A DNA stretch of 39,373 bases from Kiritimatiellia bacterium. Its GTDB lineage: Bacteria; Verrucomicrobiota; Kiritimatiellia; RFP12; JAAYLN01. Shown piece by piece: positions 1 to 39,373 of this stretch. The notes below the pieces were generated by a model that ran no database searches, was not told the origin of the DNA, and was given only the letters and a program-made list of their open reading frames with translations. A program made the translations under genes and the position numbers. The stretch covers positions 1 to 39,373 of the forward strand of contig JAFSZJ010000089.1 in the NCBI GenBank assembly GCA_017458965.1. Direction: 5' to 3'. Positions within the stretch are counted from its first letter, which is position 1, and each line of letters opens with the position of its first letter.

Positions 1-49
1 CGCTGGCGAGCCGCAGATAACAGATAATGGATAACAGATAAAAGATGTG
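1..49 (+). repeat. Heptad array T1 (AGATAAC type), after a cut hairpin
   Basis: Five 7-nt units in register from 15: AGATAAC, AGATAAT, GGATAAC, AGATAAA, AGATGTG. The first 14 bases (CGC-TG-GCG then AGCCGC) look like the loop and 3' arm of a hairpin whose 5' arm lies before the window. That matches the hairpin-then-array order seen after dnaN and etfA, so a plus-strand gene probably ends just outside the window. Confidence 0.7.
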
Positions 50-76
50 GCGAGCCGCTTCGCGGCAAACCCGATA

Positions 77-118
77 TCCCGAAACCAGAAACCTGGAACC
101 AGAAACTTATTAACCCGG
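77..118 (+). repeat. Short heptad array (CAGAAAC type)
   Basis: Units in 7-nt register: CCGAAAC, CAGAAAC, CTGGAAC, CAGAAAC, then TTATTAA and CCCGGAA. The period is the same as in the AGATAAC arrays but the word is different. Confidence 0.55.
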
Positions 119-479
119 AACCTTTCCGTGAAGGGCGAAGCCCGTTTCTGTGTCGGGCAGGAGGCACGTTCCGTGTCCGGCAAGGCGAAAAGTGCGAAGT
201 GCGCGGCGTGGGAACGGCTCATGGCCGGAGCTTGTTCACGGCCATGACGCCGGGGCCATGCCGCAACCGTCGAAGACGGTCTTTCGCCTAAGGCGGCTTC
301 CGTGTTCAAGCGCAGCGCCAACCCCGCACACTCTTTGCGTTCTTGGCGCTCTCTGCCACCTTGCGTTGAAATCCGCTATTTCTGCCAAATTTGGCGTGAG
401 AATGATGCCGCATTAACGGCCACACTATTTCTTAACCCGCTCTAACCCCGAGAAGTCGCCAACGGCGACCCGCAGCCGC

Positions 480-551
480 GACAAAGGCTTCCGTGTCCCG
501 CGCGGTAGCGCCCCTACGTCCCTCTGCGCCTCTGCGGCTCTGCGTGAGATG
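480..551 (-). repeat. Family B element, copy 1 (CGCAGAGN octamers)
   Basis: On the plus strand three exact octamers CTCTGCGC, CTCTGCGG, CTCTGCGT (522-545) run into GAGAT. Read on the minus strand this is ATCTC, then CGCAGAG units, then a GCGC-rich partly paired segment and GGGACACGG. The same order recurs at 715-763 and after clpX at 14431. Confidence 0.6.
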
Positions 552-557
552 AAAAGC

Positions 558-637
558 GCGGCGGGACGCCGCACCTCCGGAGGACATGTCCGCGGGCGGG
601 ACGCCCACGCTCCCAGGGTAAGTGCGGGACGCCGCAC
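558..637. repeat. Three related CGGGACGC hairpins
   Basis: Three perfect small hairpins share the core CGGGACGC: 558-572 (GCGGCG-GGA-CGCCGC), 594-606 (GGGCG-GGA-CGCCC) and 622-637 (GTGCGG-GACG-CCGCAC). The words around them are also repeated (CACCTCC after the first and third). Stem bases differ between copies but pairing is kept, which suggests the folded form matters. Confidence 0.6.
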
Positions 638-714
638 CTCCAGACCGACCCTAAATCGGACAAGGCCCGGAAGGCTGTCGCAGACAGCCCACCGCGCCCC
701 GCCGGTTTTCGTGT

Positions 715-763
715 TCCCGCGCCGCAGGCGCTCTCTGCGCCTCTGCGTCTCTGCGAGAGATTA
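715..763 (-). repeat. Family B element, copy 2, at the 3' end of the giant gene
   Basis: It lies 10 nt beyond the stop codon of the giant gene. Read on the minus strand it is AATCTCTCGCAGAG, further CGCAGAG octamers (plus-strand 733-756), then the hairpin GCGCC-TGC-GGCGC (719-731) and GGGAACACG. The copy after clpX has the same parts in the same order relative to its gene, so it could act at mRNA 3' ends. No T-tract follows. Confidence 0.6.
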
Positions 764-773
764 TTCGTCCTGG

Positions 774-3700
774 CTACTCGATTATCCGCAGCCGCAGGAA
801 GTGGATGTCGACGTCGTTGCTGTGCGAGAAGTCCTCGTTGGCGTCGCCGGACGTCGGATCCACGGTCTCCACCTCGCGCGCCGTCGGATCCAGCTGGTAG
901 AAGCCGTCGGAGAGCGTATCGGCGCCCTCGAGGACGAGTCTGCCGTTGATGCCACGACCGCTCTCAACGTCATCGCCGTCCTCGGTGCGCGTCAGCGTCG
1001 CCGTGGCATGCATGGAGGTGCCGTCGACCGAGACGGACGTTATGTTGAGCGAGTGGGTGCAGCTCCGCGCCTTCAGGTCCTGGTTGAGGAGGTAGCGGGT
1101 GTTGAACTCAGAGTCGGCCGCGGCGTTGTCGCCGAGGGCGTTGATGTCGCTCTGCGTATAACTGTTGTTGCGTATCCACGCTAGGACGTTGGCGTTCGTG
1201 ACCTCCACGCCCGACGGGGCGAAGAAGCGCGACCCGACGGGTTCGTCGTACGGCAGGTCGTCGAAGACCTGCGCGACGCCGTTGACCGCGCCCGGCGTGT
1301 GGGCGCCGGTGTACCAGTAGAAGTCATCGACCGTCGAGCCGGCGATCTGCTCGCCCGTCTCGCTGTCGGAGCGCGAGAGGAGGGAGAGGGAGTCGGCGAG
1401 GCGGTTGACCTTGCGGCCCGCGTAGGTGAAGTCCTCCCAGCCGGAGCCGGAGACATAGCGTTCGGTGCCGAACGAGACCATCTGCTCGATCGCGTTGTTC
1501 GAGCGATAGACGAGGATGCCGGCGTAGGTGCCGATGTTCTCCTTTGCCGTCGTGGCGGAGTCGGTAAAGGCCGCGTCCTCGTTGTCCATCCACTCGTCGC
1601 CCCAGACAAAGAAGCCCCAGCCGTTTCCGGTGTCGTGCGGGATCGTCGTGCCTTCCGCGACCGTGTAGGAGTCCTTGCCCCTTGCGCTGCCGACGGAGGA
1701 GCTCGTGCTTCCGGACATGCCGCCGACCATGGCGAAACGCCATCCGCCGATGTCAGTGCCGGCCGGAGCGGCGAACTCGACGTACTCCTCGGTGCCCCTG
1801 TCGGCCGTGGCCGACGAGGAGTACCAGTTGTTGATCTCGTTCACGAAGAACGTGCCGGGGGCGCATGAGTAGACCCAGTAGTACGGCGACCATCCCTCCT
1901 GGGCGTGGTCGGCGTTCATGTCGAGGTCGGACATGGTCATGCTCGACGCGTTGAACGTCTTGTACCATTCGGGGTTCTCGAAGGTATCCAGACCCTGCAC
2001 GATGGGCGGATCGCCATGCTCGATGTCGATCGCGGCGTGCCTGCCCCAGACGACGTACTCGACGATGTCGTCGATGTCGTTCGTGCCGGGGATGCCGCCT
2101 TCGGCGCGATAGACGTGGCTGTCGCCGACCTTCGCAAGCTCGACGCGGCACGACGCGTCGTTCGGGTCCAGCCAGTTCTTGTAGCCCCAGGTCTCGCCCT
2201 CGGAGTAGGTGTGCCACGAGCAGAAGATCCTGATGCCCTGCGGGTTGAGGATCTGGCGCATGATCTTCGCCTCGACCGTCGTGTTCGAACCGGCGAGCGG
2301 CTGTACCGGCGCGAGGAGGACGTACTCGAACTCGAAGGACGGGCGTGCCGGCGCGGTCACGAGAACGTCGTCGATAACGACGCGCGACCTCGTGGCGGTG
2401 TTCGTCGAGTTGTAGAAGCGCACGACGAAGTAGTCCTCCTCGAAGATCTTGTCGTTGCTGAACGGCACGAAAATGCTGCCCTCGTCGGCCGTCGCCGAGA
2501 GCGTGATGTTCGTCAGAGCCTTCCACTCGCCGTCGCCGCGCTTGCCCGGCTCGCCCTCGTATTCAGTGCCGATGACGATATTGATCTCGCCGTCGCGGAC
2601 GGTGCCATCGGCCTCCGGCACGAGGCGGTAGCGGAAGGTTATCTCGCCCACGCCGACGCCGGTGAGCGGCGGCGTCTGGAGATACGGGTTGTCCTCTCCG
2701 TACACCTCGGTGCCGTACGTGCCGTTCGTCTGGCTGTTGTTGAGGAAGCACGACTTGCCGTTGTTGTTGTAGATGAGGCCGCTGTTAATCAGCGAGTTGC
2801 CGGCGATCAGGTTCATGTTCGTGCTGTTGCCCTCCGTTATCAGGAGGTTGTAGGCGACCCAGGCGTTGCCGTTGTTGTCCGGGTAGTCCTTGGTGCGGAG
2901 GTTGTCTATGACGATGGTGGCGTCGGGATCCGTGCCGTCGCCGAGGATGCGCACCCTCACGCGGCCCGGATAGTACTTGCCGATCTTCTCGTACCGCGAC
3001 CCGGTTTCGCCGACGGCGTTCGTATAGACGGCCTTGGTGATCCACGTCGTGTAGTCGTCCTCCTCCGTGTACTCCACGGCGTAGGCGACATGCTGCCCGG
3101 CTTCACCGCCGACGGAATAGGAGAACGAGATCGAGCCGATGTGGTTCGTCATCTCGGGCGAGACGACGCCCTGGGCGAGGGCCGGATTGGCCCGCGAGCG
3201 AGTGAACTCGGCGCCGATCTGGAACGCGCCGGCGTTCTTCACGACGCCCTCGAGGACGGCCCAGTGGTCGTACATCGAATCGAACGGGAGCGTGGAGATG
3301 GTCGATTCGAGCCATGCGTCCTGCTCGGACTGCGCCTTCCAGTCGAGGTATCCGTCGGCCAGACCGCCCGCATGGAGGGAGTCGCCCTCGTAGCGGGTGA
3401 AGGCGCGCCAAGGGGAGAGGTTGACGTCGTCTATCACGACGCCACCGTCGCCATCTACGTAGCGCAGGGTGACGAACTTCCGCGCCCAGCTGTGGATCGG
3501 GAGCGTCACGTCCGAGAAGGCGAGGGAGCTGACGTTTGTCGTGAAGACGGTCGCATTTTTGAGGGAGTCGATCATCACGCGCTCCTCGTCGTCGACCACA
3601 TCACCGACGTAGATGCCGATCATCTGGTCGGGCACCTCGCGCGTGATCTGCGAGGAGGTAACGGTCCACCGGTCTTCACCGTCGGCACGCTGGCCGCCAT

Positions 3701-6602
3701 GGCTCCAGTTGGCGGATGCGGCGGAGAGCGACGCGATGAGGTCGGTTCCGTTGTAGGAGGACCTGCTGGCCGTGACCGCAGTGATGACCGGCACTGCGTC
3801 GAAGACGCCAAAGCCTATCGTGCCGCCAACGTTGAGAACGCTAGCATCAGGAGTGTCGCTAAGCAGGTTGGCTTGCGCGGATGATGATGGGTTTCCTCCG
3901 GCCATGTTGACCTGGACGCGGAGCTTGCCGGCGTTTCCCCCTGTCTCATGATATAGCCGGATGTTGACGTCCGCCGCCTCGTCATTCTGAAGCGTATAGC
4001 CGGTATTGCCTGTGCCGTTTATCGTGCTATTCGCCACCTTCTTGTCGTTCTTGCCGGTGGAGTCGCGGCGCCACAGCTCAAACGTGACGGTTTTGTCAAG
4101 GGTGTTCGCCGTGGTGTCGTCCTTGATCATGCGCAGTTCATACCACGTCGCAGGCGTTTCTTCGGCGAGATACGAGTATGCCGGCTGGTATAGGAGAATG
4201 TACGAGAAGTAGGGCTTCGAGGGCGAGACATCCGAGAGATACCACTTCGTGGAAATGTAAAGTGACTGACCCGACGTCAGCGTCCAGCCTGTTCCGTCCT
4301 TGTAGATGGCGAAGTTGTCATCGCTCAAGGACGCACGGGCCTTGAACTCGATCTTCTCGAGGCCGTACGTGATGGTTGGGACCCTGGTCGAAGTGGGCGC
4401 CGGCTTGCCTAGGTTCTCGATCTGGCCGTCAAGTTTCACCGCCATGGACTTGTTCGCGGCGGCGGTCGTGCCTTTCAGCCGGTCGGTGAGGATGCGCGTC
4501 CCGGTGCGGTAGAAGCCAAGCTTCGTCTCGATGCCGCTGGACTCCCATGCGTCGGACGTGTCGTCGTACTGGAACGTCTCCCGCGCGTACTGCGTGCTAT
4601 CCTCGTCGTACCCGTCGAGGCTCCACTTGTTCGTCGAGACGACGGAGCCGGAGGCCGCCTCGGTTGCGTTGCCGTCGAAGTTCTCTGCGTAAGTCGTCGT
4701 GGGCAGGCCGCCGAGCGAGGATTCGTAGTAGTCGGGGGTCGCCGTCCAGTCGTCGAAGTCCTGGTAGACGGCCTTCTTGATGAGGTAGTCAAAGTCTCCG
4801 GCATCGTCGTCCGTCGAGAAACGGTAGAGGTAGAAGCCAGTGTAGTTCTTCTCGTTCAGGGCGACGACGCGGCCGACCGCGTCCCGGTCGAGGCTCTTCT
4901 CAAGGAAACCAGCGATCGTCGGGTCGGAGATGGCGTCAGGGTCGTTGTCGCCCCAGTACACGACGTCGGAGGAGTACTCGTCGGCATCGTCCGCATAGTA
5001 CCCATAGCCGCAGAAGTGGTTGGATATGACCGTGTAGCCGCCAACGGGGACGACGATCTGCCACCGCTCGGCATCGACGAGCGTGAGGGAGTCGTTGTTG
5101 CCCATGTTGGCGAATATCGTCGTATCCACCGGCGCGAAGGCGACGCGGCTGTAGCGGCTCGGATATGGGCGGACCTGATAGCGGCCGTATGAGTCCGGCA
5201 CCACGTGAACACTCGATTGCGATGTTGCGGTCGGCCTGCCGTCCTCTGTGGTGTTCTTCCAGTAGGTCGGACTGAGCGACTCGTATGCGAGTTCAGGATT
5301 CGAGACCAGCGGGTTGAGGCCGTAGCAGTAGCCGTCGAATGCGACTTCGTAGTAGTACCAAACATAGCCCGTGTTTGTGCCACCGATAGTGCCCTCATAC
5401 CAGTCCAAGCCATTCGTCGCACCGCGATATTCCATCGGCGTCGAGAGCCATTTCGACCGGTCCGCAGATGGTGAATCATTGCTCTTCGGCACGTACTGGT
5501 AGAAGCACGTCACCTGCCGGTTCGTCGCAGCCGTCGCCTCGACAACGTTTGTCACCGAACATCGGATCAGCACATTGCTCCCCTGAGACGGGTATCCTGG
5601 GTTCTCAAGCTTGTGGACGATCCCAACATCCGCCGGAGGCTTGGTTATACAGATATTGTCAATCGCGAGGCGGCCGGCTGTATGTGTCGGATTGTAACTG
5701 TTATAGTCGGAACGGAAAATCCGCACGTATGTTATAGTTGGATCGTTAAGAACGACGTGGCAAATTCTGGAGAAAACCTCGTCATTATCTTTGCCAAACT
5801 TGTATGTTGCTACGGTGTTCCAGTTTGTTCCGGGATAATCCTCTTCCGGCACGTACTCCGTATAGGCAACCTGCACCGTCAATTCGCTTTTCCTGCAGGT
5901 TGTAGCAGTAGCTAGTTTTGCCCTAAAGTCAATTGTGCCCACTCCGCCTTCAAGTTTTGGAGAACGAATATATGGGAGATGTGTTGCATCAATATTGAAG
6001 AAGAAGAACAATGGGTAAGCCATGGATTTCGAGGAGTCTGTTAAGGCGTATTGGCCACGTGGTGTGGCAGTCCAGAAATCTACGCCATTGGCAACCCACT
6101 GATCTCCGTTTGGCGTTGCGGCAGTCCAGTTGGTGGCGGTATTCGCCGTTTTTACCCATCCATAATTGGCATCCTGCCAAATGTCTTTAGTTGACGATTG
6201 CAGTTTTCCATCATGAAAACGGCTGTAGTCTATATTGGCACCAACAGATGTGAATTTTATTTCCGACGCATCTTCGCCATTCCAAGTGTACCACTCGAAG
6301 GTTGTAGCGACGCCGACTTCCGGCAAGTATCCTATGAAGTAGGTTGGCGACCGCGGAATCATTTTCACATCGGTCCAGGCGTTTGTGCCCACGCCACGGT
6401 ACGACAATGTCATTGCCGACACTTCGCCGTCTGACACGCTAGCCGCGACAGCGGTCATGGCCCCGTCATACAGGTCAGTAGGCATCGCCGTTGTGGAGAT
6501 GCTTACGGCCCCAACATGTCTGGCAATGAGACATGACAACATACAGCCTGCGCTTATCCGCAGGACCTGTTTGCCACTACCTTGCCAGACGTTTCTTTCC
6601 AT
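774..6602 (-). CDS. Giant secreted beta-sandwich protein with lamin-tail-like domain
   Basis: This is a 1942-residue exported protein of unknown function. A signal peptide is visible: basic residues near the start, a hydrophobic stretch around residues 14-32, then an Ala-rich site before VSISTTA. The body has recurring jelly-roll-like beta modules that end in an IDN/IDD motif, near residues 309 (RLAIDNICI), 1052 (VVIDDVNLS), 1228 (IVIDNLRTK) and 1405 (VVIDDVLVT). Each resembles the carbohydrate- or ligand-binding sandwiches found in large surface proteins. Residues about 1575-1720 contain FVNEIN, EEYVEF and GGWRF, typical of a lamin-tail domain. The C-terminus (FLRLRIIE) has no LPXTG or PEP-CTERM anchor. 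The first ~330 codons are visibly more AT-rich than the rest, perhaps a separately acquired module. The ATG is preceded by GGGGAG, buried in a perfect hairpin. Confidence 0.85.
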   Translation of the reverse strand: MERNVWQGSGKQVLRISAGCMLSCLIARHVGAVSISTTAMPTDLYDGAMTAVAASVSDGEVSAMTLSYRGVGTNAWTDVKMIPRSPTYFIGYLPEVGVATTFEWYTWNGEDASEIKFTSVGANIDYSRFHDGKLQSSTKDIWQDANYGWVKTANTATNWTAATPNGDQWVANGVDFWTATPRGQYALTDSSKSMAYPLFFFFNIDATHLPYIRSPKLEGGVGTIDFRAKLATATTCRKSELTVQVAYTEYVPEEDYPGTNWNTVATYKFGKDNDEVFSRICHVVLNDPTITYVRIFRSDYNSYNPTHTAGRLAIDNICITKPPADVGIVHKLENPGYPSQGSNVLIRCSVTNVVEATAATNRQVTCFYQYVPKSNDSPSADRSKWLSTPMEYRGATNGLDWYEGTIGGTNTGYVWYYYEVAFDGYCYGLNPLVSNPELAYESLSPTYWKNTTEDGRPTATSQSSVHVVPDSYGRYQVRPYPSRYSRVAFAPVDTTIFANMGNNDSLTLVDAERWQIVVPVGGYTVISNHFCGYGYYADDADEYSSDVVYWGDNDPDAISDPTIAGFLEKSLDRDAVGRVVALNEKNYTGFYLYRFSTDDDAGDFDYLIKKAVYQDFDDWTATPDYYESSLGGLPTTTYAENFDGNATEAASGSVVSTNKWSLDGYDEDSTQYARETFQYDDTSDAWESSGIETKLGFYRTGTRILTDRLKGTTAAANKSMAVKLDGQIENLGKPAPTSTRVPTITYGLEKIEFKARASLSDDNFAIYKDGTGWTLTSGQSLYISTKWYLSDVSPSKPYFSYILLYQPAYSYLAEETPATWYELRMIKDDTTANTLDKTVTFELWRRDSTGKNDKKVANSTINGTGNTGYTLQNDEAADVNIRLYHETGGNAGKLRVQVNMAGGNPSSSAQANLLSDTPDASVLNVGGTIGFGVFDAVPVITAVTASRSSYNGTDLIASLSAASANWSHGGQRADGEDRWTVTSSQITREVPDQMIGIYVGDVVDDEERVMIDSLKNATVFTTNVSSLAFSDVTLPIHSWARKFVTLRYVDGDGGVVIDDVNLSPWRAFTRYEGDSLHAGGLADGYLDWKAQSEQDAWLESTISTLPFDSMYDHWAVLEGVVKNAGAFQIGAEFTRSRANPALAQGVVSPEMTNHIGSISFSYSVGGEAGQHVAYAVEYTEEDDYTTWITKAVYTNAVGETGSRYEKIGKYYPGRVRVRILGDGTDPDATIVIDNLRTKDYPDNNGNAWVAYNLLITEGNSTNMNLIAGNSLINSGLIYNNNGKSCFLNNSQTNGTYGTEVYGEDNPYLQTPPLTGVGVGEITFRYRLVPEADGTVRDGEINIVIGTEYEGEPGKRGDGEWKALTNITLSATADEGSIFVPFSNDKIFEEDYFVVRFYNSTNTATRSRVVIDDVLVTAPARPSFEFEYVLLAPVQPLAGSNTTVEAKIMRQILNPQGIRIFCSWHTYSEGETWGYKNWLDPNDASCRVELAKVGDSHVYRAEGGIPGTNDIDDIVEYVVWGRHAAIDIEHGDPPIVQGLDTFENPEWYKTFNASSMTMSDLDMNADHAQEGWSPYYWVYSCAPGTFFVNEINNWYSSSATADRGTEEYVEFAAPAGTDIGGWRFAMVGGMSGSTSSSVGSARGKDSYTVAEGTTIPHDTGNGWGFFVWGDEWMDNEDAAFTDSATTAKENIGTYAGILVYRSNNAIEQMVSFGTERYVSGSGWEDFTYAGRKVNRLADSLSLLSRSDSETGEQIAGSTVDDFYWYTGAHTPGAVNGVAQVFDDLPYDEPVGSRFFAPSGVEVTNANVLAWIRNNSYTQSDINALGDNAAADSEFNTRYLLNQDLKARSCTHSLNITSVSVDGTSMHATATLTRTEDGDDVESGRGINGRLVLEGADTLSDGFYQLDPTAREVETVDPTSGDANEDFSHSNDVDIHFLRLRIIE

Positions 6603-6605
6603 GGC

Positions 6606-6634
6606 ACACTCCCCTTACGTAGTAAGGGGAGTGT
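6606..6634 (-). promoter_or_regulatory. 13-bp hairpin sequestering the RBS of the giant gene
   Basis: A perfect 13-bp stem with a 3-nt loop (arms 6606-6618 and 6622-6634) ends 3 nt before the ATG. On the mRNA the 3' arm holds GGGGAG, the only Shine-Dalgarno-like sequence, 6 nt from the start. Folded, it would block initiation. A second copy of the SD-arm sequence (GTAAGGGGA, plus-strand 6716-6724) near the predicted 5' end could pair with the opposing arm and free the site. Confidence 0.55.
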
Positions 6635-6665
6635 CTTTAAAACATCCGTCCCGCAAAAAAAAGAG

Positions 6666-6694
6666 TTGACAAGAATCTACCGCAGTGCTATAGT
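6666..6694 (+). promoter_or_regulatory. Sigma70-type promoter facing the transposase
   Basis: TTGACA (6666-6671), a 17-nt spacer and TATAGT (6689-6694) on the plus strand. It lies inside the leader of the giant gene and faces the transposase, so the two transcripts would overlap for about 40 nt in antisense. Either could silence the other. Confidence 0.55.
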
Positions 6695-6715
6695 CTCGTG
6701 GGGCAGTGTTGTCAT
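6677..6715 (-). CDS. Possible 12-aa leader peptide before the giant gene
   Basis: In the leader of the giant gene an ATG is followed by 12 codons (MTTLPHETIALR) and TAG, with purine-rich GTAAGGTAAGGGGA just upstream. Translating it would cover GTAAGGGGA, which can otherwise pair with the anti-SD arm at 6622-6634, so ribosome occupancy could couple to the main gene. The composition shows no obvious amino-acid sensing code. It may be chance. Confidence 0.3.
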   Translation of the reverse strand: MTTLPHETIALR

Positions 6716-6741
6716 TCCCCTTACCTTACTTGAATGAAATG

Positions 6742-6771
6742 ATTATACACCCACGAATCGCATAAAGTCAA
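6742..6771 (-). promoter_or_regulatory. Sigma70-type promoter for the giant gene
   Basis: On the minus strand TTGACT (6766-6771), an 18-nt spacer and a perfect TATAAT (6742-6747). The predicted start near 6735 gives a leader of about 130 nt holding the possible leader peptide and the RBS hairpin. Confidence 0.6.
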
Positions 6772-6779
6772 TACAAAAT

Positions 6780-7008
6780 TTTCGTATATTACAAAATATT
6801 ACATTGCAAAGTTTTACCGTCAAGCTCTATTCTTTTCCTTTTCCTATTCCCTTTTCTTTGGGGTCCGTTTCTTTCCCTCTCCTCTCTTTCTCTTCCCCCC
6901 CTTTTTTTTTTGAATTTTTGGCTATGTTTTGTATGCTTTGTGTATGCTTTGGGGTCTGTCCCCATTTTTGTCTTGCCTTCGGCGGAGTGAGCCAATACAA
7001 TCTTTACC
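6780..7008. other. Pyrimidine-rich, low-complexity region before the transposase
   Basis: From about 6820 the plus strand is dominated by runs of T and C, ending in a C-run and a T10 run near 6902. Then come repeats of TATGCTTTG-like words (6930-6950) and a small hairpin GGGG-TCTGT-CCCC (6951-6963). I see no gene. TACAAT at 6996-7001, 7 nt before the transposase ATG, could be its own -10 box. Confidence 0.6.
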
Positions 7009-7968
7009 ATGAGACGGGCGAGATTGAAGGTCAAGGACGGGTGCTATCACATCGTGAGCCGCATCAACGGGAAGCGTTTTCTGATCGACGACAAGGAGAA
7101 GTCTGAGCTCCTTTCGGCGATCCGCGCCGCCGCCGACTTCTCGGGCGTGGAGGTATTCACCTACGCAATGATGACAAACCACTTCCATCTTCTGGTCCGC
7201 GTCCCGAAGAAGCGCGAGGTCAACGACAACGAGCTGTGCCGCCGTGTCCGCTCCCTCTACGGCGACGACAGGGCCGAGAAGGTATTCAAGAAGTGGGACA
7301 ACTGGGAGTTTTTCGGTCTGTTCGCCAAGGTCAATGACGAGAAGGCCCGCCTACGCGCCCGCATGTACGACCTCTCCCAGTTCTGCAAGACTTTCAAGGA
7401 AACATACACCCAGGGCTACAACAAGCGCACAGGCAATACCGGCACGATCTGGGAGGGCCGCTTCAAGAGCAACCTCGTCGAGCCATCAGCCCGCGCCCTG
7501 CTTGCCGTCGCGGCGTATATACACCTCAACCCCGTCCGCGCAAATATGGCCGACACGCCCGATGCCGCCAAGTGGACTGGCTTCGGCGACGCCGTCGCGG
7601 GCGATGTCGCCGCGAAACTTGGACTAATAGCGCTGATAACCCTCATCGACCAGGCCAACCAGGGTCCGGCAAAGTGGTCGCATGTCCGAGGCGTTTTCAA
7701 CCACATTCACCTTGGCCGCATGGCCGTGGATGGGAGGGAACAACCTGCAAGCACGAAAGGCGCGGGATCTGCCGCAGCAAACCAGCTCAAGCCGCTGCTG
7801 ATGCGCCGGACGTCGGACTTCCTGAATGGAGCCGCACTAGGATCGCCAGCATTTCTGCGCAGGGTTGCACTCATGCTGCCAGAACGCAGGAACCGAAAAC
7901 CACCCGGCGTGTTCGATGACCGCCCCGCACTAGGTCTTTCCTCGGCACTAGGTGTGCGCGGGGCGTAG
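7009..7968 (+). CDS. REP-associated tyrosine transposase (RAYT, Y1_Tnp)
   Basis: A 319-residue protein of the IS200/IS605-like Y1 transposase superfamily, RAYT branch: single-strand DNA endonucleases that cut and join at REP hairpins and usually sit alone as domesticated genes. The HUH metal motif is seen as TNHFHLL (His58, His60). The helix carrying the catalytic tyrosine is FCKTFKETYTQGYNKR (Tyr133 or Tyr137), followed by the family signatures TIWEGRFKS (about 146-154) and YIHLNPVRAN. The C-terminal ~100 residues are not conserved as far as I can judge. There are no flanking terminal inverted repeats. The TAG stop is part of GTAG, which opens a REP-like hairpin unit copied downstream. No clear SD precedes the ATG. 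Confidence 0.9.
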   Translation: MRRARLKVKDGCYHIVSRINGKRFLIDDKEKSELLSAIRAAADFSGVEVFTYAMMTNHFHLLVRVPKKREVNDNELCRRVRSLYGDDRAEKVFKKWDNWEFFGLFAKVNDEKARLRARMYDLSQFCKTFKETYTQGYNKRTGNTGTIWEGRFKSNLVEPSARALLAVAAYIHLNPVRANMADTPDAAKWTGFGDAVAGDVAAKLGLIALITLIDQANQGPAKWSHVRGVFNHIHLGRMAVDGREQPASTKGAGSAAANQLKPLLMRRTSDFLNGAALGSPAFLRRVALMLPERRNRKPPGVFDDRPALGLSSALGVRGA

Positions 7969-8142
7969 CGTGGCGGGCGCCGCGAGCGGCGCATTACAGA
8001 TTTCAGATTTCAAATCTCACAGGGTTGCTTTGGGCGGCGCATTACAGATTTCAAATCTCAGATCTCACAGGGTTGCTTTGGGCGTAGCGTGGCGGGCGCC
8101 GCGAGCGGCGCATTGCAGATCTCAAATCTCAAATCTCATAAG
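7961..8142 (+). repeat. REP-like hairpins with heptad tails after the transposase
   Basis: Two near-identical units 119 nt apart (7961-8001 and 8080-8120) contain GTAG, then the perfect hairpin GCGCCGC-GA-GCGGCGC (7977-7992 and 8096-8111), then CATTACAGAT or CATTGCAGAT. A third, truncated unit at 8035 keeps only the 3' half of the hairpin. Between them are 7-nt words such as TTCAGAT, TTCAAAT and ATCTCAA, and a repeated CAGGGTTGCTTTGGGCG. GTAG plus a hairpin is the known recognition layout of RAYT enzymes. Confidence 0.75.
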
Positions 8143-8204
8143 GGTGGGTGCACCTGCGTGATCGCGCAGCAGGATGGGCGGCACAGGGAGCTGCGGGTTG
8201 GCGG

Positions 8205-8310
8205 AGTCAATAAAGTTGTTAATAATTGCATAGTATTTTGGAAATGTGTTTTATATGCAGATAATAAGTGAAGTTATCAACAGGTGTTTATAAAGTTGTT
8301 GATAACTTTT
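8205..8310. promoter_or_regulatory. AT-rich region with inverted repeat and DnaA-box-like words
   Basis: A sharply AT-rich segment between the REP-like units and lpxK. It contains a perfect 12-bp inverted repeat, AAGTTATCAACA (8271-8282) and TGTTGATAACTT (8297-8308), with a 14-nt spacer. Each arm holds TTATCAACA, one base from the DnaA box TTATCCACA. ATAAAGTTGTT followed by ATAA-like sequence is also directly repeated 80 nt apart (8210 and 8290). It could be an operator for the lpxK-murA run or a DnaA-binding cluster. Confidence 0.45.
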
Positions 8311-8354
8311 GCCGCAATTGGAACGGGGGATGCTATACAATCTGCCTAAAAGAT

Positions 8355-9512
8355 ATGAAACGGGCCGAGCCAACAAGACAGGAGATGCTCTGGCGCTTCA
8401 TGGAACGGCTTATCCGTCAGGAGGGAGCCGACATCGGGCAGCCAAAGTCGATTCGTTTTCTGCTTTGGTGGCTTAACCTTTTTTCAAAAGGCTATAGCGC
8501 TGTCGTGAAGGCCAGGGCTTGGCTTTACGATCATGCGTTTATGCCGCAGTTTCCCCTTGGATGCCAGGTGATAAGCGTGGGCAACGTTACCGCCGGCGGC
8601 ACGGGCAAGACCCCTGTCGTGGAGATCCTGGCGCGGACTCTGACCGAAGAAGGACGGAAGGTGGCCATACTCTCGCGTGGCTACCGCTCGAAGAAGCGCT
8701 CCGCGACAGAACGCGGACCACGCATCGTGAGCGACGGACGCCATGTTCTGCTCGACAGCGAAATGGGCGGCGACGAGCCGTTCATGCTTGCCCGGAACCT
8801 TCCCGGAGTCGCCGTGCTGGTTGACAAGGACCGCGTGAAGAGCGGACGGTATGCCGTAGCCAACTTCGGCAGCGACGTCCTGCTGCTTGACGATGGCTTC
8901 CAATACCGACGCCTCAAGCACTCGCACGAAATCGTTCTTGTGGACAGCACCAACCCGTTTTCAAACGGCCACCTGCTCCCGCGGGGCACGCTTCGCGAAC
9001 CAGCATCTCACATCAAGCGCGCCGATATCATCTTCATGACGAAGTCAAACGGGGACACGGCCTTGCTGCGGGCGCGCATCAAGAAGCTAAACCCGTCCGC
9101 GACGATAACCGAATGCCGCCACTGCCCGAAGTTCTTCAAAAACGCATACTCGGACGACCAGATTTCGCTGGACGCTTTAAACGGAAAGAAGGTGGTGGCT
9201 CTTTCAGGAATCGCCTCACCGCAGAGTTTCGAGGCCTCCCTGCAGAAAATGGGCGCAACGATCATCAGCAGGGAACGGTTCTCCGACCACTATCGGTACC
9301 GTCCGCAGGAAATACTAGATATAATCGCGGCGGCGGACGAACTCGGCGCCGATTACATCCTAACGACCGAGAAGGACGCTGTGCGTCTGCCGCATCTGGA
9401 GTCGCCAAAGGTCCCTATCTACTACATGCGGATGGAGATCGAAATACTCAATGGGTACGGTAACTTCAAGGAACTCGTTAAAAAAATATGCTTCGCGGAG
9501 AAGAATGAGTAG
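8355..9512 (+). CDS. lpxK: Tetraacyldisaccharide 4'-kinase
   Basis: LpxK phosphorylates the 4' position of the tetraacyldisaccharide-1-phosphate lipid A precursor at the inner face of the inner membrane, using ATP. The 385-residue product has the family P-loop [13 protein letters not shown] (about 75-87), with an N-terminal hydrophobic segment (FLLWWLNLF) for membrane contact. [12 protein letters not shown] and PRGTLREP are further LpxK signatures. I place the start at 8355 because a frame opening at 8268 would begin inside the AT-rich inverted-repeat region. A TATACAAT sequence at 8334-8341 gives a very short leader and there is no SD. The TAG stop belongs to GTAG, which leads straight into a heptad array and then murA. 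Confidence 0.93.
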
Positions 9513-9589
9513 AGATGAGAGATGAGAGTCGAAAGTCGAAAGTCGAAAGTCGAGAGGGAAGAGGGAACGGAGAAGAGTGGGGAGGAGTT
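9513..9589 (+). repeat. Heptad array T3 (AGATGAG to AGTCGAA type), lpxK-murA gap
   Basis: Eleven 7-nt units in perfect register: AGATGAG twice, AGTCGAA three times, AGTCGAG, AGGGAAG, AGGGAAC, GGAGAAG, AGTGGGG, AGGAGTT. The last two units provide the GGGGAGGAG Shine-Dalgarno of murA, so the array has been recruited as a 5' UTR. The word changes along the array while the period stays 7. Confidence 0.85.
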
Positions 9590-9595
9590 GAGTGA

Positions 9596-10879
9596 ATGTC
9601 TGAACTTTTGATACGCGGGGGAAGAGAGATTTCGGGTTTTCATGCGGTGTCGGGCAACAAGAACGCGGCGCTTCCAATGCTTGCCGCCGCCCTTATGACG
9701 GATGAGGAGGTCGTACTTGAGAACCTTCCAATCATCCGTGACGTCGCGACGACGATCGACCTGCTGCGAGACCTCGGCGCAGACGCTGAAATAGACGAAA
9801 AAGCACATACCGCCCACATACACGCCCGCAATATCACGAAGACGGCGCCGTTACCGGACCTTTGCGCAAAGGCGCGAGCCTCCATACTTTTCGCCGGTCC
9901 TTTGCTGGCAAGGGCTGGAAAAGCCACAATAGCCACTTCCGGCGGCGATTTCATTGGAAGGCGACGCATCGACACGCATGTCTCAGGTCTTCAGGCGCTC
10001 GGAGCCACATTCGACGAATCCGCCGGCCATTCCTTCACAGCCCCCGAAGACGGACTCAAAGGAAGAAGGATCGTCCTCGACGAAGCAAGCGTTACTGCCA
10101 CCGAGAACATCGTGATGGCCGCAGCCACCGCTAAAGGCGAAACAAGCATATACAACGCGGCGTGCGAGCCGCATGTGCAGGACCTTTGCCACCTTCTCGT
10201 CGCAATGGGCGCGAGAATAGAAGGCATTGGCACCAACCTGATCCGAATAGAAGGCGTTGACCGTCTCCATGGCGCACACGCAAAAATAGGCCCAGACTAC
10301 ATCGACGCCGGCAGCTACATCGCCGCATCACTCGTCACAGGCGGGGCGCTATCGCTGGGTCCGATCAGGGCGGCGGAATTCGAAATACTCGAGCGCCACT
10401 TCTCCAAGTTCGGTGTGAAGTGGACAATATCGGGAGATACGCTCATACTTCCCGGCGGCCAGAAACCGGAGATACGCTACGACCTTGGCGACGCCATACC
10501 GAAGGTCGAGGATGGAATATGGCCGTCATTCCCGTCGGACCTCATGAGCATCCTTATCGTGCTCGCCACCCAGACGAAGGGGACCACGCTCTTCTTCGAG
10601 AAGATGTTCGAGAGCAGATTGTACTTCGTCGACCACCTCATAGGAATGGGCGCGCACATAGTGCTATGCGACCCGCACAGGGTGGTGGTGGCCGGTCCTT
10701 CGAAACTTCATGGGGCAAGAGTCACAAGCCCAGACATCAGAGCAGGCATATCCCTTCTCATCGCGGCCCTAGCGGCGGAAGGCGAAACGCGCATACTTGG
10801 AGCAGAAAGCATAGACAGAGGATACGAGAGAGTGGAGGAGAGATTCGGCGAACTTGGCGCGAGCATCGTCCGTTTATAA
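9596..10879 (+). CDS. murA: UDP-GlcNAc 1-carboxyvinyltransferase, Cys-to-Asp type
   Basis: MurA transfers enolpyruvate from PEP to UDP-GlcNAc, the first committed step of peptidoglycan synthesis in the cytoplasm. At 427 residues it has the usual EPT-synthase length. The substrate motif SGNKNAALP (Lys22) is intact, and the catalytic loop reads SGGDFIGRRRIDTH: the usual Cys (E. coli Cys115) is Asp118. That replacement is known from mycobacterial and chlamydial MurA and removes the residue alkylated by fosfomycin. The C-terminal IRAGISLLIAALAAEG is well conserved. The start is supported by GGGGAGGAG 8 nt upstream. It follows lpxK by 83 nt, so the two may be cotranscribed. Confidence 0.95.
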   Translation: MSELLIRGGREISGFHAVSGNKNAALPMLAAALMTDEEVVLENLPIIRDVATTIDLLRDLGADAEIDEKAHTAHIHARNITKTAPLPDLCAKARASILFAGPLLARAGKATIATSGGDFIGRRRIDTHVSGLQALGATFDESAGHSFTAPEDGLKGRRIVLDEASVTATENIVMAAATAKGETSIYNAACEPHVQDLCHLLVAMGARIEGIGTNLIRIEGVDRLHGAHAKIGPDYIDAGSYIAASLVTGGALSLGPIRAAEFEILERHFSKFGVKWTISGDTLILPGGQKPEIRYDLGDAIPKVEDGIWPSFPSDLMSILIVLATQTKGTTLFFEKMFESRLYFVDHLIGMGAHIVLCDPHRVVVAGPSKLHGARVTSPDIRAGISLLIAALAAEGETRILGAESIDRGYERVEERFGELGASIVRL

Positions 10880-11146
10880 GTTGTCGATAGGCTGTCAAAA
10901 AGGTTTGCAATAAGTGAGGAAAAGTTGACAGACAACTGGAAGATGAATGCCGGAGGTGTCAATGGACCATCTTTTTCATCATGGAAGTTGACACGAGAAA
11001 TCGACGCAGAACACCGCAACAGCCATTTCCGGAAAGTTATTCACACAGTTGACAACCATAAAGAGAATATGTACATACATTGATTCACTTTTTGGGTATA
11101 ATGGAACGCCGACACAAGAAAAGGCAATGCGACAAGGAGGACCACG
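10880..11146 (+). promoter_or_regulatory. dnaN upstream region with a DnaA box
   Basis: This gap has three AGTTGACA words (near 10924, 10986 and 11048), a perfect DnaA-box match TTATTCACA (11037-11045), a TATAAT at 11097-11102 without a good -35 at 17 nt, and AGGAGG about 5 nt before the dnaN ATG. The features fit DnaA-linked control of dnaN. No dnaA gene is in the window. Confidence 0.5.
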
Positions 11147-12244
11147 ATGAAGTTCACGATATCACGCACAATGTACCTGGACGCACTCCAGAAGGTGCAG
11201 AACGTAGTGCCGGCAAGAAGCACTCTCCAGATTCTTTCGAACGTTCTCGTCGAGGCCGACCAGAATGGCCTCACGCTGACCACGACAGACCTTGACATAA
11301 GCGTGAAGTGCAAGGTGGAGGCCGTAGTCGAGGAGGCCGGCGAGACCACGATGCCGATAAGGAGGCTCGTAGGCATCGTCCGCGAGCTTTCAGACGGCAA
11401 CATAGACATAGATGTGGATGAAAGCGACGTGGCGACGGTACAGAGCGGCTCGTCGTTCTTCAAGATCGTCGGCATGCCGAAGCGCGACTTCCCGCCGGTT
11501 CCGGTTGCGGATGGAAGCGTGTTCTTCAGGATGGAGAGCGGCGTTTTCCGCGAGATGCTTCGCAAAACCTCTTATGCCGTATCTACGGACGAGACACGCC
11601 GGATCCTCACGGGTGTGCTGCTTTCGTTCAGGGACGGCAAGCTCACGGTCGTATCTACGGACGGACGCAGGCTGGCGCTTGTAGAGCACGAGGTCGAGTT
11701 CCCGCCGGAGATGGAGCGCGACATAGTGCTGCCGCCGAAGAGCGTGAACGAGCTGATGCATGTTATCGCCGACGAAGGCGACCTTCGCATCTACGCGCAG
11801 GGAACGCAGGCGGTCTTCGAGTTCGGCGACACTGTCGTGAGCACGAAGCTCATAGACGGGACCTATCCGAACTACAGGCAGGTCATTCCGGCGGAGTACG
11901 AGCAGCGCGTGACGATCGGCCGCGAAGAGTTGCTGACGGCTTTGCGGCGCGTCTGCGTCGTGACGACGGACAAGTCGAACGCGACGAAGATGACCTTCGC
12001 GGACAACACGCTCACGATAGTGACGCATACGCCTGAAGTCGGCGAAGCGCGCGAGACGATCCCCGTCAAGTACGCCGGTCCGGAAACGACCGTGACGTTC
12101 AATCCCGAATACGTCATGGACCCGCTTCGCAACCTCGACACCGACGAGATATACTTTGATCTCGGCAAGGGTCACGCTCCGGCCATGATCAAGTGCGACA
12201 TTCCGTTCCTGTATGTTCTCATGCCGCTGCGACTGGGCGCGTAA
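11147..12244 (+). CDS. dnaN: DNA polymerase III sliding clamp (beta subunit)
   Basis: The ring-shaped beta clamp encircles DNA and tethers replicative polymerase and repair proteins. The 365-residue length and three successive clamp folds fit the family. Typical segments are MKFTISR at the start, VSTDGRRLAL around residue 170 and the C-terminal LMPLRL, which forms part of the peptide-binding pocket. A strong AGGAGG is placed correctly before the ATG. It is not next to dnaA or recF here; murA lies upstream and clpP downstream. The TAA stop is directly abutted by a perfect 10-bp hairpin and then a heptad array. Confidence 0.96.
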   Translation: MKFTISRTMYLDALQKVQNVVPARSTLQILSNVLVEADQNGLTLTTTDLDISVKCKVEAVVEEAGETTMPIRRLVGIVRELSDGNIDIDVDESDVATVQSGSSFFKIVGMPKRDFPPVPVADGSVFFRMESGVFREMLRKTSYAVSTDETRRILTGVLLSFRDGKLTVVSTDGRRLALVEHEVEFPPEMERDIVLPPKSVNELMHVIADEGDLRIYAQGTQAVFEFGDTVVSTKLIDGTYPNYRQVIPAEYEQRVTIGREELLTALRRVCVVTTDKSNATKMTFADNTLTIVTHTPEVGEARETIPVKYAGPETTVTFNPEYVMDPLRNLDTDEIYFDLGKGHAPAMIKCDIPFLYVLMPLRLGA

Positions 12245-12268
12245 GCCGCGTTGCTGGCGCAACGCGGC
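12241..12268 (+). repeat. REP-like hairpin at the dnaN stop codon
   Basis: GTAA (including the dnaN stop) is followed at once by a perfect 10-bp stem with a TGGC loop: GCCGCGTTGC (12245-12254) and GCAACGCGGC (12259-12268). The AGATAAT heptads begin on the next base. The layout matches the unit at the end of etfA. It could stop or protect the transcript, but has no T-tract. Confidence 0.7.
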
Positions 12269-12420
12269 AGATAATAGATAACAGATAATAGATAGGAGAT
12301 AAGAGATGGAAGATGAGAGATAGTGATTAGTGGTTAGTGTTTTTTCGACCTTTGTCTTTCGACTTTTTAACCTTTGACCTTTTAATCTTTCAACCTTCAA
12401 CTTTTCAACTCTAATACACC
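12269..12420. repeat. Heptad array T4, two opposed halves, dnaN-clpP gap
   Basis: The first half has ten units in exact register: AGATAAT, AGATAAC, AGATAAT, AGATAGG, AGATAAG, AGATGGA, AGATGAG, AGATAGT, GATTAGT, GGTTAGT (12269-12338). The second half is pyrimidine-rich with units such as CGACCTT, TGTCTTT, CGACTTT, TTAACCT, TTGACCT, TTTCAAC and CTTCAAC. These are the complement of the AGTCGAA words seen before murA. The clpP ATG follows with no SD. Confidence 0.85.
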
Positions 12421-13020
12421 ATGCTAGTACCGATCGTAGTCGAACAGACGGGGCGCGGTGAGCGCTCCTACGACATCTACTCCAGGCTTCTCCAGGACCG
12501 CATCATCATCCTTGGAAGCCCGATAGACGACAATGTGGCGAGCCTGATCACGGCGCAGCTTCTTTTCCTTCAGGCGCAGGACGCCGAGAAGGACATCTCC
12601 ATGTACATCAACTCGCCAGGCGGCGTCGTCACCGCCGGCATGGCGATATACGACACGATGCAATTCATCTCGTGCGATGTCGCCACGTACTGCATCGGTC
12701 AGGCGGCGAGCATGGCCGCGGTGCTTCTCGCTGCCGGCGCGAATGGCAAGCGCTTCGCCCTTCCGAATTCCCGCATCATGATCCACCAACCTCTCGGCGG
12801 AGCCGAGGGTCAGGCGACGGACATCAGCATCCAGGCGCAGGAGATACTCCGCGTGAAGGAGAACCTCAACGGCATCATCGCCTCGCACTGCGGCAAAAGC
12901 ATCGAAGAGGTGACTCGCGACACTGATCGCGACAACTTCATGTCCGCGTCCGAGGCCAAGGCATACGGACTGATCGACGACGTGCTAGTGCGCCGTCCGA
13001 AGAGTGAGAAGAATGCATAA
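12421..13020 (+). CDS. clpP: ATP-dependent Clp protease proteolytic subunit
   Basis: ClpP forms the barrel-shaped serine protease that degrades proteins fed by ClpX. The 199-residue product has the full triad at canonical positions: Ser97 in GQAASMAA, His122 in MIHQPLGG and Asp171 in TDRDNFMS. The handle region [15 protein letters not shown] is intact. No propeptide is obvious. It is directly upstream of clpX, the usual pairing, separated by a short heptad array. There is no SD before the ATG; the 5' side is made of heptads. Confidence 0.97.
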
Positions 13021-13067
13021 TGCACGATGCACAATGCACAATGTAGAATGCTGAATGAAAATTTCTG
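13012..13067 (+). repeat. Heptad array T5 (AATGCAC type), clpP-clpX gap
   Basis: Seven units in exact register start inside the last codons of clpP: AATGCAT, AATGCAC, GATGCAC, AATGCAC, AATGTAG, AATGCTG, AATGAAA. The first unit supplies the clpP TAA stop together with the next base pair of units. The word is unrelated to AGATAAC but the period is again 7. Confidence 0.85.
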
Positions 13068-13081
13068 GACTTTTTTAAAGA

Positions 13082-14410
13082 ATGGCGAAGCGTAAGACGA
13101 AGAACCCCTTCGAAGGGCTGAGCGAAGAGGACGAGGACTTCGACAACATGTGCGGGTTCTGCGGGGCCACCGAGAAGGACGGGGTGGTATTGATCCGCGG
13201 ACCGGTATTCAACATCTGCAGCGAGTGCGTCAAGGTATGCTGCAACATCCTCGGCGGCGATTCTGACCCCGGGAAGTTCGCCAAGCCCAAGCTACGCGCC
13301 GAAACAGCCGAAGCCGGGGCCAAGGAATTCGTCAGCAAGCTAAAGGTGCCGACACCACGCGACATCAAGCAGTTTCTCGACATGTACGTCATCGGGCAGG
13401 AAAACGCCAAGAAGGCGCTGTCCGTGGCGGTGCACAACCACTATCGCCGCATCACGAGCGAAGGGAAGAAGGACGGCGAATTCGCGGACGTCGAACTCGA
13501 CAAGAGCAACATCTTGCTGATAGGGCCGACCGGCAGCGGCAAGACGCTTTTCGCGAGGACGATAGCGCGACTGCTCGACGTTCCGTTCGCGATCGCGGAT
13601 GCAACGACTCTCACTGAGGCCGGATACGTCGGCGACGACGTGGAGAACATACTGCTCTCCCTCATCCAGGCGGCGGACGGCGACATAGCCCGCGCAGAGC
13701 GCGGCATCATCTACATAGACGAGATCGACAAGATCGCGCGCAAGACCGAGAACGTATCCATCACACGCGACGTATCGGGCGAGGGCGTGCAGCAGGCTCT
13801 GCTGAAGATCATCGAAGGCACGGTTTCGCGCGTTCCGCCGAACGGCGGGCGCAAGCACCCGAACCAGGAGTGCATAAAGATCAACACCGAGAACATCCTC
13901 TTCATCCTCGGCGGCGCGTTCGTGGGTCTCGACACCATCATCTCGCAGAGGACGGGGCGCAAGACCGTCGGCTTCGCGGAGAAGAAGGATGCGGAGGATC
14001 CGAACGCCTTCCACATGAAGGTGGAGCCCGAGGATCTTGTCCGCTACGGTCTGATACCTGAGTTCACCGGGCGCATACCCGTGATCTGCTCGCTAAGCGA
14101 GCTGACCGAGGACGAAATGGTGCGCATCCTCACGGAGCCGCGCAACTGCCTCGTCAAGCAGTACCAGAAGCTCTTCACGATGGACGGCGTAAAGCTGACG
14201 TTCGACGAGGGGGCGATCCGCGAGATAGCGCGCGAGGGTCTCAAGCGCAAAACCGGCGCGCGCGGCATGCGGGCGATCATGGAGCAGATCATGACCGAGC
14301 TCATGTTCGAGGCGCCTGGACGCAAGAACGTCTCGGAAATCGCCGTCACGGCTGAGCTGGTCAAAAACCAGCTCCGCGATCCGACGACGATATTGAAGTT
14401 CCTCAAGTAG
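13082..14410 (+). CDS. clpX: ATP-dependent Clp protease ATPase subunit
   Basis: ClpX is the AAA+ unfoldase that recognises substrates and threads them into ClpP. The 442-residue product has the N-terminal zinc-binding domain with Cys24, Cys27, Cys46 and Cys49, Walker A GPTGSGKT (148-155), the pore loop GYVGDD (181-186), Walker [11 protein letters not shown] (209-218), the RKH loop (in NGGRKHPN) and a C-terminal sensor-2 region KTGARGMR. It follows clpP by about 60 nt and is probably cotranscribed with it. The start [10 protein letters not shown] has no clear SD. Confidence 0.97.
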
Positions 14411-14430
14411 GCGCGGCAGAGACTGCGAAG

Positions 14431-14470
14431 AATCTCACGCAGAGGCGCGGAGAGCGCCTGCGGCGCGAGA
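14431..14470 (+). repeat. Family B element, copy 3, at the 3' end of clpX
   Basis: Twenty nt beyond the clpX stop comes AATCTCACGCAGAG, then GCGCGGAGAG and the hairpin GCGCC-TGC-GGCGC (14454-14466), then GAGACAAAC. It aligns part by part with the minus-strand element after the giant gene (715-763). Confidence 0.6.
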
Positions 14471-14531
14471 CAAACCAGAATGGCGTTTATATTCTCCGTT
14501 CCTCCCGACATTTTGAAACGTCTTGAACAAG

Positions 14532-14603
14532 CACACGGATTTGTTCACGCCTAACGGCGCTCACGATAATGTGAGGAGCGTTAGCGACGAACCAATCCGT
14601 GTG
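14532..14603. terminator. 72-nt compound hairpin between convergent genes
   Basis: Outer arms CACACGGATTTGTTC (14532-14546) and GAACCAATCCGTGTG (14589-14603) pair with one mismatch over 15 bp. Inside, CTAACG (14551-14556) pairs with CGTTAG (14579-14584), and CTCAC (14560-14564) with GTGAG (14571-14575), leaving a GATAAT loop. It lies between the 3' ends of clpX and the deacetylase, where a bidirectional terminator would sit, but has no T-tracts. Confidence 0.45.
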
Positions 14604-14674
14604 GCTACTTCAGTCTTTGACGCATCATTTCCTTGCACCGGTGCGGAGCGCCAGCTACCATGGGACGCCAGGAT

Positions 14675-15373
14675 CTACGCGCCGCGAAGCATCGGGACGA
14701 TGTTGATCACGTCCGCCCACTCGGCGTCGGGATCGTCAGAGATGTACTTGATCATCGACTCGAAGCTGTCCCACATGTCGTCGTACTGGTACATCTCGTA
14801 GGTGTGGCCCCAGAAGTAGAAGACGCCCGTGGCCTTCGCCTTTGAATAGCGGTCCCAGAAGCCAGGGTCCTTGAAGTGGCAGTTGGAGGCCAGCGCGAGC
14901 GGCTCGTCGCAGTCGCGGACATCGTAGGTGTTCTGCGTGGTGCGGCCGTAGGCGAAGCCGTTCTCGCGGAGCAGATCGATTGTACCCTGCGTCGAAACGC
15001 CGCAAGGCCACGCGAAGCCGCGGCATGGCTTCTGCACGATGTCCTCAAGGAACTTGCGGGCGTCCATGGCGCTCTTGATCCACTCGGCGTCGGGGATCGA
15101 ACCGGCGTTCTCATGGCGCCAGCAGTGCGACGCCAGCTCGAAGCCGGAGTAGATCTCGGGGATGTCGCGCAGCGAGAACTTGCCGACGCCAAAGCCGAAG
15201 TTGTGGTTCCAGGTGCCTTCGCCCTGCTTGCGCCACGCGCATCCGCCGCGCTTTTCAGGATCCATCAACCCAGGGTTGAGATTGAACGTGGCCTTTGCGC
15301 CGTGACGGCGCAGGATGTCGATGAGGCGTCCGTCCGTGATGACGCCATCGTCCCAGCATTGCACTACCTTCAT
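14675..15373 (-). CDS. Polysaccharide deacetylase (NodB homology, CE4-like)
   Basis: A 232-residue protein with the NodB fold, which removes N- or O-acetyl groups from carbohydrates using a divalent metal. Visible motifs are CWDDG near residue 8 (catalytic and metal Asp), the paired histidines in ASHCWRHE, CRGFAWPCG (motif 3) and FYFWGHTYE near the C-terminus (motif 5 His). No signal peptide is present, so it is probably cytoplasmic or acts on a small soluble sugar. AAGGAG 6 nt before the ATG supports the start. It is divergent from cstA and convergent with clpX. The substrate cannot be read from the sequence. Confidence 0.85.
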   Translation of the reverse strand: MKVVQCWDDGVITDGRLIDILRRHGAKATFNLNPGLMDPEKRGGCAWRKQGEGTWNHNFGFGVGKFSLRDIPEIYSGFELASHCWRHENAGSIPDAEWIKSAMDARKFLEDIVQKPCRGFAWPCGVSTQGTIDLLRENGFAYGRTTQNTYDVRDCDEPLALASNCHFKDPGFWDRYSKAKATGVFYFWGHTYEMYQYDDMWDSFESMIKYISDDPDAEWADVINIVPMLRGA

Positions 15374-15535
15374 TGGATGCTCCTTGGTGAAAAAGGGACC
15401 GCCGATAGGCGATCAAGTCGGAGAGAATTATAGAACCTTTGCTCATGATCGGAGTCATCTTCATTCGGAAAGTTCCATTCAAAGCGGTTGTGATATCATG
15501 CTTACGTCATGATTTAGACTTTTAGGATCGGCAAA

Positions 15536-17020
15536 ATGCTAGCGCTTATCTTAGGAATTGTCTTTTTGGTAGCCGGGTACTTCACGTACGGACGCATTGT
15601 AGAGCGGATCATTGGACCGGATGACAGGCCGACGCCGGCCATAGCGCAAGCCGACGGAGTAGATTACGTGGTCCTGCCCAAGTGGAAAAACCTCCTGATC
15701 CAGCTCCTCAACATAGCCGGCATCGGTCCGGTAATCGGTGTCATCGCCGGCATCAAGTTCGGAAAGGTCGCGCTTGTCATCATCCCGATCGGCTGCGTTT
15801 TCGCAGGTGCCGTCCATGACTTCCTCGGCGGCATGGCCTCGATCCGCTCCGGTGGCGCCAACCTACCGAAGATCGTCCGCGACAACCTGGGGCGCGGCTA
15901 CTCCGCCGTTTTCTCGTGGCTGATGGTCCTAATCCTCCTACTCGTAGTCGCAGTCTTCATCAACGTTCCGGCCAACCTCATAGACAAGCACTTTCTGCCA
16001 GACACCCCGTTCTTCTGGGGCGTCGTAGGCGTTATCTTCCTCTACTACATCGCCGCGACACTCTTCCCGGTCGACAAAATCATAGGCCGCTTCTATCCGG
16101 TTTTCGGCGCCCTGCTGCTCGTCGGTTCGATCGCCATCTTCTGCGCACTCCTCCTCGCCGGCTTCAAGGACCCGTCGCTCCTCCAGGAGAGCGAGGCGTT
16201 CCGCACATACCACGACACAGTCTTCAACGCAGGCGGACGCAGCCCCATCTTCCCGTTGCTCTTCGTGACGATCGCGTGCGGCATAATCTCCGGCTTCCAC
16301 GCCACGCAGTCGCCCATCGTTGCCCGCACGATGCGTTCCGAGCGCGAGGCGCGCGCGACGTTCTACGGCATGATGATCGCCGAGGGCGTCATCGCCATGA
16401 TCTGGGCCGCCGCCGCATTGGCCATCTACAACCTTCAGCCGGAGGATCTGAATATCGTGCCCGCCGACGTGCTTGGCCACATAACCACGCACTTCCTCGG
16501 AACATGGATGGGCGGCATCACAGTGCTGGCCGTCATCGTTCTCGCTATAACGAGCGGCGACACGGCGCTTCGCTCCACCCGCCTCTCCCTAGCCGAGATG
16601 TTTCGCCTCCCCCAGGCGAAATTCATCAGCCGCCTGACCGTATGCGTGCCGCTCATCGCGGTAGTGGCGGGTCTGCTCTGGTGGTCCAACCAGAGCGCCA
16701 AGACCTTCGGCTACCTCTGGAACTACTTCGCCTGGGGCAACCAGCTGCTCTCAACCACCACCCTCATGGCGTGCTCGGTCTGGCTGCTTCGCAACGGCAA
16801 GGGCGTTCCCGCCACGCTAACCGCGCTCATTCCGGGGATGTTCATGACGACCGTGATCGTCTCGTTCATCCTCTGGACGACATCGGCCTATGGTCAGCCC
16901 TACGGCTTCGGCCTTCCGCTCAAGCTCTCGATCGCGATTGGAGTCGCGACGGCGGTCGTTTTCGCCATCTACGTGTTCGTCCGTGGAAGACGGACGCAGT
17001 CGAGCAACGACCCGAAGTAG
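15536..17020 (+). CDS. cstA: CstA-family peptide/pyruvate transporter
   Basis: A 494-residue polytopic inner-membrane protein of the carbon starvation CstA family, secondary transporters linked to uptake of peptides or pyruvate. The family signature is clear: GPVIGVIAGIKFG, then VHDFLGGMASIRSGGANLP (about 95-115). At least ten hydrophobic helices follow, with the conserved GFHATQSPIVARTM and LAITSGDTALRSTRL segments. It is of the shorter type, unlike the ~700-residue E. coli CstA. The 3' end overlaps the convergent phosphatase gene by 52 nt. Which substrate it carries is not visible. Confidence 0.9.
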   Translation: MLALILGIVFLVAGYFTYGRIVERIIGPDDRPTPAIAQADGVDYVVLPKWKNLLIQLLNIAGIGPVIGVIAGIKFGKVALVIIPIGCVFAGAVHDFLGGMASIRSGGANLPKIVRDNLGRGYSAVFSWLMVLILLLVVAVFINVPANLIDKHFLPDTPFFWGVVGVIFLYYIAATLFPVDKIIGRFYPVFGALLLVGSIAIFCALLLAGFKDPSLLQESEAFRTYHDTVFNAGGRSPIFPLLFVTIACGIISGFHATQSPIVARTMRSEREARATFYGMMIAEGVIAMIWAAAALAIYNLQPEDLNIVPADVLGHITTHFLGTWMGGITVLAVIVLAITSGDTALRSTRLSLAEMFRLPQAKFISRLTVCVPLIAVVAGLLWWSNQSAKTFGYLWNYFAWGNQLLSTTTLMACSVWLLRNGKGVPATLTALIPGMFMTTVIVSFILWTTSAYGQPYGFGLPLKLSIAIGVATAVVFAIYVFVRGRRTQSSNDPK

Positions 17021-17553
17021 CTGATCGACTCCATGGCGTGATTCTTCGCGAATGCGGCGGCGGCTTCGTCATCTATGTCGCCGAAGTAGCGTATGGCCCT
17101 GATGCCGGCCCCGAAGCCGGCCTCGAGGTCACGGCGTCCGTCGCCGACCATTACGCAATCCACGGGACGCAGCGACAACGCTGCCATAGTCTCCAGGATG
17201 TAGTTCGGCGATGGCTTGCGGTAGCGCGAGGGTTCGTCCGGGCGTTCCGTCGCTATGCACATGCCATCGAAGAAGGTGTCCGTGTCGCCGATGAGCTGCG
17301 ACAGGCGGGCGTTGACGGCGTTGACCGCGTCCATGCCAAAGTAGCCGCGCCCTACGCCGCTCTGGTTCGTGAAAAGGAATAGAAGAAAACCCGCCTCGCG
17401 AAGAGCGAGAAGCGTCTCGCGCACTCCTGGAAGAAGGCGCACCAGATCGGGGTCGGACACATACCCCGAGTCGTGCATCAGAGTTCCGTCGCGATCGAGG
17501 AAGATCGCGCCCGCCACCGGACCAGAAGCTTTCAATGTTTGGCCATCTGACAT
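16969..17553 (-). CDS. gmhB: GmhB-like heptose bisphosphate phosphatase (HAD IIIA)
   Basis: The product (194 residues) should remove the 7-phosphate of D-glycero-D-manno-heptose 1,7-bisphosphate in LPS core precursor synthesis. HAD motifs are FLDRDGTL (Asp20, Asp22), TNQSGVGRGYF, the YRKPSPNYI lysine and VGDGRRDLEAG. GmhB usually binds a zinc ion through a Cys/His cluster just before RKP. Here that segment is CIATERPDEPSRYRKP and lacks the cluster, so the zinc site seems lost. It is last in an operon with the heptose kinase and a nucleotidyltransferase. The gap upstream, and even its ATG, is made of heptads. The 3' end overlaps cstA. Confidence 0.82.
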   Translation of the reverse strand: MSDGQTLKASGPVAGAIFLDRDGTLMHDSGYVSDPDLVRLLPGVRETLLALREAGFLLFLFTNQSGVGRGYFGMDAVNAVNARLSQLIGDTDTFFDGMCIATERPDEPSRYRKPSPNYILETMAALSLRPVDCVMVGDGRRDLEAGFGAGIRAIRYFGDIDDEAAAAFAKNHAMESISYFGSLLDCVRLPRTNT

Positions 17554-17695
17554 CTCAAATCTCAGATTTCAGATCTCATAATTTCTCCCGATCCCATCTT
17601 TTATCTCTCATCTCCTATCTCCCATCTCTAATCTCTAATCTCTTATCTGTTATCTGTTATCTGTTATCTGTTATCTATTATCTATTATCTGCTTT
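17552..17695 (-). repeat. Heptad array T6 filling the kinase-gmhB gap
   Basis: About twenty 7-nt units with one small break near 580-590. On the plus strand, from 17592: TCCCATC, TTTTATC, TCTCATC, TCCTATC, TCCCATC, TCTAATC twice, TCTTATC, TGTTATC four times, TATTATC twice. Nearer gmhB the units are ATCTCAA, ATCTCAG, ATTTCAG, ATCTCAT. On the coding strand this is AGATAAT/AGATAAC after the kinase gene, and it provides the kinase stop codon and the last codons (ADNR). The gmhB ATG falls inside the other end. Confidence 0.85.
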
Positions 17696-18655
17696 GCTAT
17701 GCGCCAGTATCTCCTCAGGCGTGGCGGTCGCGGTGCCGACTTTCTCGACGACGACTCCAGCGGCGTGGTTGGCAAGTTCGGCGGCCTTCTCCGGCTCGGC
17801 CCCGGCCGCCAGCGCGGCGACAAGCGCGGCGACAACAGTGTCACCGGCGCCGGAGACGTCGAAGACCGCGCGCGCGGCAGTCGGGATCTGGCGACGCGGC
17901 ACACCGCCGGTCGAAAGCATCATGCCGTCGGCGCCAAGCGTCACGACAAGGAGTCGTGTGGCGTAGCGCTCGTGGAGCACGCGGCAGACCTCGGCCGCCG
18001 GGAATGGATCGGACGGCGAAACGCCCTGGATACCGGCGAGCTGGAGCGCCTCGGCCCTGTTGGGCGTGATGAGGCCCATGTCGAAGAAATCAAGACCCTG
18101 TCGCGGCTTCGGATCGAGCGCGATAAGCTTGTCCTTGCCGCCGATTTTGCGAAGAGAACGGATGAGATCGGAGGTGACGACGCCCTTTGCGTAATCGGAG
18201 ACGATAACGGCGTCGGCGGCCGCGACGAGTTTGGGAAGTTCGTGAGCCACGAAGTCATCGCCAAGCGCATACGAGGAAGGCGGACCTTCGCGGTCGATGC
18301 GGCAAAGCTGCTGGCCGCGGCACATTACGCGCGTCTTGTGGACGGTGCCGGTTCCTTCACGGACAAGCGACGGCGCGATGGCTATACCCTTCGAGGAAAG
18401 GATTTCGCGAAGCTTTGCCCCGCCTTCATCGTCACCTATCACGCCGACGAGATCCACGGACGCGCCGAGTGCGCGTAGGTTGGAGGCGACGTTCGCGGCC
18501 CCGCCTGCCGTGAAGGTGTCGCGGTCGGCCTTGACAACCGGGACTGGCGCCTCTGGCGAGATGCGCGTCGCGTCGCCCCAGAGGTAATGGTCGAGCATCA
18601 GGTCGCCTACGACCAGGACGCGTACGCCGGATATCCGTTCGAGAAGGGTCCGCAT
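17678..18655 (-). CDS. hldA: D-glycero-D-manno-heptose-7-phosphate kinase (HldA / HldE N-domain)
   Basis: A 325-residue PfkB-family sugar kinase matching the kinase half of HldE (RfaE domain I): VLVVGDLMLDHYLWG, RISPEAPVPVV, TAGGAANVASNLRALGA, and the catalytic DVSGAGDTVVA near the C-terminus. The nucleotidyltransferase half found in E. coli HldE is missing, so the activity would be split. I start it at 18655 (MRTLLERI), 5 nt after the upstream stop; a longer frame would run through the upstream gene. The C-terminal residues ADNR and the TAA come from the heptad array, so the original end may have been replaced. Confidence 0.87.
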   Translation of the reverse strand: MRTLLERISGVRVLVVGDLMLDHYLWGDATRISPEAPVPVVKADRDTFTAGGAANVASNLRALGASVDLVGVIGDDEGGAKLREILSSKGIAIAPSLVREGTGTVHKTRVMCRGQQLCRIDREGPPSSYALGDDFVAHELPKLVAAADAVIVSDYAKGVVTSDLIRSLRKIGGKDKLIALDPKPRQGLDFFDMGLITPNRAEALQLAGIQGVSPSDPFPAAEVCRVLHERYATRLLVVTLGADGMMLSTGGVPRRQIPTAARAVFDVSGAGDTVVAALVAALAAGAEPEKAAELANHAAGVVVEKVGTATATPEEILAHSKADNR

Positions 18656-18660
18656 AATGA

Positions 18661-19587
18661 TCAGTTCCGCCAGAGGCTTTCGGGATACTCGCCTTCCGCG
18701 ACGAGCGCGCGTATGGCCGCCGTCGTCGCGGGCTTGTCCTCGCGGTACGTGACGCCGAACCAGCGCGACGTGACCGACAGCACATCGACAACCGCGCGCC
18801 CCTCTCCAAGGAGCGTGTTGACGACGAGCGGGATGTACCACTCGGCCTTCAGATTGTCGGAGTTCGCGTCGAGCCAGCGGGGGAACTGCTCCTCCATCAG
18901 CGTGAAGAGCGCCGGCGTGAAGCCCCAGAAGTTCATCGAGACCGTCTCATCGCCGGTGAGCGCCATAGACGTGCCATCGGGGAGGGCGCTGCGGATCACT
19001 CCGTCGGCCTCGCGGGCGATCTTCGTGTGCTCGGTGACAGTGCGAAGACGGCCGTCTGGCGCGACGTCGCATATCCCGCGCGCGACGCTTCCGTTCTCGG
19101 AGAGCGTGTTCGCAAGCCCGTATCCGGCCATGCAGATCGGCTCCACGGCACCGGGCGTCCGCGACGCGGACAGCGACGAAAGGCGCTCGGCCACGCGCAT
19201 GAACGAGTCGCGGCCGTAGAAGTCGTCGGCGTTGATCATCGCGAAAGGCGCGTCAACGACATCGCGCGCGGCGCGGACGGCGTGGGCCGTTCCCCAGGGC
19301 TTTGCGCGGCCTTCGGGGACCTTGCGTCCGCCAGGCAGGTCGGACAGCTCCTGGAAGGCGTACTCAACCGCTATGCGTCCGCCGAAACTCGCCTTGACGC
19401 GCTCCTTGAAGGCCTCTTCGAAGTCGTGCCGTATCACAAATACGACCTTGCCGAAGCCCGCCCTGACGGCGTCATAGACGGAGTAGTCGAGAATCGTCTC
19501 GCCGGATGGCCCGACGGGGTCGAGCTGCTTAAGACCACCGTAGCGGCTGCCCATGCCAGCCGCAAGCACAAGAAGCGTAGGTTTCAT
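18661..19587 (-). CDS. Sugar-1-phosphate nucleotidyltransferase family protein
   Basis: A 308-residue protein with the NTP_transferase nucleotide-binding signature at the start (LAAGMGSRYGGLKQLDPVG) and the metal-binding NADDFYG near residue 118. Such enzymes join a sugar-1-phosphate to an NTP. Position suggests a role with the heptose kinase 5 nt downstream, but this family differs from the small HldE cytidylyltransferase-like domain, so activation of another sugar is equally possible. A minus-strand TATAAT (19596-19601) overlaps the upstream gene's end and lies 8 nt before the ATG, consistent with a leaderless internal transcript. Confidence 0.75.
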   Translation of the reverse strand: MKPTLLVLAAGMGSRYGGLKQLDPVGPSGETILDYSVYDAVRAGFGKVVFVIRHDFEEAFKERVKASFGGRIAVEYAFQELSDLPGGRKVPEGRAKPWGTAHAVRAARDVVDAPFAMINADDFYGRDSFMRVAERLSSLSASRTPGAVEPICMAGYGLANTLSENGSVARGICDVAPDGRLRTVTEHTKIAREADGVIRSALPDGTSMALTGDETVSMNFWGFTPALFTLMEEQFPRWLDANSDNLKAEWYIPLVVNTLLGEGRAVVDVLSVTSRWFGVTYREDKPATTAAIRALVAEGEYPESLWRN

Positions 19588-19601
19588 GATGAAGGATTAT
19601 A

Positions 19602-21404
19602 TCAATTCCGAATGACCGAGAGATAGCCTCCCGGAGGGCATGCGACCTCCGCAAGTCCGGCTTCTGGCGTGAAGACGCCGGCGGCGTCGCCGAAGGTGTC
19701 GAACGCCTCCACCTTCGCCGGGCCGGCGAGGCGCAGGGTCAAGCGTCCAGAGGCCGTGGCATTGAGGACGAGCGTCGGCTTGGCGAGGTCGCCGCAGTCC
19801 GCGACGCGGCCGTCGTCGTAGATGCCGATGATCCGCTCGGCATCGTCCTCCGCCTCGATCTCGGGGAACATCAGCTCCGCATGGCGCGGCGTGAAGCGTC
19901 CCTTGAGCAGCGCGTTGCAATGGCGCCGCGAGAATTCAATCCAGTGTTTGATCATTCTCAGGTGGCTTTCCGGCGCCTTGCGCAGCATGACGGAATACTG
20001 CACCACGCCGAAGATGGAGTTGAGCACGTGCAGCGCGGCCTCCTCGGCCGGGATGGAGAGGTTCCACTCGAGCATGTCGGAGTGGACCGCCGTCTCGCCA
20101 GACGTCAGGCGCATTATGGCGATTGCCACGCGGTTGCGGCGCATGTCGCCCGGGCAGTCGCCGACGCGCAGCATGTTGCCGTACTGTCTGATCGCCGCGC
20201 CGACATACTGCTGGCGGAACTCTACCAGCACGTCGGGGTTGATTTCGGCGAGTTTGGCATGAACCTCCTTCATGAGCATATCGACGGCGACGGGCACGCT
20301 CTTTTCGTCTCTGCCGGCGTAGTCGTCCGCGACCGCCGGATCTTCGCCGTTGATCCTGAAGGAGTCTATGAAGTCGAGCTTAAGGCCGTCGAGGCCGTAG
20401 TCGCGCATCGCGGTGACATAGGTGTCGATCAGGTATCGACGCACCTCGGGGAAGCGCGGGTCCAGGACATGGGAGCCGTTGCGGACATAGAGCGTCTTGC
20501 CCTTGAAGCGCTCCGCGGCGGCGGAGTCCAATCCGACGAACGGCACGGAGTACCACATCATGTACTTGATGCCCAGTTCGTGGACCTTGCGCACATGGGC
20601 GGCCATATCCGGGAAGCGGCGAGGCGCGACCTCCCAGTCGCCGCAGCGGGAGTAGTCCCATACGATCTCGTCGGTGTGCCATCCGTCATCAAGGATCGCG
20701 GTCTTCATGCCGAGGCGGGCGGCGAGCGCCAGCTCCTCCTCGACGTCCTTGCCGAAGACGTCCTTGTGGAAGCAGTACCATGTCGAATAGAGAGGCTCGA
20801 ATGCGTCGTCCGGCACCTTGCACGGCACATGGCCACCGGCCTCCGCGACCCATGCGGCGGCGATGCGGACCGCGTCCGCGAGCGCAGTTGGCCGCGTATC
20901 GAAGCGGATGCTCGTCGAATAGCGGTCGAGCGGGGCTTCGGGGATGGTGAAGAACTCGAACGCCAGATCGACGAGGCTCTCCTCCTCGTGGATGCCGCCG
21001 GAGGCCACAACCGGTCGCAGCGATTCGCCGAGCGCCGCCGAGAAGTGGCACATGTCGGAGCCGTCGAAGAGGGCGTAGAGCGGGATGCCGTGGGCGACGT
21101 CCGTGGTCCAGATCATGGCCCATGACGCCCAGTTCGGCTGGAGCGAGAAGTCCTGCGCGTATGGTTGCCACATATAGTGCATGCCGGCCTGCGGGATCAC
21201 GAGCGAGGCCTTGAAGCGCGGCGGCGCGGCCGGCGCCGGCGCCTCGGCGACAATCTCCGCGATCTCCGCGCCGTCGGGGGCGATGCGCCGCTCAATGCCT
21301 ATGCGCCATGCTCCCGGCTCGTCGCATTGCAACGCAAGCTCCCCGAATGAAAACGGGACCGAAACCTTCGTAATCCCGTCAATACCGATCATTGCCTTTT
21401 CCAT
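19602..21404 (-). CDS. GH36-like alpha-galactosidase (melibiase)
   Basis: A 600-residue glycoside hydrolase of clan GH-D. After an N-terminal beta domain, the barrel starts near STWYCFHKDVFG and GMKTAILDDGWH. The catalytic nucleophile is Asp344 in GLDGLKLDFID and the likely acid/base is Asp416 in RVGDCPGDMRRNR, both placed as in GH36. A C-terminal beta domain ends at GGYLSVIRN. There is no signal peptide, so it would act inside the cell on imported oligosaccharides. A perfect TATAAT (21411-21416, minus strand) lies 6 nt upstream of the ATG. The gene is divergent from the small secreted protein and 14 nt upstream of the nucleotidyltransferase. Galactosidase specificity is family inference. Confidence 0.82.
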   Translation of the reverse strand: MEKAMIGIDGITKVSVPFSFGELALQCDEPGAWRIGIERRIAPDGAEIAEIVAEAPAPAAPPRFKASLVIPQAGMHYMWQPYAQDFSLQPNWASWAMIWTTDVAHGIPLYALFDGSDMCHFSAALGESLRPVVASGGIHEEESLVDLAFEFFTIPEAPLDRYSTSIRFDTRPTALADAVRIAAAWVAEAGGHVPCKVPDDAFEPLYSTWYCFHKDVFGKDVEEELALAARLGMKTAILDDGWHTDEIVWDYSRCGDWEVAPRRFPDMAAHVRKVHELGIKYMMWYSVPFVGLDSAAAERFKGKTLYVRNGSHVLDPRFPEVRRYLIDTYVTAMRDYGLDGLKLDFIDSFRINGEDPAVADDYAGRDEKSVPVAVDMLMKEVHAKLAEINPDVLVEFRQQYVGAAIRQYGNMLRVGDCPGDMRRNRVAIAIMRLTSGETAVHSDMLEWNLSIPAEEAALHVLNSIFGVVQYSVMLRKAPESHLRMIKHWIEFSRRHCNALLKGRFTPRHAELMFPEIEAEDDAERIIGIYDDGRVADCGDLAKPTLVLNATASGRLTLRLAGPAKVEAFDTFGDAAGVFTPEAGLAEVACPPGGYLSVIRN

Positions 21405-21452
21405 GCAATGATTATACCCTCATGCCGTGGTACAATCTGCGCGGAGACGCAT

Positions 21453-21998
21453 ATGCAAATGAAGTTCCATCTTGCGGCGGTCGCCGCGCTTGCCGCCGCT
21501 TCGGCGCAGGCGGCCATGATAACGGTAGAGGCGGAGTCGGCGGCGGAGGTCGAGGCGCCGATGGCGCTGGCGACGAACGCCGTGCCGGCGGCGGACGTCG
21601 GCCACACCGCGTCCGGCGGCGCATGGCTCCAGATACCGGAAGGCGCCGGCAACCCTCCCAAGCTGGAGAAGGGCTTCGCGCGATTCGAGATCGAGGTCCC
21701 CGCCGACGGCGGATACTACCTCTGGGCGCGCGTGTTGTGGGGCGGCGAATGCAGCAACTCGTTCACCCTCCAGGTAGATGACGCCGCGCCGGTTCTCTTC
21801 GGTGAGGACCCCACCTTCGGGACCTGGCACTGGGTGCGTTATCCCGCCTCGCGCATGGCCAAGCCAGTCCAGCTTGCCGCAGGCCGCCATACAGTCGTCT
21901 TCCGCAACCGCGAGGACGGCGTGGCGCTGGACAGCTTCATCCTCGCCACGGAGAAGCGGTTCACGCCCGTCGGGCTTTCCGGATCGGCAGGGCTGTAG
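21453..21998 (+). CDS. Small secreted carbohydrate-binding-like protein
   Basis: A 181-residue exported protein. The start at 21453 (MQMKFHLAAV) has CGGAGA upstream and gives a clean signal peptide ending in SAQA before AMITVEAE. The mature part has the layout of CBM6/CBM35-type jelly rolls: an initial ITVEAE, GGYYLWARVLWGG in the middle, FTLQVDDAAPVLFG, GTWHWVRY and LAAGRHTVVFRNRE. A carbohydrate-binding module without an attached enzyme could capture glycans at the surface, fitting the divergent glycosidase next door. The last ~15 residues look non-conserved. Confidence 0.72.
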   Translation: MQMKFHLAAVAALAAASAQAAMITVEAESAAEVEAPMALATNAVPAADVGHTASGGAWLQIPEGAGNPPKLEKGFARFEIEVPADGGYYLWARVLWGGECSNSFTLQVDDAAPVLFGEDPTFGTWHWVRYPASRMAKPVQLAAGRHTVVFRNREDGVALDSFILATEKRFTPVGLSGSAGL

Positions 21999-22024
21999 CT
22001 CTGCCGGCATCGCGCTGAAAACAT

Positions 22025-22053
22025 TTGACACGCGCCGCGACGGAAGGTAGTCT
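22025..22053 (+). promoter_or_regulatory. Promoter of the thrS-infC-etf run
   Basis: TTGACA (22025-22030), a 17-nt spacer and TAGTCT (22048-22053). A frame opening at this TTG would use the -35 box as a start codon, which is a reason to place the thrS start at the GTG at 22091. Confidence 0.55.
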
Positions 22054-22090
22054 AACAAACAGTCCTATTATCAGACGGAGAGCATATAAA

Positions 22091-23803
22091 GTGTATCCAG
22101 AACAGACCCTGCGCCACAGCGCGGCCCATGTGATGGCCGCGGCTGTCTGCCGTCTTTTCCCCGGCACCCTCATCGACATCGGCCCCGCGACGGACGACGG
22201 CTTCTACTACGACTTCGACCTTGAGCACCGCCTCTCCACGGACGATTTCGCGGCGATAGAGGCCGAGATCCGCAAGATCATAGCCGAGGCCCTTCCGTTC
22301 GAGCGCCTCGAGGTCTCGCGCGAGGAGGCCGCCAAGGTCTTCGCCTCGCAGAAATACAAGCTCGAACGCCTGGCGGACATCCCCGAGGGCGAGGTCGTCT
22401 CGATCTACCGCTGCGGCGAGTACGTCGATCTTTGCCGCGGGCCCCATGTGGGCACCACCGCCGACGTCGGCGCCGTCAAGATCATGTCGATCGCCGGCTC
22501 CTACTACAGGGGCGACGTGAAGAACAAGATGCTCCAGCGCCTCTACGGCATCGCCGCGCCGACGCAGCAGGAGCTCGACGAGATAGTCGCCCGCGCCGAG
22601 GAGGCGAAGAAGCGCGACCACCGCGTCCTGGGCGTGGAACTCGACCTCTTCCACCTCGACCCCGAAGACCCCGGCCAGATATTCTGGCACCCGAAGGGCT
22701 GGACGATCTACATCACGCTCCAGGAGTACATGCGCCGCAAGATCGTCCATGACGGCTACAAGGAGGTCAACACGCCGGCCATCATGCCGCGCAGCCTCTG
22801 GGAGAGGAGCGGCCACTGGGACCACTACCAGAAGAACATGTTCGTCACGGAGAGCGAGAAGCGCCTCTTCGCGGTCAAGCCCATGAACTGCCCGGGCGCG
22901 CTTGAGATCTTCAACAGCCGCCTGCGCTCCTACAAGGACCTGCCGCTGCGCCTCGCCGAGTTCGGCCACTGCGCCCGCAACGAGCCGAGCGGCACGCTCC
23001 ATGGCATCATGCGCGTCCGCGGCTTCGTGCAGGACGACGCCCACATCCTCTGCACCGAGGAGCAGATCGAGGAGGAGGTCGCCAAGTTCTGCCGGCTCCT
23101 CAAGGACGTCTATTCCGACTTCGGCTTCGACAAGAACCTCACGGTCAAGCTCAGCACTATGCCAGACGACCACGTCGGCGACGAAGCCACCTGGCGCCAC
23201 GCCGAGGAGGCGCTCGCCTCCGCGTGCAAGGCCTCCGGCATGGAATACGAGATCCAGCCCGGCGAAGGCGCCTTCTACGGCCCGAAGCTCGAGTTCACGC
23301 TTGTGGACGCCCTCGGCCGCCAGTGGCAGTGCGGCACGATCCAGCTCGACTACCAGCTGCCGAGCGCCGAGCGCCTCAACGCGCAGTACATCGGCCCCGA
23401 CAACAAGCCGCACCATCCCGTGATGCTCCACCGCGCCGTCCTCGGATCGCTCGAGCGCTTCCTCGGCATCCTCATCGAGCACTACGCCGGCGCATTCCCG
23501 TTCTGGCTCGCGCCGGTCCAGGCGCGGGTGCTACCGCTCAACGACAAGGTCCTCGACTACGCCCGCTCCGTCGCGGACAAGCTAGGCGAGGAGGGCTTCC
23601 GCGCGGAGGTCGATTCCGAGAACGACAAGCTCGGGGCGAAGATCCGCCGCGCGCAGGTCGAGAAAATCCCGTACATGCTCGTCGTCGGCGGCCGCGAGGC
23701 CGAGGCCGGCGCCGTGTCGGTACGCAGCAGGGAAGAGGGCGACAAGGGCTCCATGCCCCTTGGCGACTTCATTCAAAAGGTACGCATGGAGAACAAGGCG
23801 TAA
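22091..23803 (+). CDS. thrS: Threonine-tRNA ligase without TGS domain
   Basis: ThrRS charges tRNA-Thr in the cytoplasm. The 570-residue product begins right at the editing domain: [14 protein letters not shown] carries the HxxxH editing motif and CRGPHVG follows near residue 113. The usual ~60-residue N-terminal TGS domain is absent, and the space back to the preceding gene is too short to hold it. The catalytic core is complete, with zinc ligands Cys267 (MNCPGA), His318 (VQDDAH) and His447 (MLHRAV), and the class II motif 2 region [10 protein letters not shown]. The anticodon-binding domain is at the C-terminus. A GTG start is inferred from GGAG about 10 nt upstream and the promoter position. 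infC follows after 28 nt. Confidence 0.93.
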
Positions 23804-23831
23804 CCTTGCGCCGCAACAACGGAGGTGGGCC

Positions 23832-24401
23832 ATCGGCTCCTTCATTCGCACAAACTTCAAGATCCGCGTCCCGAGCGTTCGTCTCATAGACGCAAACGGC
23901 CAGATGGTTGGCGTCGTCGCCACGCGCGACGCCCAGCGCATGGCGCAGGACGCAGGCCTCGACCTCGTCGAGATGCAGCCAAACGCGGAACCGCCCGTGT
24001 GCAGGATCATGGACTACGGCAAGTTCCGCTACGACGAGGGCATGAAGAAGAAGCAGGCCCGCAAGCAGCAGCAGCGGACGATGGTCAAGGAGATCAAGTT
24101 CCACGCGAACGTCGATCGCCACGACCTCGAGATCAAGATGCGCCAGATGCGCGCGTTCATCGCAGACGGCAACAAGGTCAAGCTCACGCTTGCCTACCGC
24201 GGCCGCGAGAACGCCCACAAGGACCTGGGCATAGACGTGATGCAGCAGGTCGTCGAGGAGATGGCGGACGTCGCCATCTGCGAGCAGGCCCCCAAGGTGC
24301 TCGGACGCTTCCTGGGCTGCCTCCTGGCCCCCAAGCCCACCAAGGGCAAGGCCAAGCCCGCGCCGCAGCAGCCGGCGGCCCCCGCGCCCGAAAACCCATA
24401 G
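23832..24401 (+). CDS. infC: Translation initiation factor IF-3, AUC start
   Basis: IF-3 binds the 30S subunit and rejects wrong start codons and tRNAs. The N-domain begins FIRTNFKIRVPSVRLID; the linker YDEGMKKKQARKQQQ and the C-domain VKEIKFHANVDRHDLEIKM are typical. There is no ATG, GTG or TTG codon in frame between 23763 and the conserved N-terminus. ATC at 23832 has a perfect GGAGG at 23821-23825, 6 nt away, giving 189 residues; ATT at 23844 is too far. Non-canonical AUU/AUC starts are a known feature of infC and let IF-3 repress itself. The Ala/Pro/Lys-rich tail is extra. rpmI and rplT, the usual next genes, are replaced by etfB. Confidence 0.92.
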   Translation: MGSFIRTNFKIRVPSVRLIDANGQMVGVVATRDAQRMAQDAGLDLVEMQPNAEPPVCRIMDYGKFRYDEGMKKKQARKQQQRTMVKEIKFHANVDRHDLEIKMRQMRAFIADGNKVKLTLAYRGRENAHKDLGIDVMQQVVEEMADVAICEQAPKVLGRFLGCLLAPKPTKGKAKPAPQQPAAPAPENP

Positions 24402-24437
24402 ATGCGGCCGGCGCCGCCGGCCGTGCGGAACTACAAC

Positions 24438-25250
24438 ATGGATACCACGAAGCGAGGCTTGCGCAGCGTCGTCTGCGTGAAGCAGGTGCCCGATACCAAA
24501 CAGGTGACCGGCGACGCCATGAGACCGGACGGCACTATCAACCGCGCCGCCCTTCCGGCGATCTTCAACCCGGAGGACAGGAACGCCCTTGAGGCGGCCC
24601 TGTCCGTCCGCGACGCCTGCGGCGGGACGGTGGCCGTCGTCACGATGGGGCTTCCCGCCGCGTCCGCCATCCTGCGCGAGGCCCTCGCATGCGGCGCCGA
24701 CGAGGTCTACCTCGTCACGGATCGCCGCGCCGCGGCATCCGACACCCTAGCCACGAGCTACATCCTCTCGCAGGCCGTCGCCAAGCTCCGGCCCGACCTT
24801 GTCTTCTGCGGACGTCAGGCCATAGACGGCGACACGGCACAGGTCGGACCCCAGATCGCCGAGAAGCTCGGCTTCGCCCTCGTCGCCTACGCCTCCGAGG
24901 TATCCATCGACGAACACGGCCTCGCCGTCGCCCGCCGCGATGTCGGATCCGGCGTCGAGACGACGCGCACTCGCCTGCCGGCGCTCTTAACCGTGTCGTC
25001 CGCCGCCGCTCCGCTCCGCCCGCGCAACGCCAAGCTCCTGATGAAGTACAAGAACGCGGAGCCGACGGTCTGGTCTCTCGACGACATCGGCGCAGACCTC
25101 TCGCGCTGCGGCAAGGCCGGAAGCCCGACGAACGTCAGCCGCGTGCAATCCGTCGTCCTCGCGGGCGGCGACTACCGGGCATTCTCCGCCGACGAGGAGG
25201 GCGCAAAGGCCCTCGTCGCCGAACTGGTCGCCTCGCACACCCTCGGCTGA
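24438..25250 (+). CDS. etfB: Electron transfer flavoprotein beta subunit
   Basis: EtfB pairs with EtfA to carry electrons from acyl-CoA dehydrogenases. The 270-residue product opens with the typical SVVCVKQVPDT and has the nucleotide-binding segment CGRQAIDGDTAQVGP (about 119-133). This DGDTAQVGP form is the one I associate with EtfB of anaerobes, including electron-bifurcating complexes, rather than the DDDCNQTGQ form of mitochondrial-type EtfB. I prefer the ATG at 24438 because it gives the family N-terminus; an ATG at 24402, directly after the infC stop, would add 12 residues. etfA follows after 13 nt. Confidence 0.92.
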   Translation: MDTTKRGLRSVVCVKQVPDTKQVTGDAMRPDGTINRAALPAIFNPEDRNALEAALSVRDACGGTVAVVTMGLPAASAILREALACGADEVYLVTDRRAAASDTLATSYILSQAVAKLRPDLVFCGRQAIDGDTAQVGPQIAEKLGFALVAYASEVSIDEHGLAVARRDVGSGVETTRTRLPALLTVSSAAAPLRPRNAKLLMKYKNAEPTVWSLDDIGADLSRCGKAGSPTNVSRVQSVVLAGGDYRAFSADEEGAKALVAELVASHTLG

Positions 25251-25263
25251 AAGGACTTCGCAC

Positions 25264-26307
25264 ATGGCACACGTGAACAAAAACGGCGAGGTCTGGGTCT
25301 TCGCGGAGCAGGAGGACGGATCCTTCGGCAACATCCCGTTCGAACTTCTCGGCAAGGGACGCGAGCTTGCGGACAAATTGGGCGTGAAGCTCGGCGCGGT
25401 GCTGATGGGTTCCGGCGTCGAGCCGCTCGCCGCGGAACTTGGCGCCCGCGGCGCGGACCGCGTACACCTCTTCGACCATCCTCGTCTCGCCCGCTACCAG
25501 ACGGCGTCGTATTCCCGTCTCCTCGCCGACGCCATCCTCGCCGATGAACCGCAGATATGCCTTTTCGGCGCGACGCCGACCGGGCGTGATCTCGCCCCGA
25601 CCGTGGCATCGTCGCTCCGCTGCGGCCTCACGGCGGACTGCACCGACCTCCAGATCGGCTCCTACGACGATCCGGTCGCCAAGGAGACATACGAAGGCGT
25701 CCTGCACCAGATACGCCCGGCCTTCGGCGGCAACATCATCGCAACGATCGTCAACCCGCGCGACTGGCCGCAGATGGCGACCGTCCGCGAAGGCGTCATG
25801 AAACCGCTCGCGTCCGACCCGTCCCGCAAGGCGGAGATCGTCCGGCGCGACACGTCCGCCCTTGACGCGATGGAGCTTCCGACCGAAGTTCTGGACGTCG
25901 TCCGCAAGGTCAAGACCGTCGATCTCGCCGGCGCGCGCATAATCGTGGCCGGCGGCGCCGGCGTCGGCTCCAAGGAGAACTTCGGCCTTCTGCGCGAACT
26001 CGCGGACGCGCTCGGCGGAGCGGCCGTCGGCGGAAGCCGCGCGGCGTGCGACCTCGGCTATCTGCCATCCGATTGCCAGATCGGGCAGACCGGCACGACG
26101 GTTCGCCCCGCCCTCTATGTGGCGTGCGGCATATCCGGCGCCGTCCAGCATGTCGCCGGCATGCGCGACAGCGCCAAGATCATCGCCATCAACACCGATC
26201 CGTCCGCACCGATATTCTCGGTCGCCCACTACGGTATCGTCGGCGACCTGCGCAAGGTCATCCCGATGCTTGTAGCCTCGCTGCGGGAGCCGCAGCGAGG
26301 CAGATAA
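25264..26307 (+). CDS. etfA: Electron transfer flavoprotein alpha subunit
   Basis: The 347-residue alpha subunit carries the FAD-binding C-terminal domain: IVAGGAGVGSKENF, then GQTGTTVRPALYVACGISGAVQH and IIAINTDPSAPIF, all strongly conserved. AAGGA 8 nt before the ATG supports the start. It forms an operon with etfB and probably with the downstream acyl-CoA dehydrogenase. The last residues (ASLREPQRGR) and stop are encoded by a REP-like hairpin and the first heptad, so the original C-terminus seems to have been overwritten by the element; the family usually ends near LIPAL/ELKK-type residues. Confidence 0.94.
   Translation: MAHVNKNGEVWVFAEQEDGSFGNIPFELLGKGRELADKLGVKLGAVLMGSGVEPLAAELGARGADRVHLFDHPRLARYQTASYSRLLADAILADEPQICLFGATPTGRDLAPTVASSLRCGLTADCTDLQIGSYDDPVAKETYEGVLHQIRPAFGGNIIATIVNPRDWPQMATVREGVMKPLASDPSRKAEIVRRDTSALDAMELPTEVLDVVRKVKTVDLAGARIIVAGGAGVGSKENFGLLRELADALGGAAVGGSRAACDLGYLPSDCQIGQTGTTVRPALYVACGISGAVQHVAGMRDSAKIIAINTDPSAPIFSVAHYGIVGDLRKVIPMLVASLREPQRGR
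26272..26301 (+). repeat. REP-like GTAG hairpin inside the 3' end of etfA
   Basis: GTAG (26272-26275) overlaps a perfect 12-bp stem: GCCTCGCTGCGG (26275-26286), loop GAG, CCGCAGCGAGGC (26290-26301). AGATAAC heptads start on the next base, as after dnaN. The stem sequence differs from the dnaN and transposase copies, but the order of parts is the same. Confidence 0.72.
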
Positions 26308-26434
26308 CAGATAACAGATAACAGATAACAGATGAGAGATAATAGATAACAGATAACAGATAACAGATAGGAGATGAGAGATAGGAGATAGTGGTTAGGG
26401 ATCAGGGATTAGTGGTTAGTAGATAAGAGATGGG
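26302..26434 (+). repeat. Heptad array T7a (AGATAAC type), etfA-acd gap
   Basis: Nineteen units in perfect 7-nt register with no indel: AGATAAC four times, AGATGAG, AGATAAT, AGATAAC three times, AGATAGG, AGATGAG, AGATAGG, AGATAGT, GGTTAGG, GATCAGG, GATTAGT, GGTTAGT, AGATAAG, AGATGGG. The first unit carries the etfA stop. The word drifts in the same order as in the array after dnaN. Confidence 0.92.
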
Positions 26435-26440
26435 CGGGAA

Positions 26441-26648
26441 ACGAACTAACGAATCAACGACGCAACGGATAAACGGACCAACGGATAAACGGACCAACGG
26501 ACCAACGGATAAACGGATAAACGGACCAACGGATAAACGGATAAACGGACCAACGGATAAACGGACCAACGGATAAACGGACCAACGGATAAACGGACCA
26601 ACGGATAAACGGACCAACGGATAAACGGATAAACGACGCAACGAACGA
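26441..26648 (+). repeat. Octamer array T7b of 26 exact 8-nt units
   Basis: Twenty-six 8-nt units without a single indel. Three edge units (ACGAACTA, ACGAATCA, ACGACGCA), 21 central units that are all ACGGATAA or ACGGACCA in mixed order, then ACGACGCA and ACGAACGA. The final A is the A of the acyl-CoA dehydrogenase ATG, so the array is the whole 5' UTR and no SD exists. The opposite strand is open in all frames (RLSVGPFI-type octapeptides), but I do not call a gene there. Confidence 0.93.
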
Positions 26649-28327
26649 TGAACTTCTTCACGGACAACGACGACATCTCCCTGGCCCTTTCGCTCGCGGA
26701 CATGGAGCGCCTTGCGACCCTCTCCGAGCATGGCTTCTGCTTCGCAAAGGATTTCGACTGGGCGCCGAAGGATGCGGCGGACGCCGCGGACAGCTATCGG
26801 CGGGTACTTGAGCTCGTCGGCGAGATCGCCGCGGAGCGCCTCGCCCCGACCGCGGCCGAGACCGACCGCAACGGCTCAGTCCTCGGCGACGACGGGCAGG
26901 TCCATTACGCCAAGGGCATTCGCGAGGCGATAGACCTCTTCGGCAAGGCCGGTCTCATGGGCTTCACGCTCCCGTACAAGTACGGCGGCCTCAACATGCC
27001 GGCGACGCTCTACACGGCCGCCACGGAGATAGTCAGCCGCGCCGATGCCTCGTTCATGAACATTTTCGGGCTCCAGGGGATCGCCGAGACGATAAACGCC
27101 TTCGCCTCCGACGAGCTCAAGGACGCCTACCTGCCCGACCTCGCAGCAGGGCGTACGACCGGCGCGATGGTCCTCACGGAGCCTGACGCCGGAAGCGACC
27201 TTCAGGCAGTCGCAACCCGCGCCTATATCGCGGACGACGGCGAGTGGCGCGTGAACGGCGTCAAGCGCTTCATCACCAACGGATGCGGCGACGTCCTGAT
27301 CGTGCTCGCCCGCACCGAGGAAGGCTCGACGGACGGGCGTGGTCTCTCCTGTCTCCTCGTCGAGAAGGGGCCGCGCGTCCGCGTCCGCCGCATCGAGGAC
27401 AAGCTCGGCATCCATGGAAGCCCCACCTGCGAGATAGTCTTCGACGACGCCCCGGCAAAGCTCATCGGCCTGCGCCAGCGCGGCCTCATCACCTATGTCA
27501 TGTCGCTCATGAACGCGGCCCGCCTCGGCATCGCCGCGCAGAGCCTCGGCATAGGCGAAGCCGCCCTTCGCGTCGCCACCGACTACGCGAAGGAGCGCCG
27601 CCAGTTCGGAGCGGCCATCGCCACCTTCCCGGCGATCGCCGACCTCCTTTTCACGATGTCGTCCGACCTCCAGGCCGCCAGGGCCATCACATACTACGCC
27701 GCCGTCTGCGTCGATCTCGAGCGCGGGCTCGAGGACAAGCAGCAGTCTCGCAAGTACCGCAACTTCTGCAAGCTCCTCACACCGATGGCGAAATACTACT
27801 CGTCCGAGATGTCGATGCGCGTCGCAAACGGCGCCGTCGCCGTCCTCGGCGGAAGCGGCTACATGCGCGACTACCCGGCAGAGCGCCTTCTCCGCGACAG
27901 CCGCATAACGACCATCTACGAGGGCACCTCGCAGCTCCAGATCGTCGCCGCGTCCGGCGGCGTCCTCGGCGGGACGCTCAAGGAGGCTGTCGAGGATGTG
28001 CTCGCGTCGAGGGAATGGGACGAGACGCTTGCCCCCGAAGTCGCCAAGGTCCGCGAGGTCGTCGCGCTCATCGACGAGGCCGTCGCATTCGTCAAGACGC
28101 AGGACGCCGCCTACCGCGACCTATCCGCACGCCGCCTCGTCGATATGTCCGCCATCGCGCTGGCCGGTGCGCTCCTTTGCGCCCAGGCCGCCGTATGCGA
28201 ACAGAAGAAACGCATACTCTCGCGCTGGATGCTCGAAGGCGTTGCAAAGGCAAAGGCGATGCACGCAATCGTCGTCAGCGGAGACGCGGCGCCGATTGCG
28301 CCGCAGGCGGACGCAGAAAGTAGATAA
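26648..28327 (+). CDS. Acyl-CoA dehydrogenase, long form
   Basis: A 559-residue FAD enzyme that oxidises acyl-CoA to enoyl-CoA and passes electrons to ETF; its partner genes etfBA are directly upstream. The ACAD fold is complete: an N-terminal helical domain, MVLTEPDAGSDLQAV near residue 175, GVKRFITNG, then RRQFG and the catalytic-base region IYEGTSQLQ with Glu425 in the position used by short- and medium-chain enzymes. The C-terminal ~120 residues form an extra helical domain found in long ACADs. There is no SD; the ATG abuts the octamer array. The final residue and stop (SR then TAA) come from the following heptad array. Chain-length preference cannot be read. Confidence 0.92.
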   Translation: MNFFTDNDDISLALSLADMERLATLSEHGFCFAKDFDWAPKDAADAADSYRRVLELVGEIAAERLAPTAAETDRNGSVLGDDGQVHYAKGIREAIDLFGKAGLMGFTLPYKYGGLNMPATLYTAATEIVSRADASFMNIFGLQGIAETINAFASDELKDAYLPDLAAGRTTGAMVLTEPDAGSDLQAVATRAYIADDGEWRVNGVKRFITNGCGDVLIVLARTEEGSTDGRGLSCLLVEKGPRVRVRRIEDKLGIHGSPTCEIVFDDAPAKLIGLRQRGLITYVMSLMNAARLGIAAQSLGIGEAALRVATDYAKERRQFGAAIATFPAIADLLFTMSSDLQAARAITYYAAVCVDLERGLEDKQQSRKYRNFCKLLTPMAKYYSSEMSMRVANGAVAVLGGSGYMRDYPAERLLRDSRITTIYEGTSQLQIVAASGGVLGGTLKEAVEDVLASREWDETLAPEVAKVREVVALIDEAVAFVKTQDAAYRDLSARRLVDMSAIALAGALLCAQAAVCEQKKRILSRWMLEGVAKAKAMHAIVVSGDAAPIAPQADAESR

Positions 28328-28412
28328 CAGATAATAGATAACAGATAACAGATAACAGATAATAGATAATAGATAGCAGATAATAGATGATAGATGGTGG
28401 ATGGCGGAGGAT
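28320..28412 (+). repeat. Heptad array T8 (AGATAAC type), acd-tRNA gap
   Basis: GTAG (28320-28323) runs into thirteen units from 28322: AGATAAC, AGATAAT, AGATAAC three times, AGATAAT twice, AGATAGC, AGATAAT, AGATGAT, AGATGGT, GGATGGC, GGAGGAT. The first unit holds the TAA stop of the acyl-CoA dehydrogenase. A perfect 7-bp hairpin (GCGGCGC-CGATT-GCGCCGC) lies about 20 nt earlier inside the gene. Confidence 0.88.
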
Positions 28413-28419
28413 ATGTGGC

Positions 28420-28448
28420 TTGATTTGGCTGGGCCGATTGGGTAGAAT
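28420..28448 (+). promoter_or_regulatory. Promoter of tRNA-Lys
   Basis: TTGATT (28420-28425), 17-nt spacer, TAGAAT (28443-28448), about 15 nt before the mature tRNA 5' end. Confidence 0.6.
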
Positions 28449-28463
28449 CTAAACGCTTGTTCT

Positions 28464-28539
28464 GGGGCGATAGCTCAATTGGTAGAGCACATCCCTTTTA
28501 AGGATGGGGTCGCGGGTTCGATCCCCGCTCGCCCTACCA
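28464..28539 (+). tRNA. tRNA-Lys (anticodon UUU)
   Basis: A full cloverleaf of 76 nt including an encoded CCA (28537-28539). Acceptor GGGGCGA pairs with TCGCCCT (first pair G-U). The D arm is GCTC/GAGC, the anticodon stem CATCC/GGATG encloses CTTTTAA with anticodon TTT, and the T arm is CGGG-TTCGATC-CCCG-like (GCGGGTTCGATCCCCGC). It has its own promoter. Confidence 0.97.
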
Positions 28540-28552
28540 GTATCTGGTAGCC

Positions 28553-28580
28553 GGGGCGTTCCGCAGTGGCGGGGCGCCCC
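28553..28580. terminator. GC-rich hairpin after tRNA-Lys
   Basis: GGGGCG (28553-28558) can pair with CGCCCC (28575-28580) around an inner CCGC/GCGG stem. It sits between the tRNA and the convergent topoisomerase gene, whose stop it touches. No T-tract, so its role as terminator is uncertain. Confidence 0.3.
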
Positions 28581-30709
28581 TATGATTCCGGCATCAGCTC
28601 AAGTCCGGGGCCGGCCTCGGCGTCCCAACCTCTCGGCTTTTCGGCGAAGATAGACTTGATAGGCTTGCATGTTAACTGCTTGCCGTGGGCCGAGACACCC
28701 TTCACGAGCACGTCCGAGGTCTTGAACGTCTGCTGGTTGACCCGCTGGCTCTTCGCCGGCTTGTATTTGACGTAGAGCGTCTCCGGCGCCCCCTCGGAGA
28801 AGAAGACGACCTTGCTCTTCTCGGTCGCGAAGGAGTATTCCTTGCCGATGATGCACCCGCCGAACGAGAAGCGCTTTATGTAGGTGAAGCCGTACTTCGG
28901 GTCGGTGTACACCGCTGTGTACGGGCGGTCGCGGTCGTGGATCGCCACGTAGAGGAGGTGCTTGTCCGTGAAGAACTTGTCCGGCGGCGCGATCATGCGG
29001 TACTTGCCGTCGTTCCAGACGACGATGAGCTTGTCGAGCGAGGAGCACTTGAAGAGCTCCTCGCCGCCGCGGAGGTCGGTTCCGATGTAGCCGTTCTCGC
29101 GATCGATCTTGACCGACAGCTCCGACGCGGTGAGCGAGCGTAGCTCTATTGCGCCGAATGGCGCGTCGGCGATCTGGCTCAAGCGCGGGAACTTGGCGCC
29201 GTAGGTCTTGATGAGGCCCTTCAGGTAGCGCGTGGCGTAGGCGCGGAGATGCGCGAGGTTGTCCGCGACCTCCGCCTCCTCGGCGAGTATGCCCTCGATC
29301 TCCTTGCGGTTGCGCTCGATGTCGTAGCGCGAGATGCGGCGGATCTTGATCTGGAGGAGCTGCTCGACGTCCTCGAGCGTGACCTCGCGGCGAAGGCGCT
29401 TCCGGAAAGGCTTGAAACCATCAAGGACGGCCTGCTGCACGGCCTCGTAGGTCTCCTGCTCCTCGATGCGCTTGTAGATGCGCTCCTCGATGAAGATCTG
29501 CTCCAGGGTCTTGGAGTGGAAAGCGTCGTCCAGCTCCTTCGCGCGGACCTCGAGCTCGCGCTTGAGTATGTCCAGCAGAAGCTCCGTGTTGGCGCGCAGG
29601 ATGTCGGGGACCGTCATCTCGCGCGGTCTGTTGCGGTAGAGGACGACGGGGCGGCTTGTGATGGATGTCTCGCAGTTGGTGAAGGCGTAGAGGGACTGGA
29701 TGGCCTTCTCCTGCGTCGCGCCGGTCGAAAGGACAAGCTCTATCTCTACCTTCTTGGACGTGAGGTCCGTGATCTCGCGGACCATGACCTTCTTTTTCTT
29801 GATCGCGTCCTCGATGCTGGAGATGAGCGATTCGGTGGTCTGTCCGTAAGGGAGCGAGGTGATGGCGAGCTTGTTCTTGTCGCGCTTCTCGATCGTGGCG
29901 CGGATCTTGATCTTCCCGGTTCCTTCGGCGTACTCCGAAGCGTCTATGATGCCGCCGGTTTGGAAGTCGGGGTAGAGCGTGAATGGCTTCTTCTGGATGA
30001 TCGCTATCTGCGCCTCGATGAGCTCGCGGAAGTTGTGCGGGAAGATCTCGGTCGAGAGGCCGACGGCAATGCCGCTCGCGCCCATGAGGAGAAGCACGGG
30101 TATCTTGGCGGGCAGGAGGACGGGCTCCTTGCCTGTGCCGTCGTAGCTAGTGATGTACGCGGTGATCTTCGGGTTGAAGACCTCCTTGCGGGCGAGTTCC
30201 GTCAGGCGGCATTCGATGTAGCGCGGGGCGGCGGCGGGGTCACCCGTGAAGAGGTTGCCGTAGTTGCCCTGACCCTCGACAAGGTACCGCATGTTGACCA
30301 GGTTGACGATGGCCTCGTAGATCGAGGCGTCGCCGTGCGGATGGTAGTGCATCGTGTCGCCCACGATGCCGGCCACCTTCTTGAAACTCCCGGTGTCGGC
30401 CTCCCAAAGGGCGTGCATGATGCGCCGCTGGACCGGCTTCAGACCGTCCTCGACAGTCGGGATCGCGCGGTTGCAGATGGTGTACGACGCGAACTGGAGG
30501 AAGTTGTCGTCGATCAGTTCGTGCAACGGCCCGCTTCCACCAGTACCGGATGAAGTCCGGTCGGTATGTTTAGGAGGTTCAGGAGGGGCTGGGGATTCCG
30601 GAGATTCCGGAGGTGCCGGAAGTTCCGGAGGTTCCAGAGATTCCGGAGATTCGTCCCCGGGCATTGTGAAGAGGTCGAAAAGGCTTGGCGGTTCGTTCTT
30701 GTCGCTCAT
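28580..30709 (-). CDS. parC: Topoisomerase IV subunit A (ParC/GyrA family)
   Basis: The DNA-cleaving A subunit of a type IIA topoisomerase, needed to separate replicated chromosomes; its B partner is not in the window. The 709-residue product has YTICNRAIPTVEDGLKPVQRRI, the HPHGDASIYEA segment and the active-site Tyr in AAAPRYIECRL (residue 164 from this start). The quinolone-determining region has Ala where E. coli ParC has Ser80, and is one residue shorter before YHPHG. The first ~60 residues are a Pro/Glu/Ser-rich tail encoded by 9-nt repeats. I prefer MSDKNEP at 30709; an ATG at 30739 adds 10 residues. Confidence 0.88.
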   Translation of the reverse strand: MSDKNEPPSLFDLFTMPGDESPESLEPPELPAPPESPESPAPPEPPKHTDRTSSGTGGSGPLHELIDDNFLQFASYTICNRAIPTVEDGLKPVQRRIMHALWEADTGSFKKVAGIVGDTMHYHPHGDASIYEAIVNLVNMRYLVEGQGNYGNLFTGDPAAAPRYIECRLTELARKEVFNPKITAYITSYDGTGKEPVLLPAKIPVLLLMGASGIAVGLSTEIFPHNFRELIEAQIAIIQKKPFTLYPDFQTGGIIDASEYAEGTGKIKIRATIEKRDKNKLAITSLPYGQTTESLISSIEDAIKKKKVMVREITDLTSKKVEIELVLSTGATQEKAIQSLYAFTNCETSITSRPVVLYRNRPREMTVPDILRANTELLLDILKRELEVRAKELDDAFHSKTLEQIFIEERIYKRIEEQETYEAVQQAVLDGFKPFRKRLRREVTLEDVEQLLQIKIRRISRYDIERNRKEIEGILAEEAEVADNLAHLRAYATRYLKGLIKTYGAKFPRLSQIADAPFGAIELRSLTASELSVKIDRENGYIGTDLRGGEELFKCSSLDKLIVVWNDGKYRMIAPPDKFFTDKHLLYVAIHDRDRPYTAVYTDPKYGFTYIKRFSFGGCIIGKEYSFATEKSKVVFFSEGAPETLYVKYKPAKSQRVNQQTFKTSDVLVKGVSAHGKQLTCKPIKSIFAEKPRGWDAEAGPGLELMPES
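30567..30657 (-). repeat. In-frame 9-nt repeats in the topoisomerase N-terminus
   Basis: On the plus strand seven to ten 9-nt units vary around GGAGATTCC (GGGGATTCC, GGAGATTCC, GGAGGTGCC, GGAAGTTCC, GGAGGTTCC, AGAGATTCC). In the protein this gives PES, PPE and PAP tripeptides. A period divisible by 3 keeps the frame, unlike the 7- and 8-nt intergenic arrays. Confidence 0.75.
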
Positions 30710-30745
30710 GGATCGGTCGTTCGGCTGCGGTTTGCGCATATATGG

Positions 30746-31414
30746 TTATTCTATTGACTTGAGTGAGATCGAGTCGTCGTGCTGGAAGAGGCGGAGAACG
30801 CTCAGCTTGCTGTCGCCCCTGGCCTTCTCGCGCATGCTTGCCTGGACGCGATATCCTACGCCAGACCACGATTCGACCTTGTAGCTGAAGACGTGGAAGC
30901 CGGCATCCTTCAGCCGCGACAGAAGACGCGGGATGTCAGAAGCCTTCTCGACGCCGAATGTGGCGCTCATGTTCGTGAGTCGCACCATCTTGACCACGAA
31001 GCGGAAGAGCTCGAGTCCGATCAGCGCGAAGACCGTTGTCGCAACGGCGAGTTCGAACAACCCTCCTCCGCAAGCCATGCCTATGCCGGCGACAACCCAA
31101 AGTCCCGCCGCCGTGGTCAGGCCGAGGACGTAGTGCTTCTGCACCATTATCGCTCCGGCGCCGATGAATCCTATGCCGCTCACGATCTGCGCGGCGACGC
31201 GGGCCTGGTCGACGCCGCGCGTTCCGTGGAAGCCTTCGGACCCGCCGAAGCCCCATTGCGACACCATCATGATCAGGGCGCTGCCGAGCGCTACGAGAAA
31301 GTGCGTACGAAGCCCCGCCTCCTTGGCGCGAAGTTCGCGTTCAAGGCCTATCAGGGCTCCAAGCACGCCTGCAAGCAGGAGGCGCCAGACAAAGGATATG
31401 CCTGCGGATTCCAT
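30746..31414 (-). CDS. MgtC/SapB-family inner-membrane protein
   Basis: A 222-residue membrane protein. The N-terminal MgtC domain has about five hydrophobic helices and the signatures GALIGLERELRAKEAGLRTH, GGVDQARVAAQIVSGIGFIGAGAI-like sequence (residues about 65-88) and GLTTAAGLWV. A C-terminal ACT-like soluble domain follows from about residue 145. MgtC proteins affect Mg2+ homeostasis or acid tolerance; this one could equally be a SapB-type relative of unknown role. I start it at 31414 because the upstream extension is Arg/Pro-rich and non-membrane. A TATACT (31422-31427, minus strand) lies 7 nt before the ATG, pointing to a leaderless mRNA. Confidence 0.85.
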   Translation of the reverse strand: MESAGISFVWRLLLAGVLGALIGLERELRAKEAGLRTHFLVALGSALIMMVSQWGFGGSEGFHGTRGVDQARVAAQIVSGIGFIGAGAIMVQKHYVLGLTTAAGLWVVAGIGMACGGGLFELAVATTVFALIGLELFRFVVKMVRLTNMSATFGVEKASDIPRLLSRLKDAGFHVFSYKVESWSGVGYRVQASMREKARGDSKLSVLRLFQHDDSISLKSIE

Positions 31415-31427
31415 GCGGGACAGTATA

Positions 31428-34046
31428 TCACAACGCATCCGCCGCAAGTGCCTGGCGGACGCGCGGGAGGTCGTCGGAGCGCGTCTGCGCGAGCGTGGCC
31501 GCGACGCTTGCGCCGTAAATGGCGAGAAGAGCCAGCGCGCATACGGCGATGGCGCGAATGGCGCCACGGAAAACCGATGGTCTCCGACCGACCACCGCGA
31601 GCACCGCCGCAGCGAACCAGAAAGCGATCCAGCCTATGGCGGCGATGTCGATCCTGGTCGCGAGCGATGGTCCGTAGTGCCATGCAAGAAGAGTGCGAGA
31701 CGCCGGGAGGGTGCCGGGCGCACCTTCCTCCGAAAGCGACGCCTTCATGGAGTTGGCTACGGACATGGGCGTGCCAAGGCGTCTTCCGGCGGCGACGAAC
31801 GCCTCCATTGCGGCCCCCTTACGCCCGGCCAGAAGAAGCGCCACCCCCAGGTTGTAGTCAAGCGCCCCGGATCCGTAGCCGTTCTCGCGCATCGCGAAGT
31901 AGATGCGGGCCGCGTCAAGGAACTCTTCTTCCGTGGCGGCCGTGGACATGGCCTGGGTCGCGCGCTCCCATTCGAATGTGGGCGGAGGCTGCGACGCGGC
32001 TTCGGCACACCCTGCGCCAAGCAGCGTCACGGACAGTACCACCGCCAACGCGCCAAGACGCCGCGTGGCCGCATCGATGGCCTTGCGCAGACGCATGACC
32101 GCATCGACGACCGAAGACTTATCGGCCGCGCCGGACGCGTACGAGAGCCGCTCAAGATCCGAGAACGAATCGACCAGATCACGGATCTCGCCATCCGCGA
32201 CCGAATGCTTCGTCAACGCCGAGGCTATATCGTCGGCCGACGGACTCGCCGTGCGCATCCGAAGCCGCGCCGAGAGCGCCTTCCTCGCGGCTCCGATGGC
32301 CTTCGACGCCGCCAGGGCGGGATCCGACTCCGCGAGCGCAAGCGCCCGCGACATGTCGCCGGTCGAGCGCGAGGAGCGTTCGCGCAGCGCGGACGCGGCG
32401 CGAACGGCAAGCCTCCTGAACGGACGGACTAGCGCGCATAGCAGCCAGAGAAGCGGCGCGACGATGAGCAGCGGGCGCATCCGTCTGTCCGCGATGAAGT
32501 GTGGCCGCGTGTCCGCCGGTGAGAGGATTATTCCGTCCGGCAGCAGCAGCGCCGCCGACGATTGGGCGTCGCCCTCCTCGCCCATTGACGAGGATGCGGC
32601 GATGCGGGTGGTCTCCTCGACCTGTAGCGGCATGGGGTCGGTGGCGACAGTGACGTATTCCCGCCTCTCGGTGTCGTAGTAGGCCAGTCGCACAGCCGGG
32701 AACTCAAGCGTTCCTGAGACTATGGGGCGGACGCGGTACTTGAAGCGGCGGCCATTCTCGATCGGTTCGGTCTCGACGTTCTCGTCGTAGAGGCGGAAGG
32801 CCTCGGCGGCCTCCGCTTGCAGGGCGAGGACCGGTGGCCGGAGATTCGAGAGGCTGAACTCCCCATCGACGTCGATGGATAGCGTGAGCGGATCGCCCAC
32901 TTTGCAACGCGCCGTGTCGAAAGAAGCGCGGGCGCGCATGGACTTGCCAACAGGTCCCACGAACCAATCCGGGCGTCCTTCCTCCGGCGGCGGCTCCACG
33001 CGCACCGTCGCAGCTGGTCCGATCACGAACACCTCGTCAAGCGTCGCCTCCATCCTGTCGTTGACAGCTACGATTATCTGCCCCTTTAGGGTGGCCGGTC
33101 CGAATGTGTATGTGCCTTCGGCCTTCGGCGTATACGGGATCTCCACGGAGTATTCGTACACGAACGCATCGCCCGACTTGACGCGGGTCGGCGGCAACCG
33201 GAAGTCGATGGCGCGTCCGAAGACGTCCGCGAAGGAGTTGATAGTGAACGACGGCGAACGACCGCTGAAAAAGGTGTCTCGCGGAGCGAAGCGGCCAAGG
33301 ACGGTGTTCGAGTCCGGGCGCGACAGCCCCTTGGTCTCGTCCTCGGAGAGATACGCGGCGTCGATGTGCGGTGGTCGGCCGGGGAAGAGCGGCTCCACAC
33401 CCTGTCGCGGCTCCTTGATCGATACGACCATGCGTATCTTGAACGGCTCGTCCACGAGGACGCTTTCCTTGGCGCACTCGATGCGCACCGAGATGTCGTC
33501 GCGCGCCTCCACGCCGGAGACGGACACCCTGATGCCCGGGGCGCGGACGATCCCGCCAGGCGTAGTCATCGTAACCTCGCCCGTGTCGAATACGCCGGCT
33601 TCGCTCGGTGTCGCGCGGAAGACGAACGTCCGCCCCTCGTAGGAATCGACGGTCATCTTCCCGTTGATGATGATCGTCGAGCGTCGTGTCTCGTCGCGGG
33701 ATGTCACGTACTCGATGCCGTCCGGGTTGGCGAAGGCCGGGATGTTCGATCCATCCCTTGTGCCGGATGCCGCCACCTGGATAACGACCGACTCGCCAAG
33801 ATAGATTCGTTGGCGCTCAGCCGAGACACGGAGCGAGACGGACGAGGGGGAGGCGGCGAGGAGGAGGGGAGAGGATAGCAGATAGCAGATAGTAGATAGC
33901 AGATAGCAGATAACAGATAATGGATAACAGATAACAGATAATAGATAACAGATAACAGATAATAGAGGGGGGCGCGGGGAGAGGGGGGATGGGTGGTTTC
34001 TCATCCTCTTCAACTCATCAACCAATTTCCGACCCAAACCCGCCAC
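31428..34046 (-). CDS. batD: BatD-like protein fused to a BatE-like TPR lipoprotein
   Basis: An 872-residue envelope protein resembling BatD of the Bacteroides aerotolerance operon. The periplasmic part (about 65-520) has repeated Ig-like beta domains, such as VSLRVSAERQRIYLGESVVI. A membrane helix follows near 520-540 (LLIVAPLLWLLCALV). From about residue 651 the sequence looks like a second protein: MRLRKA, a hydrophobic stretch, the lipobox LLGAGC (Cys680) and a TPR-like YNLGVALLLAGRKGAAMEAF, then two C-terminal helices. That is BatE-like, fused in frame. Residues 28-58 are LLSVICY-type heptapeptides encoded by a heptad array and form the N-terminal export/membrane segment. A GTG start at 34046 has AAGGGG upstream; an ATG 14 codons in is an alternative. 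Confidence 0.75.
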   Translation of the reverse strand: MAGLGRKLVDELKRMRNHPSPLSPRPPLLSVICYLLSVICYPLSVICYLLSTICYLLSSPLLLAASPSSVSLRVSAERQRIYLGESVVIQVAASGTRDGSNIPAFANPDGIEYVTSRDETRRSTIIINGKMTVDSYEGRTFVFRATPSEAGVFDTGEVTMTTPGGIVRAPGIRVSVSGVEARDDISVRIECAKESVLVDEPFKIRMVVSIKEPRQGVEPLFPGRPPHIDAAYLSEDETKGLSRPDSNTVLGRFAPRDTFFSGRSPSFTINSFADVFGRAIDFRLPPTRVKSGDAFVYEYSVEIPYTPKAEGTYTFGPATLKGQIIVAVNDRMEATLDEVFVIGPAATVRVEPPPEEGRPDWFVGPVGKSMRARASFDTARCKVGDPLTLSIDVDGEFSLSNLRPPVLALQAEAAEAFRLYDENVETEPIENGRRFKYRVRPIVSGTLEFPAVRLAYYDTERREYVTVATDPMPLQVEETTRIAASSSMGEEGDAQSSAALLLPDGIILSPADTRPHFIADRRMRPLLIVAPLLWLLCALVRPFRRLAVRAASALRERSSRSTGDMSRALALAESDPALAASKAIGAARKALSARLRMRTASPSADDIASALTKHSVADGEIRDLVDSFSDLERLSYASGAADKSSVVDAVMRLRKAIDAATRRLGALAVVLSVTLLGAGCAEAASQPPPTFEWERATQAMSTAATEEEFLDAARIYFAMRENGYGSGALDYNLGVALLLAGRKGAAMEAFVAAGRRLGTPMSVANSMKASLSEEGAPGTLPASRTLLAWHYGPSLATRIDIAAIGWIAFWFAAAVLAVVGRRPSVFRGAIRAIAVCALALLAIYGASVAATLAQTRSDDLPRVRQALAADAL
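33873..33963 (+). repeat. Heptad array T9 inside the batD-like coding sequence
   Basis: Thirteen units in exact register on the plus strand: GGATAGC, AGATAGC, AGATAGT, AGATAGC twice, AGATAAC, AGATAAT, GGATAAC, AGATAAC, AGATAAT, AGATAAC twice, AGATAAT. The gene is on the other strand, which reads TGTTATC and has no stop in any frame, giving repeated LLSVICY. Here the array lies before a gene and in the opposite sense to the 3'-end arrays. Confidence 0.92.
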
Positions 34047-34068
34047 TAGACACAGACCCCTTCCACCA

Positions 34069-34135
34069 ATCCCTAAACAACTATCCCCTAACGACTAATC
34101 TCTAACCACTAACCACTCTGTAGTCGCGACTACAG
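34069..34135 (-). repeat. 18-bp palindrome and heptad array T10 after the esterase
   Basis: A perfect palindrome CTGTAGTCGCGACTACAG (34118-34135) contains the esterase TAG stop as part of GTAG. On the minus strand it is followed at once by heptads: AGTGGTT twice, AGAGATT, AGTCGTT, AGGGGAT, AGTTGTT, TAGGGAT. It is the same palindrome-then-array order as after dnaN and etfA. The words match the late, drifted part of the other arrays. Confidence 0.8.
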
Positions 34136-34870
34136 CCCCATCCAGTCGATGGCGCTCCTGAAGCACACGTCCCAGAAATCCCAGCTGTGGGAACCCGGGC
34201 GTTCCTTGTACGTGAGGTCAACGCCAAGGGACCGGGCGAGATCGCGGAACTTCACGTTCGCGTTGTAGAGGAAATCCTCGGTGCCGCATTCCTGGTACAG
34301 GCGCGGGAGCGCCACCCCGTTCTTCACGTTGTCGCGGAGCAGGGCCAGCACATCCTCCCGACCGTCGGTCGGATCGGCGTTGCCGAAGTCGGTCAGGATA
34401 TCCGTGACGCCAGCCTTCTCGTAGTCCCGGTAGAAGGCACCGACATCGAGGACGCCGGAGAAGCTTGCGGCGGCGGCATAGCGGTCGGGATGGTGCAACG
34501 CCAGCTTGAAGGCGCCGTAGCCGCCCATAGAGAGTCCCGCGATGAAGTTGTCCTCGCGGCGGTCGGAGAGCCGGAACATTGACCGGGCTATGGCGGGAAG
34601 TTCGTCCGCTATGTGCGTCTCGTAGCGTAGCCCGCCTGGCACGTCGCAGTAGAAGCTGCGTGCGCCGTCCGGCATGAAGACCGCCACGTTCCTGCCATCC
34701 ACGTAGCGCTCGATAGCCGTGCGCCTAAGCCATATCGTGTTGTCGTCGGAAAGCCCGTGCAGAAGCCATAGCACCTTGAGCGGCTCTTTATGCTCCTGCG
34801 GCATGATCGCGTACATCGACCCGACCTTGCCGATGACGATCGAATTGAAGCTTATCTGAAGAAACGCCAT
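34130..34870 (-). CDS. Esterase of the esterase D / feruloyl-acetyl esterase type
   Basis: A 246-residue alpha/beta hydrolase (CE1/esterase D-like). The nucleophile elbow is GLSMGG with Ser114, the acid is probably Asp199 in ECGTEDFLYN and the base His228 in GSHSWDFW. LLHGLSDDNTIWLRRT near residue 37 forms the oxyanion region. No signal peptide is seen. Relatives remove acetyl or feruloyl groups from plant polysaccharides or hydrolyse S-formylglutathione; the sugar context favours the former but the substrate is inferred. AAAGGACAGG upstream supplies the SD. The stop lies inside a palindrome. Confidence 0.85.
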   Translation of the reverse strand: MAFLQISFNSIVIGKVGSMYAIMPQEHKEPLKVLWLLHGLSDDNTIWLRRTAIERYVDGRNVAVFMPDGARSFYCDVPGGLRYETHIADELPAIARSMFRLSDRREDNFIAGLSMGGYGAFKLALHHPDRYAAAASFSGVLDVGAFYRDYEKAGVTDILTDFGNADPTDGREDVLALLRDNVKNGVALPRLYQECGTEDFLYNANVKFRDLARSLGVDLTYKERPGSHSWDFWDVCFRSAIDWMGL

Positions 34871-34979
34871 GATCCTGTCCTTTCGTTCCGCGTCAAACCA
34901 TGCGGATTCGTCCGTATGGCGGCTGATGATTCTACCACCATGCCGCTGTGCAGGGACATGCGACCGGTGGGCGCAATGG

Positions 34980-34985
34980 TATAAT
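34980..34985 (+). promoter_or_regulatory. -10 box 10 nt before the glycosyltransferase start
   Basis: Perfect TATAAT. With transcription starting about 7 nt later, the leader before the GTG at 34996 would be about 4 nt. Confidence 0.45.
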
Positions 34986-34995
34986 CAGCATCCTC

Positions 34996-36267
34996 GTGAA
35001 GATACTTTTCCTATCGCATTACTACTTCCCGGAGGGTAACGCGCCCGCGACCCGCGTATGCGCACTTGCCGAAAGGTGGGTCAAGGCCGGCCATGAAGTG
35101 ACCGTCGTGACATGCGCCCCCAATGTCCCAGACGGCAAGGTCTATGACGGCTATGCCAACAAGTGGTGCGTGCGGGAGGAGGTCAACGGCGTCCATGTCG
35201 TCCGCGTCTGGACGTACCTTGCCGCGAACAAGGGCGCGGTCAGGCGGATGCTCAACTTCGCCACGTATTTTCTCTCCGCCGTCTGGCGTTCGCTGCGCGA
35301 GCCGAGGCCGGATGTCGTGATCGCCACGAGCCCCCAGATATTCTGCGGCTACGCCGGCGTGTGGGTGAAGCGGCTCAGGCGCATCCCTCTCGTCGTCGAG
35401 ATACGCGACATCTGGCCGGAGTCGATGGGGGCCGTCGGAGCGCACATCCCGCGGCCGGCATACCGCGTTCTCGAATGGATCGAGCGGGCCATGTACCGCG
35501 CCGCAGACAGGATCGTCACCGTTGGCGAGGGCTACGCCGTCAAACTGGAGGAGAAGGGCGTGGCGCGGGAGAGGATGTCCGTCATAATGAACGGCACCGA
35601 CCTGGAGGTCTTCTCGCCGCGTCCTCGGGACAAGGCGCTGCTTGAGAAGTTCGGCCTCGCGGACAGTTTCGTCGTCTCCTACATCGGCACCGTCGGCATG
35701 GCATGCGGCCTCGACACGATGCTCGACGCGGCCGCGAAGCTCAAGGCGCGCGGCGACAACGCCGCGGCATCCGACGGTCGGCGCATCGCCTTCGTGGTGG
35801 TCGGCGATGGCGCCGTCCGCGCCGATCTGGAACGCGAGGCCAAGGAACGCGGACTCGACAACGTCGTCTTCACGGGCCGCCAACCGAAATCGTCGATGGC
35901 CGCGTGGGTCTCTTCGTCCGACGTCAACCTCGTCCACCTCCGCAAGAGCGACCTTTTCACCACGGTCATGCCGTCCAAGATCTTCGAAAGCGCCGGATGC
36001 GCGAGGCCGATGATAATCGGCGTTGATGGCTTCGCCAGGAAACTCGTCACGGACGCCGAGGCTGGGATCGCCATGGAGCCTGGCAGCGCCGACGACCTAG
36101 TGTCCGCCGTCCTCTCCCTGTCCGCCGACCCGGCGCTATGCGAGCGTCTAGGGCAAAACGCCCGCAAAAACATCGCGCTCGTCCACAACCGCGATGCCCA
36201 GGCGAAAAACTACCTCGGGATTCTCGACGGTCTCTGCAACGGAGGATATAAGCCGCAGCGCCGATGA
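34996..36267 (+). CDS. Glycosyltransferase family 4 (WbuB-like)
   Basis: A 423-residue GT-B retaining glycosyltransferase. It opens with KILFLSHYYFPEGNAPATRV, the nucleotide-independent acceptor half typical of WbuB-like enzymes, and has EIRDIWPESMGAVG near residue 138. The donor half has YIGTVGMACGLDT, VVVGDG and the MPSKIFESAGCARPMIIG segment with the conserved Glu. Such enzymes add aminosugars in O-antigen or exopolysaccharide assembly at the inner membrane. I use GTG at 34996 because the longer frame from 34948 would lie upstream of the TATAAT. It ends 4 nt from the convergent ATPase gene. Confidence 0.88.
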   Translation: MKILFLSHYYFPEGNAPATRVCALAERWVKAGHEVTVVTCAPNVPDGKVYDGYANKWCVREEVNGVHVVRVWTYLAANKGAVRRMLNFATYFLSAVWRSLREPRPDVVIATSPQIFCGYAGVWVKRLRRIPLVVEIRDIWPESMGAVGAHIPRPAYRVLEWIERAMYRAADRIVTVGEGYAVKLEEKGVARERMSVIMNGTDLEVFSPRPRDKALLEKFGLADSFVVSYIGTVGMACGLDTMLDAAAKLKARGDNAAASDGRRIAFVVVGDGAVRADLEREAKERGLDNVVFTGRQPKSSMAAWVSSSDVNLVHLRKSDLFTTVMPSKIFESAGCARPMIIGVDGFARKLVTDAEAGIAMEPGSADDLVSAVLSLSADPALCERLGQNARKNIALVHNRDAQAKNYLGILDGLCNGGYKPQRR

Positions 36268-36271
36268 CCCA

Positions 36272-37579
36272 CTACGGCTTGAGGCAGCCTATTGGGCAGA
36301 CGAATACGCCATCCTCCGGACGGCGGTAGGCATAGTCGCCTACCGCCGTCAGAACCATCTTGAACGACGCCGCCTTCATCCGGCTGGTATCAAGGAGAGC
36401 GGAAAGCGCATTGAGCGTCTTCGCACCTTGCTCCACCAGCGCCTCGCCACCAAGTTTTATCTCAACTAGGCCGCATGTGCCATTGCGCAAATGGACTACA
36501 GCGTCGCATTCCAAGCCATTTCTGTCCAGAAAATGGCTGACTGTTCCTCCAATCGGTTCCGCATACGCCCGAAGGTCTCGCACGGCCAGAGTTTCAAAGA
36601 AATATCCAAATGACCTTATGTCATTCATCAGGTCTCCAGGGCCAAGCCCCAGCGCGGCGGTCGCGATGGACGGATCGGAGAAATAGCGTGTGTCGGACTT
36701 CCTAATCGCAGCCTTGGAACGGAGGCATGGCGACCATGCCGGCATGTCCTCGGTCACGAAAATCTTCGCCAACGCGTTCATGTAGGAGCGGATGGTCTCG
36801 TCATCCATAGTTTGCGCCTCGTGGTCAAGCATGTCCCGGCGGATTGTCGGCAAAAGGGCCGGCGTCCCCTGAAACCGGGCGAGCGCACGCATTAGATGTC
36901 TTGCCCTTGTCGGATTCCTCTCCGTGTCATCAACCCGAGAAATATCGGAGTTCACGATCGCCTCGAAGTAGTCAGTGGCTCTGTCAAGGGCGACATCCCC
37001 TTTCTGCCGTATGGATTGAGGCCATCCGCCACGGCATGCCAGCCACGCTATTTCCTGCAAACTGCTGTGCATGCCCTGTCCAGATGGAAAATCTCCGGCG
37101 AAAAGCGCCGCCAGCGAGACACTGCCCGTCGATTCCCCGGATTCCCAAAGGCTCATCGGACGCATTCGCAACCGTGAAATCCGCCCAGTTCCGGTATGAA
37201 GCATCTCGCGTCTACCGTCTTTCCGCCGCTTGTCCTCCGGCGGAACGGCGGAACCTGTCAAAATGAAATGACCAAATCCTTCGGCATGATCCACATGGGA
37301 CCTTACAGCATCCCAGAACTTTGGGGCAATCTGCCATTCGTCAATAAGCCGAGGCGTCGCACCTTTCAGCAATTCCCTGATGTTTGTCGCTGCCTGGGCA
37401 AGATTGCGCTCAAGCTGATCGGGGTCGGCCATGTATAACGCACTTTTCGCCACCTGTTCGCAAGTGGTCGTCTTGCCGCACCACTTTGGGCCCTCCACCA
37501 AAACGGCACCTACGCCGGAGAGGCGGCGTAAAAGCATTTTGTCTGCGATTCTTTCACAGTAGGCAAATTTGTTTTTCAT
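36272..37579 (-). CDS. AAA_14 / DUF4143 ATPase
   Basis: A 435-residue protein of a large, scattered family with an N-terminal AAA domain (Walker A VEGPKWCGKTTT near 31, Walker B RLIDEWQ near 85, sensor-like FILTGS) and a C-terminal DUF4143 domain containing a nuclease-like ECDAVVHLRNGTCGLVEIKLGG segment (E-x-D...ExK). Cellular role is unknown; members are often mobile and present in many copies per genome. I choose ATG at 37579 (MKNKFAYCERI), since the 12 residues before it are hydrophobic and poorly placed. A 23-bp tandem repeat lies just upstream. Base composition of the first part and upstream region is lower in GC than the neighbours, consistent with transfer. Confidence 0.85.
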   Translation of the reverse strand: MKNKFAYCERIADKMLLRRLSGVGAVLVEGPKWCGKTTTCEQVAKSALYMADPDQLERNLAQAATNIRELLKGATPRLIDEWQIAPKFWDAVRSHVDHAEGFGHFILTGSAVPPEDKRRKDGRREMLHTGTGRISRLRMRPMSLWESGESTGSVSLAALFAGDFPSGQGMHSSLQEIAWLACRGGWPQSIRQKGDVALDRATDYFEAIVNSDISRVDDTERNPTRARHLMRALARFQGTPALLPTIRRDMLDHEAQTMDDETIRSYMNALAKIFVTEDMPAWSPCLRSKAAIRKSDTRYFSDPSIATAALGLGPGDLMNDIRSFGYFFETLAVRDLRAYAEPIGGTVSHFLDRNGLECDAVVHLRNGTCGLVEIKLGGEALVEQGAKTLNALSALLDTSRMKAASFKMVLTAVGDYAYRRPEDGVFVCPIGCLKP

Positions 37580-37618
37580 GAAATAAAGAGTAACAGACAC
37601 AAGACTGAGCGTCAAGCT

Positions 37619-37710
37619 CGTTAGGCGATTTGACGCAATTCCATTAGGTGATTTGACGCAATTTCGTTAGGCGATTTATCGCGATTCCGTTATGCGATCT
37701 AGGACTTTGC
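37619..37710. repeat. 23-bp iteron-like tandem repeat upstream of the ATPase
   Basis: Four consecutive units in exact 23-nt register at 37619, 37642, 37665 and 37688. The core is NRTTAGGCGATTTGACGCAA-like: units 1 and 2 differ at four positions, unit 3 has TTATCGCGA instead of TTGACGCAA, and unit 4 keeps only CGTTATGCGAT. The array starts 40 nt from the ATPase ATG. Its period fits two helical turns, as in iterons or operator arrays. Confidence 0.8.
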
Positions 37711-37831
37711 AGACGCTGGTTTTCCGTACTAAGGTCTTGTGGAATGGCAGTAAAAACGATCTTCTCCCGCGAACCTTGCCGAATGATGGGGCGTTGTGGT
37801 ACGATTCCTGCGAAAGATAGAGGTGGTGACA

Positions 37832-38656
37832 ATGAACAACAAGAACCGTGTTTTTACGTCCGTCATGGTCCAGGCGGCGCTTTTCGGCGCTTTGGTGCTC
37901 GTCGCCGGATGCGGGCAGGTCGATACGCACGAGGTGGGCCTCAAGACCCGCTGGGGGAAGATCGCCTCGGAGCCGCTCACCCCGGACTTGTACTTCATCA
38001 GCCCGATCGGGATGTCCCTTGTGACATACGACGCGAGGGAGACGAGACGCCAGGTCAAGGCGCCGACCTATACCAAGGACATGCAGCCCGTGGACCTCGA
38101 GGTCATCATCACATACTCCCTCGACAAGACCCGCATAAAGGAAATCCACACCTCCTACGGCAAGGACTGGGACGCCAAGCTTGTCCATCCGACGATAGTG
38201 TCGGTGGTGAAGGAGATCATCGGCCAATGGGAGGCCGACAAGCTCGTCAACGGCCGCGAGCAGGTGACCGCCGAAATCAACAAGATGATCGCCGAGAAGC
38301 TCTCCGGAAAACCGGTGAATTTCGGCCAGCTGGTCATTGAGAACATCGACTTCTCCGACGCATTCGAAAAGGCGATCGAGGCAAAGCAGATAGCCACGCA
38401 GGAGGCGATCAAGGCCAAGAACCGCACGGTCCAGATCGAGGAGGAGAGCCGCCAGGATGTGATCCGCGCCGAGGCGAAGGCCAAGGCTACGCTTGCCCTC
38501 GCCAAGGCCGAGGCCGAGGCCATGGAGGTGCGCGGCAAGGCCCTCAGGGACAATCCGGACCTGATCAAACTGCAGTTCGTGGAGAAGTGGGACGGAACCG
38601 CGCCGAACACGCTTATCCTCGGCGAGGGGGCAAACCCATTGATCAACGCGAAGTGA
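37832..38656 (+). CDS. SPFH/prohibitin-family lipoprotein
   Basis: A 274-residue SPFH-domain protein. The N-terminus is hydrophobic and ends in the lipobox LVAGC (Cys27), so it is predicted to be a lipoprotein, which is unusual for prohibitin-like proteins that normally keep a membrane helix. The SPFH domain runs from about 30 to 190 (HEVGLKTRWGKI, PVDLEVIITYSLD), followed by a charged Ala/Glu/Lys coiled coil (about 195-250). Such proteins form large ring assemblies that organise membranes or control proteases. GAGGTGGTGAC directly before ATG 37832 supports the start. The oxidoreductase follows after 7 nt. Confidence 0.86.
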   Translation: MNNKNRVFTSVMVQAALFGALVLVAGCGQVDTHEVGLKTRWGKIASEPLTPDLYFISPIGMSLVTYDARETRRQVKAPTYTKDMQPVDLEVIITYSLDKTRIKEIHTSYGKDWDAKLVHPTIVSVVKEIIGQWEADKLVNGREQVTAEINKMIAEKLSGKPVNFGQLVIENIDFSDAFEKAIEAKQIATQEAIKAKNRTVQIEEESRQDVIRAEAKAKATLALAKAEAEAMEVRGKALRDNPDLIKLQFVEKWDGTAPNTLILGEGANPLINAK

Positions 38657-38663
38657 GGCGGCG

Positions 38664-39373
38664 ATGAAGCAGATACTTCAGTCGTACAAGACCGGCGAGC
38701 TATGGCTCGCGGACGTGCCGGCGCCGCTTTGCGGCAAGCGCGGCGTTGTGGTGAGGACATGCGCCTCGTTCGTATCGGCGGGGACCGAGAGGATGCTCGT
38801 CGATTTCGCGCGCAAGTCGCTCGTCGGCAAGGCGCTCCAGATGCCTGACCAGGTCCGCAAGGTCATCCGCAAGATGAAGACCGACGGCATCATAGCCACG
38901 CTAGAGAAGGTCGAATCGAAGCTCGACAAGCCGATCCCGCTTGGATATTCGGCGGCGGGCGTGGTCGTTGAGGCCGGTCCTCAGGCCGACGGCTTCGCGG
39001 TAGGCGACCGCGTGGCGTGCGGCGGCGCCGGATACGCCAACCACGCCGAATACGACTACGTCCCGCGCAATCTCGTCGTCCATCTGCCAGACAACGTCTC
39101 ATTCGAGGACGCAAGCGCGGCGACAGTCGGCTCCATAGCCATGCAGGGCGTACGCCAATGCGACCTCCGCCTCGGCGAGACGGTCGCCGTGGTCGGACTC
39201 GGGCTTATGGGCGTCATGGCCGTGCAGATGTGCAAGGCGAGCGGGTGCCGCGTGATCGGCTTCGATCCGAATCCGTCCCGGTGCGCGCTTGCCAAGGAGC
39301 TGGGCGCGGACGCGGCAGTGTCCGCGAACCTCGAGGGCGAGGCAAGGGCGTTCTCAGGCGGCCGCGGCGTGGA
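38664..39373 (+). CDS. Bi-domain oxidoreductase, N-terminal part (cut by window end)
   Basis: The frame stays open to the window end (236 codons). It starts MKQILQSYKTGELWLADVPAP and has SFVSAGTERMLVDFARKSL, IPLGYSAAGVVVEAG, GDRVACGG and the Rossmann VAVVGLGLMGVMAVQ. This is the medium-chain dehydrogenase half of the bi-domain oxidoreductases found in polysaccharide gene clusters, where a Gfo/Idh/MocA domain follows; that half would lie outside the window. GAGGCGGCG precedes the ATG, and it is probably cotranscribed with the SPFH gene. Confidence 0.83.
   Translation, partial: MKQILQSYKTGELWLADVPAPLCGKRGVVVRTCASFVSAGTERMLVDFARKSLVGKALQMPDQVRKVIRKMKTDGIIATLEKVESKLDKPIPLGYSAAGVVVEAGPQADGFAVGDRVACGGAGYANHAEYDYVPRNLVVHLPDNVSFEDASAATVGSIAMQGVRQCDLRLGETVAVVGLGLMGVMAVQMCKASGCRVIGFDPNPSRCALAKELGADAAVSANLEGEARAFSGGRGV

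Follow-up and report, generated by a model that had tools for sequence, protein, structure and literature searches.

In the stretch of DNA analysed here (the window, 39,373 nucleotides from a Kiritimatiellia bacterium), several genes end inside tandem arrays of the heptamer AGATAAC, a unit that carries stops on one strand. An earlier, sequence-only reading had claimed that arrays after genes carry their stops on the coding strand of the upstream gene, and that an element bringing its own stops would be tolerated at 3' ends, which may explain where the arrays lie. The question is whether it does, which requires that a property of the repeat, namely that it carries stops, be separated from the cause of the repeat's distribution.

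Sequence data and methods

The window is contig 42 of 122 in a genome of 1.75 Mb that is 63% complete. Arrays were surveyed in 786 kb (45% of the genome), comprising the window and 60 more stretches from elsewhere in its genome; the surveyed stretches were chosen partly for their array content, and the counts of array orientation and of hairpins at array starts rest on them. Genes were called with a home-made script based on codon usage, leading to 631 genes in the 786 kb, and all tandem arrays of period 7-9 were listed. The genes of the window were identified via a Pfam domain search, while the names galE, argJ and SpoU come from a reading of the protein sequences, not from a domain search. 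Two-sided sign tests were calculated by hand.

A heptamer family essentially restricted to one genome

Arrays of period 7 lying outside genes number 94 in the 786 kb, their 7-base units arranged head to tail at many intergenic sites, and 149 AGATAAC-type seeds were found genome-wide. The commonest units in these AGATA arrays are AGATAAC and AGATAAT, and the family is one of dispersed intergenic heptamer arrays, as are the TAACTGA and STRR repeats. With one mismatch, AGATAAC arrays occur 34+22 times in the host genome, and the 386 other genomes of the phylum gave one single match; among these 387 genomes, the arrays are essentially confined to the host. The protein sequence of etfA has its best matches in metagenome-derived genomes of Verrucomicrobia/Kiritimatiellae, at 62-68% identity.

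Relatives bear other units, including CGAGGA, AACTTTAG, TCGGGG and more. CGAGGA, a 6-base unit, gives hundreds of array matches in the genome of a sister genus, G003 (for example in stretches L258, L309 and L327), all within longer repeated intergenic composites, where ACCGGCAGT repeats precede CGAGGA and TTGGTCTGGTC or AGCGCCCCGC come after it.

Genes that end inside arrays

The relevant features of the window are the following:
15..49, + strand: AGATAAC array at the contig start
12245..12268, + strand: perfect 10-bp hairpin directly 3' of the dnaN stop codon, adjoining the array (fold z -4.3)
12269..12324, + strand: AGATAAT/AGATAAG array 3' of dnaN, which has its own stop
13012..13057, + strand: AATGCAC/AATGCAT array, with the clpP stop at the first unit junction
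17593..17690, - strand: AGATAAC/AGATAAT array at and beyond the 3' end of the gene for the PfkB/heptose kinase, giving D-N-R-stop
17678..18655, - strand: PfkB family (heptose) kinase gene, stop in array unit 2 (PF00294, E 7e-41; start from our own gene caller)
25264..26307, + strand: etfA, last residues from the hairpin right arm and the AGA of array unit 1 (PF01012/PF00766; orthologue alignment)
26275..26301, + strand: perfect 12-bp hairpin within the etfA end, adjoining the array (RNA fold z -7.1)
26302..26392, + strand: AGATAAC array 3' of etfA
26440..26635, + strand: 8/16/24-base array AACGGATA/AACGGACC, downstream of the AGATAAC array and upstream of the start of the acyl-CoA dehydrogenase gene
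26648..28327, + strand: acyl-CoA dehydrogenase gene, stop in array unit 1 (PF00441 and others)
28286..28304, + strand: hairpin near the end of the acyl-CoA dehydrogenase coding sequence, not adjoining the array
28322..28405, + strand: AGATAAC array 3' of the acyl-CoA dehydrogenase gene
33873..33963, + strand: counter-example, an AGATA array without a hairpin, in antisense orientation to the minus-strand genes on either side

Four genes do end in arrays, as the sequence-only reading had it, three of them in the first AGATAAC-type units. The kinase, on the minus strand, ends in S-K-A-D-N-R-stop, its DNR and TAA being encoded by AGATAAT units 1 and 2; the ends of etfA, R-G-R-stop, and of the acyl-CoA dehydrogenase, E-S-R-stop, both use AGA-TAA from array unit 1; and clpP ends in K-N-A-stop inside AATGCATAA / AATGCATAATGCAC. 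The claim that every frame meets a stop once per 21 nt also holds, a 7-base unit being coprime with 3, and over 49 arrays the longest stop-free run per frame has a median of 6 codons. Where an array overlaps the stop codon (14 cases), that stop lies in unit 1, 2 or 3 in 7, 3 and 4 cases, respectively, and array phase is thus not tied to the reading frame.

Comparison with array-free orthologues revealed altered C-termini in two of the four proteins. The etfA product is conserved up to a final LR, followed by EPQRGR-stop; its closest orthologues run about 9 residues further with an unrelated tail, and the aligned orthologues lack the residues encoded by the right arm of the hairpin and continue otherwise. 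More distant orthologues stop equally early, which indicates that this tail is dispensable. The acyl-CoA dehydrogenase is about 9 residues shorter than its array-free orthologues, whose tail is unrelated. The kinase is slightly extended, by 3-5 residues relative to most orthologues, with DNR derived from the array, while clpP is collinear with its orthologues, within normal length variation. No AGATAAC array was found at the orthologous ends of the four compared genes; near one of these ends, in the relative L237, lies a heptamer array of another kind. Where a coding sequence is overlapped by an array (in one case by the new arm of the hairpin), its C-terminal tail, which is poorly conserved, is replaced, and the stop comes from the overlapping element.

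Orientation relative to the adjacent gene

Tabulated against the upstream gene over the 786 kb, the orientation of AGATA arrays is non-random. Arrays overlapping a stop are sense in 14 cases and antisense in none; the 14 include two copies of one duplicated locus, leaving 13 distinct (p ~2e-4 for 13:0). Those starting 0-50 nt past the stop are sense in 12 cases and antisense in one (p ~0.003). Another array definition yields 16:0 for overlapping arrays and 10:1 near the stop, and with that definition no bias is seen at 51-150 nt beyond the stop (4:4). AGATA is read on the same strand as the adjacent gene; the + array at 33873-33963, between two minus-strand genes, is an exception.

Arrays of the genome with other units of 7, 8 or 9 bases do not follow this orientation rule. 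Of those in which just one strand has stops, in every frame, 5 are sense and 9 antisense at 0-50 nt past stops; the proposed match of stop-bearing and coding strands holds for AGATA units and fails for the others. Stop-free strands, for instance CAACCCTT, adjoin stop codons at 0-6 nt, and near gene starts the stop-free strand of the other arrays is usually the coding strand (15:4). Arrays of the 8-base CAACCTTT (for example L153:5785-5857, L170:17520-17576 and L158:632-655) can fill the entire gap between same-strand genes, lying 0-6 nt from the flanking stop and start. Selection on the stop triplet of the AGATA unit was rejected: TAA, TAG or TGA is kept in 268 of 313 units of sense 3'-end arrays and in 96 of 111 units of antisense arrays, i.e. 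86% in each orientation (p = 0.88).

Hairpins at array starts

Of 45 distinct AGATA arrays, 17 start at most one base from where a GC-rich hairpin with a stem of 6 bp or more ends, compared with 23 of 578 random positions near stops (4%; p = 5e-11). Stems of at least 10 bp stand at the array start in 9 of the 45 and at 7 of the 578 control positions, and only 3 of the 45 arrays have a hairpin at their 3' end. The abutting hairpins are gene-specific, with stems that are unrelated between loci and mostly perfect, loops of mostly 3-4 bases and, as judged by eye, outermost pairs that are usually GC..GC. The left arm often consists of the gene's own last codons, as in etfA, a galE-like gene (L116) and an argJ-like gene (L114), the latter with its natural TGA within the left arm; in a SpoU-type methyltransferase gene (L125), the left arm lies in the coding sequence and the TGA in the right arm. 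Predicted RNA folds display a strong hairpin followed by a fully open, A-rich array. More than half of the AGATA arrays, including most of those that overlap a stop, have no abutting hairpin.

Of 26 gene ends with hairpins in G003, 5 lead into tandem arrays of other units, versus 10 of 298 control ends, at a modest threshold; the hairpin-plus-array architecture may therefore be family-wide, although the enrichment in G003 is weak. A distinct, conserved hairpin element of 24 bases, GTCGTCCGCGCCCTGTCGCGGACA, lies directly 3' of an AGATA array in all eight sampled copies (loci L113, L115, L117, L119, L122, L128 and L158); it has about 10 copies genome-wide and none in 29 relatives. Intrinsic terminators were considered and rejected for the abutting hairpins, which lead into AGATA; 5 of 33 gene-end hairpins are T-tailed, and a scan for T-tailed terminators found them no commoner than in shuffled sequences. 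An Rfam search of the window returned a tRNA gene as its sole match and no known structured RNA family at the arrays. This tRNA gene (28464-28536, + strand; anticodon region CTTTTAAG, probably Lys) lies about 60 nt past the dehydrogenase array.

Relation to known repeats

The STRR heptanucleotides of cyanobacteria form dispersed intergenic tandem arrays, as AGATAAC does; we know of no 3'-end polarity or hairpin abutment among them. Closer in sequence are the TAACTGA arrays of Beggiatoaceae, cyanobacteria and Bacteroidetes, which, according to MacGregor (2015; PMC4679880), likewise are intergenic heptamers with stops in all three frames of one strand. AGATAAC is a rotation of TAACAGA, which a table of that paper lists as a single-base variant, and is one base from TAACTGA. 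In that paper, 14 of 169 TAACTGA sets overlap upstream ORF ends, and tolerance of such insertions at protein ends is argued; tolerance of stop-bearing heptamers at gene ends is thus already published for a near-identical heptamer. Most TAACTGA sets are described there as closely preceding start codons, with 2-6 copies each, whereas the AGATAAC arrays are at 3' ends, longer, more degenerate and often adjoin a gene-end hairpin. AGATA arrays share with the TAACTGA family neither its unit nor its site upstream of starts, and the searched sections of PMC4679880 contain nothing on a stop-independent 3'-end polarity or on hairpin abutment.

REP/BIME elements with their RAYT transposases are likewise described as short GC hairpins near gene 3' ends (PMC3733652, PMC2817692). 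An origin of this kind was rejected, as of the tags GTAG and CGTC that adjoin such palindromes, GTAG, the one counted, is not enriched (within 60 nt of 12 of 46 arrays versus a 23% background) and two genomes of the same family have no Y1_Tnp match. REP palindromes constitute one sequence family, whereas the hairpins here are unrelated between loci, and G003 has hairpin-plus-array gene ends with no Y1_Tnp match, unlike REP/RAYT systems. The window does encode a RAYT-like Y1 transposase (7009-7968, + strand; PF01797, E 2e-10; NF047646 below cut-off), and directly 3' of it (~7961-8140) a GC hairpin with AGATTTC/ATCTCAA heptamers is repeated in tandem about three times. A reverse transcriptase source was likewise rejected, RVT_1 being absent from the genome at its 63% completeness. 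Finally, the tandem repeats of Borgs (PMC9879509) resemble the present ones as A-rich intergenic arrays, some of which begin within gene ends; Borg units are perfect and locus-specific, whereas here one degenerate unit family recurs genome-wide.

What sets the orientation

The idea that stop supply and tolerance explain the distribution stands in so far as genes end in arrays and no antisense array overlaps a stop, but not as a cause of polarity. If arrays inserted anywhere and in either orientation, and only those with coding-strand stops survived at 3' ends, one would expect the absence of antisense AGATA arrays over a stop and C-termini altered as in etfA and the dehydrogenase. The CGAGGA arrays of the sister genus, stop-free on both strands, also fit: they are unpolarised (upstream gene on the same strand in 23 cases, on the opposite strand in 20) and mostly hundreds of bases from gene ends, although this contrast concerns a different repeat family. 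The same tolerance was moreover proposed earlier for TAACTGA (PMC4679880). However, the polarity persists where the gene retains its own stop (12:1), hence stop supply did not create it. As a cause of the polarity, stop supply is further left unsupported because other arrays with stops on one strand are unbiased (5:9), with stop-free strands adjoining stops at 0-6 nt, because sense arrays conserve the stop triplet no better than antisense ones, and because the frequent start of arrays exactly at a hairpin base is neither predicted nor explained by stops. We consider survival through stops improbable as the full account; a filter against stop-free strands where an array overlaps the end of a coding sequence is plausible.

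Orientation could instead be selected at the RNA level, in a candidate functional 3'-end module whose hairpin would protect or end the transcript and whose A-rich array would act as a selected spacer or binding site. The predicted folds are consistent with such a module, as are the T-tailed terminators at shuffle level, which leave room for another signal at gene ends, and the preference of the other arrays near starts for a stop-free coding strand (15:4). Against it, no conserved gene set was seen, AGATAAC arrays are limited to one genome and arrays without hairpins are polar too; we regard the module as unlikely, if less so than survival through stops. The least probable of the accounts, in our estimation, is that slippage and recombination spread heptamers, which replace all unconstrained DNA up to the stop region or gene-end hairpin, the polarity being due to a founder or to a strand effect. 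Intergenic gaps are indeed occupied by several unrelated arrays of 7-, 8- and 9-base units, and units differ in relatives, but the 26 sense arrays at gene ends of both strands, versus 1 antisense, and left arms inside coding sequence are left unexplained.

Our preferred explanation, which we hold tentatively and at somewhat less than an even chance, is that AGATAAC arrays are a species-specific intergenic heptamer family acquired directionally at gene 3' ends. Array and hairpin arm would arise in one directional event, for example by fold-back synthesis at the gene end and then a switch to an array template at another site, or by insertion targeted to 3' hairpins; the abutting hairpins do consist largely of the gene's last bases and their inverted copy. 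Directional acquisition is favoured by hairpins such as those of etfA and the SpoU gene, in which the left arm belongs to the coding sequence and the right arm seems to be new. It draws also on the polarity with and without stop overlap, on its absence from other stop-bearing units, on the equal retention of stop triplets, on the hairpins at array starts, on the position of GTCGTCCGCGCCCTGTCGCGGACA and on the gene ends of G003; the many arrays without an abutting hairpin speak against it. Hairpin and array could also be two independent features, the arrays simply occupying neutral DNA as far as the last base with a function. Under directional acquisition the stops may, with similar reservation, be incidental to the unit and explain only why arrays that overlap a stop survive in one orientation. 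That the process is family-wide, adding a perfect inverted copy of the gene's last bases together with an array of species-specific heptamers and rewriting C-termini and stops, seems to us rather doubtful.

Directional addition, if true, would be a novel DNA-writing process at gene 3' ends that sets the C-termini and stop codons of core genes. On a plainer reading, such genomes have gene ends, as well as contig breaks, that are shaped by repeats. Contigs C2, C32, C43, C71, C75, C96 and C119 have AGATAAC arrays at or close to their ends, and the assembly was probably interrupted by these repeats. At L124:6146-6278 and L124:7771-7903, an array and its flanks occur in identical, inverted copies about 1.6 kb apart, which represent either an inverted duplication or an assembly artefact.

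Follow-up and report, generated by a model that had tools for sequence, protein, structure and literature searches.

Degenerate heptamer arrays between genes are familiar from cyanobacteria as the short tandemly repeated repetitive (STRR) heptamers, whose words appear to differ from the words and octamers described here. The closest known parallel to the present arrays, and the nearest published case, is that of the TAACTGA direct repeats of Beggiatoaceae, which are also found in Cyanobacteria and Bacteroidetes and for which a post-transcriptional role via an RNA-binding protein has been proposed (MacGregor 2015, PMC4679880). Long simple sequence repeats with units of 5–11 nt, heptamers being the commonest, were described by Mrazek et al. 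2007 as cited in PMC4679880, where a bias of slippage toward 7 nt is also attributed to Mrazek and co-workers. A search of the literature on octamer arrays, STRR, and repeats in Kiritimatiellae found no direct report. The octamer array studied here, which the original prediction took for the whole 5′ UTR of an acyl-CoA dehydrogenase gene, is not a one-off device of that UTR and is one of 168 arrays in its genome.

The octamer array in the gap between etfA and acd

The window, the whole stretch of 39,373 nucleotides that was analysed, is contig C42 of a MAG (1.75 Mb, 63% complete) that is probably affiliated with Kiritimatiellae/Lentisphaerae, judging by the closest named homologs of its dehydrogenase. 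The features at the locus are as follows.

24402..25250, plus strand: etfB, electron transfer flavoprotein beta subunit (Pfam, NCBIfam)
25264..26307, plus strand: etfA, electron transfer flavoprotein alpha subunit, the upstream gene of the conserved operon (Pfam, NCBIfam)
26301..26440, plus strand: degenerate 7-nt array (AGATAAC/AGATAGG and related words) decaying toward 26433, with the 7-nt junction GCGGGAA
26441..26648, plus strand: 8-nt tandem array of 26 units (12 ACGGATAA, 9 ACGGACCA, and 5 edge units)
26648..28327, plus strand: acd, acyl-CoA dehydrogenase, 559 aa (Pfam, NCBIfam, homolog N-termini)
28322..28408, plus strand: 7-nt array AGATAAC/AGATAAT after acd, providing the acd stop codon (repeat scan)

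The segment 26441–26648 consists of 26 octamers without an indel, reading 5′ to 3′ ACGAACTA, ACGAATCA, ACGACGCA, 21 central units, and then ACGACGCA and ACGAACGA, and it ends at 26648, on the A of the acd ATG. The original prediction had described this boundary and the indel-free division of 208 nt into 21 central and five edge units correctly, while its phrase "26 perfect units" holds for the central units only. These comprise 12 copies of ACGGATAA (T) and 9 of ACGGACCA (C) in the order TCTCCTTCTTCTCTCTCTCTT, so two words are indeed mixed, as predicted, but not at random, since unlike neighbours stand side by side in 16 of 20 cases and alternation exceeds chance (permutation p = 0.007). TRF detected higher-order periods of 16 and 24 nt, which, together with the excess alternation, fit the duplication of 2- and 3-unit blocks and make a code unnecessary. 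No ATG, GTG, or TTG is present on the sense strand of the 208-nt array and no SD sequence was found where it meets the acd ATG. The start of acd at 26648 is supported by homolog matches that begin at query residue 2 and by homolog N-termini that read MANFFxDN; the closest named homologs belong to Lentisphaerae/Kiritimatiellae MAGs.

The gap between etfA and acd is 340 nt long in this genome and contains 31 stop codons over the three frames. Its upstream part is a 7-nt array that begins at 26301 and extends to about 26420, the first unit of which provides the etfA stop TAA (26305–26307), just as the acd stop codon falls in the first unit of the array that follows that gene. Periods 7 and 8 therefore do coexist in one gap, as had been claimed, and their pairing follows a rule of the whole genome described below; the claimed six nucleotides between the two arrays are an approximation, since the 7-nt register is lost between about 26420 and 26433 and is followed by GCGGGAA. 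Among relatives with a readable ETF-alpha-like ORF upstream, a set from which several minus-strand loci were left out, this ORF and acd are spaced by 10–68 nt with no array, including in Planctomycetota and Acidobacteria MAGs; upstream of acd in a few relatives at greater distance stands a different gene. This conserved, array-free junction indicates that the array most likely enlarged an intercistronic spacer. Neither a promoter-like site nor a terminator was found in the gap, which, with the short spacing in relatives, makes an operon spacer likelier than the predicted whole 5′ UTR, and the octamer array most likely sits in the spacer of a putative operon. Stable RNA structure in the gap was rejected, as its folding was at the level of shuffled sequence (z = 0.17), and so was a known RNA family or riboswitch, as no Rfam family matched there; the sole Rfam match was the tRNA gene at 28464–28536, which lies beyond acd and the 7-nt array that follows it. 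A plasmid search with the region matched only the etfA part. In a relative of the same family (G003), a 13-nt array (CACACCTTGTCCC) lies downstream of acd (L011:4522-4660), where the units here are of 7 nt.

Short tandem arrays across the genome

Arrays were surveyed by a search for periodic segments in 1.23 Mb of the genome, in which a home-made codon-usage caller placed 977 genes. The survey yielded 168 short tandem arrays and the block-shuffled control none, which excludes chance. Intergenic sequence holds 129 of the 168, and these occupy about 9.5 of the 96.6 kb of intergenic DNA (about 10%). Period 7 is the commonest and period 8 the second; these and their multiples dominate, along with some 9-nt units. 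The 7-nt words include AGATAAC, AGTGGAA, GGTCGAA, AATGCAC, and GGAACAA, and the 8-nt words CAACCTTT, ACGGACCA, and CCAACTAC, with further ACGGACC-type arrays at loci L131, L154, L164, and L176. Words drift gradually within single arrays, and identical stretches of up to 57–68 nt are common to separate loci, in one case including an identical switch from one word to another. Three further arrays lie within the window.

12268..12321, plus strand: 7-nt array AGATAAT/AGATAAC, 23 nt past a stop codon
17596..17690, minus strand: 7-nt array whose AGATAAC-type word reads on the minus strand, where the minus-strand gene 17678–18655 stops
33874..33966, plus strand: 7-nt array GATAACA/GATAGCA, upstream of a BatD-like minus-strand gene

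Repeats of longer period occupy other gaps of the window, at 7986–8084 (48 nt, 2.1 copies) and 37619–37698 (23 nt, 3.5 copies). Contig ends fall in arrays in 15 of 178 cases (8.4% vs 2.0% expected; for example, L176:1-93, L180:1-113, and L236:3-75), indicating that arrays break the assembly and that their number and length are probably underestimated. On another contig of the same genome (C63), L203 carries at about 4563–9486 an exact inverted duplicate, no shorter than 424 nt, that includes a 7-nt array and flanking genes and may reflect either a true palindrome or an artefact of assembly.

The arrays follow rules of position and strand. Because a single genome served both to find and to test these rules, the p-values are a description of the pattern rather than independent confirmation. 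The sense strand is purine-rich in 37 of 45 stop-side arrays and pyrimidine-rich in 21 of 29 start-side arrays (Fisher p = 5.5e-6); the stop-side bias is in part a matter of definition, since gene calls would extend through an array that lacks stops, which would then be classed as in-gene. The 7-mers favour the stop side, where AGATAA units often provide the stop codon, as for etfA and acd, and the 8-mers the start side (p = 0.007). Where 7-mer and 8-mer arrays are paired, the order in the sense direction is 7 then 8 in all eight cases, two of them inside genes (p = 0.008). On the start side, start codons are fewer in sense than in antisense in 35 arrays and more numerous in 10 (p = 0.0002), and SD-like words are likewise fewer in sense (28 vs 4).

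About 29 arrays lie in frame within called ORFs, among them those of MreC, a FabF-type synthase (KAS), GltD, an AcrB-type pump, a HemN-like protein, and uracil-DNA glycosylase, and 24 of the 29 are free of stops in all sense frames.

L144:3402-3432, L225:799-984, L154:11140-11261, L164:12825-12886: in-frame arrays in AcrB-type, GltD, MreC, and FabF-type genes

These arrays encode inserted peptides of low complexity, for example NGPTDQRT and VEGRRSKVE. When compared to homologs of solved structure, the array region is 80 residues instead of 26 in GltD and 44 instead of 7 in AcrB, the array lying between two aligned stretches in both, while the FabF array is within an aligned loop region with a net gain of only a few residues. 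In MreC, the deviant unit AGATATC holds the frame open. The number of in-frame copies within ORFs suggests that the arrays behave as tolerated insertions.

Three copies of ACGGAYMA or of AGATARY were found in only 1 of 387 sampled genomes of the phylum, and CACTTTCC-type arrays in only 1 of 91 genomes of the order, in each case the present one. Three copies of CAACCYTT were found in 11 of the 387 phylum genomes, from six families, with almost no matches for the reversed control, and the peak of 134 matches in G173, of another family, was far above every other sampled genome. Judged from 11 short loci, CAACCTTT-sense arrays elsewhere usually precede a start codon (G002, G022, G009, G018, G405, and G173), the exceptions being two reversed loci of one genus and one family with inverted arrays away from starts. 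A viral contig (IMG/VR, L272:1140-1200) has ACGGATCA units, a similar but non-identical word, just before a start codon.

Origin and possible role of the arrays

Given the arrays observed, their positions, their in-frame copies in ORFs, and the short spacer in relatives, the account we consider probable is that short-unit arrays were inserted and grew genome-wide where coding constraints allow, the etfA–acd octamer array being a local member. At this locus, the short spacer of the conserved etfB–etfA–acd operon would have been replaced by a 7-nt and 8-nt composite and enlarged to 340 nt, with the 7-nt part giving the etfA stop codon and the 8-nt part running into the acd start. Growth would have proceeded in steps of one to three units, through slippage or unequal exchange, and would thereby produce the irregular two-word order. 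Insertion as the spreading step is what we infer; against it stands that no empty site turned up in a close strain, and identity to the closest acd homologs is 66%. Slippage at local seeds with later convergence keeps a small probability beside it, even though identical words stand at dozens of loci. The predominance of stop-free words in genes is what insertion followed by purifying selection predicts. In cis, the array would most likely serve as a leader that is tolerated and weakly structured, lacks start codons and an SD, and has stops in all three frames, so that acd translation would start without SD help and uncoupled from etfA translation. A regulatory role for the array is possible and not required. 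A further reading, in which the composite 7-mer/8-mer module is a class of mobile element with fixed coding polarity, spread by a putative repeat-adding or copying activity and giving upstream stops and SD-free downstream leaders, is unlikely.

The start-side 8-mers could instead be a dedicated post-transcriptional element, as candidate sites for ribosomal protein S1, a cold-shock protein, or another RNA-binding protein that would set downstream translation. This is consistent with 8-mers adjoining start codons, with sense words that avoid starts and SD-like words, with CAACCTTT arrays that precede starts in the same sense at most of the loci read in other families of the phylum, and with the analogous role proposed for TAACTGA repeats (PMC4679880). 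However, the words that occupy this position are many and different, and one of them, ACGGAYMA, is not rich in pyrimidines; moreover, arrays are also present in ORFs, two loci of another family are oppositely oriented, and purifying selection accounts for the bias without a binder, which leaves such an element a small chance of being the explanation. Similarly improbable, in our estimate, is that the arrays were born in place by local slippage, with 7–8 nt favoured, mutational bias making the words similar, and nothing passed from locus to locus. The gradual drift of words in single arrays and the 7-nt bias proposed by Mrazek and co-workers, as cited in PMC4679880, speak for such slippage, while identical words at dozens of loci, some protein-coding, the long stretches in the same order at separate loci, and the absence of ACGGAYMA and AGATARY from the other sampled phylum genomes argue against it.

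That array copy number might tune expression, as originally proposed, is plausible, and the 26 near-identical units and the 16- and 24-nt duplications suggest a recent change in copy number. As the explanation of the array, a VNTR that switches or tunes acd expression is nevertheless quite doubtful, given similar arrays at ordinary housekeeping genes throughout the genome and a position that is probably within an operon. An artefact of short-read MAG assembly, to which the excess of arrays at contig ends and the exact inverted duplicate at L203 might point, is highly improbable for an array that lies well inside a 39 kb contig between intact genes, has a heterogeneous word order, and has in-frame counterparts in intact ORFs.

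The preferred account of inserted and tolerated arrays describes a genome in which many gene borders have been rewritten by short arrays, with in-frame copies in core enzymes. Such a genome is a natural experiment on the extent to which a bacterium can dispense with intergenic DNA, spacer length, and SD signal. From the fixed 7-then-8 order and from the choice of words at starts and stops follow countable predictions for the old puzzle of heptamer arrays at gene borders, and these predictions oppose selection against stops and spurious starts to a dedicated binding function.

Comparison with described repeat systems

Like the TAACTGA repeats, the present arrays have short units, are mostly intergenic, end at start codons, and are SD-poor, with some overlapping upstream gene ends or sitting in ORFs in a stop-free orientation (PMC4679880). 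The position near starts, generally without SD, is found here as well. The unit TAACTGA itself is absent, the units here being ACGGATAA/ACGGACCA and AGATAAC, and where TAACTGA is one fixed heptamer with 2–6 copies in BOGUAY (PMC4679880), many related words are present here, octamers occur besides heptamers in a fixed 7-then-8 order, the arrays are longer, and the phylum is a different one. With the long simple sequence repeats, as these are cited in PMC4679880, the genome shares a genome-wide enrichment of tandem repeats in which heptamers are commonest: the arrays are longer than chance allows, as the block-shuffled control indicates, and have units within 5–11 nt, period 7 ranking first and period 8 second. 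In contrast to those repeats as so described, the arrays of this genome follow rules of position and polarity at starts and stops, with octamers that adjoin start codons and in-frame copies in enzymes.

Follow-up and report, generated by a model that had tools for sequence, protein, structure and literature searches.

At the locus considered here, a tandem array of 7-nt units lies within the N-terminal coding part of a BatD-like gene of a Kiritimatiellia bacterium (assembly GCA_017458965.1, contig JAFSZJ010000089.1; the window denotes the whole stretch of DNA that was analysed, 39,373 nucleotides). This raises the question whether, as an earlier note on this DNA had suggested, intergenic repeats have turned into coding sequence that makes up the BatD export segment, or whether the array is a 5' leader, a genetic switch, or the result of misassembly or decay. 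The following features are referred to in the text:

31428..34046, minus strand: BatD-like open reading frame, 872 amino acids from GTG 34046 (Pfam BatD, PF13584, E=1.4e-15; homologues in 69/76 genomes)
33874..33966, plus strand: 7-nt tandem array, AGATARY units head to tail (TRF score 116; unit list; head-to-tail gradient)
34002..34004, minus strand: sole in-frame ATG upstream of the array, preferred start; leader MRNHPSPLSPRPP-(array)-SSPLLLAASPSS (scan of five starts)
33849..33872, minus strand: non-repeat candidate c-region SPLLLAAS (residues 59-66), which separates the array from the conserved mature domain (translation)
31431..33848, minus strand: conserved mature BatD body, homology from residues 68-72 (tblastn with relatives; alignment)
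33774..33776, minus strand: GTG, first in-frame start codon after the array, whose use would remove the invariant first strand (start scan; alignment)
34076..34117, no strand assigned: second, weaker 7-nt tract of AACCACT units in the leader between the esterase stop and the BatD start (TRF score 42)
34130..34870, minus strand: upstream neighbour, putative esterase (Pfam PF00756), marking the intergenic border

Array, reading frame and translation start of the BatD-like gene

The array (period 7, 13.3 copies, 88% matches) reads AGATARY on the plus strand with stops in every frame; its minus strand is open in 3/3 frames and encodes (LLSVICY)n, including variants such as PLSVICY and LLSTICY, so that the claim of a complement free of stops in any frame and yielding a cyclic LLSVICY peptide was confirmed by translation. 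Any stop-free 7-mer is open in all frames and gives one cyclic peptide; the unusual trait of the batD array unit is not this openness but its hydrophobicity (heptamers both stop-free and at least as hydrophobic make up 1.75% of all heptamers). For the array itself chance is no issue, because about 50 similar arrays are present in the genome and none in five same-family genomes. Its units are ordered, five of AGATAG type being followed by eight of AGATAA type, and degenerate: identical neighbours never occur more than two in a row.

The PF13584 match of the reading frame reached 58.1 bits against a cut-off of 24.1 (the count of genomes searched for homologues includes the own genome), and the frame is intact across 872 amino acids with codon use of coding type. 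Counted from GTG 34046, the array corresponds to residues 28-59, or to about residues 14-45 if BatD starts at ATG 34004. The Kyte-Doolittle profile over 19 residues peaks at residue 28 (2.29), and values above 1.9 recur only in segments starting at 525, 799 and 825, so that nothing else in the first ~500 residues is as strongly hydrophobic as the array-coded part; the previous statement that the array makes residues 28-58 and the sole N-terminal hydrophobic segment thus held.

Five in-frame start codons were found upstream of the array (34046, 34037, 34025, 34013 and 34004), and the other two frames contain none. A clear Shine-Dalgarno sequence was not detected ahead of any of the five candidates; 60% of the genes in the genome have none before their first ATG. 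We prefer ATG 34004 as the most likely start; it would give MRNHPSPLSPRPP as the positive n-region, the array as the h-region and SSPLLLAASPSS as the c-region of a predicted signal, the SPLLLAAS stretch after the array representing a plausible predicted cleavage region. A lipoprotein signal was rejected on inspection of the sequence, which revealed no lipobox. Between the array and the conserved domain, no ATG, GTG or TTG is present in frame, and a downstream start was rejected: the first candidate, GTG 33776, would delete the invariant R, Y, G and S residues that were located by an alignment of seven BatDs within the first 20 residues of the mature body. Since all usable starts lie upstream of the array, standard initiation with no frameshift would necessarily carry translation of BatD through it. 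The position of the array, its open frame and the lack of a later standard start are direct observations.

In tblastn comparisons with relatives (those named were mostly Kiritimatiellae or Lentisphaerae metagenome bins), BatD homology starts at query residue 2-6, i.e. about 10 residues past the array (residues 68-72). As is likewise observed directly, the homologues possess ordinary signal peptides that end where the array-coded part ends: in one same-family genome (L040) the leader reads MLRFSLTAALLLTAAQALATGD followed by VSLNLRVD (also given as MLRFSLTAALLLTAAQALATGD followed by VSLNLRVDRPRIYLGES), and similar leaders are found in L044, L047, L048 and L051. The own BatD has the array in the place where other BatDs have their leader. 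An N-terminal hydrophobic segment ahead of the first conserved BatD strand is accordingly present at the right place, is array-coded and represents the predicted export segment. A downstream start with its own signal peptide, which the earlier note had named as evidence against its reading, was absent for BatD, although such a start does apply to three other genes of the genome (see below).

As start codons occur in just one of the three frames entering the array, a change by one unit would silence BatD; the frame logic behind the former suggestion that the gene could be phase-variable, in which slippage by one unit turns BatD off and three units change the leader by seven residues, is therefore sound. 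A rescue after unit loss by starts in the other frames was considered and rejected, frames 0 and 1 having no start codon upstream of the array. Leader-coded switching repeats are known from opa (PMC5354566) and heptanucleotide switches from Haemophilus (PMC2651432). However, the long uniform tracts of Haemophilus differ from the degenerate units of batD, BatD is widely conserved (69/76 genomes), and the array family adjoins genes of all kinds, mostly after stop codons, with no connection to surface switches. Switching itself is thus unsupported, and we consider a phase-variation switch very unlikely at this locus.

Arrays of the same family elsewhere in the genome

A search of the own genome located the array in about 42 places, and a census of the fetched stretches yielded 51 distinct arrays above threshold (weak arrays may be missed, as the census covers the stretches around search matches). 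No AGATARY-type array was matched in five genomes of the same family, which suggests that the array family is young or restricted. The assembly of the own genome is 63% complete and fragmented, many of its contigs end in arrays, and genes were called by a simple codon-usage script. Among the arrays outside genes for which the gene on the 5' side is known, 37/39 lie 3' of that gene on its strand, 31 of these 37 within 30 nt of the stop codon or overlapping it; of the arrays inside predicted ORFs, 6/7 run antisense and close to the 5' end. In either placement the array head points away from the abutted ORF (outward polarity). AGATAG-type units amount to ~50% in the first three units and to 13-18% in units 7-10 (counted without the batD array), and the batD array exhibits the order of this head-to-tail gradient together with the outward polarity. 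Several genes end inside the first array units and carry array-coded tails in consequence (QIADNR, QMIDSR, QIVDSG).

In the window, the stop codons of the genes for ETF alpha and acyl-CoA dehydrogenase are overlapped by arrays (26302-26392 and 28315-28405); the TAA that ends the gene belongs to an AGATAA unit. A dispersed sequence around ATGAGTTTTGTCGTCCGCGCCCTGTCGCGGAC occurs 3' of many array tails (e.g. L106, L111, L114, L119) and G+C-rich inverted repeats are frequent ahead of the array heads; judged from this tail flank and the inverted repeats, the arrays look as if they were part of a composite 3'-end element. In L098 (G000:C63), an array and its flanking gene are present twice in one contig as an inverted copy, which is probably a palindromic assembly artefact. 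A 23-nt tandem repeat at window 37619-37698 starts four bases ahead of where an AAA_14/DUF4143 gene is predicted to begin.

Five predicted ORFs carry an antisense array at their 5' end. In three of them (LptF, HemW, L111) a likely genuine ATG follows just after the array, which is only a 5' leader there; this downstream start is backed by the domain position in LptF and HemW, while L111 has a signal-like N-terminus of its own. BatD might similarly start at a non-canonical codon inside or after its array, but none of the three standard start codons lies between array and domain, and a start after the array would leave a member of an exported family leaderless; with these points set against the three genes, such a start appears highly improbable. 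The two ORFs without a start after the array are batD and a TPR-like gene (L091:4606-5940), in which the array is followed by LFSLSPLPSHAQTARPQ (also given as SLSPLPSHAQTARPQ) with no start codon between. Five homologues of the TPR-like protein were found; their leaders are ordinary, and the HAQT junction recurs in two of them. This second case in the genome is a direct observation as well, and by prediction the genome holds two array-coded signal cores, those of BatD and of the TPR-like protein.

Repeat DNA is also read within conserved proteins. A glycosyltransferase (L088:2422-2456, gene 1391-3346), a protein of two domains with matches in 40/40 genomes, contains a 35-residue in-frame insert that consists of the array (open strand) and another repeat and is absent in ten relatives; the second repeat flanking the insert encodes GNGERETGNGK. 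In MreC (L116:9141-9182, gene 8459-9451), an in-frame insert of ~48 residues in the barrel core, absent in 13 relatives, is composed of six sense-direction array units and (CCAACGGA)n coding NGPTDQRT. In this direction every third unit would place a TAA in the MreC frame, and exactly those two units are AGATAT and read TAT; T at that unit position was found in 12/390 units elsewhere (both T by chance, p ~0.001). The two TAT units are the strongest direct sign that selection has kept an array open for translation. The CCAACGGA repeat family, again coding NGPTDQRT, was also seen inside the predicted ORFs L190:2261-3766, L191:1050-3239 and L193:529-2316, one of which resembles beta-ketoacyl synthase, and forms a 24-nt array at window 26439-26629.

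An assembly artefact in which the array joins unrelated DNA, or a decaying, leaderless batD pseudogene, would be compatible with the frequent coincidence of arrays with contig ends and with an esterase upstream neighbour that was not seen beside batD in relatives. However, missing synteny says little, as the gene neighbours of BatD are not conserved even among same-family genomes having BatD. VWA genes beside BatD were not found in the same-family genomes G001 and G003 and are present in L074, which belongs to a more distant family. Among the scanned window neighbours of batD no batA/batB VWA genes were detected; the batA/batB gene order is a usual, not strictly defining, feature of BatD. Synteny was also discarded as proof of the assembly across the array, being uninformative where BatD neighbours vary between genomes. 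In addition, the batD array keeps the unit gradient of the family end to end, the reading frame is intact and of coding type throughout, the array head would remain connected to batD even if the far end were wrongly joined, and the TPR-like gene is built alike. We regard artefact or decay as a very improbable explanation.

Probable recruitment of repeat DNA, and leader repeats in the wider group

The best explanation, to which we assign a probability of roughly three in four, is that an array of a dispersed, lineage-specific 7-nt family became coding and supplies the predicted core of the Sec signal or anchor of BatD. This reading is based on the start of homology about 10 residues past the array, the lack of a later usable start, the ordinary leaders of the homologues and the second gene built alike; it is further supported by repeat DNA that is coding elsewhere in the genome (glycosyltransferase and MreC inserts), by the unit gradient and outward polarity of the batD array, and by the repeat-rich BatD signal segments of the wider group (see below). 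The central claim of the earlier note, that intergenic repeat DNA became coding and forms the BatD export segment, is hence well supported, the export being predicted from sequence.

The following course of events is proposed. Family arrays sit against ORF ends with fixed outward polarity, and at batD the array head directly abuts the mature coding region; the original BatD leader was most likely replaced by, or lost against, the adjoining array. As the strand toward batD (TTATCTG/TGTTATC) is stop-free, ribosomes that initiate upstream, most likely at ATG 34004, would run through the array, and any upstream start in the right exit frame would generate a hydrophobic leader, since a stop-free 7-nt unit corresponds to one cyclic peptide. 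The array would then act as the hydrophobic core of a Sec signal (peptide or anchor), with PLLLAASPSS behind it as a short c-region of ordinary type. Unlike the direct observations above, export of BatD by the array segment, cleavage of this segment, and replacement rather than overgrowth of the original leader are inferences; the segment may be a cleaved signal peptide or an uncleaved anchor, both being possible. Several points count against repeat recruitment: the array-coded hydrophobic stretch (~35 residues) exceeds the usual length of a signal peptide, a clear Shine-Dalgarno sequence is lacking at the candidate starts, the fragmented, 63% complete assembly has array-ended contigs, and the N-terminal repeat excess in relatives is not specific to exported proteins.

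Of 48 non-redundant BatD homologues with a defined mature start, 17 contain a tandem repeat of period 5-12 within 100 nt before the mature part (in some of the 48 the repeat may precede the true start), versus 34/875 (3.9%) internal 100-nt windows (odds ratio 13.6; Fisher p 3e-11, an optimistic value as the homologues are related). The leader repeat units differ: 7-nt AGATAAC in the own genome, 9-nt TCGATTCTN coding SILSIPSIL in several cases, and 8-nt TTCGTGTC. In G003, the leader repeat of BatD is a dispersed element with 54 copies in the genome. The G003 element comprises 44 nt, encodes TGILPVFHGRDAHAT, and lies at G003:C303:14687-14730 in the N-terminal coding part of BatD; a second copy, at 17518-17561, occupies the corresponding part of the gene that follows. 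For G010 and G019, a dispersed family was rejected as the source of the 9-nt leader repeats: just 2-3 pattern matches per genome were obtained, so that these repeats are mostly local to the leader. N-terminal repeats in relatives were found in 22/123 genes of the hydrophobic class versus 9.0% internally and in 14/107 of the soluble class versus 5.9% internally, the soluble-class excess possibly arising in part from over-long predicted starts. An enrichment specific to exported proteins was consequently rejected, the excess being about twofold in both classes alike; it may reflect a general leniency of the N-terminus and not a process specific to signal peptides.

We propose only tentatively, and with less than even odds, that Kiritimatiellae-like bacteria as a group routinely rebuild signal peptides from whichever short tandem repeat adjoins the gene. 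If true, satellite DNA would continually provide material for novel export signals, and conserved proteins, MreC among them, would tolerate in-frame insertions of repeat tracts as well; repeat-coded leaders are then predicted to be common among the exported genes of the lineage. The origin and turnover of signal peptides have mostly been inferred from laboratory selections of random peptides; the own genome offers natural cases with an identifiable DNA source, since the repeat persists in dozens of other places. A literature search retrieved no paper on heptanucleotide repeats with signal peptides, on the TGILPVFHG repeat, or on tandem repeats of Kiritimatiellae.

Comparison with known repeat systems

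The closest parallels are the leader repeats of Neisseria opa with regard to function and the heptamers of Xanthomonas and Nostoc with regard to placement. In opa, CTCTT coding repeats in the leader peptide form a 5-nt tract which has been proven to switch a surface antigen (PMC5354566). Like opa, the batD array is a short tandem repeat with a unit that is not a multiple of 3, in the leader-coding part of a gene for an exported protein, and in both a change of unit number shifts the frame. Unlike the opa tract, it is degenerate, has a 7-nt unit, belongs to a family dispersed between genes and lies in a conserved gene, and nothing observed points to switching: the near-perfect tract able to slip in opa-type switches has no counterpart in its degenerate units. 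The second gene and the other inserts suggest general recruitment of repeat DNA rather than a switch.

As reported for Xanthomonas and Nostoc, the heptamers GGGAATC and GGGGA(C/T)T are dispersed and near ORF ends, in sense orientation up to 50 bp after stop codons or antisense up to 50 bp before an ORF; they are G-rich and quadruplex-forming, 7-11% of the Xanthomonas heptameric repeats overlap genes, and a hydrophobic reading as a signal peptide is not described in the passages considered (PMC4692102). The AGATARY arrays resemble these heptamers in their 7-nt unit, dispersion, location near ORF ends and fixed polarity in both placements; they differ from them in that the AGATARY unit lacks a G tract.

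Rickettsia palindromic elements and other repeats are inserted in frame in proteins, the former as single palindromic elements. The glycosyltransferase and MreC inserts are likewise repeat-derived DNA within conserved proteins, but consist of direct tandem 7-nt or 8-nt arrays and form no palindrome or hairpin. Finally, in the classic work on yeast invertase, random sequences reportedly acted as secretion signals under laboratory selection. Such work would explain, by analogy, how a hydrophobic peptide of arbitrary sequence can function as a leader, and batD would be a natural case in which this peptide was provided by a repeat family.
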